Part shown: in pieces, positions 1 to 64,000 of the stretch
How the letters are laid out: each line of letters opens with the position of its first letter
How positions within the stretch are numbered: the stretch's first letter is position 1
Assembly (NCBI GenBank): GCA_027486405.1
Contig: JAIXPD010000053.1
Coordinates: forward strand, 1 to 64,000
Reading direction: 5' to 3'
From: Azospirillum sp.
Lineage (GTDB): Bacteria > Pseudomonadota > Alphaproteobacteria > Azospirillales > Azospirillaceae
DNA length: 64,000 nt
The notes under the pieces: model-generated
Seen by the model: only the letters and a program-made list of their open reading frames with translations
Database searches by the model: none
Told to the model about the DNA's origin: nothing
Program-made: the position numbers and the translations under genes

Positions 1-201
1 TCGCTTCACCGTCCGACGCTCCGTTCGGAGCGCGTCGGCGTCGTTCGCGTCGGGAGGCGCTTTGTAGGCCCCAACCCAATTTCACGCAACACCTTTTTTC
101 ACTAAAAACGCATTTTTTTCCAAACCACCCCATCCGGCCCCCTGTGCTCGCGCACGCGTGCTGTATGGTGGCCGCCCTTTTCGCCGTTCGAGTGCGCCGC
201 C

Positions 202-1470
202 ATGCCCCGCCCCTTGCGCCTTTTGCACACCGCCGATTGGCACCTCGGCCAAACGCTGCACGGCCTGACACGGGATTACGAGCATTCCCGCTTTCTGGAT
301 TGGCTGCTCGACCGGATTGGGGAGCATGCGGTGGACGCCCTCATCATCGCGGGCGATCTGTTTGATGGGCAAAACCCACCGATCCCATCCCTGATGCTGT
401 TCCACCGCTTTCTCGCCACCGCCAAGGCGCGTTTCCCCCGCCTGGATCTGGTGGTGCTGGCCGGAAACCACGACAGCGCCAGCCGACTGGACGCGTCCGC
501 CCCGCTGCTGGCGGCCTTGGGGGTGACGGTGATCGGCGCGCCACCGCTGCGGCCCGATGGCCGGTTCGACCCCGACGGGCTGCTGGTTCCGCTGCACGGC
601 CGCGACGGCACCGTCGCCGCCCGCTGCGTGGCGATGCCGCATCTGCGCCCGGCCGATCTGCCCGCGCTTCCCGTCGAGGACGGCGTCGAGGGTGGCGACC
701 CGTTGATCGAGGGGGTCCGCGCCCTTTACGACCAGGCGGTGTCGGCGGCGCGCGCGTCCCTCAACGCCGGGGAGGCGCTGGTCTTGACCGGCCATTGCTA
801 CATGCGCGGGGGCGCGCTGTCCGATCTGAGCGAGCGCAAGATCCTGGGCGGCAATCTGCACGCCCTGCCGGTGGACATCTTCCCGGCGGACGCCGCCTAT
901 GTCGCGCTCGGCCATCTGCACCGGGCGCAGGCGGTGGGCGGGTTGGAGCATGTGCGCTACAGCGGCTCCCCCCTGCCGCTGGCCTTGGACGAGGAGAGCT
1001 ACCCCCACCAGGTGATGCTGGTCGAGTTGGCCGAGGGCCGCATGGTTGGTCGGCAGGCCCTGCCGGTCCCGCGCGCCGTTCCCATTCACCGCGTCCCCGG
1101 CGGCGGTCGTTTCGCCGCGCCCGATGCGGCGTTGGACGCGCTGCGCACGCTGGAGTTGGACGCCAACGCCCCGCGTGAGCGTTGGCCCTTCGTCGAGGTG
1201 TCGGTGGCGTTGGCCGAACCACGCCCGGCCCTGCGCGAGGAGGTGGAAGCAGCCCTGACCGGACGGCCCGCTCGGCTGGTCAAGCTGGCGGTGCGGTTGA
1301 CCGGCGACGGGGCGGCCTTGGCCGATCACGCCCCGGCGGTGGAGCTGAGCGATCTGGAGCCGGAGGACGTGTTCCATCGCCTCTATCAGCGTCATCACCA
1401 GGGTGAACCGCCGCCGGATCTGATGGCGGCCTTCCAACAGGTGTTGATGTCGGTTCAGGAGGGCGTGTGA
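202..1470 (+). CDS. sbcD: Exonuclease SbcCD subunit D
   Basis: 422 aa ORF with metallophosphoesterase motifs (LLHTADWHLGQ, IIAGDLFDG, LAGNHDS, LGHLH); directly followed by sbcC. Confidence 0.95.
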   Translation: MPRPLRLLHTADWHLGQTLHGLTRDYEHSRFLDWLLDRIGEHAVDALIIAGDLFDGQNPPIPSLMLFHRFLATAKARFPRLDLVVLAGNHDSASRLDASAPLLAALGVTVIGAPPLRPDGRFDPDGLLVPLHGRDGTVAARCVAMPHLRPADLPALPVEDGVEGGDPLIEGVRALYDQAVSAARASLNAGEALVLTGHCYMRGGALSDLSERKILGGNLHALPVDIFPADAAYVALGHLHRAQAVGGLEHVRYSGSPLPLALDEESYPHQVMLVELAEGRMVGRQALPVPRAVPIHRVPGGGRFAAPDAALDALRTLELDANAPRERWPFVEVSVALAEPRPALREEVEAALTGRPARLVKLAVRLTGDGAALADHAPAVELSDLEPEDVFHRLYQRHHQGEPPPDLMAAFQQVLMSVQEGV

Positions 1471-4400
1471 TGCGGATTTTGGCGGTGCGCGGGCACAATC
1501 TGACCAGTTTGGCCGGGTCCTTCGCGGTCGATCTCAACGACGGGCCGTTGCGGCGGGCCGGGCTGTTCGCCATCACCGGCCCGACCGGGGCGGGGAAAAG
1601 CACCATCCTGGACGCCCTGTGTCTGGCCCTGTTCGACGCCATCCCCCGCCTGCCGACCGGGCGCGGCGAGCAATCGGCGGCGGAGCGCGATCCGAAAACG
1701 CTGGCGGCCAACGACGTGCGCGGCGTGCTGCGCCGGGGGGCCGCGTCGGGCTGGGCCGAGGTCGATTTCATCGGGGTGGACGGCCATGGCTACCGCGCGC
1801 GTTGGGAGGTGCGGCGGGCGCGGCTGAAGGCCGACGGCGCGGTGCAGGCGCAGACCATGAGCCTGTCCAGCCTGGAGGACGACCAGCGCATCGGCGACGG
1901 CAAGAAATCCGTGTTGGCGGAAATCGAGCGGCGCTTGGGCCTGAGCTTTGAGCAATTCCGCCGCGCGGTGCTGCTGGCCCAGGGCGATTTCGCCACCTTT
2001 CTCAAGGCCCCGGCGACCGAACGTTCGGCCCTGCTGGAGCTGCTGACCGGGACGGAGATCTATTCCGCCCTGTCGAAAGCCGCGCATGAGCGGGAGCGGC
2101 GGGAAAAGCAGGCGCTCGACGCGCTGGTCGCCCAAGGCGGCGGCATCGGCGTGCTGGCGGCCGAGACACGCGCCGAACTGGAAACGGAGTTGGAGCAAGC
2201 CGACGCGGCGGTCGCCGACGCCGACCGGTTGGTCGAAGCGGCGCGCGCGGCGCTGGATTGGTGGACGCAAGACCGCCGCTTGGCCGAGGCCGAACAGACC
2301 GCGCAAGACGCGGCGGCGCGCGCCGATGCGGCGTGGCACCAGGCCGAACCGCGCCGGATCGCGGCGGATCTGCGGCGGCGCGCCCAACCGTTGCGCCCCC
2401 TGATCGCCGACGCCGACCGCCTCGCCCAGGCGGTGGCGCAGGCCCAGCGGGCGGAAACGGACGCCGCCGCCGCGCGCGCCGCCGCCCAACAGGCGCTGGT
2501 TGCGGCCACCGACCGCCACACCATCGCCGCCGGTCAGGCGGAGGAGGCCAACGCCGCCCGGCTGCGGGCCGAACCGGCCTTGGCCCAGGCCGCCGAGCTG
2601 GATGGCCGCATCGCCGCGCTGGCCCGCGAGGAGGCAGAGGCCCAACGCCACGCGACCGACGCCGAGGCGCAGGCCCGCGCGGCGGCGGACACGCTCCGTC
2701 GGGCCGACGCCGCCCTGACCGCCGGGCGGGAACGGGTGAGGGCGTTGACCGCCGCGCTCGCCGCGCAGGAAACGCTCGCGCCGCTGGCCGGGCAATGGGC
2801 GCGCTGGGACGCCGCCTTGCTCCGGGTCGCCGACGCCGACGCGCGTCGACGCGCCGCCGAGGCCGACGCCCTCCGTCACGCCACCGCCCTGGCGGCGCTG
2901 GACAATCAGGCCGAAACCGCCCAAGCCGCCCTTACCGCCGCGCAGGCCGACCAGGATGACGCCGACCGCGCGCTCGCCAGGATCGAGGCGGAAGCCGCAC
3001 CGGCGCTGGACGCGGTGTTGAGCGAACGCCGGGAAACGCTCGACCGCCGTGACCGGCTGCGCGGTTTGGCCGCGTTGGCCGAACAGACCGCGCAGCGGCG
3101 GCAAGAGGCGGAGCGGTGGCGCACCGAACGCGCGGCGCGGCGGGAGGAGGAGGCCCGCGAAACGACCGCCGCCGCAAACTGCGCCGCCGAGGCCCGCGCC
3201 AAACAGGCCGCGCGCGACGAGGCGGAAGACACGCTGCGCCGCTTGCGGTTGATCCAGCGCGAGGATGTCGACAGCCTGCGCCGCCGTCTGGTTGCCGGGG
3301 AAGCCTGCCCGGTCTGCGGATCCGATCATCACCCCTGGGCGGGCGACAGCGCCCCCCTGGCCCAGCTTCGCGACCTCACCCACGATCAGGAGCAGCGGGT
3401 AGCCGTCCTGACCCGCGACACCACCGAGGCGCTCGCCCGCCAAGCCGGGCACGAGGCCACCGCGCGGGCGGCCCGCAGCGCCGCCGCCGGGCTGGACGGG
3501 CGGCTGGACGCCCTGGACCGCGCGCTGGACACCGACGGCGCGCGCTGGACCCGCGAGCGGGCGGCGCTGGTCGCCCTGCTGACCGGGCCGGAGGTCCCCA
3601 CGCCACCGCTCCCGATGCCTCTGGCCGCTGACGCGCTGCCCACCACCCCGGAGGCGGGAGCGCTGGCCGACTGGCTCGCTGATTTTGATACGCGGCTGGA
3701 GGTGTTGGCGGCGGCGGAGTCGCGGGCGCTCGACCACCGCAAGCGGCTCGACGCCGCACGGGCGGCCCAGGCCCAGGCGCGCGAGCGGTTGCGCCGTGCG
3801 GTGGAGGCCCAAAGCCGCATCGCGCGGGAGCGGGAGGCCACCGGCAACGCCCAGCGTCTGGCCGATGGCAACCGCGACCACGCCCGGCGCGACGGTGACG
3901 CCGCGCGGGCCGAACTGGCGGAACCGCTCGCCTTTCTGCCCGATTGGCGCGCGGCGCTGGACCGCGATCCCGCCGCCTTCCGGGCGGATTGGTCCGCTCG
4001 CGTCGCCGCGTATCAAAATCAGCGTGACGAGCGGGCCGATCAGGAGCGCGGCGTCGCGGACTCCGAACGGCGGGTCGAACGCGCCCAGGCCGATCACGGC
4101 GGCGCGGCGGCCCTGGCGGAGACCGCGCGGCAGCGGTGCCACGGCCTGACCGACCGGCTTGACGCCCTGCGAACCGAACGGACCGGATTGCTGGACGGCC
4201 AACCGGTGGCCGAGCACCGCGCCGCGCTCGACGCCCAACACGGGCAGGCCAGCACGGCCGCGCAACAGGCCGCCTTGGCCCGGCAGGACGCCGCCGCCCG
4301 TCTGACCGCCGCCGAGCACCTGGTGGAGCGCAGCCACGCCGACGCCAGCGCCGCCGGACGGGCGGTCGCCGAGGCGCGCGACCGCCTGAGCGCCGCGCTG

Positions 4401-5360
4401 ACCGCAAGTGGGCTGGCCGAAGCGGAGGCCCGCCGCGCCACCGCCCAGCCGGAGGCGGAGGGGCTGGCCGAAGACCACGCGCTCGCTGAACTTGAAACGG
4501 CGCGGCGCGACGCGGCGTTGGTGCTGGCCGAACGGCGGCGTCACCGCGCCGATCACCACGACCGTCAGCCCCCACACGCCGCGCGGACCATGGAGGACGA
4601 CGAGGGGGAGGACGACGAGGATGAGGACGGCGAGGATGAGGACGGCAGCAACGGCCTGACGCGGGCTGAAGCCGCCTTGGCCGACGCGACCAACCGGCAG
4701 GAGGTGGCGCGGCAACGGCAAGGGGCCGCGCGCGGACGCTTGACCGCCGACAACGAAAACCGGGCGCGGCTGGCCGATCTGACCATCGCCATCGACGCGC
4801 AGAAGTCGCAACACGCGCTGTGGGCCTCACTGTCCGGGCTGATCGGCTCGGCGGATGGGCAGAAGATGCGCAACTTCGCCCAAAGCCTCAGCCTGGATCG
4901 GCTGCTCGCCCACGCCAACCGGCATTTGGAGGAGTTGGCCCGCCGCTATCGGCTGGAACGGGTGCCGGGGGCCAACCTCGACATCCAGGTGATCGACCGC
5001 GAGATGGGCGACGAGCGGCGCGGCGTGCACAGCCTGTCGGGTGGCGAGCTGTTCCTGGTGTCGCTGGCCCTGGCGCTGGGCCTGTCGGCAATGGCCGCGG
5101 GAACCGCCGGCGGCATCGGCACGCTGTTCATCGACGAGGGATTCGGCACGCTGGATCCCGACAGCCTGGACGTGGCCCTGTCCTGCCTGGAAGCCTTGCA
5201 GGCCGGGGGCCGTCAGGTCGGCGTCATCAGCCATGTTCCGGCGATGGTCGAGCGGATCGGCGCGCAGGTGCGCGTCAGCCCGCTGGGCGGTGGCCGCAGC
5301 CGGGTGACGGTGCTGGCCGCCGGGTTGGCCGGGGCGGTCGAAACGGACGCCGACGCGTAA
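1467..5360 (+). CDS. sbcC: Exonuclease SbcCD subunit C (SMC-like ATPase); ATG at 1470 is an alternative start
   Basis: 1297 aa; Walker A GPTGAGKS, zinc hook CPVC, ABC signature LSGGE, Walker B TLFIDEGFGTLD. Confidence 0.95.
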   Translation: MMRILAVRGHNLTSLAGSFAVDLNDGPLRRAGLFAITGPTGAGKSTILDALCLALFDAIPRLPTGRGEQSAAERDPKTLAANDVRGVLRRGAASGWAEVDFIGVDGHGYRARWEVRRARLKADGAVQAQTMSLSSLEDDQRIGDGKKSVLAEIERRLGLSFEQFRRAVLLAQGDFATFLKAPATERSALLELLTGTEIYSALSKAAHERERREKQALDALVAQGGGIGVLAAETRAELETELEQADAAVADADRLVEAARAALDWWTQDRRLAEAEQTAQDAAARADAAWHQAEPRRIAADLRRRAQPLRPLIADADRLAQAVAQAQRAETDAAAARAAAQQALVAATDRHTIAAGQAEEANAARLRAEPALAQAAELDGRIAALAREEAEAQRHATDAEAQARAAADTLRRADAALTAGRERVRALTAALAAQETLAPLAGQWARWDAALLRVADADARRRAAEADALRHATALAALDNQAETAQAALTAAQADQDDADRALARIEAEAAPALDAVLSERRETLDRRDRLRGLAALAEQTAQRRQEAERWRTERAARREEEARETTAAANCAAEARAKQAARDEAEDTLRRLRLIQREDVDSLRRRLVAGEACPVCGSDHHPWAGDSAPLAQLRDLTHDQEQRVAVLTRDTTEALARQAGHEATARAARSAAAGLDGRLDALDRALDTDGARWTRERAALVALLTGPEVPTPPLPMPLAADALPTTPEAGALADWLADFDTRLEVLAAAESRALDHRKRLDAARAAQAQARERLRRAVEAQSRIAREREATGNAQRLADGNRDHARRDGDAARAELAEPLAFLPDWRAALDRDPAAFRADWSARVAAYQNQRDERADQERGVADSERRVERAQADHGGAAALAETARQRCHGLTDRLDALRTERTGLLDGQPVAEHRAALDAQHGQASTAAQQAALARQDAAARLTAAEHLVERSHADASAAGRAVAEARDRLSAALTASGLAEAEARRATAQPEAEGLAEDHALAELETARRDAALVLAERRRHRADHHDRQPPHAARTMEDDEGEDDEDEDGEDEDGSNGLTRAEAALADATNRQEVARQRQGAARGRLTADNENRARLADLTIAIDAQKSQHALWASLSGLIGSADGQKMRNFAQSLSLDRLLAHANRHLEELARRYRLERVPGANLDIQVIDREMGDERRGVHSLSGGELFLVSLALALGLSAMAAGTAGGIGTLFIDEGFGTLDPDSLDVALSCLEALQAGGRQVGVISHVPAMVERIGAQVRVSPLGGGRSRVTVLAAGLAGAVETDADA
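3677..3693 (+). repeat. Off-origin iteron-like 17-mer in sbcC
   Basis: CGCTGATTTTGATACGC. Confidence 0.75.
4008..4024 (-). repeat. Off-origin iteron-like 17-mer in sbcC, opposite strand
   Basis: Reverse complement reads CGCTGATTTTGATACGC, identical to 3677-3693. Confidence 0.75.
4484..4500 (+). repeat. Off-origin iteron-like 17-mer in sbcC
   Basis: CGCTGAACTTGAAACGG. Confidence 0.75.
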
Positions 5361-5404
5361 CGGACGGCGGTGGCCCCACCGGGGGGATGCCAGCCGGTGG
5401 GCCT

Positions 5405-5575
5405 TCAGCCGGGGGATCGGGTCAGGATCGTCCGGCTGAAGGCCAGAAAATCATCCAGATGGCGTTCGATCACCGCGACGGTCACGGCCATGTTGAGGCT
5501 TTGATAATCGTGCACGGCGATGTTGCGGTAGCCAACCATCCGCTGCAACGCCGTGGCCAGCGCATCATCGCCCAT
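5405..5575 (-). pseudogene. Shortened HepT/HEPN-like toxin (about 56 aa), probable internal deletion
   Basis: MGDDALATALQRMVGYRNIAVHDYQSLNM...HLDDF matches the HepT C-terminal region with Rx4HxY (RNIAVHDY); the start overlaps the mntA stop, but about 70 N-terminal residues are absent relative to typical HepT. Confidence 0.7.
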
Positions 5576-5969
5576 GAACGCGCCCTTCCCGCAGAATGTC
5601 CGCCAACAGCGGCGCGCGCGCCTCGTCCAGCGCAAGTTTGGCGTTGAGGATGTAGGCGTCGTAACGATCCGGCTCTGCCCCTTGGGCGAACAGGCGGCGT
5701 CCGGTGGTGATGATCTGGTGCTGCATCACCGTGCTGGCGCGGCGCAGATCCACCAGATCGACGTCCACATCCAGCCGCTTGGCGATCGCCTCGCCCGCCT
5801 CCCACAAGGCCACCGGATCGGCGGGTTCGGGCAAGAGTATCGCAAGGTCAAGATCGCTGTCGGCCCGGCCCGGCCCGTTGGCCCGGCTGCCGAACAGCGT
5901 CAAGGCGCACAGGGCCGGAAGCACCGACCGGACCGCGTCCAGAATCGCGTCATCCGACAAAAAAGCCAC
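5565..5969 (-). CDS. MNT-family nucleotidyltransferase antitoxin (MntA-like)
   Basis: 134 aa with GSx10DxD motif (GSRANGPGRADSDLD). Confidence 0.85.
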   Translation of the reverse strand: MAFLSDDAILDAVRSVLPALCALTLFGSRANGPGRADSDLDLAILLPEPADPVALWEAGEAIAKRLDVDVDLVDLRRASTVMQHQIITTGRRLFAQGAEPDRYDAYILNAKLALDEARAPLLADILREGRVHGR

Positions 5970-6020
5970 ATGTCACCCCCACACCGAACCAACCGGCCTT
6001 GAGAGTAGCGCGGCGGAGGA

Positions 6021-7001
6021 TCAACGCAACAGGGCCGGGCGCAGGATGGCGTGTTTGTTGGACGGAACCGCCGGGGCCGACGGCCGCAACAGCAACCCCT
6101 TGGAGGTCGGTTCGATGTTGGCGTCGGGGTAGACGGCCATGACGTCCTTCAAGGCTTCCTTCAGGCGGAAGGCGAGAACGCGGTGTTCGCTGACGGAGCC
6201 GAAATGCTGGGACAGCGCGTGCCAGGGAACCAGCGTCTGCTTGTCCAGCCGGTGCAGGCGGTGGACCAGCCAGACATAGGCGTCGAGCGCCAGGGCCGAA
6301 TTCTTCAGCTTGGCGATGGCGTGCTCGTCCAACGGAACCGCGTGTTCCATCAGATGATCGAAAAAGGAGGTGGTCAGGCGGACGAAGCGCACCCACTCGC
6401 CGCCGGTGCGGAACAGATCCGGGGTTTCCTCGTCGTCGCGCCACAGCTTGATGCCGTCGATCAGCCGCTGGTCGGAAATTTCGGCGCTGGAGTTGCCGGT
6501 GGTGGTGCGCAGGGTGAATTCGCAACGGGCGATGCGCAGCACCTGTTCGCGCACCGGCTTGTAATTGCCGCGCTCCCCGCCGGTCGGGGCCAGGCCGAGA
6601 CGGCGCAGCCACGCGCTCATGCTGGGGCCGAGATCGACGTGGGGGGTGCGGGTCTTGCGCGCCTCGGTCTGCAAATAGATCATGATCAGGCGCGCCTTGG
6701 CCCCATAGGGGACGCCGACGTCCAGCACGGTCCCGTCGCGCAGGGGCAGAATGCCGGGGCGAACGACGAGCTGGTAGCGACCGTTGTTGCGCACCCAGGG
6801 GGCGGTCTCGTCCTTGGGCTTGCGGTGGGGCAGCGAGGCTTGGCAGAATCCGGCGTGCAGATAGCCGATGGCGTCGATCTCGTTGGAAATCGCCTCATGG
6901 GCCATGATGACGCGGCGGCGCTCCTTCGGGTCCTCCGTCCGTGCCATGACCGCCTCGAACCCCTCCAGGGTCAATTGTTCGTGGATTTTGGCCATGGACA
7001 C
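6021..7001 (-). CDS. repA: Plasmid replication initiator RepA-like protein
   Basis: 326 aa resembling alphaproteobacterial plasmid-encoded RepA proteins; lies beside an iteron array and parAB. Confidence 0.8.
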   Translation of the reverse strand: MSMAKIHEQLTLEGFEAVMARTEDPKERRRVIMAHEAISNEIDAIGYLHAGFCQASLPHRKPKDETAPWVRNNGRYQLVVRPGILPLRDGTVLDVGVPYGAKARLIMIYLQTEARKTRTPHVDLGPSMSAWLRRLGLAPTGGERGNYKPVREQVLRIARCEFTLRTTTGNSSAEISDQRLIDGIKLWRDDEETPDLFRTGGEWVRFVRLTTSFFDHLMEHAVPLDEHAIAKLKNSALALDAYVWLVHRLHRLDKQTLVPWHALSQHFGSVSEHRVLAFRLKEALKDVMAVYPDANIEPTSKGLLLRPSAPAVPSNKHAILRPALLR

Positions 7002-7097
7002 CCTCTTTTCCCTTCCTCAACACGACCGGCCGCCGGGACCAGTGGGTTTCAGAAAACACAAAATCCGGGGGCTGTGAAGCGGCGGCACACCAGGATT

Positions 7098-7902
7098 CGC
7101 TGAAGTTGCAACGCGACTTGCGGAATCCGTTGCAAGTTCAGCGAGGCTCCGGCGACGCCCGATCCGGCCGATGTTTCAACTTCAGCGCCCGCGATTGTGA
7201 CGAACCCGTTGCACCGCCACGCTTTCGCGCCGGCCGCCCCCGGCTTGTCCACGATTCTCCACGCTGACTCCGCAACGCGCGCTGGCTGTCCCCATCCATC
7301 CACGCTGACTCCGCAACGGCCCTGTCGCTGAAGTCGCAACGAGAGGTCCGGCGTTCACGCTGAAGTCGCAACGATTTCAATGGTTTTCCACGCTGAACTT
7401 GCAACCATGTCCTATATAAGACTCCCTATAAGAGATTCTCCGGTAGGAATCGGTCACGCGTTTGGCGTGCGCGACCACGCCTCTGCCCCCTTCCGCCGAC
7501 CCAGCACGCCGCGAATCCGGCCAATGCGCGGCCCTGGCGGCTGACTCACACCGTCCATTCGCTGAATTTGCAACGCACGCCAGCCGATTCGGTGCTTTCC
7601 ACCGCCCATCCACCGGCTTTGCGGGCTGTGCCAACGCTGATTTTGACACGAGGGATCCAATCCGCCGGGACTCGGGAATGGCCACACCAAGACCGCTGAA
7701 TTTGAAACAACCACCGGGCAAGCCCTTGCGGCTGTTGATCTTTCTTCCATTCAACGCGACTCGCGATTCGCCTCGCTGAGTTTGAATCGGCGGTCAGAGC
7801 GGGCAACCGGACCAGCAACGCTGAATCAGAAACGGTGACACCCATATGAATCAAGACACGACTCGCGACGCGTTCGCACCAACAACGCTGAATCGGTAAC
7901 GC
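7098..7902. repeat. Origin iteron array: about 14 copies of a 17-bp motif, consensus CGCTGAANTYNGNAACG
   Basis: Copies: 7098-7114(+), 7127-7143(-), 7171-7187(-), 7262-7278(+), 7303-7319(+), 7326-7342(+), 7358-7374(+), 7391-7407(+), 7560-7576(+), 7635-7651(+), 7694-7710(+), 7774-7790(+), 7819-7835(+), 7886-7902(+); located between repA and parA. Confidence 0.9.
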
Positions 7903-8007
7903 TGGCTCTGATCCGGCCACAGAGATAGTGTGAAGGGCCACACCACCCCCCGATCGGCGGCAAATGACGCGAGTCCGAACCCACGGCGATCATAGGTTTT
8001 AATTCCT

Positions 8008-8021
8008 ATACGACGTCGTAT
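8008..8021. promoter_or_regulatory. Perfect 14-bp palindrome ATACGACGTCGTAT upstream of parA (operator or parS candidate)
   Basis: Read directly; adjacent to ATAGG-TTTTAATT-CCTAT (7992-8009). Confidence 0.5.
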
Positions 8022-8191
8022 GAAGCGGTCAATCCGCCCGCATAGGCCGACCGTGTGACGCACATGTTGCGGTTCGGCTTGACCGCTTGCGTCACATCCG
8101 TAGAGTGGCGTCACCCACGCACACGGCCACGCCCACAGGCGCGATGCCCCACCCCACCCCGCCCACCGGCGGGATTCGACACGGAGTGTCC

Positions 8192-9223
8192 ATGACCGGC
8201 GAAGAACTGCGCGCCCTGCGGGAACGGCGCGGCGAAGACCAGCTTGGTTTTGCCGGTTGGCTCAACGGCCATCTGAACCGCCGTTACGACCGCTCCCGCG
8301 TCAGTCGTTGGGAAAGCGGGGCGGAGCGCATCCCCCAGCAGGTGGAACAGTTCATCCGCAGCCAGGAAATTCCGGCGGGTGGCCCCACCCTGCCCGCCGA
8401 ATTGACGCCAGTGCGCCGCGCGGTCATCGCCGTGGCCAACCAAAAGGGCGGCGTCGGCAAGACGACAACGGCGGTCAACCTGTCCTACACGCTCGCCACC
8501 CTGGGGCTGACGGTGCTGTTGATCGACAGCGACCCGCAGGCGAACGCCACCGTCCATCTCGGCCTGGATCCGGGAGAGGTGGAAATGGTGCGCAAGGGCC
8601 TCTACAGCGTGTTGCGCGGCGGACTCAGCTTTGACGCCATCGCGCAGCCGGTCTGCAACGGCCTGTTCACGTTGGCCCCGTCCAGCATCGGGCTGGCGGC
8701 GGCGGAAACGGAGCTGGTGGCCGAACCCGACAATTCCCTGGTGCTGAAAGAGAAGCTGGCCGATGTGCGCGAGCGTTTCGACGTCATCATCATCGATTGC
8801 CCGCCCAATCTGGGTCTGTTGACCATCAACGCGCTCGCCGCATCCGATCTGGTGCTGATTCCGGTGCAGACGGAGGTGTTTGCGGGGTTGGGCGTGCCGT
8901 TGCTGATGGAGACCATCGCCAAGATCCGGCGGCGGTCCAACCCGTCGCTGAACATTTTCGGGATTCTGCCGACCATGTATTCGGCCCGCCTCACCCAGGA
9001 TCAGGCCAGCCTGAAGGAAATCCAGGCCCATTACGAAGGGCGCACGCGGGTGCTGCCGGTGGTTCCGCGCGCCACGCTCTACGCCCAGGCATCCGGGGCC
9101 GGGCGTCCGGCGGTGGAGGCCGACCCGAACTCCGCCAGCGTCCAGGCCTACACCGACCTCGCCCGCGAGGTCGCCGCCCACCTGATTGCCCGCCCGACGG
9201 AGGCCCGCCATGGCGTCGCGTAA
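8192..9223 (+). CDS. parA: ParA-family partition ATPase with N-terminal HTH
   Basis: Deviant Walker A KGGVGKTT, DSDPQAN, DCPPNLG; N-terminal HTH-like region. Confidence 0.92.
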   Translation: MTGEELRALRERRGEDQLGFAGWLNGHLNRRYDRSRVSRWESGAERIPQQVEQFIRSQEIPAGGPTLPAELTPVRRAVIAVANQKGGVGKTTTAVNLSYTLATLGLTVLLIDSDPQANATVHLGLDPGEVEMVRKGLYSVLRGGLSFDAIAQPVCNGLFTLAPSSIGLAAAETELVAEPDNSLVLKEKLADVRERFDVIIIDCPPNLGLLTINALAASDLVLIPVQTEVFAGLGVPLLMETIAKIRRRSNPSLNIFGILPTMYSARLTQDQASLKEIQAHYEGRTRVLPVVPRATLYAQASGAGRPAVEADPNSASVQAYTDLAREVAAHLIARPTEARHGVA

Positions 9224-10085
9224 ATTGGAACGCACCAGCAGCGTGATCCTGAACAAGGCGGCCCAGCGCGGCGGCGACGCCCTGTTCGGCCTGTCGGCGG
9301 ATTTCCCCCGCCTGATCGAAGTGGATCTGGAGCGCGTCCACCCCAACCCCGACCAGCCCCGCCGCCATTTCGATGAGGAGGCGTTGCGCGAGCTGGCGGC
9401 CTCGATCGAACGGCACGGGTTGAAGCAACCGATCCTGGTGCAGGAGATCGGCGACGGCGACTATCGCCTGATCGCCGGGGAACGGCGCTGGCGCGCCTGC
9501 GGCCTGATCGGGCGACGGACCATCTTCGCCATCGTCAGCGACGGCGATCCCGACGAGCTGGCCCTGATCGAGAACATCCAGCGGGTGGATCTCGACGCGC
9601 TGGAGATGGCCCGCGCCTTCGCCCGCCTGATCGAACGGCACGAGTACACGCACGAGGCGCTTGGCCACGTCATCGGTCGCAGCCAGGCGGAGGTCACGCG
9701 CACCCTGTCGCTGCTGCGCCTGCCCGCCGTGATCCTCGACGAATTTGAAACCCGTTACCGCTCCGTCCCCAAAAGCATCCTGACGGAGATCGCCGCCGTC
9801 GACGACGCCGACACCCAGCAACGGCTGTGGGACCTGATCAAGGAGGGCGGCACGGTGAAGGCCCTGCGCGAGGCCAAACGCGCCACCGCCCCGCGCGGCG
9901 ACCGCCCCGCCCCGGCTCCCCCGCCCCTGCCCGTCTTCCGCCTCGTCACCGCCGCCCAACGCATCGCCCGCGACTTCGCCCAAATCGACGTCCGCGACCT
10001 GCGCGACCACCGCAGCCGCCTGAGCGACGCCGAATGGACCGAACTGCGCCGCCTGCACCATCTGTTGGATCAGCTTTTGGCCTGA
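9210..10085 (+). CDS. parB: ParB-family partition protein
   Basis: NPDQPRRHFDEEAL, IAGERRWRA, LALIENIQRVDLDALE. Confidence 0.92.
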   Translation: MASRKLERTSSVILNKAAQRGGDALFGLSADFPRLIEVDLERVHPNPDQPRRHFDEEALRELAASIERHGLKQPILVQEIGDGDYRLIAGERRWRACGLIGRRTIFAIVSDGDPDELALIENIQRVDLDALEMARAFARLIERHEYTHEALGHVIGRSQAEVTRTLSLLRLPAVILDEFETRYRSVPKSILTEIAAVDDADTQQRLWDLIKEGGTVKALREAKRATAPRGDRPAPAPPPLPVFRLVTAAQRIARDFAQIDVRDLRDHRSRLSDAEWTELRRLHHLLDQLLA

Positions 10086-10100
10086 GGCGGACGGGAGACG

Positions 10101-10715
10101 TCAGACTCCCAACCGCTCCCGTTCCGCCGCCAGCGCGCGGAACCAGTGGAGTTTTTCGGCGTAGGGCAGGCGGGCGAGGCCGCTGGGCGACGGGAGGACG
10201 AGGTCGGTGATGCCGGGGAACAGGGAGGTGTCCTGCACGCCCCACGGCGCGTCGGGGCGGCCGCTGGCGGCGAGGTAGACGCCCTTGCCGGTGTGGGCGA
10301 GGATGGCGGGGCGCACCGCCGCGACGATGCGGGCCAGACGGGGCAGACCGGCGCGCAGCTCCGCCCGGCTCAGTTCGGCGGCCGACGCGGTGGCGCGGGC
10401 GACGAGGTTGGTGGAGCCAAGGCCGAAGCCGGGCAGCAAGCCATCCTCCTCACAGCGCAGCAGGCGCGGGGTCAGGCCGGACTCGGCCAGCAAGCGCCAG
10501 AACTGGTTTCCCCGCCCGGAATAATGATGCCCCAACGCGCCGGAGCGCAAACCGGGGTTGAAGCCGACGAACAGCACGGCCAGATCCGGCCCCAACACAT
10601 CGGGCAACGGACCATCTTGGAGGGGGCCATCTTCGGGGTGGCCATTTTGGGGCGGGCCATCCGGCGGCGGGACCCCAGCCAGGGCGCGGGTGTCTGCGGT
10701 GGGGCGGTCGGTCAT
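10101..10715 (-). CDS. Mug/TDG-like DNA glycosylase (uracil-DNA glycosylase superfamily)
   Basis: VLFVGFNPGLRSGALGHHYSGRGNQFWRLL, VLPSPSGLAR; N-terminal repeat linker. Confidence 0.8.
   Translation of the reverse strand: MTDRPTADTRALAGVPPPDGPPQNGHPEDGPLQDGPLPDVLGPDLAVLFVGFNPGLRSGALGHHYSGRGNQFWRLLAESGLTPRLLRCEEDGLLPGFGLGSTNLVARATASAAELSRAELRAGLPRLARIVAAVRPAILAHTGKGVYLAASGRPDAPWGVQDTSLFPGITDLVLPSPSGLARLPYAEKLHWFRALAAERERLGV
10604..10663. repeat. Four imperfect 15-bp tandem units in the N-terminal linker of the glycosylase gene
   Basis: gcaacggaccatctt / ggagggggccatctt / cggggtggccatttt / ggggcgggccatccg. Confidence 0.75.
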
Positions 10716-11674
10716 GGCGCGGCGTCCTCGGGGATGTCCAGCCCGCCCAGCGCGGCAGCGCAGGCGTCGCGGACCAGGGCGCGCAGCCAGCGGTGGGCCG
10801 GGTCGGCGTCCATGCGCGGGTGCCACAGCAGGGACACCGTGACCTCCGGCGCGGCGAAGGGCAGGGGCAGGGCGCGCAGGCCGTCGCGCAGCGCGGCGGT
10901 GTGGCGCAACGGCACGGTGGCGACCAGATCCGACCGGCGCGCCAGCGCCAGGGCGGCGGCGAACCCGCCGACGCTGGCGACGATGCGGCGCTCCACCCCC
11001 AGGGCGCGCAGGGCGCTGTCCACCGGCCCCTTGCCACCCCCGTCCTTGCCAATCCCACCGCCGACGCGGGACACGCAGACATGGGCGGCGGCGGCGTAGC
11101 CATCCAGGGTGAGCTGTTCATTGTCCATTCCGGCGGCCAGCGGGTGGCCGGGGCGGACGACGGCGACAAAGCGGTCGCGGAACAGGGCCTGGGCGCGCAG
11201 CTCCGGCCCCATCGCCGGGGTGACGACGCCGGTTTCCAGATCGACCGCGCCGTCGCGCAGGGGGGCGCTGTCCTTGTCGGGTTTGGGCAGGAAGACCAGC
11301 CGCACGCCGGGGGCCTGCGCCGTCACCGCCGCGATCAGCCCCGGCCCCACCGTTTCGACAAAGCCCTCGCTGCTGCGCAGGGTGAAGGTTCGGGCCAGAT
11401 GTTGCGGACTCAGCGTCTCCACCGGGCGCAGCACCGCCGCCCCCTCCTCCACCAAATGGTGAACGCGTCCGCGCAGCTCCAGCGCGCGCGGGGTGGGGAC
11501 CAGCTCGCGCCCGGCGCGGACCAGCAGGGGATCGCCCGTCACCTCCCGCAGGCGGGCGAGCGCGCGGCTCATCGCCGACGGGCTGAGGTTGAGCCGCCGC
11601 GCGGCGCGGGCCACGCTGCCCTCCGCCAGCAGAACATCCAACGTGACCAGCAGGTTCAGATCGGGAAGCGCCAT
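10712..11674 (-). CDS. LysR-family transcriptional regulator
   Basis: MALPDLNLLVTLDVLLAEGSVARAARRLNLSPSAMSRALARLRE...DPLLVR. Confidence 0.9.
   Translation of the reverse strand: MALPDLNLLVTLDVLLAEGSVARAARRLNLSPSAMSRALARLREVTGDPLLVRAGRELVPTPRALELRGRVHHLVEEGAAVLRPVETLSPQHLARTFTLRSSEGFVETVGPGLIAAVTAQAPGVRLVFLPKPDKDSAPLRDGAVDLETGVVTPAMGPELRAQALFRDRFVAVVRPGHPLAAGMDNEQLTLDGYAAAAHVCVSRVGGGIGKDGGGKGPVDSALRALGVERRIVASVGGFAAALALARRSDLVATVPLRHTAALRDGLRALPLPFAAPEVTVSLLWHPRMDADPAHRWLRALVRDACAAALGGLDIPEDAAP
11399..11415 (-). repeat. Off-origin iteron-like 17-mer in LysR gene
   Basis: CGCTGAGTCCGCAACAT; compare origin CGCTGACTCCGCAACGC. Confidence 0.65.
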
Positions 11675-11774
11675 GCCCCGACTGTAGCATGATCCGGCGC
11701 GCGCGCGGCAACGGGCGGGGTAACGGGGGGCGCCATCGTTTGACCGGGGGATCATCGCCACGCACACAAGATTG

Positions 11775-11929
11775 GACACGGATTTCACGGATTCTTCTCA
11801 CGGATTTCGCGGAACGCGTCTCAGAACGATCCTGTTTGCGATCTTGCGACACGCCTCATGGTGGGATGAGTGAGGCGTTTGGGGGCGAAAGTCCGTGAAA
11901 TCCCTCATTCTGTCCGTGAAATCCGTGTC
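11775..11929. repeat. Inverted-repeat element (MITE/REP-like candidate)
   Basis: 17-bp perfect terminal inverted repeat GACACGGATTTCACGGA (11775-11791) / TCCGTGAAATCCGTGTC (11913-11929), with nested hairpin ACGCCTCA (11851-11858) / TGAGGCGT (11871-11878). Confidence 0.6.
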
Positions 11930-12140
11930 TGTTCTTGCTTGCATGAGGATGATCGCTCGTTCAAGCGATTGCCCTGAAGCGACTGGGGGCAAACCGGGCC
12001 GGGCGCTGGCATGGCGTGCGCTGGCATGGCGTGGCGCGCAACAACTCCCTGCGTCCGGCGCGCGTTCCGCCGGTGGTAAGGGCGGGCATAGGCTGGGGCA
12101 ACCGCCGCGCTGCGGCCCTCTCACAACCGGATACCCGACC

Positions 12141-13592
12141 ATGACCAACAGCCTGAACCCGCCCGTCCCGGAGGGCGCGGCGACCACGCAACACCCACCA
12201 ACGGAGACGACAGCGGCGGCCCAGGCGCTGGGGCGGGAGCGTCGCGCGCTGCTCAGCCTTTGCCTGTTGACCCTGCTGGCGGCGCTGGGGGCGAGCGGGG
12301 CGAACGTCGCCCTGCCGACGCTGGCGCGCGCGTTCGGCGCGTCCTTTCCCGATGTGCAATGGGTCGTGCTGGCCTATCTGCTGGCGATCACCGGGTTGAT
12401 CGTCGGGGCCGGACGGCTGGGCGACCGGATCGGGCGTCGCCGTCTGCTGCTGGGCGGGGTGGCGGTGTTCACGGTGGCGTCGGCGCTGTGCGGGCTGGCC
12501 CCCAGCCTGGGCGCGCTGATCGCCGCGCGGGCGGTGCAGGGGGCCGGGGCCGCTGTGATGATGGCGTTGACCATCGCCATGGTGGGCGACAGCGTGCCCA
12601 AGGCGCGAACCGGGCGGGCCATGGGGCTGCTGGGGACGATGTCGGCCATTGGCACGGCGCTGGGGCCGTCGGCGGGCGGCGGGCTGCTCGCCGTAGCGGG
12701 CTGGCCCGCGCTGTTCCTGGTCAACGCGCCGTTGGGGCTGCTGGCCTGGGTGTTGGCGCGCGGCAGCCTGCCCGCCGATCTGCCCCGCCCGGCGGGGCCG
12801 CGCCCGGCCTTCGACAGCGCCGGGACGCTGCTGCTGGCGTTGACGCTGGCGGCCTACGCCCTGGCGATGACGGTGGGGCGGGATCGCTTCATCCCGCTGG
12901 GGCTGGGCCTGTTGGGCGCGGCGGCGGTCGGGCTGGCGCTGTTCCTGTGGGTGGAGCGACGGGCGGCGGCCCCGCTGCTGCGGCTGTCGCTGTTCCGGGA
13001 CCGCGCCTTTCGCGCCAGCCTGGCCGCCAACGCGCTGGTGTCCACGGTGATGATGGCGACGCTGGTGGTCGGCCCCTTCTTCCTGTCGCGCGCGTTGGGA
13101 CTGACCGACGCGCTGGTCGGGCTGGTGCTGGCGAGCGGGCCGGTGGTGTCGGCCCTCAGCGGCGTGCCCGCCGGGCGGTTGGTGGACCGCTTCGGGGCCG
13201 CCCGCATGGTGTCGGCCGGGCTGGTGCTGGCGATGGTGGGGGCGGTGGCGCTGGCGCTGTTGCCAGGCTGGTTCGGCGTGGCGGGCTACATCGCCGCCAT
13301 CGCGCTGCTGACCCCCGGCTATCAACTGTTCCAGGCCGCCAACAACACCGCCGTGATGGCGGATGTCCCGGCGGACCGGCGCGGGGTGACGTCGGGCCTG
13401 CTGACCCTGTCGCGGAATCTCGGGCTGGTGTCGGGCGCGTCGGCGATGGGTGCGGTGTTCGCGGCGGTGGCCGGGGACGCGACCAGCGCCGGGGCGGTGG
13501 CCGATGGCATGCGGATCACCTTCCTGGTCGCCGCCGGGCTGGTGGCGGTGGCCTGGCTGTGGTTTTCTGCCAAGCCGCGCCGGGGGGCCTGA
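12141..13592 (+). CDS. MFS drug-efflux transporter (EmrB/QacA type)
   Basis: Hydrophobic MFS protein with DVQWVVLAYLL and GRLGDRIGRRRLLLGG motifs. Confidence 0.88.
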   Translation: MTNSLNPPVPEGAATTQHPPTETTAAAQALGRERRALLSLCLLTLLAALGASGANVALPTLARAFGASFPDVQWVVLAYLLAITGLIVGAGRLGDRIGRRRLLLGGVAVFTVASALCGLAPSLGALIAARAVQGAGAAVMMALTIAMVGDSVPKARTGRAMGLLGTMSAIGTALGPSAGGGLLAVAGWPALFLVNAPLGLLAWVLARGSLPADLPRPAGPRPAFDSAGTLLLALTLAAYALAMTVGRDRFIPLGLGLLGAAAVGLALFLWVERRAAAPLLRLSLFRDRAFRASLAANALVSTVMMATLVVGPFFLSRALGLTDALVGLVLASGPVVSALSGVPAGRLVDRFGAARMVSAGLVLAMVGAVALALLPGWFGVAGYIAAIALLTPGYQLFQAANNTAVMADVPADRRGVTSGLLTLSRNLGLVSGASAMGAVFAAVAGDATSAGAVADGMRITFLVAAGLVAVAWLWFSAKPRRGA

Positions 13593-13627
13593 CCCGGCCC
13601 TTGCCATCGCGACCGGGTTTCGTCCCC

Positions 13628-14557
13628 ATGCAGCTTGACCGTTCCCGTTTGGCCGATCTCAGTGTCTTTGCCACCATCGTCCGGCGGCAGAGCATCAAGC
13701 AGGCCGCGCATGAGCTGGGCGTAACCAGTTCAGCGTTGAGCCACCGTTTGCGCAAGCTGGAAGCGGAGCTGGGGGTGCGGTTGGTCAACCGCACCAGCCG
13801 ATCCTTGACGCCGACGGAGGCCGGGGCCGCGCTGGCGGCGCAGATCGAGGCGGCGTTGCGGCTGATCGGCGACGCGCTGGCGACGCTGACCAGCCAGCAC
13901 GACGCCCCGTCCGGGCGGTTGCGGATCAACGCGCTGCGCGACGCGGCGCGGCATCTTCTGGCCCCGGCGCTGCCGCGCTACGCGGAGCTGTATCCGGGAA
14001 TGTCGCTCGACATCACCATCGACGACCATATGGTCGACATCGTCGCCGAAGGCTTCGACGCGGGCATCCGCTACGGCGACCGGGTGCCGCAGGACATGAT
14101 CGGCGTCGCCCTGTCAGGCCCGCAGCCCTGGGTCGTGGTGGGGGCACCGGCGCTGATCGCGCGGGTCGGCCGCCCCCAATCGCCCGACGATCTGTTGCAA
14201 CGGCCCTGCATCGAAATGCGGTTGGGCGACAACAGCCGTTACGCCTGGGAGCTGGGCAACGCGGAGGAGCTGTGCCGGGTCGATGTCCGGGGGCCGCTCT
14301 GCGCCAACGAAAGCCAACAGGCCATCGAAGCGGCGCTGGGCGGCGTCGGCTTTGCCTATTGCCTGGAGGCGCTGGTCGGCGATCATCTGGCCAACGGCCG
14401 GTTGGAGGTGGTGTTGCCCGATTGGCGGTCGGACGGCCCCCCCTTCATGATCTATTACCCCAGCCGCCGCCAGCTTCCGCCGGGGATGCGCCGGTTGATC
14501 GCGCTGATTCGGCAACAACAGGGCCTGCCCCCGTTGGCGATGGATGGTGGGGGCTGA
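13628..14557 (+). CDS. LysR-family transcriptional regulator
   Basis: LADLSVFATIVRRQSIKQAAHELGVTSSALSHRLRKLEAELGVRLVNRTSRSLTPTEAG. Confidence 0.92.
   Translation: MQLDRSRLADLSVFATIVRRQSIKQAAHELGVTSSALSHRLRKLEAELGVRLVNRTSRSLTPTEAGAALAAQIEAALRLIGDALATLTSQHDAPSGRLRINALRDAARHLLAPALPRYAELYPGMSLDITIDDHMVDIVAEGFDAGIRYGDRVPQDMIGVALSGPQPWVVVGAPALIARVGRPQSPDDLLQRPCIEMRLGDNSRYAWELGNAEELCRVDVRGPLCANESQQAIEAALGGVGFAYCLEALVGDHLANGRLEVVLPDWRSDGPPFMIYYPSRRQLPPGMRRLIALIRQQQGLPPLAMDGGG
13719..13735 (-). repeat. Off-origin iteron-like 17-mer in LysR gene (weaker)
   Basis: CGCTGAACTGGTTACGC; compare origin CGCTGAATCGGTAACGC. Confidence 0.5.
14502..14518 (+). repeat. Off-origin iteron-like 17-mer in LysR gene
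   Basis: CGCTGATTCGGCAACAA. Confidence 0.65.
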
Positions 14558-14669
14558 CCGCATCGTGGATCTGCGCTCAACCCATCATTGATCGTGGTTC
14601 AGGGTGCTGGCGTTGCGCGGGCGGCGGCCATGGTCCATCTCAGGGGTGTTGCCTTTCGGGAGAGTCATC

Positions 14670-15704
14670 ATGGACTACGCAGCCGCGCCAAACCGCTACG
14701 CCTCGGGCATGGTCTACCGCCGCACCGGTCGCAGCGGGATTGACCTGCCCGCGATTTCGCTGGGCCTCTGGCACAATTTCGGCGGTGCCGATGTCTTTGA
14801 AAACGGCCGCGCCATCGTCCGCCGCGCCTTCGATCTGGGCGTGACCCATTTCGATCTGGCGAACAATTACGGCCCGCCGCCCGGTTCGGCGGAGGAGAAT
14901 TTCGGTCGCATCCTCGCCAGCGATTTCCGCCCCTACCGCGACGAGATGATCATCTCCTCCAAGGCCGGTTGGGACATGTGGCCCGGCCCCTATGGCGGCA
15001 TCGGCGGCAGCCGCAAATATCTGATCGCCAGCCTTGACCAATCGCTGCGGCGGATGGGGCTGGATTACGTCGACATCTTCTATTCCCACCGCGTCGATCC
15101 CACCACACCGCTGGAGGAAACGATGGGGGCGCTGGCCCACCTGCACCGGCAGGGCAAGGCGCTGTACATTGGCATTTCCAGCTATTCGCCCGAACTGACG
15201 CGCAAGGCCGCCGCGATCCTGAAGGAGGAACGGGTCCCGCTGTTCATCCACCAGCCGAACTACAACATGTTCAACCGCTGGATCGAGCATGGCCTGTTGG
15301 ACACGTTGGAAGAGTTGGGGACCGGCTGCATCGCCTTTTCGCCCCTGTCGCAAGGGCTGCTGACGTCGCGCTATCTGAACGGTGTGCCGGACGACGCCCG
15401 CGCCAAGCGTCTGGGCGGGTCGTTGGGGGCCAGCGCGGTGAACGAGGCGCTGTTGAGCCGCATCCGCGCGCTGAACGCGATCGCGGAAGCCCGTGGCCAG
15501 ACGCTGGCGCAGATGGCCATCGCCTGGACGCTGCGCGACCCGCGCGTGACCTCCTCGCTGATTGGGGCCAGTTCGGTCCGGCAGTTGGAAAACTCGCTGG
15601 GTGCGCTGGACAATCTGGCCTTCAGCGCCGAAGAATTGGCCGCCATCGAACCGCACGCCCACGACGCCGGAATGGATTGGTGGAAGTCCTCCACCGAGCT
15701 GTGA
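14670..15704 (+). CDS. Aldo/keto reductase, L-glyceraldehyde 3-phosphate reductase (YghZ/Gpr) type
   Basis: YRRTGRSGIDLPAISLGLWHNFG, THFDLANNYGPPPGSAEENFG, GLDYVDIFYSHRVD. Confidence 0.9.
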   Translation: MDYAAAPNRYASGMVYRRTGRSGIDLPAISLGLWHNFGGADVFENGRAIVRRAFDLGVTHFDLANNYGPPPGSAEENFGRILASDFRPYRDEMIISSKAGWDMWPGPYGGIGGSRKYLIASLDQSLRRMGLDYVDIFYSHRVDPTTPLEETMGALAHLHRQGKALYIGISSYSPELTRKAAAILKEERVPLFIHQPNYNMFNRWIEHGLLDTLEELGTGCIAFSPLSQGLLTSRYLNGVPDDARAKRLGGSLGASAVNEALLSRIRALNAIAEARGQTLAQMAIAWTLRDPRVTSSLIGASSVRQLENSLGALDNLAFSAEELAAIEPHAHDAGMDWWKSSTEL

Positions 15705-15740
15705 GCGGGCGAGCTGCGAGCGGGCGAGATGTGAGCTGGG
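15696..15740. repeat. Three 15-bp tandem units spanning the stop codon of the aldo/keto reductase
   Basis: gagctgtgagcgggc / gagctgcgagcgggc / gagatgtgagctggg. Confidence 0.75.
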
Positions 15741-15811
15741 ATCACCGGCTGCGGGCCATCAAGCGGCTTGGCGCGCGGTGCGCAAGGGTGGTAAAATCGT
15801 GTGCGTCGGGC

Positions 15812-15828
15812 CGCTGAATTGGCAACAA
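15812..15828 (+). repeat. Off-origin iteron-like 17-mer, intergenic
   Basis: CGCTGAATTGGCAACAA. Confidence 0.65.
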
Positions 15829-15918
15829 AGCGCGAAAACAGGCTGTGTTTTCAACGCGCCGACGCCGCAATGATACACAAATCCTGTTTTGCTTCCGGGA
15901 CCCCGGGGCGGCGTTGAG

Positions 15919-15954
15919 CGCCCTCCCACCCGCCGCAGCGGGAGAGGGAGGGCG
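15919..15954. terminator. GC-rich hairpin between convergent genes (terminator/REP-like)
   Basis: CGCCCTCCC...GGGAGGGCG inverted repeat. Confidence 0.45.
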
Positions 15955-15963
15955 GGCGTCGCG

Positions 15964-17643
15964 TCAGGCGGCTTTCTTGGGCGCGCCGTGGTGGCCGCCT
16001 TCCAGGAAATCGAGCAGTTCGGCGCGGTATTCGTAATAGCGCGGGTGCTCCAACAGCGATTGGCGGGTGCGCGGGCGGGGGATGTCCACCGTCAGCACAT
16101 GGCCGATGCGGGCGTTGGGGCCGTTGGTCATCATCACCACGCGGTCGGCCAGCAGCAGCGCCTCGTCCACATCGTGGGTGACGCAGACCGCCGTGACCTG
16201 GGTGCGCGCCCACACCTCCATCAGCACCTCTTGCAGCTCCCAGCGGGTCAGGCTGTCGAGCATGCCGAACGGCTCGTCGAGCAGCAACAGCTTGGGCGAC
16301 AGGGCGAAGGCGCGGGCGATGCCGACGCGCTGCTTCATGCCGTTGGACAGCTCCGCCGCCTTTTTGTCCATGCTGTCGCCCAAGCCCACGCGGGCGAGGT
16401 AATAGCGGACGATGTCGGCGCGCTCCGCCCGCTTGGCGTGGGGATAGACGCGATCCACCCCCAGCATGACGTTTTCATAGGCGGTCAGCCAGGGGAACAG
16501 GCTGGGGGCCTGGAAAACGACGGCGCGGTCGGGACCGGCGGTCGTCACCTCCTTGCCGTCCAGCACGATGCCGCCGCTGGTGACGTCGGCCAGACCGGCG
16601 ACCATCGACAGCACGGTGGATTTGCCGCAGCCGGAATGCCCGATCAGCGAGATGAACTCGCCCTTGCGCATCTTCAGGTCAAAGCCATCGACGATGGTCA
16701 GCGGCCCCTTGGGCGTGGCGAAAATCTTGGTCAGGCGGGTGAATTCCAGATAGCGGCCATCGCCTTTGATCGGATCGGCCACATGACTTGCCTGCGCGGC
16801 GCGGTAGGCCTTGGGCGGTTCGGACGCGGTGATCGGACGGATGTCGGGCAGGGGCAGATCCTCCCCCGTCGCGGCGGCGCGGGCGATCCCGGCGTTCATC
16901 AGATAGGCCGTGACCTCCGCCCGCAGCCGCTTGAAATCCGGGTCGTGGTTGACGGCGGTGCGGTCGCGCGGGCGGGGCAGATCGACGGTGAAGGCCGGAC
17001 CCAGCGTCGCCCCCGGCCCCGGCGTCAGAGGGATGATGCGGTCGGCCAGCAGGATGGCTTCATCGACGTCGTTGGTGATGAGGATGACGGTCTTGCGGTC
17101 CTTGCGCCAAATGGCTTCGATCTCGTCCTGCAATTTGGCGCGGGTCAGGGCGTCGAGCGCGGACAGCGGTTCGTCGAGCAGCAGCATGTCGGGCGACATC
17201 GCCAGCGCGCGGGCAAAGCCGACGCGCTGGCGCATCCCGCCCGACAGCTCGTTCGGGCGGCGGTCGGTGGCGTGGCCCAGCCCGACGGTTTCCACCGCGC
17301 GGCGGGTCAGCACGCCGCGTTCGCTCGCGGTCTTGCCGCTGTGGACGGCGTCCACCGCCAGCGCGACGTTTTCCTTCACGCTCAACCACGGCATCAGCGA
17401 ATAGCTTTGGAACACGACGCCGCGTTCCGGGCCGGGGCCGCGCACCGGCGCGCCGCGCATCAGCACCTCGCCGCTGTCGGGCATGGTCAGGCCGCCGATC
17501 AGGTTGACCAGCGTCGTCTTGCCCGAGCCGGAGAAGCCGACGATGGCGACGAACTCCCCCTCCGCGATGGTCAGGTCGATGCCGCGCAGGACGTTGGTCG
17601 CGCCGTAGGACTTGGAAACGCCCTTCAGTTCCAGGATCGCCAT
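15964..17643 (-). CDS. Nitrate ABC transporter ATP-binding protein, two fused nucleotide-binding domains (NrtC/NrtD-like)
   Basis: Two Walker A motifs ([18 protein letters not shown]) and two signatures ([16 protein letters not shown]) in 559 aa. Confidence 0.9.
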
Positions 17644-17668
17644 GGTCGTTGTCTCCGGGAGCGAGAGG

Positions 17669-18769
17669 TCAGCGGTTGCCGGTGTGGGTGACGGCGGCCT
17701 GGAAGGCCAGCATCACGCGGTCCAGCAGGAAGCCGATCAGGCCGATGGTGAAGACGGCCACCATGATCTTGGCCAAGGAGTTGGAGGAGCCGTTCTGGAA
17801 CTCGTCCCACACGAACTTTCCAAGGCCCGGATTCTGCGCCAGCATCTCCGCCGCGATCAGCACCATCCAGCCCACGCCCAGCGACAGGCGCAGCCCGGTG
17901 AAGATGAAGGGCAGGGCGGACGGCAGGACCAGACGGCGCACCATGGTCAGGCCCGACAGTTGCAGCACCTTGCCGACGTTCATCAGATCCTTGTCGATGG
18001 ACGACACGCCGACGGCGGTGTTGATCAGCGTCGGCCACAGCGAGCAGAGCGTGACCGTGATGGCGGAGGTGAGGAAGGATTTGTCAAAGGTCGGGTTGTC
18101 GCTCGACACCGTGGCCGACACCACCATCGTCACCAGCGGCAGCCACGCCAGCGGCGACACCGGCTTGAACAGTTGGATCAGCGGGTTCATGGCGGCGTTG
18201 ACCGTGCCGGACAGGCCGCAGGCCACCCCCAGCGGCACGGCGATCAGCGCGCCGATCAGGAAGCCGGTGAAGACCGTCTTCAGGCTGGTCAGAATCTGGT
18301 CAAGATAGGTCGGCTTCCCGGCGTAGGGGCGGGTTTTGACCGGGGCGTTGGGATCGGCGGCCAGCGCCTCGGCGTTGCGCTTGGCCTGGCGCTCGTAGAA
18401 GGCGGATTCCTTGGCGCGTTCGGCCTTGTGGTCGGCGTAGAGGCTGGTCGCCTGTTCCCACACCTGTGCGGGGCCGGGAACCGCGCCAAGGCTGGTGTGG
18501 ACCTGCGGGGCGGCCCAGCCCCAGGCGGCCAGGAACAGCAGGATCGCGGTCAGGGGAACGCCCATCTGCCGCCACAGCTCCACGGCCTGGACGCGCGGGT
18601 TTTCGCCCGCCGCCAAGCGCAGCAGCGGGGCCAGCCAGCCCAGCCCGACGGTGGTCAGGGCGCTGGCGATGCGGTTGAGCGCGTGGGCGCGCCGGGCCTT
18701 GCGCTGGGCGCTGGCGAGGTCGGAGGGGGCGGCGTCGGTCAGACTGGTCATGGTGGTTGGTTCCTTCAT
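17669..18769 (-). CDS. nrtB: Nitrate ABC transporter permease
   Basis: Permease with [29 protein letters not shown], between nrtA and nrtC genes. Confidence 0.9.
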
Positions 18770-18772
18770 GAT

Positions 18773-18882
18773 CCCTTCTCCCCCCTGGGGAGAAGGTTCG
18801 GATGAGGGGGGGGCGGCGGAGCCGAAAACGTCCGGCTGGCGCGTCCCCCTCACCCTGACCCTCTCCCCGGGGGGGAGAGGGG
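18773..18882. repeat. REP-like pair of hairpins in the nrtA-nrtB intergenic region
   Basis: CCTTCTCCCC..GGGGAGAAGG and CCCCTCTCCCC..GGGGAGAGG hairpins, with CCCTCACCCTGACCC between. Confidence 0.65.
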
Positions 18883-18922
18883 ATGGACAGTGGTGGAGGG
18901 ACGTGTGGGGAACGGGGGCCGT

Positions 18923-20329
18923 TCACCCCCCCACCAACTGCCCGCCCTCGACCTTCTGGTTGCCCTTCAGGCCGATCGGTTGCTTGTTCAGGTAGTCGTT
19001 GGGCTTGCGGCCATCGAAGGGGATGCCGTCGATGAAGCCCGCATCGACCGGCTTGTAGCCGTCGCTGGTCCAGGGGAAATCGGCCTCCTTGGCCTTGCCC
19101 TCGTCGACCAGCAGCTTGGCGGCCTTCAGGTAGGTCTCGGGCTTGTAGACCTTGCGGGCCGTGTCCTCGTACCAGGAATCCGGCTTGGCTTCGGCGATCT
19201 GGCCCCAGCGGCGCATCTGGCTGAGGTACCAGACGGCGTCCGAATAGAAGGGGTAGGTGGCGTTGTAGCGGAAGAAGACGTTGAAATCGGGCACGTCGCG
19301 CTTGTCGCCCTTCTCATACTCGAAGGTCCCGGTCATCGAATTGGCGATCACCTTGGCGTCGGCCCCGACATACTCGGATTTGGCCAGGATCTTCACCGCT
19401 TCGGCCCGGTTGGCGTTGTTGTTCTCGTCCAGCCATTGGGCCGCACGGATCAGCGCCTTGACGACGGCCAGATGGGTGTTCGGGTTCTTCGTCGCCCAGG
19501 CGTCGGTCACGCCGAAGACCTTTTCCGGGTTGTTCTTCCAAATCTCGGTGTCGGTGATGACCGGGACGCCGATGCCCTTGACGACGGCCTGCTGGTTCCA
19601 GGGTTCCCCGACGGCGTAGCCGAAGATGGTCCCGGCCTCCAGCGTCGCCGGCATCTGCGGCGGCGGGGTGACGGAGAGCAGGGCGTCGGCCTGGATCTGG
19701 CCCGACACGTCGCTGGGGGCGTAATAGCCGGGGTTGATGCCGCCCGCCGCCAGCCAATAGCGCAGCTCGTAATTGTGGGTGGACACCGGGAAGACCATGC
19801 CCATGGTGAAGGGCTTGCCCGCCGCGCGGTAGTCGGCGATCACCGGCTTCAGCGCGTCGGCCTTGATCGGGTGGACCGGCTTGCCGTCGGCCCCCTTGGG
19901 CACGTTGGGCTTCATCTTCTGCCAGACGTCGTTCGACACGGTGATGCCGTTGCCGTTCAGGTCCATGGAAAAGGCGGTGACGATGTGGGCCTGGGTGCCA
20001 AAGCCGATGGTCGCCCCCAGCGGCTGCCCGGCCAGCATGTGCGCGCCGTCCAACTCGCCGGAGATGACGCGGTCGAGCAGCACCTTCCAGTTGGCTTGCG
20101 GTTCCAGCGTCACCGACAGCCCTTCATCCTCGAAGAAGCCCTTTTCGACGGCGATGGCGAGCGGGGCCATGTCGGTCAGCTTGATGAAGCCGAGCTTCAG
20201 TTGCTCCTTTTCCACCGTCAGCGGGGCGGCGAAGGTCGGAACGGCCAGCGTCAGGGCGATGGCGGCGGCGGCGGACGCCAGCAGGGGGCGGAAGGCCAGT
20301 CGGGTGCGGAAGGAACGGGCGGTCATCAC
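18923..20329 (-). CDS. nrtA: Nitrate ABC transporter substrate-binding protein
   Basis: Signal peptide; [61 protein letters not shown]. Confidence 0.92.
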
Positions 20330-20603
20330 GTCGGTTGCTCCATCTCAGAAAGCCGGACCATCGGGCGGCGGCGGCGACACCGGCGGGTGCCAATCCGAAA
20401 GGGCTGTTTTTTGGGCAGCGGCGCGGCGGCCGGGGTTCCCAAGAACGCGTCCCGTTGGATCGGCTCCCGAACACCCGGCAAGCGGCGGCAAGGCTGCTTG
20501 TGCGGTGCGGGAAACCGGGGTCGGCAACACTGCCGGGGGATGGCCCAACGTTGGACGCTGTGGGATGCGCACCGTCGTTGGCGCGTCTCTCGCCCCGATC
20601 TTT

Positions 20604-20619
20604 CGCAAGGCTCATGCCA
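20604..20619 (-). promoter_or_regulatory. Candidate sigma54 promoter for nrtABC
   Basis: Minus-strand TGGCATGAGCCTTGCG with GG-N10-GC spacing. Confidence 0.6.
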
Positions 20620-20894
20620 AAGGATGGGATTTTCAGGCCGACGCGACGGAACCGGCGGGATGGCTTGGGTTTTGGCGCGGAGATCAGCCGAAAGGTATGA
20701 GCCTTCCCGGCGGATCGCCATACCAAGTGATGAATTTTGCAGCGCACAAACGCCCGCGTGGCTGTTTTCTGACCAAGACCTAAGCATGGTTACAAAACAG
20801 GCACCTAAGCATCACCCCTGCGCGGGGCGACAACATGGCGGAAACGCTGGCGTTGCCGCCGGTTGACCGTCTGCGGTTGGGCCGGAAACGGGCT

Positions 20895-20910
20895 TGGCAC
20901 GCGCCTTGCG
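20895..20910 (+). promoter_or_regulatory. Sigma54 promoter for nirBD-nasA-cobA
   Basis: TGGCACGCGCCTTGCG, GG-N10-GC, about 258 nt upstream of nirB. Confidence 0.8.
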
Positions 20911-20947
20911 AAGAGAGCGGCGAGACAAAGAGAGCGGCGAGACAAAA

Positions 20948-20979
20948 GGCGGAGGTCGGCAACGTCGCCGACCACCGCC
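20948..20979 (+). ncRNA. Leader hairpin with A1/G4 hexaloop, ANTAR (NasT/NasR)-type target
   Basis: GGCGG-A-GGTCGGC-AACGTC-GCCGACC-A-CCGCC. Confidence 0.65.
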
Positions 20980-21047
20980 GCAGGGCCGGATCCGGGCGAC
21001 GCGGCGCGGATATCGGCCATGGTTCGACGACGAACCGCCCGGACAAC

Positions 21048-21115
21048 GGCGTCCGATCCGGCAGGCCCCCATTCCACGGGATGGGCACGCCCGCCGGTTC
21101 GGACGCCTTTTTTTT
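21048..21115 (+). terminator. Intrinsic terminator in the nirB leader (attenuator)
   Basis: GGCGTCCGATCCGGC ... GCCGGTTCGGACGCC followed by TTTTTTTT. Confidence 0.8.
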
Positions 21116-21167
21116 GGCCCCGCGCCCCGCCGACACGGCCGGGCGGACACGAGACGAGGCAGACGCC

Positions 21168-23696
21168 ATGGACATGCACCACCCGATCTCATCGCCCGAC
21201 GGGCAAAACGTCGCGCAGGACACCCCGCGCAAGGAACGCCTGGTCGTTGTCGGCAACGGCATGGCCGGGATGCGCACGGTGGAGGAGCTGTTGGCCAAGG
21301 CCCCCGGCCGTTACGACATCACCGTGTTCGGCGCGGAACCGCTGCCCAACTACAACCGCATCATGCTGTCGCCGGTGCTGGCGGGCGAAAAGACCTTTGA
21401 CCAGATCGTGCTGAACAGCCGCGCCTGGTACGAGGAGAACGCCATCACCCTGTTGACCGGGGAGCCGGTGGAGCGCATCGACCGTGCCGCGAAAACGGTC
21501 ACGTCGGTGGGCGGGCGGGTGGTGGCCTATGACCGGCTGCTGCTGGCGACCGGGTCTATGCCCTTCATCATCCCGGTGCCGGGATCGACCCTGCCGGGGG
21601 TGATCGGCTTCCGCGATCTGGCCGATGTGGACGCGATGCTGGCCGCCGCCGCCAATGGCGGGCGCGCCGTCGTCATCGGTGGCGGCCTGCTGGGGCTGGA
21701 GGCCGCCAACGGCCTGCGGGTGAAGGGGATGGACGTCACCGTCGTCCACCTGATGCCGACGCTGATGGAACGCCAGCTCGACCCGGCGGCGGGCCAATTG
21801 CTGCAACAGGAGCTGGAACGGCGCGGCATCGCCGTGCTGACCGGGGCCGACACCGCTGAAATTGTGGGCAGCGATGTTTCGGGCGGCTTGCGGGCCGAGG
21901 CGGTCCGTCTGAAGGATGGCCGGGTGCTGCCCGCCGACCTTGTGGTGATGGCGGTCGGCATCCGCCCCAACATGGCCTTGGGCAAGGCGGCGGGGCTGGA
22001 GTGCGGGCGCGGCGTCAAGGTGGACGACGCGATGCGCACCAGCGACCCGGTGATCTTCGCGGTGGGCGAATGCGTCGAGCATCGCGGCCTGACCTATGGC
22101 CTTGTCGCCCCGCTGTTCGAAATGGCGAAGGTGCTGGCCGACGCGCTGGCGGGCGGGCAGGGCGGTGCCTACACCGGCTCCGTCACCTCCACCAAGCTGA
22201 AGGTCACGGGCGTGGACGTGTTTTCCGCCGGGGATTTCTCCGGTGGCGCGGGCACGGAGGAGATCGTGTTCCGCGACCCGGCGCGCGGCGTTTACAAGCG
22301 TCTGGTCCTGAAGGACAACCGGCTGTTGGGCGCGGTGCTGTACGGCGACACCAAGGACGGCGGTTGGTATTTTTCCCTGCTGAAGGATGGGGCCGACGTC
22401 AGCGCCGAGCGCGACACGATGATTTTCGGCCCGAATTTCAGCGCTGGGGGCTTCGGGGGGGCCGACGCCGGAAACCCTAAGGCCGCCGTTGCCGCCCTTC
22501 CCGACAGCGCGGAAATTTGCGGCTGCAACGGCGTGCGCAAGGGGACCATCGTCAAGGCCATCACCGACAAGGGCCTGACCAGCCTGGACGAGGTGCGCGC
22601 CCACACCAAGGCGTCGGCCTCCTGCGGAAGTTGCACCGGCACGGTGGAAGCGCTGCTGGCGGTGACGGCGGGCGATGCCTTCACGGCGGCCCCGGCGGTC
22701 AAGCCGATGTGCACATGCACCCATCACAGCCACGACGCGGTGCGCGCCGCCATCGTCGCCCAAAATCTGCGCACGATGCGCGACGTCTTCACCGCGCTGG
22801 ACTGGACGACGGCGGACGGTTGCGCCTCCTGCCGTCCGGCGCTGAACTATTACCTGCTGTGCGCCTGGCCGGGCGAATACGCCGACGATTACCAGTCGCG
22901 CTTCATCAACGAACGCGCCCACGCCAACATCCAAAAGGACGGGACCTATTCGGTGGTTCCGCGCATGTGGGGCGGGCTGACCAGCGCGTCCGAATTGCGG
23001 GCCATCGCCGATGTGGTGGACAAATTCGCCATCCCCACGGTGAAGGTCACGGGCGGCCAGCGCATCGACCTGTTCGGCGTGAAGAAAGAGGATCTGCCCG
23101 CCGTGTGGGCGGATCTGAACGCGGCGGGCATGGTGTCCGGCCACGCCTACGCCAAGGGCCTGCGCACGGTGAAGACCTGCGTCGGGTCGGAATGGTGCCG
23201 CTTCGGCACGCAGGATTCCACCGGGCTGGGGGTGAAGCTGGAGCGCATGACCTGGGGGACCTGGACCCCGCACAAGGTCAAGCTGGCGGTGTCCGGCTGC
23301 CCGCGCAACTGCGCGGAGGCGACCATCAAGGATCTGGGCGTGGTCTGCGTGGACAGCGGCTATGAACTGCACGTTGGCGGCAACGGCGGCCTGCACGTCC
23401 GCGCCTGCGACCTGCTGGTGAAGGTGGCGACGGAGGAGGAGGTGTTGGAATACACCGGGGCCTTCATGCAGCTCTACCGCGAAGAGGCCCGCTATCTGGA
23501 GCGCACCGCCCCATGGGTGGAGCGGGTCGGGCTGGACCACATCACGCGCGCGCTGGTCGATGACGCCGAAGGGCGCAAGGCGCTGCACGCCCGTTTCCTG
23601 TTCTCGCAACGCTTCTCGCAAGACGATCCGTGGGCCGAACGCGCCGCCAAGGGCGTGGACCGTCACGAATTCTCGCTGCTCGCCAAGGTGGGGTAA
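21168..23696 (+). CDS. nirB: Assimilatory nitrite reductase [NAD(P)H] large subunit
   Basis: FAD/NAD domain, BFD-like Cys motifs, siroheme site VSGCPRNCAEATIKDLGVVCVDSGYELHVGGNGG. Confidence 0.95.
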   Translation: MDMHHPISSPDGQNVAQDTPRKERLVVVGNGMAGMRTVEELLAKAPGRYDITVFGAEPLPNYNRIMLSPVLAGEKTFDQIVLNSRAWYEENAITLLTGEPVERIDRAAKTVTSVGGRVVAYDRLLLATGSMPFIIPVPGSTLPGVIGFRDLADVDAMLAAAANGGRAVVIGGGLLGLEAANGLRVKGMDVTVVHLMPTLMERQLDPAAGQLLQQELERRGIAVLTGADTAEIVGSDVSGGLRAEAVRLKDGRVLPADLVVMAVGIRPNMALGKAAGLECGRGVKVDDAMRTSDPVIFAVGECVEHRGLTYGLVAPLFEMAKVLADALAGGQGGAYTGSVTSTKLKVTGVDVFSAGDFSGGAGTEEIVFRDPARGVYKRLVLKDNRLLGAVLYGDTKDGGWYFSLLKDGADVSAERDTMIFGPNFSAGGFGGADAGNPKAAVAALPDSAEICGCNGVRKGTIVKAITDKGLTSLDEVRAHTKASASCGSCTGTVEALLAVTAGDAFTAAPAVKPMCTCTHHSHDAVRAAIVAQNLRTMRDVFTALDWTTADGCASCRPALNYYLLCAWPGEYADDYQSRFINERAHANIQKDGTYSVVPRMWGGLTSASELRAIADVVDKFAIPTVKVTGGQRIDLFGVKKEDLPAVWADLNAAGMVSGHAYAKGLRTVKTCVGSEWCRFGTQDSTGLGVKLERMTWGTWTPHKVKLAVSGCPRNCAEATIKDLGVVCVDSGYELHVGGNGGLHVRACDLLVKVATEEEVLEYTGAFMQLYREEARYLERTAPWVERVGLDHITRALVDDAEGRKALHARFLFSQRFSQDDPWAERAAKGVDRHEFSLLAKVG

Positions 23697-23701
23697 GACA
23701 C

Positions 23702-24118
23702 ATGGACCAGATCCTTTCCGCTCTCCCCCAACACACCACGACCGCAACAGCCCTGCCTGATGACACCGTATGGACGCCGGTCGGTCGGGTTGCCGACATC
23801 CCGGTGCTGGGGTCGCGCGTGATCCGCACGCCCGACGGCGACGTCGCCCTGTTCCGCACCGCCGACGACGCCGTGTTCGCCCTGCGCGACCGTTGCCCGC
23901 ACAAGAACGGGCCGCTGTCCCAGGGCATTGTCCATGGCCGCCGCGTCACCTGCCCGCTGCACAATTGGGTGATTGAGCTGACCACCGGCGAGGCGGTCGC
24001 CCCCGACGTCGGCAACGCCGGACACATCCCGGTGCGGGTGGAGGACGGCGCGGTGTCGGTGGCGTTGGGTCTGGCGACGGCGGGGCGGGGCGGCTGCAAA
24101 GGGGCGTGCCATGTTTGA
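23702..24118 (+). CDS. nirD: Nitrite reductase small subunit (Rieske-like)
   Basis: CPHKNGPLSQGIVHGRRVTCPLHNWVIEL. Confidence 0.93.
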   Translation: MDQILSALPQHTTTATALPDDTVWTPVGRVADIPVLGSRVIRTPDGDVALFRTADDAVFALRDRCPHKNGPLSQGIVHGRRVTCPLHNWVIELTTGEAVAPDVGNAGHIPVRVEDGAVSVALGLATAGRGGCKGACHV

Positions 24119-26840
24119 CGGGCCAGAGGTTGATCGGGCGGGCGGGAATGGGCCAGCCCCCGGCGCGTCGCGGGACACCCGCACCACCTGCCCCTATTGC
24201 GGGGTTGGTTGCGGCGTCGTCGCCACGGTGACGGTGGATCCGGCGACGGGGCAGGACCGGGTGAGCGTGCGCGGCGACGCCGACCACCCGGCCAACCGGG
24301 GGCGGCTCTGCTCCAAAGGCTCCGCGCTGGCCGACACGCTGGTGCGCGACGTGGACGGCGGCGGGCGGTTGCTGCACCCGGAAATCGACGGGCGGCGGGT
24401 GACGTGGGAGCGCGCCCTCGCTGAAGTCGCAACGCGCTTCGCCGACACCATCGCCCAGCACGGGCCGGATTCGGTGGCCTTCTACGTCTCCGGTCAGTTG
24501 CTGACGGAGGATTATTACGTCGCCAACAAGCTGATGAAGGGCTTCATCGGCGCGTCGAACATCGACACCAATTCGCGCCTGTGCATGGCGTCGTCCGTCG
24601 TCGGCCACAAGCGCGGGCTGGGGGCGGACGCGGTTCCGGGAAGCTACGCTGATTTTGAAACGGCCGATCTGGTGGTGCTGGTCGGCTCCAACCTCGCCTG
24701 GTGCCATCCGGTGCTGAATCAGCGTTTGCGGGCGGCGAAGGCGGCGCGCGGGACCCGGATCATCGTTGTCGATCCCCGCCGCACCGATTCCGTCGATGGG
24801 GCCGATGCCCATCTGGCGCTGGCGGCGGGCACCGATTCCGCGCTGTTCAACGGCCTGTTGGTCCATTTGCACGCGCGCGGGGCCACCGACGCCGCCTTCG
24901 TCGGCCGTCACACCGATGGGGAGGAGGAGGCGCTCGCCGCCGCCCGCGCCGACGCGCCGGATGTGGCCAGCGTCGCCCGGCGTTGCAAACTCAGCGAAGC
25001 GGAGGTCGCCGCCTTCTACGCTGAATTTGAAACGACGGAGAAGGTCGTCACCGTCTATTCCCAGGGTGTGAACCAGTCGAGCCAGGGGACCGACACCGTC
25101 AACAGCATCCTGAACGTCCATTTCCTCACCGGGCGGATCGGGCGGCCCGGCATGGGTCCCTTCTCCGTCACCGGCCAGCCCAACGCCATGGGCGGGCGCG
25201 AGGTTGGCGGGCTGGCGAACCAGTTGGCCGCCCATATGGGCTTTTCCGCCGAGGACACCAACCGGCTCGCCCGCTTCTGGAACGCGCCGCGCGTCGCCGC
25301 CCAACCGGGGCTGAAGGCGGTCGATCTGTTCCGCGCCATCGAACGCGGGCGGGTCAAGGCGGTGTGGATCATGGCGACCAACCCGGCGGTCAGCATGCCC
25401 GACGCCGGGCGGGTCCGCCGCGCGCTGGCGCTCTGCCCCACCGTGGTGGTGTCCGACTGCATCCGCGACACCGACACCGGGCGGTTCGCCCACATCCGCC
25501 TGCCCGCCGCCGGGTGGAGCGAGAAGGACGGGACCGTCACCAACTCCGACCGCACCATCTCGCGCCAGCGCGCCTTCCGCGCGCCGGAGGGGGAGGCGCG
25601 GCCCGATTGGTGGATCGTCACCCAGGTGGCCCGGCGCATGGGCTTCGCCGACGCCTTCGGCTTCGACAGCCCGGCCGATGTGTTCCGCGAACACGCCGCC
25701 CTGTCGGCCTTTGAGAATGACGGGCGGCGGGCGTTCGACATCGGCGCGCTGGCGGCGGTGAGCGACGCTGATTTTGATACGCTGGTCCCGTTTCCCTGGC
25801 CGTGGCGGGCGGGCGGGCAACCGCAGGAGCGGCTGTTCACCGACCACCGCTTTTTCCACGAGGACCGGCGGGCGCGCTTCATCCCGGTGACGACGCGGCC
25901 CCTGCCGCGCAGCCTGCCCGACGGCGCGCTGCTGCTGAACACCGGGCGGTTGCGCGACCAGTGGCACACGATGACCCGCACCGGCCTGTCGGCCCGGCTG
26001 TCGGCCCACGCGCCCGAACCCTGTCTGGATCTGCACCCGATGGACGCGGCGGCGCGCGGCGTGACCGATGGCGGGCTGGCCCGCATCGTCACGACGGCGG
26101 GGGAGGCGCTGGCCCGCGTCCGCGTCACCGACGCGCAGACGCCGGGCACCGCCTTTCTGCCGATGCATTGGACCGACGCCTTCACCGGATCCTGCGTGAT
26201 CGGCCGCCTGATCGACGACGACGCGGTCGATGCGCTGTCGGGCCAACCCGATCTGAAGCGGATGCCCGCCACCGTCCTGCCCTATGAACCGGATTGGACC
26301 GCCTTTCTGCTGTCGCGCCAGCCGGTGACGCCGACGCACGACGGTTATTGGGCGCGCCGCGCGGTTCCGGGCGGGCATTTGATCGAGCTGGCCGGGCGCG
26401 GGCCGGTCCCGGATCTGGCCCCCGCCGGGTGGGACGCCGCGAGCGGCACGGCGATCAACTTCAGCGACGCCGCGCGCGGCAACCGGCGCACCGCGTGGCT
26501 GCGCGGCGACCGGCTGGACGCCTGCCTGTTCGTGGCCGCCGATGGGCGGTTGCCGGGGCGGACGTGGCTGGTCGGGCTGCTGGAGGGCGACGGGCTGGCC
26601 GACGCCGACCGCGCCGCCCTGCTGGCGGGCCGTGCCCCCGGCGCGCGGGCGGACGAGGGGCGGATCGTGTGTTCCTGTTTCAGCGTGGGCATCAACCGCC
26701 TGATCGCCGCGATCCGCGACCAGTCCCTGACCAGCGCCGAGGCGGTCGGCGCGGCGTTGAAGGCGGGGACCAATTGCGGCTCCTGCGTTCCCGAAATCAA
26801 GGAGGTGCTTCGTCATGCGGTTCAGCGCGAAATGGCGTGA
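24111..26840 (+). CDS. nasA: Assimilatory nitrate reductase catalytic subunit with C-terminal BFD-like [2Fe-2S] domain
   Basis: CPYCGVGCGV [4Fe-4S], molybdopterin motifs, SVTGQPNAMGGREVGG; C-terminal CSCFSVG...GTNCGSCVPE. Confidence 0.95.
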   Translation: MFDGPEVDRAGGNGPAPGASRDTRTTCPYCGVGCGVVATVTVDPATGQDRVSVRGDADHPANRGRLCSKGSALADTLVRDVDGGGRLLHPEIDGRRVTWERALAEVATRFADTIAQHGPDSVAFYVSGQLLTEDYYVANKLMKGFIGASNIDTNSRLCMASSVVGHKRGLGADAVPGSYADFETADLVVLVGSNLAWCHPVLNQRLRAAKAARGTRIIVVDPRRTDSVDGADAHLALAAGTDSALFNGLLVHLHARGATDAAFVGRHTDGEEEALAAARADAPDVASVARRCKLSEAEVAAFYAEFETTEKVVTVYSQGVNQSSQGTDTVNSILNVHFLTGRIGRPGMGPFSVTGQPNAMGGREVGGLANQLAAHMGFSAEDTNRLARFWNAPRVAAQPGLKAVDLFRAIERGRVKAVWIMATNPAVSMPDAGRVRRALALCPTVVVSDCIRDTDTGRFAHIRLPAAGWSEKDGTVTNSDRTISRQRAFRAPEGEARPDWWIVTQVARRMGFADAFGFDSPADVFREHAALSAFENDGRRAFDIGALAAVSDADFDTLVPFPWPWRAGGQPQERLFTDHRFFHEDRRARFIPVTTRPLPRSLPDGALLLNTGRLRDQWHTMTRTGLSARLSAHAPEPCLDLHPMDAAARGVTDGGLARIVTTAGEALARVRVTDAQTPGTAFLPMHWTDAFTGSCVIGRLIDDDAVDALSGQPDLKRMPATVLPYEPDWTAFLLSRQPVTPTHDGYWARRAVPGGHLIELAGRGPVPDLAPAGWDAASGTAINFSDAARGNRRTAWLRGDRLDACLFVAADGRLPGRTWLVGLLEGDGLADADRAALLAGRAPGARADEGRIVCSCFSVGINRLIAAIRDQSLTSAEAVGAALKAGTNCGSCVPEIKEVLRHAVQREMA
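24419..24435 (+). repeat. Off-origin iteron in nasA
   Basis: CGCTGAAGTCGCAACGC, 16/17 identical to origin copies 7326 and 7358. Confidence 0.85.
24647..24663 (+). repeat. Off-origin iteron-like 17-mer in nasA
   Basis: CGCTGATTTTGAAACGG. Confidence 0.8.
24708..24724 (-). repeat. Off-origin iteron-like 17-mer in nasA (weaker)
   Basis: CGCTGATTCAGCACCGG; compare origin CGCTGAATCAGAAACGG. Confidence 0.5.
24980..24996 (-). repeat. Off-origin iteron in nasA
   Basis: CGCTGAGTTTGCAACGC, 16/17 identical to origin copy 7560. Confidence 0.8.
25019..25035 (+). repeat. Off-origin iteron in nasA
   Basis: CGCTGAATTTGAAACGA, 16/17 identical to origin copy 7694. Confidence 0.85.
25766..25782 (+). repeat. 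Off-origin iteron-like 17-mer in nasA
   Basis: CGCTGATTTTGATACGC, identical to the sbcC copies. Confidence 0.8.
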
Positions 26841-27720
26841 TGGCCTGATCCTGTTCGGTTTCCACCTGCTGTCCCCGGTTCTGCCCATCGCCGCGCGCGT
26901 CGGTGTCGGTGTCGGTGTCGGGGGCGGTGCGGGAGGCGGGGCGGATCGGCCCGGCGTTGGCAGCGTCACCCTGGTCGGGGCCGGGCCGGGCGATCCCGAT
27001 CTGTTGACGGTGGCGGCGGTCAAGGCGCTGGCGGCGGCGGACGTCGTGCTGTTCGACCATCTGGTCGGCGACGGCATCCTCGACCTTGCCCCGCCCGGTG
27101 CCGAGCGGATTTGCGTGGGCAAGCGGTCGGGCCGTCATTCCCTGCCGCAGGAGGAGATCAACGCGCGGATCGCGCAACAGGCGCTGTTGGGGCGGCGGGT
27201 GGTGCGGCTGAAGGGCGGCGACCCGATGATCTTCGGGCGCGCGGGCGAGGAGATCGATCATCTCGACGCGTTGGGCATCCCCGTGCGCGTCATCCCCGGC
27301 ATCACCGCCGCGCTGGGCTGTGCCGCCTCCGCCGGTCTGTCGCTGACCAAGCGCGGCGTGGCCCGCGCCGTCACCTTCGTCACCGCCCATGGCCGCGACG
27401 GCGAACGCTTCGAACCCGATTGGGCGCGGCTGGCCAGCCCGGACACGACGTTGGCGATCTATATGGGCCGCGAACAGGCGCGCGCCGCCGGGGCGGGCCT
27501 GCGCGCCGCCGGTCTGCCCGGCGACACCCCGGTGCTGGCGGTGGAAAACGGCTGCCGCCCCGACGAACGCCGCGTCCACACCACGTTGGGCGCGATGGCG
27601 GTGGATGGCGTCGCGGCGGGCAAAGGCCCGACGCTGCTGCTGATCGGCGCGGCGCTGGCCGCGCGCGGCACGGGCGAACCGACGGAGGTCTGCGGCGCGG
27701 TGGCCGTCGAGGTCCGCTGA
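26815..27720 (+). CDS. cobA: Uroporphyrinogen-III C-methyltransferase (CobA/NirE), with N-terminal extension
   Basis: VTLVGAGPGDPDLLTVAAVKAL, RLKGGDPMIFGRAGEE, VIPGITAALGCAA. Confidence 0.93.
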   Translation: MRFSAKWRDGLILFGFHLLSPVLPIAARVGVGVGVGGGAGGGADRPGVGSVTLVGAGPGDPDLLTVAAVKALAAADVVLFDHLVGDGILDLAPPGAERICVGKRSGRHSLPQEEINARIAQQALLGRRVVRLKGGDPMIFGRAGEEIDHLDALGIPVRVIPGITAALGCAASAGLSLTKRGVARAVTFVTAHGRDGERFEPDWARLASPDTTLAIYMGREQARAAGAGLRAAGLPGDTPVLAVENGCRPDERRVHTTLGAMAVDGVAAGKGPTLLLIGAALAARGTGEPTEVCGAVAVEVR

Positions 27721-27744
27721 CGCCCACTCACCATCGCCGGTCCC

Positions 27745-28278
27745 TCAACGTCGGTTCACGTCGCACAGGGCGGGCAGCAGGATGGCCGGGGTGACGCTGG
27801 CCCCGACCAGCGCGCCGTAGAGCGCCTTTCCCGCCAGCACGACGGTGAACGGGACCGCCGTCCAGCCGCTGCCCCACAGCAGGGCGGTGGCCGTCGGCGC
27901 GAACAGGATGAACCAGACAAGGGCCAGGGCAACCGCGCGCCCGACCACCCCGCGCGGGACAAACCGGCTCCACCCCGCCAGATCGCTCCAATCGCAATCG
28001 GGCAGCCCGCCACCGGCCCGCCGTTTGCGCAGGACAACGGGCAGAAGCAGGCCCATGGCCAGCACCGGCAGAACCGTGCTGGGCAGCAGATCGACGGCCA
28101 GCCCGCCCAGCCCCCAGACCGGAACCGGGTCAAGGCCGGAGAACACCAGCCCGGCGATTCCCGCCGTGATCGCGCCGTTGACCGCCGCGCCGACGGCCAT
28201 TTCCACGCGCAGGAAGCCGCGCAGGTCGGCGCGCCGCGCCGCCAGAGAGGTGAGCATTCCACAATCCTTTCGGTTCAA
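27745..28278 (-). CDS. Putative membrane protein of unknown function
   Basis: 177 aa with several hydrophobic segments; no family recognised. Confidence 0.55.
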   Translation of the reverse strand: MNRKDCGMLTSLAARRADLRGFLRVEMAVGAAVNGAITAGIAGLVFSGLDPVPVWGLGGLAVDLLPSTVLPVLAMGLLLPVVLRKRRAGGGLPDCDWSDLAGWSRFVPRGVVGRAVALALVWFILFAPTATALLWGSGWTAVPFTVVLAGKALYGALVGASVTPAILLPALCDVNRR

Positions 28279-28314
28279 AACATGATGTGACGGGGCGCGC
28301 TCAATTGAGGCACC

Positions 28315-29247
28315 TCAAGGGGCGGAGCGGACCTTGACGACGAAGGAGTCGACCGCGACACCCAGCCGGGCCGATTCCCCGACCAGCCCGTCCGCCGCCG
28401 CCAGCACGCGGTCGGCGATGGTCCCGGTGTCGCTGGCCCCCTGCATCACCTCGTCGATGATGACGCGGACGTCGTCGGCACCGCTGGCCGCCCGGCTGGC
28501 GCTTTGGGCGATGTCCTGAGTGGCCTGGCTTTGCTCCGTCACCGCCGTGCTGATCGCGCCGGAGATTTCCGACATGCGGGTGATGACGCCGCCGATGCCG
28601 TGGATGGCGTCGGTGGCCTTCGCGGCGGCGCGGATGCCGTCGATCTGCCGCTCCACCCCCAGGATCGCGTCGGAGGTCTGGCGCGCCAGCGCCTTCACCT
28701 CCTGCGCGACGATGGCGAAACCGCGCCCGGCGTCGCCCGCGCGGGCGGCCTCGATGGTGGTGTTCAGCGCCAGCAGGTTGGTGCGTCCGGCGATGGCGTC
28801 GATCAGGCGGACCACCTCGCCAACCCGTTCCGCCGCCGTCAACAGCTCGTCCATCGCCGCTTCGCAGCGGCGCGCCCCGGCCACGGCGTGTTCGGTGACG
28901 GTCGCCTTCAGCGCGTCCAGATCGCGTTTGAGGAAGGCGAGATTCTCGGGATCCTCCTCGGCGACCATTTCGCGCACCAGCCCGCTGATCGACCGCACGG
29001 CCCCAGAGGCGACATACGCCGCCTTGCCGCGTTCCGACAGATCGACCACCCGCTGGTAATCGTCCTTGATGAGGCCGCTTTGCGCGATGCCGTACCACGA
29101 CATCGCCAGCGACACCCCCATCATCACCACCAGCGGAACCACGATCTTCACCACGATCGGCAGATGGTTCCATGGCGCGGCCAGACGGCGGGCGACCACC
29201 GCCGCCGCACCGGCCAACCGCCGACCACCGGAGAGCAGAGCGCGCAT
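28315..29247 (-). CDS. Methyl-accepting chemotaxis-like protein, unusually short (possible internal deletion)
   Basis: [39 protein letters not shown]; only one obvious TM segment and no recognisable HAMP. Confidence 0.75.
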
Positions 29248-29265
29248 GCTGCGGTCCTCCCTGTT

Positions 29266-29418
29266 TCAAGCCTGCGCCGTCATGCGGCCAGGGCGCGGCG
29301 GATCGTCCAGCGTCAGATCCACCAGGGTCAGGCGTTCGCACGCGTCCTCGGCCAGCAGCCGACGGGTCAGCGCTTGGCCGACGAAGCCGTTCGCGCCGGT
29401 GACAAGGATGTGTTTCAT
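29266..29418 (-). pseudogene. Truncated NAD-dependent epimerase/dehydratase fragment
   Basis: MKHILVTGANGFVGQALTRRLLAED then ends after 50 aa. Confidence 0.65.
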
Positions 29419-30227
29419 GCCGTCCACCCGCTGGCCAAGCTGTTGCCTGTGGCGTCTTTGTCGGTCGTGTTTTTGCCGGTGGCGGCTGGCGTCTCGGTCA
29501 CTGGGGACGCGCCGCCGGGCAGCAGCAGATAGGCCAGGGCGGGCAGCAGGACGAGCGCGCCGACCATGTTCCACAGGAACATGAAGGCCAGCAGGATCCC
29601 CATGTCAGCCTGGAATTTGATGTCGGAAAAGGCCCAGGTGGCGACGGCGGCGGCCAGGGTGACGCCGGTCAGGATCACCACCTTGCCGGTGAAGATCAGC
29701 GCCCGGTAATAGGCTTCGGACAGCCCCATCCCGGCCCGCATCATCGCCAGCGTCACCGACAGGATGTACAGCGCGTAATCGACGCCGATGCCCACGCCCA
29801 GCGCGTTGACCGGCCGTTGCGCCGACACGCCCGGCGCGTTGGCGGCCTCCGCCGCGAAGGACAGCGGGCGGGACGTGGTGACACGGAACCCCAGCGCGAA
29901 GCCCAGATCGTCCACCGTCTCCAGCGACCCGTCGGCCAGCCAGCGCACCGCGCGGTCGCGGCCCAGTTCCGCCGCGATGGCGTCCAGCGTGGCGGCGTCG
30001 GCGACGCCATAGATGGTTTTGCGCAGGGTGCTGGCGGTCGGCAGCGGCGGCGGCAGGGACGGATCGTCCCGGCGGGCCAGCAGGATGGCGGTTCCGTCCA
30101 ATCCCTCGAACCGCCCGCCATCCGGGCCGGCGTCGACCGGCGTCAGGCCGTAATCAATCAGGTAGCGCGCGCAATCGGCCACGTCGTCAACGCCGAAGAC
30201 CAGCGCGTCAAGTCCCACAATGTTCAT
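29415..30227 (-). pseudogene. Chimeric ORF: N-terminal VOC/glyoxalase-like domain fused in frame to the C-terminus of an RND/MMPL transporter
   Basis: MNIVGLDALVFGVDDVADCARYL... joined to NALGVGIGVDYALYILSVTLAMMRAGMGLSEAYYRALIFTGKVVILTGVTLAAAVATWAFSDIKFQADMGILLAF. Confidence 0.7.
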
Positions 30228-30243
30228 CGGGTGTCCCCTGCCG

Positions 30244-31425
30244 TCAAAGTGCCGTGCGACCGCCGAGCGTTTCGGCAACCCAATCGGCGATGAAATGGCC
30301 AGCGTTGATGCTGTTGTCGAAGCTGGAATGCTGAACGCCGCCTTCGCGGTCGGTGAAGATCTTCAGCGCGCGCTTGGGGCTGTTGACCAACTGTTCGTAG
30401 GTGCGGTGCGCCCATTTCAGCGGGATTTGCGAATCCTTTTCGCCGTGCGTCACCAGGAACGGAACCGTGATCCGGTCCAGCACGCCGTCGAGATGGACGT
30501 TTTCGGCGATGCGCATGAAATCGTCGAGGTCCGTCGCCCCCCACACCCATTGGACATGCGCCCAATAATGGGGAACCGGGAAATTGCCCTCGCGCTCCAG
30601 ACGGCGCTTTTGCACGTCGCGCCAGTCATGGTTGGCCCCCCACACCACGCCGCAAGCAAAGCGCGGCTCGAAGGCGACGGCGCGCGGGCAGTAGTAGCCG
30701 CCCAGCGACACCCCTTCCAAACCGATGCGGGTGGGATCGACCTCGGGCCGGGTTTCCAGCCAATCGACGACGCGGCTGGCCCAATGCTCGCTGTCGTACC
30801 GCGCGGTCAACCCCTGAAGGCGCAGCGCCTCGCCCGTGCCCGGCTGGTCGACGATGAGGGAGGAGACGCCGCGCTTGGCCAGCCAGGCGGGCAGCCCGAC
30901 CCGGTGTTTCATCTCCTTGGTCGAATCCAGCCCGTTCACCTGGACCAGCAGCGGGGCCGGGCCGGCAACGCCCGGTGCGCGCACATACAGGGCCGACAGA
31001 TGGGTGTCGCCATAGGGGATCTCGACGCGCTCGCAGGTTTCACCCGACAGCGCCACCCCCTTCTGGAACAGCTCCAGGTGACGGCGGTACAGCGCCACCC
31101 GCCCCGGCGTGCCGTGGGCCTGCAACCGTTCGCAGGTGATGAGGTAGGTGGCCGCGCGGCTGTATTTCTCGCCCGCCGACAGCAAGCGGCCCTGCTGCTC
31201 GTCCTCCTCCGCCAACCCGCAGAGCGTGTTGGCCATGGCTTCCCAGACATCGCGGAACGCCTGGGTTCCGGTGGCGTCGGGCTGCTTGGCGGCCTCCTGC
31301 AACGGTTCGCACATCGCCGCGATCTCGCCGATGCGCGCGCCCATTTCCAAGGCGAGGTTGATGGACAGGTCCCAGCCGTAGTTGGTGGGGAAGTATCGAA
31401 ACATGGGATCCTCGGGACAGGTCAT
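30244..31425 (-). CDS. Alpha/beta hydrolase (FrsA/dienelactone hydrolase-like)
   Basis: 393 aa; GLEGVSLGGYYCPRAVAFEPR nucleophile elbow. Confidence 0.8.
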   Translation of the reverse strand: MTCPEDPMFRYFPTNYGWDLSINLALEMGARIGEIAAMCEPLQEAAKQPDATGTQAFRDVWEAMANTLCGLAEEDEQQGRLLSAGEKYSRAATYLITCERLQAHGTPGRVALYRRHLELFQKGVALSGETCERVEIPYGDTHLSALYVRAPGVAGPAPLLVQVNGLDSTKEMKHRVGLPAWLAKRGVSSLIVDQPGTGEALRLQGLTARYDSEHWASRVVDWLETRPEVDPTRIGLEGVSLGGYYCPRAVAFEPRFACGVVWGANHDWRDVQKRRLEREGNFPVPHYWAHVQWVWGATDLDDFMRIAENVHLDGVLDRITVPFLVTHGEKDSQIPLKWAHRTYEQLVNSPKRALKIFTDREGGVQHSSFDNSINAGHFIADWVAETLGGRTAL

Positions 31426-31474
31426 TTTGGTGGACGCGGCCGGGGGCTGGACGCCGCCCGGCCGCTGGACCGGG

Positions 31475-32833
31475 TCAGCGCACGCCTTCGCCCGCCATGG
31501 CGTCCGGCGTGAACACCCGATCCGGGAAGGGCGGCTTCACCGCGTAATGGACCGGCTGGGCGTTGTAGAGGTTGGCGACATAGGCCGACCCGCCCAGCAG
31601 ATCGTTCATCCCGAACGCGCCGGTGACGGTCCCCGGCAGATCGGGGGCGACGAAGGTTTGCGTCCACAAGGTGCGCCACAACTGGCCGTTCGCGTCCCAG
31701 CGGTCGGCCAGCACGCAGGCCCAGGTGTCCTCGTCGCAATAGTAGCGGCTGCGCGTCGTCTGGTGACGGGCACCGGCCCGCAACGTCGCCTCCACCACCC
31801 ACACCCGGTGCAGTTCCCACCGCACATGGTCGGGATTGAGATGGTGCGCGCTCAGCACCGCTTCGTCCTTTTGCGGCTGAAGCAGGCGGTTGCCGTTGTA
31901 GGGGATGTACATCTCCTGCTTGCCCAACAGCTTCCAATCGAAGCGGTCGAGACGCCCGGTGAAGCTTTCGATCTCGTCGAAGGTCATCACCCCCGCCGTC
32001 GCCGGGGTCGGGGTGTCGCAGCACGGGTTGGGCAGCTTGCGCACGCGGCGCTGGCCGGTCAGATAGACCCAGCTTTGCGATTTGGAGCCGTCGATCTGCT
32101 CGCGCCCGACGATGGCCTCGCCCGCGCGGATCGGCGGGCCGTTGTTGACCAGCCGGACCATCCAATATTCGCCGCGCTTGGCGAACTCCTCCGGCGAACC
32201 GTCGGGCAGGTAATAGGGCATCTGCTGGTCGGCGGCCCCGACCGTGGTCAGCACGGCGTTGCCGGCGCTGGTCAACTGGTATTGCGTGACCTGCCACTGG
32301 GCGGCGGTCCCGCGCCAGCGCAGGATGTGGTTCCACATCACCTCCGCGCCCGAGGACGGGATGGGGAAGGGCACGCCGCCATAGGCCCCTTCGACCAGAT
32401 CGCCGTTCAGGCGGGCGCGGGTGGCGTTCTTGGCGGTGTTGTCATACACCCATTGCGGTGCGGCGGCGGTGCGGTGGGTCTTGTAGACGTCGATCCGAAA
32501 GCTGTCGGGGTATTTGGCCAGCATGGCCTTGGCCCCGTCGGTCAGCTTGTCGGCGTGTTGGCCGACGGTCTTCTGGCTGATCGAGAACAGCGGCTTTTCG
32601 TCCTTGAACGGATCGCCGCGCCGTCCGCCGGGAACATCGCCCGCGATCGGGGTGGTGTGGCCGCCGGTCCAGGCGGGGATGGTCCCGTCCTTGTTGCCCG
32701 CCTTTTCCGCGCCGAACGGGGTCAGGCTGGTTTTCAGCTTGGCCACCGGATCGGCCGACACCTGCGCGACGGCCGGACCAGCCAGGCAGAGCGCCGCGAC
32801 CATGGCGGCGCACAGGGGATAACGCGTCTGCAT
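31475..32833 (-). CDS. DUF1329 family protein
   Basis: 452 aa with signal peptide, adjacent to a DUF1302-like gene; LFSISQKTVGQHADKLTDGAKAM, GTVTGAFGMNDLLGG. Confidence 0.8.
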   Translation of the reverse strand: MQTRYPLCAAMVAALCLAGPAVAQVSADPVAKLKTSLTPFGAEKAGNKDGTIPAWTGGHTTPIAGDVPGGRRGDPFKDEKPLFSISQKTVGQHADKLTDGAKAMLAKYPDSFRIDVYKTHRTAAAPQWVYDNTAKNATRARLNGDLVEGAYGGVPFPIPSSGAEVMWNHILRWRGTAAQWQVTQYQLTSAGNAVLTTVGAADQQMPYYLPDGSPEEFAKRGEYWMVRLVNNGPPIRAGEAIVGREQIDGSKSQSWVYLTGQRRVRKLPNPCCDTPTPATAGVMTFDEIESFTGRLDRFDWKLLGKQEMYIPYNGNRLLQPQKDEAVLSAHHLNPDHVRWELHRVWVVEATLRAGARHQTTRSRYYCDEDTWACVLADRWDANGQLWRTLWTQTFVAPDLPGTVTGAFGMNDLLGGSAYVANLYNAQPVHYAVKPPFPDRVFTPDAMAGEGVR

Positions 32834-32845
32834 TCTGGGGGTTCC

Positions 32846-34519
32846 TTAAAAAGTCCGGCTGACCGTCAGGGCGACGAAATCGCGGTCCTTCAGCGATTGC
32901 TTGAAGGAGACGTGGTTTTGCGAGTCGACGAAGGTGCCTTCCGGGCCGAAATAGTGGGTGTAGCTGAGGCCCATCTGCCAGGTGTTCTCATAGACACCCT
33001 TCAGGCCGATGCTGAGATCGCCGACGCGGTTGCCGTTGACCGCCGTGCCCAGGGCTGCGGAATTGCCCATGCCAAAGCCGAAGCCGACCGGCACCGACAG
33101 ATCCAAACCGGGCAGCGCCTGGCGGTAGGACGGTTCGTAGACCATGCGCAGGTTGCAGGCGTCGCGGTTGGCGTTGGGGTTCAGCGCGGCGGCGTTCTTC
33201 GTCACCTTCAGCACGCGGTTGCAGGCGAATTCCCCCAGGAACGAGGCCTCCTCCGCGACAAAGCTCGGCGGCAGGCTGGCCAGCCACGACACTTGCGCGT
33301 GGGCGGTGCGACCGACGGCGTAGAGCGGGTTCGCGTCGTTGTCGCCCGCCGCCGTCGGCCCGCCGAACCGGCTGGGCACGATGCCGAACAGATCAAGTTG
33401 CGCGTTGCTGGCCAACGGCATGTTGGTCCGCATCGAGGCTTCGCCCGCGATGTTGAACATGCCGATGGTGTGGCTGAAGCTGGCCCCGACCGTGCGGATG
33501 TTTTCGGGATAGACCCACAGGAATTGGCTGGGCACGCTGGTCCCGGTCATCAAGCCGCGCAGGTAGGGCTGCGGCGACTTGTCGTGATACTGCATGGCGT
33601 ACAGACCGACATCGGTCTCGCCGATCTGGAAACGCGCCTGGACGCCGCCCTGGCCGGAGTTCTTGGCGCGGATGTCGGCGGCGCGGCTGGCCCAGAAGGG
33701 GCCGACATTCATCCGTTCCGCGCCCGACCCGAAATTGTCCGACGCGGAAAAATAGCTGCCGGACCCGGCAAAGCGGTTTTCCTCCCACCGGAACTGATAA
33801 TAGACCCCGATCGACAGATCCGGTGAGATCTGCCATTGGCCGGACATCTGTTCGACCGGACGGACCAGCTCCTTGAACTGGGTGTTCGGCACCGACTGGC
33901 CCTTGACGATGTCGATGGGGGCCATGGCGGCGGCCACGCCGTTCGCGCCAAAGAACAGGCTTTCACCCCATTGCAGGGCGTAGCGCCCGACGCGGAAGGA
34001 GGCGGTCGTGTCCTCGATGTTGACCTTGCCGAAGGCGAAGGCGTCCAGCAGTTCGGCGTTGCGGCCGTGCAGGCGCTGCGTGTCCTTGGTGAAACTGGTG
34101 GAGGACACCGACCGCTGGTTCGCGGTCCGGGGGGAATCGTTGTCGTTGGAGCGGTTGTAAACGGTGTCGTACCAGCCAGCCCCGCTGACGCGCACGCCGA
34201 AGCCGCGATACACCACGTCCAGTTCCGACAGCAGATCGACGCGGTTGGAAATCAACCCGCGATCGAAGTTGCGGTCGCCGTCGTCGAAGTTCGCCGATCC
34301 CTTCAGCGTGGACGACGCGTCCTTGACGCGGGCGGCGGCGCTGTATTTGGCCGTCGTGTCCCAACGGATTTTGACCTCGGGGTTGCCGCTGTCGATTTCA
34401 AAAGCCTGTGCGGCCGGCAGGGCCAGAACGCTCCCCGCGCACAAGGCCAGGGCGCAGGCGATGGACCGGCGCGCCCGTCGCGCGCGCCGCTGTGCAACAG
34501 TCTTCACGAGACCCCCCAT
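32846..34519 (-). CDS. DUF1302 family outer-membrane-like protein
   Basis: About 557 aa; FEIDSGNPEVKIRWDTTAKYSAAARV, C-terminal DRDFVALTVSRTF beta-barrel end. Confidence 0.8.
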   Translation of the reverse strand: MGGLVKTVAQRRARRARRSIACALALCAGSVLALPAAQAFEIDSGNPEVKIRWDTTAKYSAAARVKDASSTLKGSANFDDGDRNFDRGLISNRVDLLSELDVVYRGFGVRVSGAGWYDTVYNRSNDNDSPRTANQRSVSSTSFTKDTQRLHGRNAELLDAFAFGKVNIEDTTASFRVGRYALQWGESLFFGANGVAAAMAPIDIVKGQSVPNTQFKELVRPVEQMSGQWQISPDLSIGVYYQFRWEENRFAGSGSYFSASDNFGSGAERMNVGPFWASRAADIRAKNSGQGGVQARFQIGETDVGLYAMQYHDKSPQPYLRGLMTGTSVPSQFLWVYPENIRTVGASFSHTIGMFNIAGEASMRTNMPLASNAQLDLFGIVPSRFGGPTAAGDNDANPLYAVGRTAHAQVSWLASLPPSFVAEEASFLGEFACNRVLKVTKNAAALNPNANRDACNLRMVYEPSYRQALPGLDLSVPVGFGFGMGNSAALGTAVNGNRVGDLSIGLKGVYENTWQMGLSYTHYFGPEGTFVDSQNHVSFKQSLKDRDFVALTVSRTF

Positions 34520-34961
34520 TGAATGATTGCGTTCCGGCAGCGGTCGCGCGCCATCGATCAATCACCACCCTGTGATTGGAACGACTGTGTGATTGGCGGC
34601 GCTGCGCTTCTGGAACCATCAGCCCCCCAGACTCTCGCAGGAAAACCGCAAGGATGATCTGGGAATGTCCGGTTTCTCTAGAGTGTCTGGCGTGACGATC
34701 TTTGATGGATTGTCATGGTTTGTCTCTTCCCTATGGGTTTTGATTGCGACACCGCTGCCTTGTCCGCATGGAAGGCCGGGAGCAACTTGCGGGTTCGATT
34801 GTTGTTTCAAAAACCATAGGGGCAAAAAATTGCTTAGACGAATGATTATTTTCCATTTGACATATTGATACGGTGAATACCTCATGGGGGACCCATCTCA
34901 AACGAGGATGGACAACCCCAGCAATCCGTGACACCCAGCGGTTTCGCGGTTCAGGAACGCC

Positions 34962-35873
34962 ATGCGGTTCAAACGTCTGGATTTGAATCTTCTCGTCGCG
35001 CTCGACGCCCTGCTGCGGGAGCGGAACGTCAGCCGGGCCGCCGACGGTCTGAACCTGTCGCAATCGGCGATGAGCAACGCCCTGGCCCGCCTGCGGGATT
35101 ACTTCAACGACGATCTGTTGGTGCAGGTCGGGCGCAAGATGGAATTGACGCCGCAGGCCGAAAGCCTGGCGGAATCCGTGCGCGACATCCTGTTGCGGAT
35201 CGACACCGCCATCGCCGTGCAGCCGGATTTCGTCCCGGCGGAGTCCAAACGAACCTTCACGCTGCTGGTGTCGGAATACACCACGACGGTGCTGATTCCC
35301 GCCCTGCTGTCGCTGGTGCACCGGGAGGCCGAACACATCGCTTTCCGCTTCCTGCCCCAGACCGGCTCGCCCGAAGCGATGCTGACCAGCGGCGACGCCG
35401 ATCTGCTCATCATGCCGGAGGCGTTCATCCCGCCCGGCCATCCGTCCGAACCGCTGTACGAGGATGATTTCTCCTGCGTGGTCTGGCGCGACAGCGCGGC
35501 GTTCGGCGAGACGCTGAGCGTTGACCAGTATCTGGCGGCCCCGCACATCATCACCGAATTCACCACGGCCCGTGTGTCCTACGAAGGCTGGTTCATCAAG
35601 CGTCATGGGGTGGAGCGGCGGATCGCGGCGATCACCCCCAGCTTTCTCACCCTGTGCCCGCTGGTGGTCGGGACCGATTGCGTCGCGACGGTGCATTCGC
35701 GCATCGCCCGTCAGGCCGCGCGCGCCCTGCCGATCCGTCTGCTTCCCACGCCGATGGAGATTCCCACGCTGGTGCAGACGGTGCAGTGGCACAAATACCG
35801 CTCGCAGGATCCCGGCCTGAGATGGTTGCGCCACCGCTTGCAGGAGGCCGCGCGCCTGATCCAAACCCAGTGA
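34962..35873 (+). CDS. LysR-family regulator (NodD-like), divergent from the DUF1302 gene
   Basis: MRFKRLDLNLLVALDALLRERNVSRAADGLNLSQSAMSNALARLRDYFNDDLLVQVGRKMELT. Confidence 0.9.
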   Translation: MRFKRLDLNLLVALDALLRERNVSRAADGLNLSQSAMSNALARLRDYFNDDLLVQVGRKMELTPQAESLAESVRDILLRIDTAIAVQPDFVPAESKRTFTLLVSEYTTTVLIPALLSLVHREAEHIAFRFLPQTGSPEAMLTSGDADLLIMPEAFIPPGHPSEPLYEDDFSCVVWRDSAAFGETLSVDQYLAAPHIITEFTTARVSYEGWFIKRHGVERRIAAITPSFLTLCPLVVGTDCVATVHSRIARQAARALPIRLLPTPMEIPTLVQTVQWHKYRSQDPGLRWLRHRLQEAARLIQTQ

Positions 35874-35901
35874 TCCGGGCCGTCGTTCCGCCGCCGCCGG
35901 G

Positions 35902-37083
35902 TCAGGAGTAGAAGCCCGGCTCCGGCAACGCCCCGGCCAGCGCCCAGACGCCCAACTCCTTCAGCTTGTAATCAAGTGGGTCGTGCAGGGAGTGGGTGCG
36001 GATGTTGCGCCAGAAGCGGTCGAAGCCGTGGCGGGCGGCGGCTCCGCGCGCCCCGGTGATGTCGAACAGGCGGCTGGCGGTGTCCAACCCGGCGCGGGCG
36101 GCGGCGAGCTTGAAGGTGGCGATGACCAGCGCGGCTTCCCCCCGCTCCGCCGCCTCCAGGCCCCGGCCCCGGTTCCAGGCGGTTTGCAACCGGTCCAGCG
36201 CGACACCGCCCAGCGCGTCGGCGGACGCGATGGCGAGCTGCGCCTCCCCGATGTGGTGGAGCAGATAGGGATCCTCGGCGGCGGTGGCCACGCCCGACGC
36301 GCGCCAGGGCCGCCCATCGGTCAGGGTGAAGTCGCGCGCCGCCGCCAGCGCCCCTTCGGCGATGCCCAGATACAGGCTGGCCAGAATGGCTTGGGCGATG
36401 CAAGGGCGCAGGCTGCTGGCGACGTCGCCGAACGGTCCCGGCGGCCCCAGCAGGTCGGACGCCGACACCGCCACCTCGGTGAAGCTGACGGTTCCGCTGT
36501 CGGTCTGGCGCTGGCCGATGGCGTCCCAATCGTTGTGAACGGTGATGCCCGGCCGGTCGGTGGGCAGCGCCAGCACCCGCAACACGCCGTCCGGCCCGTC
36601 CGCCGACACCAGAAGCCGGTCGGAATCGGTGGCTCCGGAGCAGAAGCTCTTGATGCCGGACAACACCCACCGATCCTCGCCGGATGGGGTCAGGGCGGTG
36701 CGCCGGTCCAGCGGATTCAGCGCGTTGCCCCAGAACAGGTTGCGCCGCGCGGTGGCGGTCAGCAGCCCGGCCCGTTGGGTCGGGTTGGCGTAGAGCAGGA
36801 CCGAGGCGATCATCAGATGCTGAAAGGCGAACAGATGCGCCAGGGAGGAATCCACCCGCGCCAGCGTCCGCACCGCGCCCAGAATGGCGGGCCAGTCCTC
36901 GCCCGCACCGCCATACGCCTCCGGGATCGCCAGCGACAGCAGGCCGGAGCGGCGGATCGCGTCGCGTTCCGCCTTGGCCGTGCCGCCCGCCCGGTCGCGG
37001 GCGATGGCGGTTTCGGCCAGATGATGGCACAGGGCGTCCAGCGCCGCGCGACGCTCCGGGGTGGACAGGGGAGCCGGACTCAC
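35902..37083 (-). CDS. SfnB-like acyl-CoA dehydrogenase family monooxygenase (sulfur acquisition)
   Basis: Acyl-CoA dehydrogenase fold; LLSLAIPEAYGGAGEDW; paralogous to 48701-49960 and adjacent to ssuD. Confidence 0.78.
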   Translation of the reverse strand: MSPAPLSTPERRAALDALCHHLAETAIARDRAGGTAKAERDAIRRSGLLSLAIPEAYGGAGEDWPAILGAVRTLARVDSSLAHLFAFQHLMIASVLLYANPTQRAGLLTATARRNLFWGNALNPLDRRTALTPSGEDRWVLSGIKSFCSGATDSDRLLVSADGPDGVLRVLALPTDRPGITVHNDWDAIGQRQTDSGTVSFTEVAVSASDLLGPPGPFGDVASSLRPCIAQAILASLYLGIAEGALAAARDFTLTDGRPWRASGVATAAEDPYLLHHIGEAQLAIASADALGGVALDRLQTAWNRGRGLEAAERGEAALVIATFKLAAARAGLDTASRLFDITGARGAAARHGFDRFWRNIRTHSLHDPLDYKLKELGVWALAGALPEPGFYS

Positions 37084-38210
37084 GATGCGCTCCGCGCCGG
37101 TTGCAGAGAGCCGAAGGGGCTGACGAAGGACACATCCGGGGCTGGTTGGGCGGTGGGCGGCGGGGCCGCCACCGGCAGCAGCGGGAACAGCAGATCGGCA
37201 ACCCGGTGCGCCTCCTCCAAGTGTGGGTAGCCGGACAGAATGAAGGAGTCGATGCCGAGATCCCGGTATTCCAGCAACCGGTCAGCCACCTGCCGGGGAT
37301 TGCCGACCAGCGCGGTCCCCGCCCCGCCGCGCACCAGCCCGACCCCGGCCCACAGGTTGGGCGACACCACCAGATCGCGGCGCGACGCCAGTTCGGTCAT
37401 GCGGCGCTGGCCTTCGGATTCGAATTGGCGGAAGGCGCTGTGCGCCGCCTCCACCGCCGAACGGTCGATCTTGCTGATGAGCCGGTCGGCGGCGGCCCAG
37501 GCATCGGCCTCCGTCTCGCGCACGATGACGTTGACGCGCAGGCCATAGGTCAGGCGGCGGCCATGGGCAGCGGCGCGCGCCCGCACGTCGGCGATCTTGG
37601 CGGCCACGGCTTCCGGCGGTTCGGCCCAGGTCAGATAGGTGTCGAAATGGGCGGCGACCGCCGCATGCCCGGCGGGGGAGGAGCCGCCGAAGAACAGCGG
37701 CGGGTGGGGGCGCTGCACCGGCGGCAGGGGAACCGTCGCCCCCGTCACCGTCACATGATCGCCGGTGAAATCCACCGTTTCGCCGGACAACACCCGCTTC
37801 CACACGGTGAAGAACTCCACCGCCTGGGCGTAACGCGCGTCATGGTCCAGGAACACGCCGTCCCCGGCCAGCTCCGCCGCGTCGCCCCCGGCGACGACGT
37901 TCAGATAGAAGCGCCCGCCCGACAGCCGGTCCAGCCCGGCGGCCAGACGCGCGGCGAAGGTCGGCGTCATCGAGGATGGCCGGGTGGCGACCAGGAAGCG
38001 CAGGCGCTCCGTGGCCTCGATCAAGGCCGCCGAGACGATGTAGGGTTCCTCGCAAGCCTTGCCGCAGGGAACGAGAACACCGTGATAGCCCCGCCGGTCG
38101 GCGGCCTGCGCGATCTCCTTCAAATAAGCCAATGTGGCCGGGCGGCTGTCGATCTGGCTGCCCAGATAGGGGCCGTCGCCATAGACCGGCAGGAACCAGA
38201 AGATGTCCAT
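37080..38210 (-). CDS. ssuD: FMNH2-dependent alkanesulfonate monooxygenase
   Basis: MDIFWFLPVYGDGPYLGS, GRFYLNVVAGGDAAELAGDGVFLDHDARYAQAVEF. Confidence 0.88.
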   Translation of the reverse strand: MDIFWFLPVYGDGPYLGSQIDSRPATLAYLKEIAQAADRRGYHGVLVPCGKACEEPYIVSAALIEATERLRFLVATRPSSMTPTFAARLAAGLDRLSGGRFYLNVVAGGDAAELAGDGVFLDHDARYAQAVEFFTVWKRVLSGETVDFTGDHVTVTGATVPLPPVQRPHPPLFFGGSSPAGHAAVAAHFDTYLTWAEPPEAVAAKIADVRARAAAHGRRLTYGLRVNVIVRETEADAWAAADRLISKIDRSAVEAAHSAFRQFESEGQRRMTELASRRDLVVSPNLWAGVGLVRGGAGTALVGNPRQVADRLLEYRDLGIDSFILSGYPHLEEAHRVADLLFPLLPVAAPPPTAQPAPDVSFVSPFGSLQPARSAS

Positions 38211-38230
38211 GTCCGTATCCCCCGCGTCGT

Positions 38231-39088
38231 TCACAGATCCAGCGCCAGCAGGCGGCGGGCGTTGTCGTGCAGCAGCCCGTCCAGCACCGCGCCGTCGAAG
38301 CCGAGTTTCAGGAAATCCTCGACCGTCTGTTTCATCGGGCGGAAGGGGAAGGAACTGCCGAACAGAAGCTGGTCGCGCAGGAAGCCGTTGGCGGCCTCGA
38401 CATACAGGTGGCTGCCGGGCAAAAAGATGTACATGTCCGGCACGATGTGGACGTTGGGATAGCGGAAGGCGATGCCGATGATCTCGGCCACGCGCGGCCA
38501 GAAACCGTGATGAATCACGATGTTCAGGTTGGGGAAGTTGCGGGCGATCCGGGCCACCGGCGTTGGATCGTTGAAGCGCGGATCCGGGGTGGTCGGGCCG
38601 GTCATCAGGAACACCGGCGTTTTCAACTGGTCGCAGGCGTCGTAGACCGGCAGCAGAGACGGATCGTCGAACGGCAGCGCCGGGTCGAGGAAACCGGGTT
38701 CCAGATTGATGCCCTTCAGCCCCAGCGTGCGCACGGCCCGTTCGGCCTCCGCCACCGCCGCCGCGACGCCCTGGCGCTGCGGATCGACCGACCCGACGCC
38801 GATCAGTTCGGGCCGGCCCGTGACCAGCTCGTGCACCCGGTCGTTGGAGGTGCTGACGCCGGGCGTGTCCCGGCCGATGATCGCGGCGGCGGTGATCCCG
38901 GCGTCGCGCACCTCGGCCAGAAAGCCGTCCAGGGTGTGGGCGCGGGTGAAGTGGCGGTCGTCGCCACGGGCACCGACCCGCCGATTCAGCCAACGCGCGG
39001 TGTCAAAGGCGGGGGTCCCGGGGGTGGCCCCATAGAAATCATGCAGGAAGGACGGGCGGCTGCGCAGGTCGATGATTTTGCGGGACAC
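38231..39088 (-). CDS. Amidohydrolase family protein
   Basis: 285 aa; LGLKGINLEPGF, IVIHHGFWP, FGSSFPFRP. Confidence 0.75.
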   Translation of the reverse strand: MSRKIIDLRSRPSFLHDFYGATPGTPAFDTARWLNRRVGARGDDRHFTRAHTLDGFLAEVRDAGITAAAIIGRDTPGVSTSNDRVHELVTGRPELIGVGSVDPQRQGVAAAVAEAERAVRTLGLKGINLEPGFLDPALPFDDPSLLPVYDACDQLKTPVFLMTGPTTPDPRFNDPTPVARIARNFPNLNIVIHHGFWPRVAEIIGIAFRYPNVHIVPDMYIFLPGSHLYVEAANGFLRDQLLFGSSFPFRPMKQTVEDFLKLGFDGAVLDGLLHDNARRLLALDL

Positions 39089-39126
39089 GGTCGCGGTCTC
39101 CGGTTGTGCGGTCTCCCGGTCTGTTC

Positions 39127-39142
39127 GGCAACAAGGGTGCCA
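39127..39142 (-). promoter_or_regulatory. Sigma54 promoter for the leftward amidohydrolase-ssuD-sfnB-like operon
   Basis: Minus-strand TGGCACCCTTGTTGCC, GG-N10-GC. Confidence 0.85.
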
Positions 39143-39196
39143 TGTTGATGATTGTTGTTTTTCAAATGTTTAGCGAAGAGATGCGGCGGAGGCTGC

Positions 39197-39241
39197 GTTG
39201 CCAAGGCAACATCCGGATCCGGATCCTGCTGCCTTGGCAAC
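39197..39241. promoter_or_regulatory. Two dyad UAS candidates: GTTGCCAAGGCAAC (39197-39210) and GCTGCCTTGGCAAC (39228-39241)
   Basis: Matching dyads 31 bp apart upstream of the left sigma54 promoter; same motif upstream of the right promoter. Confidence 0.75.
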
Positions 39242-39276
39242 GCTGTGGAACCGCAGGGTGAATCGGCGGTGCGGGG

Positions 39277-41406
39277 TCAGGCCCCCGCCCACACCGCGTC
39301 CCGCACCGACACGCTGGCGGCGAGCAGGCCGGAGGCCAGGAAGCTGTCGGCGACCGCCTGTTGCCGCCGCACCGCGCGGTCATCCAACGGGTGGGCACCG
39401 TAGGTCAGACGGCTGAAGGCCAACTCCAACGCCGGGGCGGCGATGCCGAAATCTCCGGTCATGGCGCGCGCCGCTTCCGCCGCGTGGTGGGCGGCGTATT
39501 CGCCCGCCTTGCCCATTTCATCCAGCAGGATGGCGAGGATCTGCGGGTGGCGGGAGGCAAAGCGTGGGTTGGTCAAATAGAACTGGTGGTTGGGAACCAG
39601 CCCGTTGCCGTCGGTCAGCACCCGCGTGTCGTCGCGGATCTGGGCGGAGGACAGCAGCGGATCCCAGATCGCCCAGGCGTCCACCAGCTCGTCCAGCAGT
39701 GCGTCCAGCGCGGCGGCGGGCTGCATGTGGACGATCCGCACGTCGTTCAGGGTCAGGCCATGGGCCTGCAAGGCGCGCAGCAGGAAATAATGGACGTTCG
39801 ATCCGGTGTGCAGCGCCACCGTGCGCCCACGCAGATCGGCGGTGGTGCGCAGCGGGCTGTCCTTGCGGACCAGAAGGGCTTCGGCGCTGGGGGCGGGCGG
39901 GTCGTACCCGGCATAGACCAGCGGCACACCGGCGGCCTGGGCGAAGACCGGCGGGGCCTCCCCGGTTGCCACGAACTCCACCTCGCCCCGGCCCAGGGCC
40001 TCCATCATCTGCGGGCCGGAGACGAACTCCCGCCAGCGCACACGGTGGCCGTGCTCGGCCAGGCGACGTTCCAGCGCGCCGCGCGTCTTGACGATGCGCG
40101 AGGTGCCGAAGCTCTGATGGCCGATGACCAGATCGACCAACGGCGGCGAACGGGTCGCGGCGGCGGGCAGCGATGGCGACGGCGAACGGGGGGAAGCGGC
40201 GGGCGCGCGGCGGCGCGGCGCGATGGCCCCCAGATGCGCCAGTTGGGTGCGAAAGGCGTTGCGCGTCATGCCCAGGCTGTCGGCCGCCCGCATTTGGTTG
40301 CCGTGGGCCAGATCGTAGGCGCTGCGCGCCAGGGTGCGGACGATCCGTTCGTGCAGGTCCGGTTCGCCATTGGCGATGGCGCGGGCGACCAGCGCCTGCA
40401 CCTGGGTTTCCAGATCCTGCAGCTCGTCGTCCGGCACCGGTCGCCGCAGGGTGTCGTCGGGCAGGCGCACATCCGCCGGGCCGATCACCGGGCCGGGGGT
40501 CAGCAGCACCGCGTTGTGCAGCACATTTTCCAACTGCCGGATGTTGCCCGGCCAAGCGCACCGCTCCAACCGGTGCAGCGCGTCGGCCCCCAGCGACAGA
40601 TCCGGGCGACCCAGCCGCGCCTTGTGCAGGGTCAGGAAATGATCGGCCAGCAACGGGATGTCGCCGGGGCGGTCGCGCAGCGGATCCAGCCGCACCGACG
40701 CCACGTTCAGGCGGAAATACAGATCCTCGCGGAAGCGCTTGGCCGCCACCGCCGCCTCCAGATCCACGTTGGTGGCGGCGATGACCCGGACATCGACCGG
40801 GATCGGCGTGCGGGAGCCAACGCGGACCACCTCGCGCTCCTGAAGCACGCGCAGCAGCTTCACCTGAAGGGCGGGGGGCAGGTCGCCGATTTCGTCCAGC
40901 AGCAGCGTGCCGCCGTTCGCGGCTTCGAACCAACCCGCCTGTGTGCGCAGCGCACCGGTGAAGGCCCCCTTTTCAAAGCCGAACAGCTCGGCTTCGGCCA
41001 GGCTGTCGGTGAAGGCCCCGCAATTGACGGCGACGAAGGGGCCGCCGGTCCGGCGGCTCTGGCTGTGGATGTAGCGGGAGACCAGCTCCTTGCCGGTGCC
41101 GGTTTCCCCGATGATGAGCACGGTCGCGTCGCTGGGGGCCAAACGGTCGAGATCGGCCTGAAGCCGCTGGGAACGCGGATCGGCAAAGACCATCGCGGTG
41201 GCGCGGATCGTCGGTTTCCGGTTGCGGCTGATCGGGTCAAAGGCGAGAACACGATTCTGCGCGTACCCGGCGGTGTCCAACCCCGGTCCGCAGGCCCGAA
41301 CCGGGCCGACCGCCATCGTTGGCACGCTGTCCGCGTCGAACCCCGCCAGCGTGGGGGCGAGCGGGGCGGCAGAGGGGCGGCGGTCGCGTTGCGGGGGCTT
41401 GGTCAT
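39277..41406 (-). CDS. Sigma54-dependent activator (AAA+, Fis-type HTH) fused to a C-terminal SsuA-like sulfonate-binding domain
   Basis: GETGTGKE, GAFTGA, LLLDEIGDLPPALQVKLLRVLQ; C-terminal VSGPQMMEALGRGEVEFVATGEAPPVFAQAAGVPLVYAG...GSNVHYFLLRAL...NHQFYL is SsuA-like. Confidence 0.9.
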   Translation of the reverse strand: MTKPPQRDRRPSAAPLAPTLAGFDADSVPTMAVGPVRACGPGLDTAGYAQNRVLAFDPISRNRKPTIRATAMVFADPRSQRLQADLDRLAPSDATVLIIGETGTGKELVSRYIHSQSRRTGGPFVAVNCGAFTDSLAEAELFGFEKGAFTGALRTQAGWFEAANGGTLLLDEIGDLPPALQVKLLRVLQEREVVRVGSRTPIPVDVRVIAATNVDLEAAVAAKRFREDLYFRLNVASVRLDPLRDRPGDIPLLADHFLTLHKARLGRPDLSLGADALHRLERCAWPGNIRQLENVLHNAVLLTPGPVIGPADVRLPDDTLRRPVPDDELQDLETQVQALVARAIANGEPDLHERIVRTLARSAYDLAHGNQMRAADSLGMTRNAFRTQLAHLGAIAPRRRAPAASPRSPSPSLPAAATRSPPLVDLVIGHQSFGTSRIVKTRGALERRLAEHGHRVRWREFVSGPQMMEALGRGEVEFVATGEAPPVFAQAAGVPLVYAGYDPPAPSAEALLVRKDSPLRTTADLRGRTVALHTGSNVHYFLLRALQAHGLTLNDVRIVHMQPAAALDALLDELVDAWAIWDPLLSSAQIRDDTRVLTDGNGLVPNHQFYLTNPRFASRHPQILAILLDEMGKAGEYAAHHAAEAARAMTGDFGIAAPALELAFSRLTYGAHPLDDRAVRRQQAVADSFLASGLLAASVSVRDAVWAGA

Positions 41407-41564
41407 GTCGGCGCCTTTCCAAGTCCTGAATGGCCTGTCCTGCCCCCACCCATCCAAGACGGTTTGGGAACGGGCTGGGGCACAAAATCCACTTTAGCAG
41501 TATGAAAAAACCATAAATACAACAAAACTAAATTGCTAATTAACGGATTAATCACAAATATTTT

Positions 41565-41610
41565 GCTGCCAGCGCAGCAGGCCCCTTGTGAATTCTGCTG
41601 CCAACGCAAC
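41565..41610. promoter_or_regulatory. Two dyad UAS candidates: GCTGCCAGCGCAGC (41565-41578) and GCTGCCAACGCAAC (41597-41610)
   Basis: Same dyad family as 39197-39241, 32 bp apart, upstream of the right sigma54 promoter. Confidence 0.75.
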
Positions 41611-41665
41611 ACCGCGCGGAAACACCTCGGCATCAAATCCAAGGGATTTCAATTGGTTGATTGTT

Positions 41666-41681
41666 TGGCACAGCGATTGCT
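41666..41681 (+). promoter_or_regulatory. Sigma54 promoter for the msuE-sfnG-ABC transporter operon
   Basis: TGGCACAGCGATTGCT, GG-N10-GC. Confidence 0.88.
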
Positions 41682-41723
41682 GTGTTGAGGCTCCGAACCA
41701 TTGAGAACAGGAGCGAACGCGAC

Positions 41724-42299
41724 ATGGGCACGATCAAGCTGGTCACGCTGTCTGGAAATCTCGGCGCACGGTCGCGGACCCGCGCCCTGATCGACGCCGT
41801 GGCGGACGGGGTCGGGACGCACAGCGCCCTTCAGCGGACCGACATCGTGATCGGCGATCTCGCGCCGGAATTGGGGGCCTTGACCGATCCCGCCGCGCTG
41901 CCGCCGCGCGTGGCCGCCGCGATCCAGGCCATCACCTCGGCGGATCTGCTGGTGGTCGGCACGCCGGTCTACAAGGGATCCTACACCGGCCTGTTCAAGC
42001 ATCTGATCGATTTCATCGACCCCAACGCGCTGGTCGGCGTGCCGGTGGTGCTGACGGCGACCGGCGGCAGCCCGCGCCACGCGCTGGTGATCGAGCACCA
42101 GTTGCGTCCGCTGTTCGGTTTCTTCCAGGCCCACACCGTCCCGACCGGGGTGTTCGCCCAGGACAGTGATTTCACCGATTACCGTCTGACCAATCCGGCC
42201 ATCGCCGCCCGTGTCGCCCAGGCCGCCGCCGAGGCGGCGCTCGTCACCGCGCTGGGGCGTGCCACCAAGGCGCGCACCGCCGCTGCGGTCGCCGCCTGA
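41724..42299 (+). CDS. msuE: NADPH-dependent FMN reductase, MsuE-like
   Basis: LVTLSGNLGARSRTRALID, VVGTPVYKGSYTGLFKHLIDFI; next to sfnG. Confidence 0.85.
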   Translation: MGTIKLVTLSGNLGARSRTRALIDAVADGVGTHSALQRTDIVIGDLAPELGALTDPAALPPRVAAAIQAITSADLLVVGTPVYKGSYTGLFKHLIDFIDPNALVGVPVVLTATGGSPRHALVIEHQLRPLFGFFQAHTVPTGVFAQDSDFTDYRLTNPAIAARVAQAAAEAALVTALGRATKARTAAAVAA

Positions 42300-42353
42300 C
42301 GTCCCCGTTGCCATCGCCCGCTTTCCAACGCGCCCATTTCGGAGATCACCGCC

Positions 42354-43463
42354 ATGACCATCCCCGTTACCGATGACACCACCCCCGTCAAGTTCGCCTA
42401 TTGGGTTCCGAACGTGTCGGGCGGGTTGGTCATCAGCAAGATCGAACAGCGCACGAGCTGGGACATCGATTACAACCGCAGGCTCGCCCAGATCGCCGAA
42501 CAGGCCGGATTCGAGTATGCCCTGAGCCAAATCCGCTTCACCGCCGGGTACGGGGCCGACAATCAGCATGAATCGGTGTCCTTCACCCACGCCCTGCTCG
42601 CCGCCACGGAAAAGCTGAACGTCATCGCCGCCGTCCTGCCCGGCCCCTGGCACCCGGCCTTGCTGGCCAAGCAGGTGGCGACCATCAGCCATCTGACCAA
42701 GGGCCGCATCGCCGTCAACATCGTCAGCGGCTGGTTCCGGGGCGAGTTCCAGGCGATCGGCGAGCCGTGGCTGGATCATGACGAGCGTTACCGGCGGTCG
42801 GAGGAGTTCATCCGCGTCATCCGGGGCGTCTGGTCGCAGGACAATTTCTCCTTCAACGGAGCCTATTACCGCTTCGAGAACTACACGCTGAAGCCCAAGC
42901 CTCTGGCCCCGTTGCCGGAGGTGTTCCAGGGTGGCAGCTCCCGCGCGGCGCGCGACATGGCCGCCCGGGTGTCGGATTGGTATTTCACCAACGGCAACAC
43001 CCCCGACGGCATCAAGGCCCAGATCGACGACATCCGCGCGAAGGAGGCCGGGACCGGCCACCGCGCCAAAATCGGCGTCAACGCCTTCGCCATCGTGCGC
43101 GAAACCGAGGAGGAGGCCCGCGCCGTTCTGAGCGAGATTCTGGAAAAGGCCGATCCCGACGCGGTGAAGGGCTTCCACCACGAGGTCCAGAACGCCGGCA
43201 ACGCCTCGCCCGAGCGCGAAGGCAATTGGGCGAAATCGACCTTCGAGGATCTGGTCCAGTACAACGACGGCTTCAAAACCAACCTGATCGGCACCCCGCG
43301 CCAAGTGGCCGAGCGCATCGTGGCGTTGAAGGCGTTGGGCGTCGATCTGGTCCTGCTCGGCTTCCTGCATTTCCAGGAGGAGGTCGAGTATTTCGGCAAG
43401 CACGTCATCCCGCTGGTGCGGGAGTTGGAGGAGGCCAAGGCCCGCGAGGCGGTTCCGGCCTGA
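42354..43463 (+). CDS. sfnG: Dimethyl sulfone monooxygenase, SfnG-like
   Basis: VKFAYWVPNVSGGLVISKIEQRTSWDIDYNRRLAQIAEQAGFEYALSQIRFTAGYGADNQHESVSF. Confidence 0.9.
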   Translation: MTIPVTDDTTPVKFAYWVPNVSGGLVISKIEQRTSWDIDYNRRLAQIAEQAGFEYALSQIRFTAGYGADNQHESVSFTHALLAATEKLNVIAAVLPGPWHPALLAKQVATISHLTKGRIAVNIVSGWFRGEFQAIGEPWLDHDERYRRSEEFIRVIRGVWSQDNFSFNGAYYRFENYTLKPKPLAPLPEVFQGGSSRAARDMAARVSDWYFTNGNTPDGIKAQIDDIRAKEAGTGHRAKIGVNAFAIVRETEEEARAVLSEILEKADPDAVKGFHHEVQNAGNASPEREGNWAKSTFEDLVQYNDGFKTNLIGTPRQVAERIVALKALGVDLVLLGFLHFQEEVEYFGKHVIPLVRELEEAKAREAVPA

Positions 43464-43498
43464 GCGCCCTGGCCTGAACATTCTGGCCTGAACATTCT
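43457..43498. repeat. Three 14-bp tandem units spanning the sfnG stop codon
   Basis: ggcctgagcgccct / ggcctgaacattct / ggcctgaacattct. Confidence 0.75.
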
Positions 43499-43572
43499 GG
43501 CCTTGACCAAGGGGCAGGGCGGGGCTGGTCCCCGCCCCCCGATCCCCGGTTCCCGTCAATGGAGCGTTGTCC

Positions 43573-44424
43573 ATGACCGCCACCCCCTCCGAAGCCGTTC
43601 GCATCGAACCCAGGTCCACCCAGCCGCAAGCCGCCCCGGCGGCCCTGGCGGTGGACGGGCTGTCGCTGTCCTTCGGTGGCGTCACCGCGTTGAACGGGGT
43701 GTCCTTCACCGTGGCGGCGGGGGAAATCCGCGCCGTCATCGGCCCGAACGGGGCGGGAAAAAGCTCGCTGCTGAACGCGGTCAGCGGGCTGTACCGCCCG
43801 GATTCCGGCCGGGTCTGGTTGGGCGGTCACAGCTTTGCCGCCGTGCCCACCGACCGGCTGGCGGCGCTGGGCGTGTCCCGGACCTTCCAGAATCTGGCGC
43901 TGTTCAAGGGGTTGTCGGTGCTGGACAATGTCGCCGCCGGGCTGACCCACCGCCTGCGCGCCGGGGTGTTGGCCCAGGTGATCGGTCTGCCGACGGCGCG
44001 GCGGGAGCGGGCGGACGCTTATGACCGGGCCGAGGCGCTGCTCGCCTTCCTGCATCTGGAGGACGCGCGCGACCGGCCCGTCGGCACCTTGCCCTATGGC
44101 GTGCAGAAGCGGGTGGAGTTGGCGCGCGCCCTGGTGGCCCGGCCCCGGCTGCTGCTGCTGGACGAGCCGATGGCGGGCATGACCCTGACCGAAAAACAGG
44201 AACTGACCGGCTGCATCCGGGCGGCCCGCGACGATCTGGGGGCCACCGTCGTCCTGATCGAACACGACATCGGCGTGGTGATGGGCCTGTCCGACCGCAT
44301 CGCGGTCCTGGATTACGGTCGTCTGATCGGCGACGGCACGCCCGAGGCGATCCGCAACAACCAGGCGGTGATCGATGCCTATCTCGGTGTCGCCCACGAT
44401 CTGGAGGCCGGAGAGGGAATCTGA
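43573..44424 (+). CDS. Branched-chain amino-acid-type (HAAT) ABC transporter ATP-binding protein, LivG-like
   Basis: SFGGVTALNGVSFTVAAGEIRAVIGPNGAGKSS. Confidence 0.9.
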   Translation: MTATPSEAVRIEPRSTQPQAAPAALAVDGLSLSFGGVTALNGVSFTVAAGEIRAVIGPNGAGKSSLLNAVSGLYRPDSGRVWLGGHSFAAVPTDRLAALGVSRTFQNLALFKGLSVLDNVAAGLTHRLRAGVLAQVIGLPTARRERADAYDRAEALLAFLHLEDARDRPVGTLPYGVQKRVELARALVARPRLLLLDEPMAGMTLTEKQELTGCIRAARDDLGATVVLIEHDIGVVMGLSDRIAVLDYGRLIGDGTPEAIRNNQAVIDAYLGVAHDLEAGEGI

Positions 44425-44427
44425 ACG

Positions 44428-45315
44428 ATGGATTGGTCCTTTTTCACCGAGGTGCTGGTCGGCGGCCTGCTGTCGGGGGTGATGTACTCCCTGGTCGCCA
44501 TCGGCTTTGTCCTCATCTACAAAACCTCCGGCGTGCTGAATTTCGCGCAGGGTGCGCTGTTGCTGTTCGCCGCCCTCACCTTTGTCAGCCTGACCGAACG
44601 CGGCTTGCCCTTTTGGGCCGGGATTGCGCTGACGCTGGCAGCGATGACCGCCATCGGCGCGTTGATCGAACGCACCGTGTTGCGCCCGCTGGTCAACCAG
44701 CCGCCGATCACCCTGTTCATGGCGACGTTGGGCGTGTCCTACGTCATCGAAGGGGCTGCGCAACTGCTGTGGGGCACGCAGGTCCACGGGCTGGATCTGG
44801 GGATCGACGATTTGCCGCTGGAGATCGGCGGGGTTCTGATCAGCACCTTCGATCTGTTCGCGGCGGCGGTGGCCGGGGCGATGGTGGCCGGGCTGACCCT
44901 GTTCTTCCGCTACACCCGCATCGGTCTGGGCTTTCGCGCCGTCGCCGACGACCCGCTGGCCGCGCTGGCGGTGGGGTTGAGCCTGGATCGCATCTGGACG
45001 GCGGTGTGGACGGCCTCCGGTGTGGTGGCGCTGGTCGCCGGGCTGCTGTGGGGCGCGCGGCTGGGCGTGCAGTTCTCCCTGTCGCTGGTGGTGCTGAAGG
45101 CGTTGCCGGTGCTGGTGCTGGGCGGCTTCGATTCCATCGCCGGGGCCATCGTCGGCGGCCTGATCGTCGGCGCGGTGGAAAAGCTGGCGGAGGTCTATGC
45201 CGGGCCGCTGGTCGGCGGCGGGATCGAAGGGTGGATCGCTTATGTCGCCGCGCTGGGCTTCCTGTTGATCCGGCCCGCCGGCCTGTTCGGTGCCAAGCCG
45301 GTGGAAAGGGTGTGA
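44428..45315 (+). CDS. HAAT ABC transporter permease, LivH-like
   Basis: LLSGVMYSLVAIGFVLIYKTSGVLNFAQG. Confidence 0.9.
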   Translation: MDWSFFTEVLVGGLLSGVMYSLVAIGFVLIYKTSGVLNFAQGALLLFAALTFVSLTERGLPFWAGIALTLAAMTAIGALIERTVLRPLVNQPPITLFMATLGVSYVIEGAAQLLWGTQVHGLDLGIDDLPLEIGGVLISTFDLFAAAVAGAMVAGLTLFFRYTRIGLGFRAVADDPLAALAVGLSLDRIWTAVWTASGVVALVAGLLWGARLGVQFSLSLVVLKALPVLVLGGFDSIAGAIVGGLIVGAVEKLAEVYAGPLVGGGIEGWIAYVAALGFLLIRPAGLFGAKPVERV

Positions 45316-45319
45316 AGCC

Positions 45320-46456
45320 ATGACCGATCTCGCGCTCGACAAACCCGTTCCGCCCAACGCGGCGGAACCGAACCGGACCGCTCCGGCGGCGCGCCGGGGA
45401 ACGGTTCGGCCATCCCCCACCGCGCTTGGCGTCGGTCTGCTGCTGGCGGTGGCCTTCGGGCTGCTGCCGCTGGTGGGCAGCGAATATCTGTTCGACGCCA
45501 TCCTCACCCCGTTTCTGGCCCTGGCGCTGGCCGGTCTGGGGCTGAACATCCTGACCGGCTACGCCGGGCAGGTGTCGCTTGGATCCGCCGCCTTCATGGC
45601 GGTGGGGGCCTACGCCGCCTTCAACCTGTCCCTGCGGCTGCCGGGGCTTCCCTTTGTCGTGGACATCCTGCTGGCCGGGCTGGTGGCGGCGGCGGTGGGG
45701 CTGGTGTTCGGACTGCCCAGCCTGCGCCTGCGGGGCTTCTACCTCGCCGTGTCCACCCTGGCCGCGCAATTCTTCGTGCAGTGGGTGTTCAACAAGGTGG
45801 GGTGGTTTTCCAACAACAGCCCGTCGGGCATCGTCACTGTGCCGCCGCTGTCGGTGGCCGGGCTGGCGCTTGACGGATCGGTTGGCCGCTACCTCTTCGC
45901 CCTCAGCGTGGTCAGCGTGGTGACGCTGGTGGTGTGGCGTCTGGTGGACAGCCCGACCGGCCGCGCCCTGGCCGCCCTGCGCGACCATGAAACCGCCGCG
46001 CGGGTCATCGGCCTTCCGGTGTTGCGCCTGAAGCTGCTGGCCTTTGCCGTGTCCTCCTTCATCATCGGGGTGGCCGGGGTGCTGTGGGCCTTCGCCTATC
46101 TGCGCACGGTGGAACCGGCGGGTTTCAACCTCGACCGCTCCTTTCAAATCCTCTTCATCGTCATCATCGGCGGGCTGGCGTCGCTGCGCGGGGCCTTTCT
46201 GGGGGCGGCGCTGATCGTCGTCTTTCCGCTGGCGCTGGCCCGTCTGGGCGAAACCCTGCTCGGCGGCCTGTTCGACAGCGGCGTGCTGGAAATGAGCCAG
46301 CGCATCGTTCTGGGTCTGCTGATCATCGCCTTTCTGATCGCTGAACCGGCGGGCCTGTCGGCCCTTCTGGATCGGCTGTGGCGCCGGGTTGCCGGTCGCC
46401 TGGCCGCTCTCTGTTCCGCCCTCTGTTCCCGCTTCGCCTCCAACCGGTCGGCCTAG
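45320..46456 (+). CDS. HAAT ABC transporter permease, LivM-like
   Basis: LNILTGYAGQVSLGSAAFMAVGAYAA. Confidence 0.9.
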   Translation: MTDLALDKPVPPNAAEPNRTAPAARRGTVRPSPTALGVGLLLAVAFGLLPLVGSEYLFDAILTPFLALALAGLGLNILTGYAGQVSLGSAAFMAVGAYAAFNLSLRLPGLPFVVDILLAGLVAAAVGLVFGLPSLRLRGFYLAVSTLAAQFFVQWVFNKVGWFSNNSPSGIVTVPPLSVAGLALDGSVGRYLFALSVVSVVTLVVWRLVDSPTGRALAALRDHETAARVIGLPVLRLKLLAFAVSSFIIGVAGVLWAFAYLRTVEPAGFNLDRSFQILFIVIIGGLASLRGAFLGAALIVVFPLALARLGETLLGGLFDSGVLEMSQRIVLGLLIIAFLIAEPAGLSALLDRLWRRVAGRLAALCSALCSRFASNRSA

Positions 46457-46520
46457 AGTCCGCCCGCACCCATCCCAACGCCTCCAATTCCTCACCCTGA
46501 CACCCAACGGAGACATCCGA

Positions 46521-47867
46521 ATGTCGCGTCCGCTCACCCTCGCCTTGTCCGCAAAAGCCGCCCTTGTCGGCGCGCTGCTGGCCGGTGCGTCGTTCCTGCC
46601 CACCGCTGCCCACGCGGATGAGCAGTATTTCCCGCTGCAAAGCTACCGCGTCGGCCCCTACGCCGCCGGTGGAACCGGCTTTTTCGGCGGCTTCATCGAC
46701 TATCTCAACCTCATCAACACCCGCGACGGCGGGGTGAACGGCGTCAAGCTGACCTGGGACGAGTGCGAAACCCAGTATGAGGTCGAACGCGGCGTCGAAT
46801 GCTACAAGCGGCAGAAGAGCAAGACCGGCGTGGCGGCCTGGAACCCGCTGTCGGTCGGCATCGCCTACGCCATGATCGATGACATCGCGCGCGACAAGGT
46901 CCCGCTGATCACCGTCAACCATGGTCGCACCGACAGCACCGACGGCCGGGTGTTCAAGCATGTCTTCCCGCTGCTGCTGAATCCGTACAGCGAAAGCTCG
47001 GGCATCGTGAATTACATCGCCGCGCGCGAAGGCGGGCTGGACAAGCTGAAGGGCAAGAAAATCGCCGTGCTCTATCACGGCTCGCCCTATGGCAAGGAAA
47101 CCATCCCGATCTACCAGTTGCTGGCCGAGAAATACGGTTTCACCGCCGAACAGATCGAGGTTCCGCATCCGGGCAACGAGCAGCAATCGCAATGGCTGTC
47201 GATTCGCCGCAGCAAGCCCGATTACGTCGTGCTGCGCGGCTGGGGCGTGATGAACCCGGTGGCGTTGAAGACGGCGCAGAAGGTCGGATTCCCCGCCGAC
47301 CGCATCATCGGCAACGTCTGGTCCAACTCCGAAGAGGATGTGATCCCGGCGGGCGACGCGGCCAAGGGCTACACCGCCATCACCACCCAGGCGTCGGGGG
47401 CCGATTACCCGGTGCTTCAGGAGATCGTCAAGACGGTCTATGGCGCGGGCAAGGGCAATCTGGACGACAAGAAGCGAGTCGGCAGCGTCTATCACAACCT
47501 TGGCATCGTGAACGGGATCCTGAACGTGGAGGCGGTGCGCATCGCCCAGGAGAAGTTCGGCAAGCGCACCCTGACCGGCGACGAGGTGCGGTGGGGCTTC
47601 GAGCATCTGCGGCTGGATCCCAAGCGGGTGGAGGCGTTGGGGGCCAAGGGCCTGTTCCATTCCATCAACGTCACCGTCGCCAACCACGAGGGCGAAGGGC
47701 GCGTGACCTTCCAGCAATGGGATGGCGCCAAGTGGAAGGTGGTGTCGGATTGGATCGCCCCGGATTGGGCGCTGCTGCGCCCGATCATTGAAAAATCCTC
47801 GCTGGCCTACGCCGCCCAACACGGCATCACGGTGCGCGATTCCGCCGCCGAAGACGCCACCAACTGA
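46521..47867 (+). CDS. HAAT ABC transporter substrate-binding protein
   Basis: Signal peptide; YFPLQSYRVGPYAAGGTGFFGGFIDYLNLINTRDGGVNGVKL. Confidence 0.88.
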   Translation: MSRPLTLALSAKAALVGALLAGASFLPTAAHADEQYFPLQSYRVGPYAAGGTGFFGGFIDYLNLINTRDGGVNGVKLTWDECETQYEVERGVECYKRQKSKTGVAAWNPLSVGIAYAMIDDIARDKVPLITVNHGRTDSTDGRVFKHVFPLLLNPYSESSGIVNYIAAREGGLDKLKGKKIAVLYHGSPYGKETIPIYQLLAEKYGFTAEQIEVPHPGNEQQSQWLSIRRSKPDYVVLRGWGVMNPVALKTAQKVGFPADRIIGNVWSNSEEDVIPAGDAAKGYTAITTQASGADYPVLQEIVKTVYGAGKGNLDDKKRVGSVYHNLGIVNGILNVEAVRIAQEKFGKRTLTGDEVRWGFEHLRLDPKRVEALGAKGLFHSINVTVANHEGEGRVTFQQWDGAKWKVVSDWIAPDWALLRPIIEKSSLAYAAQHGITVRDSAAEDATN

Positions 47868-47899
47868 CCGACGCCGACGCGAAAGGGAGCGCCACGATC

Positions 47900-48664
47900 A
47901 TGACGATCCGCGAGGTTCTGTTGTCGGTGGATGGGGTCGAAGCGACCTACAACCACGCCATCCGGGCGCTGTCGGGGGTGAACCTGACGGTGCGGACCGG
48001 GGAGATCGTGGCGCTTCTGGGCGCGAACGGGGCGGGCAAGACCACGGCGCTGAAGGCGCTGTGCGGTTTGCTCGCCGCCGAACGCGGCCAGATCACCGCC
48101 GGGCGCATCCGCTACGACGGCGAGGACATCGCCCAGCGCAGCCCGGCGGAACTGGTGCGCGCCGGGCTGGTCCAGGTGCTGGAGGGGCGGCACTGCTTCC
48201 GCTCCCTCAGCGTCGAAGACAATCTGATCGTCGGCGGGCAGGCGCGCGGCTGGAGCCGGGCGGCGCTGCGGCGCGAGCTGGAGCGCGTCTACACCCTTTT
48301 TCCCCGTTTGCGCGACCGGCGTGGCAGCCTGGCCGGTCTGACCTCCGGCGGGGAACAGCAGATGACCGCCATCGGGCGGGCGCTGATGGCGCGGCCCCGC
48401 CTGCTGGTGCTCGACGAACCGTCGATGGGCCTCGCCCCGCTGGTGGTTGAGAGCATCTTTGCCGCCCTGACCGCGCTGAACCGCGACGAGGGGCTGACCC
48501 TGCTGGTGGCCGAACAGAACTCCACCGTTGCGCTGCGCCACGCCCACCGCGCCGCCGTTCTGGAGAACGGCCGCACGGTGCTGGACGGCGCGGCGGACGC
48601 CCTGCGCGACCGTGACGACATCAAGGCGTTTTACCTCGGCGTCGGTCTTGGTGCCGCCGCCTGA
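47900..48664 (+). CDS. HAAT ABC transporter ATP-binding protein, LivF-like
   Basis: GANGAGKTTALKALCGLL, TSGGEQQMTAIGRALMARPRLLVLDEPSMGLAPLVVE. Confidence 0.9.
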   Translation: MTIREVLLSVDGVEATYNHAIRALSGVNLTVRTGEIVALLGANGAGKTTALKALCGLLAAERGQITAGRIRYDGEDIAQRSPAELVRAGLVQVLEGRHCFRSLSVEDNLIVGGQARGWSRAALRRELERVYTLFPRLRDRRGSLAGLTSGGEQQMTAIGRALMARPRLLVLDEPSMGLAPLVVESIFAALTALNRDEGLTLLVAEQNSTVALRHAHRAAVLENGRTVLDGAADALRDRDDIKAFYLGVGLGAAA

Positions 48665-48700
48665 CCGCCTCCCACACCTCAACGACAAGGAACCACCACC

Positions 48701-49960
48701 ATGAGCGTTGCCGTCCTCGACACAGCCGCCGCTCAGGCCGCCACCCCGCCGGGGGTGCCCGGCCTGCCGCGCCCGACCACCCCCGCCCACATCATCCGGG
48801 ACGACGCCGAAGCCATTGCGGTGGCCCAGGCGCTGGCCCGCGACGTCATCGCCGGAGCGGCCAAGCGCGACCGCGACCGCATCCTGCCGGTGGCGGAACT
48901 GGATGCCTTTTCGCAGAGCGGTCTGTGGTCGATCAACGTGCCCAAGGCCTTTGGCGGGCCGGAGGTGTCCTACGCCACCCTGTCCAAGGTGGTGCAGATC
49001 GTGGCGGCGGCGGATCCGTCGCTGTCGCAGATCTCGCAAAATCATCTCGGCGTGGTCGCCGCCATCCGCACCGTGTCGGACCCGGCGCAGCAAAGCCTGC
49101 TGTTCGGCGAGGTGCTGAAGGGCGTGCGCTTCGGCAACGCCTTTTCCGAGTTCGGGACCAAGCGCGCGGTCGATTTCGCCACCCGCTTCACCGACGCGGG
49201 CGATCATGTGATCGTCACCGGGCGGAAATTCTACTCCACCGGGGCGCTGCTGGCCCATCTCGTCCCCATCGTCGCGGTGGATGACGAGGGGCGGGCCTGG
49301 TACGCCATCGCCGACCGCAACGCCCCCGGCCTGACGGTGATCGACGATTGGTCCGGCTTCGGTCAGCGCACCACCGCCAGCGGCACGGTGATCCTGGATC
49401 GGGTCAAGGTGCCGAAAACCCATCTGGTTCCCGGTTACAAGGGCTATGAAACGCCGACCGCCGACGGCGCGATCTTCCAGATCATCCAGGTGGCGGTGGA
49501 CAACGGCATCGCCGAGGCGGCGATCCGCGACGCCATCGAGTTTGTGCGCACCCGCAGCCGTCCGTGGGTGGACAGCGGGCAGGACCGGGCGTCGGACGAT
49601 CCCTACACCATCCAGGCGGTGGGCCGCCTGACGCTCCGTCTGCACGCGGCGGAGGCGTTGCAGGACAAGGCCGGGCGCGCGGTGGACGTCGCCGTGGCCA
49701 ACCCCAACGCCGACACGGTCGCCGCCGCGCAGTTGGCGGTGGCCGAGGCCAAGATCCTCAGCACCGAAATCGCGCTGGAGGCCAGCAGCACCCTGTTCGA
49801 ACTGGCAGGCACCCGCTCCACCCTGGCCGATCACAATCTGGATCGCCATTGGCGCAACGCCCGCACCCACACCCTGCACGATCCGGTGCGCTGGAAATAC
49901 GCCATCCTCGGCAACCACGCGCTGAACGGTGTCAACCCGCCGCTGCACGCCTGGAGCTGA
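48701..49960 (+). CDS. sfnB: SfnB-like sulfur acquisition oxidoreductase
   Basis: Acyl-CoA dehydrogenase-like; SQSGLWSINVPKAFGGPEVSYATLSKVVQIVAAADPSLSQISQNHLG; end of the msuE-sfnG operon. Confidence 0.85.
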   Translation: MSVAVLDTAAAQAATPPGVPGLPRPTTPAHIIRDDAEAIAVAQALARDVIAGAAKRDRDRILPVAELDAFSQSGLWSINVPKAFGGPEVSYATLSKVVQIVAAADPSLSQISQNHLGVVAAIRTVSDPAQQSLLFGEVLKGVRFGNAFSEFGTKRAVDFATRFTDAGDHVIVTGRKFYSTGALLAHLVPIVAVDDEGRAWYAIADRNAPGLTVIDDWSGFGQRTTASGTVILDRVKVPKTHLVPGYKGYETPTADGAIFQIIQVAVDNGIAEAAIRDAIEFVRTRSRPWVDSGQDRASDDPYTIQAVGRLTLRLHAAEALQDKAGRAVDVAVANPNADTVAAAQLAVAEAKILSTEIALEASSTLFELAGTRSTLADHNLDRHWRNARTHTLHDPVRWKYAILGNHALNGVNPPLHAWS

Positions 49961-50027
49961 TTCCGCTTGGCGCAGGCCGACGCGGCCCTTGGCCCGTGTT
50001 CACCCACGGGCCGGGGACCGCGCGGCG

Positions 50028-50651
50028 TCACGCCCTGGCGGCGCGGCTGTTGGGCAACCGCACCGGCCAGCGGCGGAAGGCCAGCAGGCCGATGCACAGC
50101 GCGCCATAGACCAGCGGCGCGCTCTGCCAGCCCTTCACCAGCATCAGGAAATGCAGGCACCCGGCCAGCCCGGCGAGGAACACGCCCCGGTGCAGCGCGC
50201 GCCAACGCTTGCCGCCCAACCGCTTGACCATGCCATCGGTGGAGGTGGCGGCCAGCGCGGTCAGGATGACGAAGGCCCCCATGCCGATGGTGATGTAGGG
50301 GCGCTTCAGGATCTCCTTGCCGATGGCGGGCCAGTCGAAAAACTGGTCCAGCCCGACATAGGTCAGCAGATGGACGCTGGCGTAGAAAAAGGCGAACAGC
50401 CCCAGCATCCGGCGGAAGCGGGCCAGCGCCGCGACCCCGGTGAACAGCCGCAGCGGCGTCAGCGCCAGCGCGATCAGCAGAAAGCGCAAGGCCCACAGGC
50501 CGCTTTGCTTGACGCTTTCCAGGATCGGTTCGGCCCCCAGTTCGCCGGTCCAGGCCAGCCACACGGTCCAGACCAGCGGAACCAGCGCCAGGGCGAAGAC
50601 CACGGGTTTGGCCCAGCGGGACAGCAGCAGGGTGTTCAGCGTCGCGCGCAT
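50028..50651 (-). CDS. msrQ: Heme-binding membrane subunit MsrQ
   Basis: MRATLNTLLLSRWAKPVVF...; adjacent to msrP. Confidence 0.85.
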   Translation of the reverse strand: MRATLNTLLLSRWAKPVVFALALVPLVWTVWLAWTGELGAEPILESVKQSGLWALRFLLIALALTPLRLFTGVAALARFRRMLGLFAFFYASVHLLTYVGLDQFFDWPAIGKEILKRPYITIGMGAFVILTALAATSTDGMVKRLGGKRWRALHRGVFLAGLAGCLHFLMLVKGWQSAPLVYGALCIGLLAFRRWPVRLPNSRAARA

Positions 50652-50653
50652 GG

Positions 50654-51598
50654 TCAGTAATTCGCCCGCAGATCCATGCCGCTGTAAAGGGACGCCACCT
50701 CGTCGCCATAGCCGTTGAAGGGCAGCGTCTTGCGGCGGGAGAAATCGCCGACGCGGCGTTCGGTCGCCTGACTCCAGCGCGGGTGATCGACCTCCGGGTT
50801 GACGTTGGAGTAGAAGCCATACTCGCGCGGCTGGGAGCGGTTCCAGGCGGTCGGCGGCTGGGTCTTCGTCAGGGTGATCTTGACCACCGATTTGATGGAT
50901 TTGAAGCCGTACTTCCACGGAACCACCAGCCGGATCGGCGCGCCGTTTTGGTTGGGCAGGATTTCGCCATACATGCCGACCGCCATCAGGGCCAGCGGGT
51001 GCATCGCCTCGTCCAGCCGCAGCCCTTCGGTGTAGGGCCATTCCAGCACCCAGGATTTTTGCCCGTACATGCGTTCGGGATCCATCAGGGTCTGGAAGGC
51101 GACGAATTTGGCGTTGCCGGTCGGCTCCACCCGCTTCAGCAGTTCGGCCAGCGGGAAGCCGATCCAGGGGATCACCATCGACCAGCCTTCCACGCAGCGC
51201 AGGCGGTAGATGCGCTCCTCCAGCGAAAATTTCAGCAGATCGTCGATGCCGATGGTCAGCGGTTTGGCGACCTCGCCGTCGATGGTGATGGTCCATGGCC
51301 GGGTGCGCAGCGCCTTGGCCCCGTCGGCGGGGTCGGCCTTGCCGGTGCCGAATTCGTAGAAGTTGTTGTAGGTCGTCGCCGACTTGATCGGCGTCACCGC
51401 GTCCAGCGCGGCGTCGGCGGGTTGGCGGGTGGTGGGAACCTGGAAGGTGGCGGCGCGCGCGGCCTGCGGGAAGGCGGTTCCGCCCAGGGCCAGCGCCGCC
51501 GCCCCGCCGCCGATCAACGCACGGCGGGAGAGATACAGCCCGTGCGGCGTGACCTCGTCCTCGCGGGCTTGCGACGCGGTGGGGAATTTGAACAGCAT
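50654..51598 (-). CDS. msrP: Methionine sulfoxide reductase catalytic subunit MsrP (YedY)
   Basis: Tat-like signal [38 protein letters not shown]. Confidence 0.92.
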
Positions 51599-52081
51599 TG
51601 GCTTGATCTCCCAAGGACGAACGGTCGGGGTCGAACGGTAGCGGCCAACCGGTCGGGACCGGACGGCGCGTTGTTTTTCACCCCATAACCATAGGGCGGG
51701 GCGTGTGCGGCGGCAAATCACAGCCGGACACATTTGCGTGAAGGCGGATGCGTGACGCGCGGCGGGAAAAAGGATGTGGAACGAAAAATCCGCTTTACGA
51801 GCAAATTCGGAATCCATATTCTAAATCCACCCGCTGCCTGGACGGATTGAGCCTGTCCAGACCGGCGTTCGCCACGGGAGTTCCACCCCGTCGCGCCGAC
51901 CCTGACGCGTCCGCCGGTCCGTTGCGACCGGGATTGGGCGTGTCCGTCGCACCGGGTTTGCCAACGATCACACGGGCCGCCGTCGCGGCGGAGGATACGG
52001 GAGCGGTCCAACCGCACCGCGTCCGGTGTTGCCCGATGGCCGTGGCCGATCCGCCGCTGTTCTTGCCATTTGGGGGAAACC

Positions 52082-53296
52082 ATGATTCCGGCCAACCGCC
52101 GCACCCTTGCGGCTGTCCTGACCGTCCCGCCGCTTGCCTTGCTCATGGGCAGCGCCGCGCACGCCGCCGAACCGTTCAAGCTGGTCATTGGCGGCGACGC
52201 TTACTTTGAAGCGGGCTTTGTCGGGCAGGACCGCGACAACGGCCTGCGCTCCAGCGAGTTCCGCAACCGCATGCGGGTGGTGTTCACGCCGTCGGCCAAG
52301 GCCGACAACGGGCTGGAATACGGCGCTCGTCTGCGCATCCGCGCCAGTTCCGGCACCGGGACGACCGACGCCGACCGGTCCTTCATCTTCGTCAACGGCT
52401 CGTTCGGTTCGGTTCGCCTGGGCATGGTGAACTCGTACAACGATGACATCTGGGTGGCGCGGCCCATTGATTACCTGCCGCTCGCCAGCTCCGACGGGGT
52501 GGCGGCCTGGTTGCCGGGTGCCAGCGCCCAGACTCTGATCAACGGGCGTTACGCGGGCACGGATCTGCCGGTGGCGCCGGGGGCCGGATCGGCCTTGCAG
52601 CATTCGATCACGGTGCAGGGCACGGCGACCAAGGTTGTCTATTACTCCCCGCGCTTTGCCGGTCTGCAAGCCGGTCTGTCCTACACCCCGCGCACTGACA
52701 GCACGGCGACCGACGTCAACCGGGTGAAGGCGGTCAGCAGCAGCGGGGCCGGGGCCACCACCAATTTCCAGGACATCGTCGAACTGGGGCTGCATTACAA
52801 GAACAGCTTCGACGGCGTCGATGTGGCGGCCAGCGCCGCCTACAATCTGGGCAAGGCGTCGTCCAGCGCGTCGGCGGCGGACCGGTATCAGGATCTGCGT
52901 GCCTTCCAGATCGGCGCGCGGGTTGGGTACGCCGGGTTCAGCCTGGGTGCCGGTTATGTCGATTACGGCAAGAGCGGGCAGAACAAAAATTCCAGCGTCG
53001 CCCCCTTCCGCGACAGCGCGCGCGGCTGGAACGTCGGCGTGCAGTACGTCACCGGCCCGTGGACGCTGGGCGGCGGCTATGTCTATGGCCAGGACGCCGG
53101 ATCCTACAGCCTGCGCGGCGCGCGCAAGCTGGACGTGATCGAGCTGGGTGTCGGCTATCAGGTCGCCCCCGGCCTGCAAATCCAGGCGCAGTATGACCAC
53201 TTCCGCGCCCGCAGCGACAAGGCCGCCACCACCGCCACCGGCAGCCCGGACGACAACGGCAACGTCGCCCTGCTGCGCAGCGTCCTGACCTTCTGA
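52082..53296 (+). CDS. Gram-negative porin
   Basis: Signal peptide; GGDAYFEAGFVGQDRDNG, FRNRMRVVFTPSAKADNGLEYGARLRI; ends LLRSVLTF. Confidence 0.88.
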   Translation: MIPANRRTLAAVLTVPPLALLMGSAAHAAEPFKLVIGGDAYFEAGFVGQDRDNGLRSSEFRNRMRVVFTPSAKADNGLEYGARLRIRASSGTGTTDADRSFIFVNGSFGSVRLGMVNSYNDDIWVARPIDYLPLASSDGVAAWLPGASAQTLINGRYAGTDLPVAPGAGSALQHSITVQGTATKVVYYSPRFAGLQAGLSYTPRTDSTATDVNRVKAVSSSGAGATTNFQDIVELGLHYKNSFDGVDVAASAAYNLGKASSSASAADRYQDLRAFQIGARVGYAGFSLGAGYVDYGKSGQNKNSSVAPFRDSARGWNVGVQYVTGPWTLGGGYVYGQDAGSYSLRGARKLDVIELGVGYQVAPGLQIQAQYDHFRARSDKAATTATGSPDDNGNVALLRSVLTF

Positions 53297-53346
53297 CGCG
53301 TTTTCCTGGTTTCGCAAGGTCTCTGGTTTTGCTGGCTCCATCCGCC

Positions 53347-53383
53347 TGCCCCCTTCCGCACCGCGCGGGAGGGGGCATTTTTT
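53347..53383. terminator. Intrinsic terminator after the porin gene
   Basis: TGCCCCCTTCC...GGGAGGGGGCA followed by TTTTTT. Confidence 0.75.
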
Positions 53384-53409
53384 GGTGTTTCTGGTGCGAG
53401 GGGGGAGGG

Positions 53410-54402
53410 TCAGCAGGCGGTGCGGCGGATCACCAGTTCGGGGACCACCAGATCGACGGTGCGGCGCGGCGGCGCGCCGTCGCACACCTCGGCGATCATC
53501 GCCATCAGCCGGGCGATCTGGGCGTCGAGGTTGGGCCGCAGGGTGCTGAGGGAAAAGGCCGACCAGGACGCCATCGGGATGTCGTCAAAGCCCAGGATCG
53601 CCACATCCTCGGGGACGCGCAGGCGGAAGGCGCTGGCGGCCTGGAGCGCGCCCAGCGCGAACATGTCGTTGAAGCAGAACAGCGCGTCGGGCCGTTCCAA
53701 CTGGGCGAACAGGCGGGTTGCGGCGTTGTAGCCTCCTTCGAAGCTGTTGTCCTCGGACCGTTCCTCCAACAGGGGCAACCCGGCCGCCTCCAGCGCGGCG
53801 GCCAGCCCGGCGCGCCGCCGCAGGTTGGAATCGGTGCGCGACTCCTTGGACACATAGGCGATGCGCGTGCGCCCGCTGCGGATCAGGAATTGCCCGCCCA
53901 TCAGCCCGCCGAGATGGCTGTCGCAGGCCACCCCGCCCAGCCCGTCCAGTTGACGACCGAACTGGAACACGGGGGTGTCGAGCGCGCGCAACTGGCCGAC
54001 CACCCGGTCGGACACCGTGCCGCCGACCACCACGATGGCGTCCACCTGGTAATCCAGCGCGTGCATGGTGGATTCGGTGACGTCCTGGCGCGGGGTTTCC
54101 GGGATGACCAGGGCGCGCTTGTCGGCCTCCGCGATCGCCAGCAGCAGCTTTTTCAACACGATGTCGACGTGCGGGTTGTCCATTTCGGCGACCAGCAGGG
54201 CCACCAACCCGGTGCTGCGCCCGGTCAGCGAGCGGGCGATGGCGTTGGGGCGATAGCCCAACTCCTCCGCCGCCGCCTCGATCCGTTTGCGGGTGTCGTC
54301 GGACACCTGCCCGTCGCCAAAGCAACGCGACACCGCCGAACGCGACACCCCGGCCCGGTCGGCCACATGCTGGGCGGTCACACGCGATTTCACCGATTCC
54401 AC
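53410..54402 (-). CDS. LacI-family transcriptional regulator (GTG start proposed)
   Basis: VTAQHVADRAGVSRSAVSRCFGDGQVSDDTRKRIEAAAEELGYRPNAIARSL. Confidence 0.88.
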   Translation of the reverse strand: MESVKSRVTAQHVADRAGVSRSAVSRCFGDGQVSDDTRKRIEAAAEELGYRPNAIARSLTGRSTGLVALLVAEMDNPHVDIVLKKLLLAIAEADKRALVIPETPRQDVTESTMHALDYQVDAIVVVGGTVSDRVVGQLRALDTPVFQFGRQLDGLGGVACDSHLGGLMGGQFLIRSGRTRIAYVSKESRTDSNLRRRAGLAAALEAAGLPLLEERSEDNSFEGGYNAATRLFAQLERPDALFCFNDMFALGALQAASAFRLRVPEDVAILGFDDIPMASWSAFSLSTLRPNLDAQIARLMAMIAEVCDGAPPRRTVDLVVPELVIRRTAC

Positions 54403-54511
54403 CGTTCTGGTTGAAACGCGCCGTGCCGACGCGGTCGTCCCGCGACTCTGACCCGGAATCGCGCGGCTCCGCAAGCCCGCTGTTGCCGGAACCGCGACCG
54501 GACGCGTGTTT

Positions 54512-54531
54512 TTATGCACGCGCGTGCATAA
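54512..54531. promoter_or_regulatory. Perfect 20-bp palindrome, LacI-family operator O1 candidate
   Basis: TTATGCACGCGCGTGCATAA. Confidence 0.75.
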
Positions 54532-54712
54532 CTCAAACGTTCCAACTCGTCCCAGTTTTGGTGTGCGGCGCGGTGGAAATGGGGGGAATAAGGGCAGGGG
54601 TTCTGCTCTAAAATGGCCGATTTCCAAGCGATTCCAGCGATGGAATGATTTTTCCATTTGACGCGCGCTGGGGATTGACTCTGATTGGTCCGTCGAATAG
54701 CTTGTGTATCGA

Positions 54713-54728
54713 ATGAACGCGCGTGCAG
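54713..54728. promoter_or_regulatory. Second LacI-family operator candidate O2
   Basis: ATGAACGCGCGTGCAG; core shared with O1, centres about 199 bp apart. Confidence 0.55.
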
Positions 54729-54988
54729 CGCTGTTTTCCAACCCCAACCCACCGGACGCGCGATCCGGTTGCGGCGTGGGCGGGGCCGCTCTCCCCCGCT
54801 CCATTCGACGGCGCCGCAGCGTCGTCCGCGTCCGGCTCAATCGGACGCGGACGATGGCGCGGAGGACCGTCGGCCGCCAGAGCCGGGAGCGCGGGCGGGG
54901 CGTCCAACCGCCCATCCAAACACACGCCTGTCCCAGCGCACGCCTGCCTGAAAATCATTCGGCCTAAAAATCATTCGGGAGGACCACC

Positions 54989-56077
54989 ATGCACTGCAAC
55001 ACCCGCCGCGCCGCTGACCAGCCGTCCCGCAAAGCCGTGTCGCGTTTGACCCTGTTGGCGTCGAGCGCGCTGGCCGCCGTGGCCGCCGCCGTCGGCCTGG
55101 CCCCGGCCCCCGCGTCCGCCGCGTCCGAAGTGGTGATCTATTGCTCGGTCAACGAGGATTGGTGCCGCGAGGCCGTGACCAGCTTTGAACGCCAGACCGG
55201 CATCAAAACGCTGATGACCCGGAAAAGCTCCGGCGAGGTGTACGCTCAACTCCGCGCGGAAAAGAGCAATCCGAAGGCCGACGTCTGGTTCGGCGGGTCG
55301 GGCGATCCGCATTTGCAGGCCGCCGAGGAAGGGCTGACCGAGGTCTACAAGTCCAACAAGCTGGAGGAGCTGTATGGCTGGGCGGTGAAGCAGGCCGAGG
55401 TGGCGCAGTACCGCACGGTCGGCGTCTACATGGGTGCCCTGGGCTTCGGCTACAACAAGGATTTGCTGGCCAAGCGCAAGCTGACCCCGCCCGCCTGCTG
55501 GTCCGACCTGCTGGCCCCCGGCTTCCGCGACGAGGTGCAGGTCGCCGATCCCAACTCCTCAGGGACCTCCTACACCATGCTGGCGACGATGGTGCAGTTG
55601 ATGGGCGAGGATGCGGCGTTCGATTACATGAAAAAGCTGCACAAGAACGTTAACCAATACACCAAATCCGGGGCCGCCCCGGCCAAATCGGTGGCGCAGG
55701 GCGAAACCATGCTCGGCATCACCTTCCAGCACGATCTGTTGACCGAGGTCATCGCCGGTGCCCCGGTGTCCATCGTCGCCCCGTGCGAGGGGACCGGTTA
55801 CGAAATCGGGTCGATGAGCATCATCAAGGGCGCGCGCAACATGGAAACGGCCAAGGCCTTCTATGAATGGGCGCTGACGCCGGAGGCCCAGGCGTTGGGG
55901 GCCAAGGTGAAGAATTATCAAATCCCCAGCAACGCCGGTGCGCAGATCCCGGCCGAAGCGCCGCGCATCGACAAGATGAAGCTGATTTCCTACGACTTTG
56001 CGCGCTACGGCTCCACCGCCGAACGCACCCGCCTGCTCGGCAAGTGGGACCGCGAGGTCAAGGCCCTGGCGAAATAG
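54989..56077 (+). CDS. ABC transporter substrate-binding protein (Fbp/AfuA-like)
   Basis: SEVVIYCSVNEDWCREAVTSFERQTGIKTLMTRKSSGEVYAQLRAEKSNPKADVWFGGSGDPHLQAAEEG. Confidence 0.85.
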   Translation: MHCNTRRAADQPSRKAVSRLTLLASSALAAVAAAVGLAPAPASAASEVVIYCSVNEDWCREAVTSFERQTGIKTLMTRKSSGEVYAQLRAEKSNPKADVWFGGSGDPHLQAAEEGLTEVYKSNKLEELYGWAVKQAEVAQYRTVGVYMGALGFGYNKDLLAKRKLTPPACWSDLLAPGFRDEVQVADPNSSGTSYTMLATMVQLMGEDAAFDYMKKLHKNVNQYTKSGAAPAKSVAQGETMLGITFQHDLLTEVIAGAPVSIVAPCEGTGYEIGSMSIIKGARNMETAKAFYEWALTPEAQALGAKVKNYQIPSNAGAQIPAEAPRIDKMKLISYDFARYGSTAERTRLLGKWDREVKALAK

Positions 56078-56089
56078 GCGGGTCGGATC

Positions 56090-58228
56090 ATGCAACGACG
56101 TCTGGGTTTCTGGGTGGCGATGGGGTGGGCGGCGCTGCTGTTGCTGCCCTGGCATTTCGCCACCCGTTCCATTGTGAACGATGCGGCGCTGGTGCAGGGC
56201 GTGACGGGCGGGGCGGCGTGGCTGCTGCCGCTGGTCCTGCCGCTGCTGGCCGCCCTGGCCGCCACCCTGTCCCCCGATCGGCAAGGCCGCCCGCGCGCGG
56301 GTTGGCTGATCGCGGCGGGGGCGGGCGGGTTGGGCTGGCTCATCCTGCAAAGCCTGCTGTTCGCCCAGCCGGGCTTGGGGCTGGGGGCCGCACTCTACGC
56401 CGTCACCGCGCTGGTGCTGTGCGCCCATGGGCTGGCCCTGCGCGGCTGGTGCAAGGGCGATGTCTTCATCGTGTCGGCCATCGGGCTGGTGCTGGGGTCG
56501 ATCCTGGTCTTCGTCGGCTATCCGGTGATCCGCATCCTGTTGTCGGCGGTGCAGGACAACAACGGCAACCTGATGGTCGCCGGGCTGTTCGGCAAGCTGA
56601 CCGATACCAGCGTCTGGGGGCTGGGGTGCGTCACCGGGTCGGGCAGCGTCTGCGGCGTGGCCTGGAACACGCTGGCGCTGGCGACCGTGGTCGGGCTGCT
56701 GACCACCGCGACCGGGTTGGCCTTTGCGCTGATCGCCGTGCGCACCGGCTTCCGCTTCAAAACGGCGCTGCGGCTGGTGTCGATCCTGCCGGTCATCACC
56801 CCGCCGTTCGTCATCGGTCTGGCCATCATCCTGCTGTTCGGCCGGGCGGGGGTCGTCACCGACCTGATGTCCACCCTGTTCGACATTCCCCGGTCGCGCT
56901 GGATTTACGGGATGCCGGGCGTGGCGCTGGCGCAGGTGCTGGCCTTCACCCCCATCGCCTTCCTGGTGCTGGTCGGCGTGCTGCAAGGCGTCAGCCCGAC
57001 GTTGGAGGAGGCCAGCCAGACCCTGCGCGCCACCCCGTGGGTGACGTTCCGCACGGTGACGCTGCCGCTGATCCGTCCCGGTCTGGCCAACGCCTTCCTG
57101 ATTTCCTTCATCGAAAGCCTGGCCGATTTCGGCAACCCGCTGGTGCTGGGCGGCAATTTCGATGTGCTCTCCACCAAGATATTCTTCGCCGTGGTCGGGG
57201 CGGCGCAGGATCAGGGCCGGGCGGCGGTGCTGGCGATCATCCTGTTGAGCTTCACCCTGTCGGCCTTTCTGGCGCAACGGCTGTGGCTGGGCCGCCGGTC
57301 CTACACCACCGTGTCGGGCAAGGGCGACGCCGGTCTGGCCAGCCCGCTGCCGTCGGGCGTGCGCTGGGTGGCGACCGCCGTGGCGGCGCTGTGGACCGTT
57401 GTGACGGTGCTGGTCTATGGGACCATCCTGGTCGGCGGTTTCGTGAAAAGCCTGGGGCGCGACAACACGCCGACGCTGATCCATTACCAGACCGCCTTCG
57501 GGGTGGAGCATGGGGCGAACGGCTGGTGGTTCAGCGGTTCGGCCTGGGATTCGCTGTTCACCACGCTGGGCGTCTCGCTGGTCGCCATGCCGTTGACCGC
57601 CGCGCTGGGGCTGCTGACCGCCTATCTGCTGGTGCGCCAGAATTTTATCGGGCGCGGCGCGTTCGAGTTCATCACGATGCTGAGCTTTGCCATTCCCGGC
57701 ACGGTGATCGGCGTCAGCTACATCCTCGCCTTCAACACGCCGCCGATCGAACTGACCGGGACCGGCCTGATCCTGATCATCGCCTTTGTCTTCCGCAACA
57801 TGCCGGTCGGCATCCGGGCGGGCATCGCCACCCTGAGCCAGATCGACAAGAGCCTGGACGAAGCGTCGCTGACGCTGGGGGCGCGGTCCTTCACCACGCT
57901 GCGCCGGGTGATCCTGCCGCTGCTGCGCCCGGCCATCGTCACCGCCATGGTCTACGCCTTCGTCCGCGCCATCACCAGCGTCAGCGCCGTCATCTTCCTG
58001 GTCACGGCGAAATACAACCTCGCCACCGCCTACATCGTCGGGCGGGCGGAGGTCGGCGAATACGGGCTGGCCATCGCCTATTCCTCGGTCCTGATCGCCA
58101 TCATGGTGCTGGCGCTGCTGACGATCCAACTGCTGGTCGGGGAACGCCGCCTGGGCCGTCGCGCCGCCGCGCCGTCCGCCGATTCCTCCGTCTCGCCCGA
58201 CTCTCCTGCTTCCAAGGTCAACGCATGA
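56090..58228 (+). CDS. Fused two-domain ABC permease (FbpB/AfuB-like)
   Basis: 713 codons; two permease-type segments (LEEASQTLRATPWVTFRTVTLPLIRPGL and LDEASLTLGARSFTTLRRVILPLLRPAI). Confidence 0.85.
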   Translation: MQRRLGFWVAMGWAALLLLPWHFATRSIVNDAALVQGVTGGAAWLLPLVLPLLAALAATLSPDRQGRPRAGWLIAAGAGGLGWLILQSLLFAQPGLGLGAALYAVTALVLCAHGLALRGWCKGDVFIVSAIGLVLGSILVFVGYPVIRILLSAVQDNNGNLMVAGLFGKLTDTSVWGLGCVTGSGSVCGVAWNTLALATVVGLLTTATGLAFALIAVRTGFRFKTALRLVSILPVITPPFVIGLAIILLFGRAGVVTDLMSTLFDIPRSRWIYGMPGVALAQVLAFTPIAFLVLVGVLQGVSPTLEEASQTLRATPWVTFRTVTLPLIRPGLANAFLISFIESLADFGNPLVLGGNFDVLSTKIFFAVVGAAQDQGRAAVLAIILLSFTLSAFLAQRLWLGRRSYTTVSGKGDAGLASPLPSGVRWVATAVAALWTVVTVLVYGTILVGGFVKSLGRDNTPTLIHYQTAFGVEHGANGWWFSGSAWDSLFTTLGVSLVAMPLTAALGLLTAYLLVRQNFIGRGAFEFITMLSFAIPGTVIGVSYILAFNTPPIELTGTGLILIIAFVFRNMPVGIRAGIATLSQIDKSLDEASLTLGARSFTTLRRVILPLLRPAIVTAMVYAFVRAITSVSAVIFLVTAKYNLATAYIVGRAEVGEYGLAIAYSSVLIAIMVLALLTIQLLVGERRLGRRAAAPSADSSVSPDSPASKVNA

Positions 58229-59346
58229 CCCACCATCCGACCGCCGTTCCGTCGGGAACGCCCGCACCCGCCTCCGCCATCCGCCGCCCGGCGGTGGAGT
58301 TCCGCGCCGTCACCAAGCGCTATGGCTCCTTCACCGCCGTCACCGATGTCAGCTTCGCCATCGAAACCGGCACGTTGGTGACGCTGCTCGGCCCGTCGGG
58401 CTGCGGCAAAACCACCACCCTGCGCATGATCGCCGGGCTGGAGCAGACCTCCACCGGCCAGATCCTGATCGGGGGGGAGGATGTCACCACCCGATCCGCC
58501 GCCGAACGCGACGTCAGCATGGTGTTCCAGAGCTACGCCCTGTTCCCGCACATGTCGATCCTCGACAACGTTGCCTACGGGCTGGTGGTCGGCGGCATGG
58601 CGAAGCGACCGGCCGAGGAGGCCGCGCGCGCCAAGCTGGAGTTGGTCGGGCTGGCCGGGCTGGAAAAACGGCTGCCCAGCGAATTGTCGGGCGGCCAGCA
58701 GCAGCGCGTGGCCGTGGCCCGCGCCATCGTGCTGGAACCGCGCGTGCTGCTGTTCGACGAGCCGCTGTCGAACCTGGACGCCAAGATGCGCCGCCGGGTG
58801 CGCGAGGACATCCGCCAGCTTCAGCAAAGCCTGAAACTGACCGTGGTCTACGTCACCCACGACCAGGAAGAGGCGCTGGCCGTGTCCGACCGCATCATCG
58901 TCATGGCGGGCGGCACAATCGCCCAGGATGGCGCGCCGCGCGATCTGTACGAACGCCCGGCCAGCCGCTTCATCGCCGATTTCATCGGCGACGCCAACAT
59001 CGTGCCCGCCGCGCTGGCCGGGCGGGACGGGGCGCTGGGGCGGATCGCCGTCGGGGCGGCGTCGCTGGCGCTGCCGCATCGCGGCGTGGCCGATGGGCCG
59101 GTGGAACTGGCGGTGCGCCCGCACGCCATCCGGCTGGCCGAACCGGACGAACCGGGCGGGGTGCCGGGGCGCATCCTCTACGCCGCCTATCTGGGCGACC
59201 ACATGGAGTATGAGGTGGGGGTGTCGCTGGCGGGCCGGGACATCACCCTGTTCGCCCGCTCCGCCGACGTGGACAGCCCGCGCGCGATTGGCGACGCCGT
59301 GTCGGTCGGCTTTGCCCCGCAGGGCGTCACCGTCATTCCCGGCTGA
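58225..59346 (+). CDS. ABC transporter ATP-binding protein (FbpC/PotA-like)
   Basis: GPSGCGKTTTLRMIAGLE, ELSGGQQQRVAVARAIVLEPRVLLFDEPLSNLDAKMR. Confidence 0.92.
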   Translation: MTHHPTAVPSGTPAPASAIRRPAVEFRAVTKRYGSFTAVTDVSFAIETGTLVTLLGPSGCGKTTTLRMIAGLEQTSTGQILIGGEDVTTRSAAERDVSMVFQSYALFPHMSILDNVAYGLVVGGMAKRPAEEAARAKLELVGLAGLEKRLPSELSGGQQQRVAVARAIVLEPRVLLFDEPLSNLDAKMRRRVREDIRQLQQSLKLTVVYVTHDQEEALAVSDRIIVMAGGTIAQDGAPRDLYERPASRFIADFIGDANIVPAALAGRDGALGRIAVGAASLALPHRGVADGPVELAVRPHAIRLAEPDEPGGVPGRILYAAYLGDHMEYEVGVSLAGRDITLFARSADVDSPRAIGDAVSVGFAPQGVTVIPG

Positions 59347-59404
59347 TCCGTTGCCGGTTTCCGTCCTTCAAACCCACCGTCCATCAACAAGGAGTCCCGC
59401 CGTG

Positions 59405-60787
59405 ATGGGTGCGAGACATCTGCTGACCGCCGCCGCGCTGGCGGCGGGCCTGACCCTGGCTGTCGCCGCGCCGCTGGCGCGGGCGCACGCCGCCGAGGCC
59501 GATCCCACGCTGTCGGTGATCGACACCATCGTCGTCATCTATCTGGAAAACCGCAGCTTCGACACGCTCTATGGCCTGTTCCCGGGGGCGGAGGGGCTGG
59601 AGGCGGCGCAGACGGCGCAGGCCGGGACGGTTCAGGTGGACCGCGACGGCAAACCCTTTGCCACCCTGCCGCCGACGCTGGACGGCAAGAAGAAGCCGGA
59701 CGCCCGCTTGGCCCATGTCACCGCCAACGGGCCGTTCCGCTTGGACCCGGCGGTGGGGCTGAACGACCGGGTGGCCAGCCCGATCCACGCCTTTTTCACC
59801 CACCAGCGCCAGATCAACGGCGGGCGCAACGACCGTTTCGTCAGCGAAGGGACCACCGGCGGCCTGCCGATGGGCTATTTCGACGGGTCGCAGATGGCGA
59901 TGTGGGAGGTGGCCAAGCGCTACACCCTGGCCGATCATTTTTTCCAGTCGGCCTTTGGCGGTTCCTTCCTCAATCACATGTGGTTGGTGTGCGCCTGCAC
60001 CCCGCCGTTCCCCAACGCGCCGGAGGCTCTGCGCGAGGTGGCGGGAACCGGTAAGGACGCCAAGGGCGGCGAGCCGACCGTCACCGCCGACGGTTACGCC
60101 GTCAACACCATCCAGGGCGCGTGGCTGCACGACACCAGCCTGGAACAAACCTTGCTGCCGGTGCAGACGCTGCCGACCATCGGCGACCGGCTGACCGACA
60201 AGGGCGTGAACTGGGTCTATTACGCCGGGGATTTCGACAAGGCGGTCGCCGGGATGGCGACGAAGCAAAGCCCGGACGGCTTTTCCTATCACCATCACCC
60301 CTTCACCTATTTCAAACGCTTTGTGGACAGCGCCGACGAGCGGGCGCGCCACCTGAAAGACCTCGCTGATTTTGAAACGGCGATCCTCGACGGTGCCCTG
60401 CCGCCGGTGTCCTTCTACAAGCCGACCGGAAAATACAACCAGCACCCCGGCAAGGCGTCGGTGGCCGACGGCGACCGTCATGTCGCCGACCTGATCGCCA
60501 TGCTGGAAAAAAGCCCGCAGTGGAAAAACATGGTGGTGATCGTCACCTCCGACGAAAACGGCGGCTTCTGGGACCATGTGCCGCCGCCCAAGGGCGACCG
60601 CTGGGGGCCGGGGTCGCGGATTCCCGCCCTGATCGTCTCGCCCTTCGCCCGCAAGGGGCATGTCGATCACACCCCCTACGAAACCGTGTCGATCCTGCGC
60701 CTGATCGAACAGCGCCACGGCCTGGATCCGCTGGGCAGCCGCGACGCCACCGCCACCAGCCTGGCCAACGCGCTGGCCTTGCCCTAA
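59405..60787 (+). CDS. Phosphoesterase-family acid phosphatase/phospholipase C-like (AcpA-type)
   Basis: Signal peptide; IDTIVVIYLENRSFDTLYGLFPGAEG, VIVTSDENGGFWDHVPPP. Confidence 0.85.
   Translation: MGARHLLTAAALAAGLTLAVAAPLARAHAAEADPTLSVIDTIVVIYLENRSFDTLYGLFPGAEGLEAAQTAQAGTVQVDRDGKPFATLPPTLDGKKKPDARLAHVTANGPFRLDPAVGLNDRVASPIHAFFTHQRQINGGRNDRFVSEGTTGGLPMGYFDGSQMAMWEVAKRYTLADHFFQSAFGGSFLNHMWLVCACTPPFPNAPEALREVAGTGKDAKGGEPTVTADGYAVNTIQGAWLHDTSLEQTLLPVQTLPTIGDRLTDKGVNWVYYAGDFDKAVAGMATKQSPDGFSYHHHPFTYFKRFVDSADERARHLKDLADFETAILDGALPPVSFYKPTGKYNQHPGKASVADGDRHVADLIAMLEKSPQWKNMVVIVTSDENGGFWDHVPPPKGDRWGPGSRIPALIVSPFARKGHVDHTPYETVSILRLIEQRHGLDPLGSRDATATSLANALALP
60364..60380 (+). repeat. Off-origin iteron-like 17-mer in the phosphoesterase gene
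   Basis: CGCTGATTTTGAAACGG, identical to 24647-24663. Confidence 0.8.
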
Positions 60788-60851
60788 CCCCATTTTTGAC
60801 CACCGGGCCGCCGTCCTCCGTGACCGCGCGGCCCGCCGGAGCCTGCACGCC

Positions 60852-61691
60852 ATGACCGTTGACTTGAACAGCATTGATTTTGCCAGCGCTGATTTTGCCA
60901 GGGCCGATTTTGCCAGCGCCGATTTTGATGGTCGCCGCCGCCTTGCCATTGATCTGGCCGTGGAGGCGGGCCGCCTTGCCCGCAACATGCGCCAGGGGTT
61001 GGGGGCGATTGAAAGCAAGAGCAGCATCGATTTTTGCACCGCCGCCGATCTGGCCGTGGAACATCTGGTGCGCCAGCGCATCGCCGACGCCTTCGGCGAC
61101 CCGGTGATCGGGGAGGAGGCCGGGGGCGATCCCGCCGATCTGGTGTGGGTGGTCGATCCCATCGACGGAACCACCAACTACATCCACGGAACCACCAATT
61201 GGTGCGTGTCGCTGGCGCTGGTCCACCGTGGGGTGATCGAACTGGGCGTGATCTACGCCCCCGACCTCGACCAGCTTTTCGTCGCCCGCCGGGGGGAAGG
61301 GGCGACGATGAACGGGCGGCCCCTGCGCACCAGCGGCCTGCGCCATGGCGGTGGGGCCGTGGTGGAGATGGGCTGGTCGGCCCGCCGCCCGCTGGCGCTC
61401 AGCCTCGACCTCATCAGCGCGATGATCGCCAACAACATTGAATTCCGCCGCTGCGGGTCGGGCGCGATGGGGCTGGCGAACGTCGCGCTGGGCATCAGCG
61501 ACGGCTACATCGAACTTCACATCAACGCCTGGGACGCGCTGGCCGGGCTGCTGCTGGTGCGCGAGGCGGGCGGCTGGACGAATGATTTTCTGGCGAACGA
61601 CGGCCTGCGCCAAGGCAACGCCGTGGTCGCCTGCACCGCCGAACTGACCGACCGCCTGCTGGCGCTGGAGGCGCTGCGCGCCGTCCGCTGA
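60852..61691 (+). CDS. Inositol monophosphatase family protein
   Basis: GEEAGGDPADLVWVVDPIDGTTNYIHG, GLLLVREAGG. Confidence 0.9.
   Translation: MTVDLNSIDFASADFARADFASADFDGRRRLAIDLAVEAGRLARNMRQGLGAIESKSSIDFCTAADLAVEHLVRQRIADAFGDPVIGEEAGGDPADLVWVVDPIDGTTNYIHGTTNWCVSLALVHRGVIELGVIYAPDLDQLFVARRGEGATMNGRPLRTSGLRHGGGAVVEMGWSARRPLALSLDLISAMIANNIEFRRCGSGAMGLANVALGISDGYIELHINAWDALAGLLLVREAGGWTNDFLANDGLRQGNAVVACTAELTDRLLALEALRAVR
60870..60929. repeat. Four imperfect 15-bp tandem units in the N-terminal coding part of the IMPase gene
   Basis: AGCATTGATTTTGCC / AGCGCTGATTTTGCC / AGGGCCGATTTTGCC / AGCGCCGATTTTGAT. Confidence 0.8.
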
Positions 61692-61775
61692 CGGCACTTG
61701 GTCGTCGTCGGCCTGGTTTGTCGGGTTCCTCTTCCGGATCCTCCAGCGTGCGCGATGGGCACCTGGTCCTTGTCC

Positions 61776-61819
61776 CCCCGTTGCCGGTTCCGCGTGACCC
61801 GGCGGCGGGGGGCTTTTTT
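61776..61819 (+). terminator. Intrinsic terminator downstream of the IMPase gene
   Basis: CCCCGTTGCCGG...CCGGCGGCGGGG followed by GGCTTTTTT. Confidence 0.7.
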
Positions 61820-61909
61820 GGTGTGTGTCAGTCCTGTGATTTCCCGATTGACCGGCCAATTATGTACATACATTATCGTCGCCATCGCTGAACAATCAGG
61901 CGGAGGGCG

Positions 61910-62725
61910 GTGGTGCAAGGCGCGGCGCGGCAAAGCCTGAACGGTGGTGCGGAACGCGGTGCTGCCGGTGTCTCCGCCAACGTGGACGGCTCCACCCTGG
62001 ATGGCAAGGGGCCGCTGTTCGGCCAGATCAAACGGGCGGTCGCCGGGCAAATCCTGCGCGGGCGCTGGCAGGCCGGGGAACGGCTGCCGAACGAGGAACA
62101 GCTCTCCTCCCTCTATGGTGTGTCGCGGCAGACCGTGCACAAGGCCATCGCGCTGTTGGCGCGGGAAGGCTTTCTGGTGCGCCGTCGCCGGGCCGGGACC
62201 TTTGTCGCCAGCGTGCGGCACGACCGCTTTGCTCTGCCCATCGAGGACATCGGCGACGTCATCACCCGCAACGGCGGGGTCTATGAGTTTCGCATTCTCG
62301 ACCGCAAAACCCTGCGCAACGGCGAGGGGCTGCGCTGGCCCGACGTGCCGGACGGCACGCCGCTCCTGTCGCTGGACTGCCTGCATCTGGGCGATGGCGC
62401 GCCGATCCAGTACGAACGCCGACTGGTCAATCTCGACGCCGTGCCGGAGGTGGCGGACGAGCCATTCGACAGCGTCGCCCCCAGCCGCTGGCTGGTCGAT
62501 CAGGTCCCGTGGTCGTCGGCTGAACACACGGTCAAGGCGGTCAACGCCACCGCCGATCTCGCCGCGCTGCTGGGGGTGGAGCCGGGAACGGCCTGCCTGT
62601 CGATCCGCCGCCAGACCGTGCATCTGAACCGCAGCATCACGCTGGTGCATTTCCTATCCGTCGGCGACCGTTTCAGCCTCAGCGGGTCGTCGATCACCGA
62701 CAGCGCGACGGAGCTTAATTTGTAA
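61910..62725 (+). CDS. GntR-family (HutC/UTRA) regulator; start uncertain
   Basis: LFGQIKRAVAGQILRGRWQAGERLPNEEQLSSLYGVSRQTVHKAIALLAREGFLVRRRRAGTFVA. Confidence 0.88.
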   Translation: MVQGAARQSLNGGAERGAAGVSANVDGSTLDGKGPLFGQIKRAVAGQILRGRWQAGERLPNEEQLSSLYGVSRQTVHKAIALLAREGFLVRRRRAGTFVASVRHDRFALPIEDIGDVITRNGGVYEFRILDRKTLRNGEGLRWPDVPDGTPLLSLDCLHLGDGAPIQYERRLVNLDAVPEVADEPFDSVAPSRWLVDQVPWSSAEHTVKAVNATADLAALLGVEPGTACLSIRRQTVHLNRSITLVHFLSVGDRFSLSGSSITDSATELNL

Positions 62726-62786
62726 ACACAAAAGACCGGCGAACCGTCGCTCATCGCCGGTCCATCACACAGGGGGTTCAACGATT

Positions 62787-63656
62787 ATGGAGTCTGTTGC
62801 GATGCGTGTCACGACGAAGACCACCGGCCGTTTCGGCCATACCCTGCGCGCCGCCCTGCTGGGCGCGGCGGTGCTGGCGCTGGGCGGTGTTGCCACCGCC
62901 CAGGCCGACACCCTGGCCGACATCAAGAAGGCGGGCGTCATCAACGTCGCCACCGAAATGCAGTTCCCGCCCTTCGATTTCCTGGAAAACAACGAATACA
63001 AGGGCGTTGACCGCGACCTGATCGACGAGGTGGCGAAGGAGCTGGGCGTCAAGCCGAAATACATCGATCTGCCCTGGACCAGCGTCCTGCCCGGCCTGGA
63101 AGCCAAGAAGTTCGATCTGGTCATCGCGCCTGTGACCATCACGAAGGAGCGGATGAAGCGCTATTCCTTCACCGTGCCGATTTCCGAAGCGACGGCGGCG
63201 ATGATGAAGCGCACCGGCGACAACTCCATCAACAAGCCGGAAGACATCGCGGGCAAGAACGTCGGCGGCGGCAAGGGCACCTCGCAGTTGGCCCAGGTCA
63301 AGGAGTTCGGCCAGACCCTGACCCCGCCCCCGAACGTGAAGGAGTATGTGGACAGCAACCAGTCCTACGCCGATCTCGCCGCCGGTCGCGTCGATGTGTC
63401 GGTCAACTCGCTGCCCAACCTCGCCTTTGCCGCCGCCCAGCGCAAGGAGACCTTCACCGTCGTTCTGCCGCCGTTCGGCAAGCCCTCCTTCTTCTCGTGG
63501 GTCGGCCGTCCGGGCGAGGATGACAAGAGCCTGGTGGAGGCGGTGAACGCCGCCCTGGTCAAGATCCAGAAGGATGGCCGCATGGCCAGCATCCAGAAGA
63601 AGTGGTTTGGCGTCTCCGCCGAACTGCCGACCGTGGTTCCCGAACCCCTGTTCTGA
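62787..63656 (+). CDS. Polar amino-acid ABC transporter substrate-binding protein
   Basis: Signal peptide; NVATEMQFPPFDFLENNEYKGVDRDLIDEVAKELGVKPKYIDLPWTSVLPGLEAKKFDLVIAPVTIT. Confidence 0.9.
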   Translation: MESVAMRVTTKTTGRFGHTLRAALLGAAVLALGGVATAQADTLADIKKAGVINVATEMQFPPFDFLENNEYKGVDRDLIDEVAKELGVKPKYIDLPWTSVLPGLEAKKFDLVIAPVTITKERMKRYSFTVPISEATAAMMKRTGDNSINKPEDIAGKNVGGGKGTSQLAQVKEFGQTLTPPPNVKEYVDSNQSYADLAAGRVDVSVNSLPNLAFAAAQRKETFTVVLPPFGKPSFFSWVGRPGEDDKSLVEAVNAALVKIQKDGRMASIQKKWFGVSAELPTVVPEPLF

Positions 63657-63789
63657 TCGGGGCCGGTCCTTTTCTGACCCATGGGGCGCGTCCCCGGTCC
63701 CTGGTGGGGCCGGGGCGCGGTCCGGTCGAGACACACGGTGGGATGCGCCGTGATCTGATCGTGCCCCCTGATTTGCCGTGGATGTGCCG

Positions 63790-64000
63790 ATGAAGTTCAG
63801 CGTCATCGTCGATGCGCTTCCCCATCTGTTGGGGGCGGCCGTGACGACCATTTGGATCTCGCTGCTCGGCGTCATGCTGGGGCAGGTGATCGGCGTGCTC
63901 GTTTGTGTGGCGCGCCAATCCGGCCGCCGGTCCCTGGATGTGGCGGGCGGGGTGTATGTCAGCTTCTTTCGCGGCGTGCCGCTGCTGATCCAGCTTTTGT
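63790..64000 (+). CDS. Amino-acid ABC transporter permease (truncated by window end)
   Basis: MKFSVIVDALPHLLGAAVTTIWISLLGVMLGQVIGVLVCVARQSGRRSLDVAGGVYVSFFRGVPLLIQLL. Confidence 0.88.
   Translation, partial: MKFSVIVDALPHLLGAAVTTIWISLLGVMLGQVIGVLVCVARQSGRRSLDVAGGVYVSFFRGVPLLIQLL

Follow-up and report, generated by a model that had tools for sequence, protein, structure and literature searches.

The accepted target of an ANTAR protein is a pair of hexaloop hairpins a few nucleotides apart. In the closest described system, EutV acting on eutP (Ramesh et al. 2012, PMC3369931), the first base of each hexaloop is A and the fourth is G (A1/G4 below), and the last hairpin overlaps the terminator. A longer gap between the hairpins destroys EutV function. 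EutV targets have linkers of about 5-12 nt, and a linker of 14 nt strongly reduced induction (PMC3369931); lengthening it by 20 nt abolished antitermination (PMC8934654). Mutations of loop position 1 greatly reduced EutV binding (PMC3369931).

Two further systems serve nitrate assimilation. In Klebsiella oxytoca, NasR acts on the nasF leader, where a piece with two hairpins, P1P2, suffices for full binding (PMC7496416). In Paracoccus denitrificans, nasT and nasS adjoin their target nasA, and the leader has a hairpin HI about 46 nt upstream of HII. Mutating HI abolished nasA induction (PMC5424462), which shows that in leaders of this class a hairpin far upstream can matter. Another paper on this organism (PMC3795266) speaks of "a series of regulatory hairpins" but shows no data on them. 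A search of the open-access literature found no report of an ANTAR target with more than two hexaloops.

The DNA studied here, called the window, is a stretch of 64,000 nucleotides from Azospirillum sp. It contains a leader before nirB that very probably works like an ANTAR antitermination switch, controlling the nirBD/nitrate-reductase operon. Like the eutP leader, it has A1/G4 hexaloops and a last hairpin that overlaps the terminator, and its genome also encodes an ANTAR protein. Unlike eutP, it has four hairpins and not two, its gap between canonical hairpins is 60 nt instead of 5-12 nt, and the one hairpin that is spaced near-normally, M, starts its loop with G. It also differs in having a sigma54 promoter and an unlinked regulator.

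With the P. denitrificans nasA leader (PMC5424462, PMC3795266) it shares its setting in nitrate assimilation, a far upstream hairpin (there HI, which is needed), a terminator region and a NasT-like protein. Relatives of the nasA leader have a three-hairpin layout. Compared with P. denitrificans, the canonical loops in the window are farther from each other, at 84 nt, and two hairpins separate them. What the leader would have in common with nasF (PMC7496416) is nitrate-responsive ANTAR antitermination of assimilatory genes.

Layout of the nirB leader

The leader lies between two groups of genes (Table 1). Downstream are nirB and the genes that follow it; on the other side is a divergent operon resembling a nitrate transporter, with a binding protein, a permease and an ATPase. 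On the plus strand the sequence reads sigma54 site, 17-nt tandem repeat, H1, I, M, P2, terminator and then nirB.

Table 1 Features of the nirB leader and its surroundings, with positions in the window.
Feature	Position	Strand	Details
nrtA-like nitrate-binding protein	18923..20326	-	PF13379, 325.6 bits; N-terminal signal-like stretch
Hexaloop array N1-N2-N3 before nrtA	20522..20585	-	loops AACGAC, AACGTT, AGTGTT, all A1/G4
Sigma54-type promoter, nrtA leader	20605..20619	-	TGGCAT-N5-TTGC, from sequence
Sigma54-type promoter, nirB leader	20895..20909	+	TGGCAC-N5-TTGC, from sequence
17-nt tandem duplication	20912..20945	+	two copies of AGAGAGCGGCGAGACAA; 5' transcript end; not a hairpin
H1, upstream (recruitment) hairpin	20948..20979	+	GGCGG-A-GGTCGGC-AACGTC-GCCGACC-A-CCGCC; A1/G4
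I, interposed hairpin	20992..21009	+	CCGGGC-GACGCG-GCGCGG; loop 20998-21003, G1/G4
M, interposed hairpin	21021..21036	+	GGTTC-GACGAC-GAACC; loop 21026-21031, G1/G4
P2, antiterminator hairpin	21040..21055	+	CGGAC-AACGGC-GTCCG; loop 21045-21050, A1/G4
Intrinsic terminator	stem 21048..21107, eight Ts 21108..21115	+	GGCGTCCG-AT-CCGGC ... GCCGG-TT-CGGACGCC
nirB, nitrite reductase large subunit	21168..23696	+	TIGR02374, 961.9 bits
nirD frame, nitrite reductase small subunit	23630..24118	+	TIGR02378, 94.4 bits; true start inside
Assimilatory nitrate-reductase-like molybdopterin oxidoreductase	24111..26840	+	formate-dehydrogenase/NasC/NasA models, all below curated cut-offs
Uroporphyrinogen-III C-methyltransferase (siroheme supply)	26815..27720	+	TIGR01469, 257.3 bits

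Several of these features had been put forward in the original prediction, made from the sequence alone: the sigma54 promoter, a leader of approximately 250 nt, the hairpin now called H1 and the terminator stem with its eight Ts. All were recovered. The promoter has its GG and GC elements at the sigma54 spacing. Transcription probably starts near 20921, which, with the nirB ATG at 21168, makes the leader about 247 nt long. Palindromes of NtrC type were sought upstream; they occur in chance numbers in the window, with nothing near the nirB promoter.

H1 has the hexaloop AACGTC (20961-20966), with the expected A and G, and a predicted pair probability of 1.0. The same prediction considered the usual second hairpin unclear and noted that a 17-nt tandem repeat sits in its place. 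The repeat does exist. The sister genome G031 (locus L004) has only one copy of the unit, however, so the duplication replaces no hairpin, and the idea of a hairpin hidden in it was discarded. The second hairpin is in fact clear. It is P2 and had been missed because H1 was taken for the hairpin nearest the terminator and its partner was looked for upstream, where the tandem repeat is. As P2 lies downstream of the reported hairpin, the latter is the upstream element of the pair.

The eight bases 21048-21055 (GGCGTCCG) are both the end of the P2 loop and stem and the 5' arm of the terminator. This makes P2 and the terminator mutually exclusive. In terms of sequence, the overlap is the classical layout of an ANTAR switch, as in Ramesh et al. 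(PMC3369931). Predicted folding gives the terminator form -112.4 kcal/mol and the P2 form -106.0 kcal/mol, so that without protein the terminator is better by 6.4 kcal/mol. Transcripts that end anywhere from 21056 to 21090 are predicted to fold P2, and the terminator is preferred once its 3' arm has been made.

A mechanism can be proposed on this basis. Without activated protein, the terminator (21048-21115) would form and transcription would stop before nirB. Nitrate or nitrite would release or activate the NasT-like receiver-ANTAR protein, whose gene is on a different contig. This protein would bind the A1/G4 loop of H1 while H1 emerges, and would then capture and stabilise P2, blocking the terminator. 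Hairpins I and M might bridge the 60-nt gap, either through stacking that holds H1 near P2 or by offering the protein weak places to land on the way.

An Rfam scan of the window returned no family match above the gathering score. The leader folds better than its shuffles (z = -5.3; no shuffle was equally good). Counting A1/G4 hexaloop hairpins with stems of 5 bp or more, it holds two, where shuffles lead one to expect 0.05 (P = 0.001).

Conservation within the genus

A first search for relatives found 36 genomes of the same genus, and counts are given over 37, including the window's own. The latter is a draft of 96 contigs, 93.7% complete. For the nirB region the best matches are named Azospirillum plasmid records, at 81-85% identity.

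The sigma54 site, H1, M, P2 and a T-run terminator are found upstream of nirB in 33 of the 37 genomes; in all 33 collected leaders the sigma54-like match is 5' of the hairpin array. A and G at loop positions 1 and 4 of H1 are kept in every aligned leader, and both H1 and P2 are A1/G4 hexaloops throughout. P2 is invariant or nearly so in the 33 leaders, as befits a stretch that has to pair in two alternative ways. Changes on both sides of a pair are seen in the stems of H1 and M; for H1 there are four such pairs in alignment A1 and four in alignment A4. The terminator pairs in 93.5% of cells across 19 genomes. Alignments A1 and A2 divide the leaders into clade A, with an insert that bears I, and a group without the insert.

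One species group has its own form of H1. In leaders L007, L011-L013 and L015-L017 no more than two base pairs support the hexaloop, with two A-C mismatches below them, and this form is kept across the whole group.

Four genomes depart from the layout: G001, G013, G029 and G010. Two of them, G001 and G013, are the only ones of the 37 without an ANTAR gene. In G001 the region before nirB shows no hairpins; G013 lacks a nirB match as well. In G029 the ANTAR gene is directly upstream of nirB. G010 instead carries its array about 5 kb upstream of nirB, before nrtA. In the G001 leader (L023) the sigma54 site lies immediately 5' of the start codon, so that here the entire switch has been lost in nature.

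It is at least conceivable that such hairpins are accidents of GC-rich DNA, where hairpins are favoured, and that the terminator is a constitutive attenuator or the end of an upstream transcript. This is very improbable. Arrays like those observed seldom arise in shuffled sequence (for the window leader, P is about 0.001 or lower), loop identities are kept across 33 genomes, and the ANTAR gene was lost together with the hairpins in one.

A covariance-model search, which had been suggested as a check, was also run. The model, built partly from these leaders of related and thus not independent genomes, gives one strong match per genome, always at nirB; in the window's own genome it has E = 3e-8. 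With stricter filters, no target besides nirB was found in that genome at E up to 1. The score of another model, R1, was not accepted as evidence for H1. The insert carries a high cost in R1, which in the window therefore aligned its P1 to hairpin I, and its score reflects mainly M and P2.

The 60-nt gap and its two hairpins

The criterion used for the linker between A1/G4 hairpins was 5-12 nt as in eut, or 2-25 nt as in an actinobacterial set. H1 and P2 are well outside it, and M, at 3 nt from P2, has G at loop position 1. The leader is therefore filed as a variant and not as a canonical dual-hexaloop element. It has the A1/G4 pair and the terminator overlap of an ordinary ANTAR leader; the gap, with two more conserved hairpins in it, does not fit.

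The gap also counts against the mechanism proposed above. It is beyond what EutV tolerates, and I and M have G1 where A1 is expected. In addition, the stem of I shows little covariation, and P2 is too conserved to show any.

Both I and M are conserved. The stem of M is paired in 100% of cells, with a compensatory change from UA to CG, and that of I in 83%, with slight covariation. M ends 3 nt before P2 in the window and 3 to 8 nt before it in relatives. Position 4 of the M loop is G in all 33 leaders; apart from an A1 in the M of two genomes, I and M have the G4 only. None of 2000 shuffles reached the four hexaloop-like hairpins of the window leader (mean 0.33), in a test that was framed post hoc. 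In the predicted fold, I is lengthened by an outer stem and keeps its hexaloop, and M, which a G-C pair can close further, appears as a tetraloop.

There are two ways to see these hairpins. Possibly they are only structural, or act as anti-antiterminators, and fix how far H1 lies from P2, with the protein touching H1 and P2 alone. This reading comes just short of an even chance. The G1 loops and the possible tetraloop agree with it. So does an alternative fold of the longer leader, in which CCGGGCG of the insert is paired to the CGCCCGG where P2 starts. Against it is the loop of I, where GACG is invariant in 19/19 clade-A leaders and the last two loop bases and some stem positions vary, which is more than a mere spacer would need.

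The other reading is that I and M are true but weaker ANTAR sites, and that the protein is handed from H1 to I, M and finally P2 while the RNA is being made. This is tentative and, on balance, doubtful. The published model for EutV does have single hexaloops bound successively (PMC8934654), and all I and M loops have G as their fourth base. The G1 of I and M in nirB leaders speaks against it, since position-1 mutants bind EutV far less (PMC3369931), as does the tetraloop that M may form.

Paralogous leaders favour such a handover. The leader before nrtA in G010 and the one before a NasS-like gene in G023 have four A1/G4 hexaloops each, and a paralogous leader in G003 has three. All of these start with a sigma54-like site and end with a terminator that overlaps P2, and in all of them the hairpin at the M position is A1/G4. 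G058, from another family of the class, has three hexaloops, of which the middle one begins with G.

The divergent nrtA leader in the window is a further point for a handover. Its three A1/G4 hexaloops are kept in 13 genomes, with loop positions 1 and 4 invariant and others varying in N2 and N3; the stems are nearly invariant. It also gives a weak minus-strand match to a covariance model in the window (E 0.0057). Its fold is no better than that of shuffles (z = -0.68), and no T-run terminator was found when one was sought in this minus-strand leader in the window.

The wider Alphaproteobacteria point towards a structural role for the middle hairpin. From 80 alphaproteobacterial NasT loci, 47 elements with P2 and terminator were located. 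An A1/G4 hexaloop 38-56 nt upstream of the P2 loop is present in 34 of these, where mononucleotide shuffles give 0.8. A middle hairpin at the M position is similarly general, with varied loops (40/47, 8.3 expected), and is a hexaloop in 22/47 (2.7 expected). In Rhodobacterales the middle loop is often not A1/G4 and often no hexaloop at all, which favours a structural role there and weighs against a handover.

The ANTAR protein and its sensor

The original prediction saw no nasST gene in the window and concluded that control would act in trans. Searching the rest of the genome, another of its suggested checks, agrees with this. There is one ANTAR protein, NasT-like, and it is encoded on contig C21 and not on that of the window, which supports control in trans. 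It (locus L001) combines a receiver domain (PF00072) with an ANTAR domain (PF03861); the latter, at G000:C21:96364-96519, scores 75.5 bits against a cut-off of 27.3. With the overlap of P2 and terminator, the 33 genomes and the joint loss in one genome, the protein supports nitrate-responsive ANTAR antitermination in trans, from a sigma54 promoter.

The second half of NasST fared less well, as no nasS adjoins this gene. Next to it lie a NIT-MCP gene, probably broken, and a receiver-BLUF gene. A NasS-like protein is encoded on a third contig, unlinked to it (L077; L210:5004-6314, G000:C24). This is an NrtA homologue without an obvious signal peptide, 74% identical to a gene that adjoins nasT in G003.

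The C24 gene is preceded by TGGCACGCGGCGTGCT, about 40 nt upstream of its ATG, and lacks the hexaloop array that the G003 orthologue (L092) carries. The receiver-BLUF gene (L001:1691-2557, minus strand), for a blue-light sensor, is convergent to the ANTAR gene.

The NIT-MCP gene (L001:476-1087, G000:C21) precedes the ANTAR gene and is intact in G031 and G036. Compared with G031, about 1.43 kb is gone between 12-bp direct repeats, and there is a gap of 2 bases as well. Unless this is an assembly error, the gene is probably broken, which makes the signal input uncertain.

The protein that reads the leader might be controlled not by NasS-type nitrate binding, but for example by a partner like a NIT-domain chemoreceptor, lost here. 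The receiver-ANTAR gene does lie directly 3' of the NIT-MCP gene in G031 and G036, and NIT and ANTAR form one protein in 15 genomes of the genus, most of which have the same nirB RNA. Still, the adjacency may be incidental, and a NasS-like protein is present in the genome itself; such a partner seems unlikely.

The genus uses two kinds of reader. NIT-ANTAR fusions give the best ANTAR match in 15 relatives (L034-L036, L039-L048, L052 and L061), and 20 genomes, the window's included, have a receiver-ANTAR or receiver-like-ANTAR protein (such as L001, L054, L050, L049 and L053); for eight members the class was taken from their group. NasR-like NIT-ANTAR proteins would serve many Azospirillum relatives on the same nirB RNA. 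The window's genome differs from the NasR case: its ANTAR protein is a receiver-ANTAR, and no protein with both NIT and ANTAR was found in it. Judged by these gene sets, the nirB RNA layout is common to both groups: the target is conserved and the sensor exchanged.

To sum up, nature has kept a leader whose 60-nt gap is filled by two conserved hairpins, and there are paralogous leaders that have four canonical hexaloops. With these, how one dimer acts on successive hexaloops becomes directly testable. A broader idea, offered with some reserve, is that alphaproteobacterial nitrate leaders could be arrays of three or four hexaloops that relay an ANTAR protein past the short-linker rule, read by NIT-ANTAR or receiver-ANTAR proteins. 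Searches for the dual motif would score such leaders poorly, so alphaproteobacterial nitrate regulons may be under-annotated. The exchange of NIT-ANTAR and receiver-ANTAR proteins on one RNA amounts to a natural experiment, in which the sensor is swapped and the target kept.
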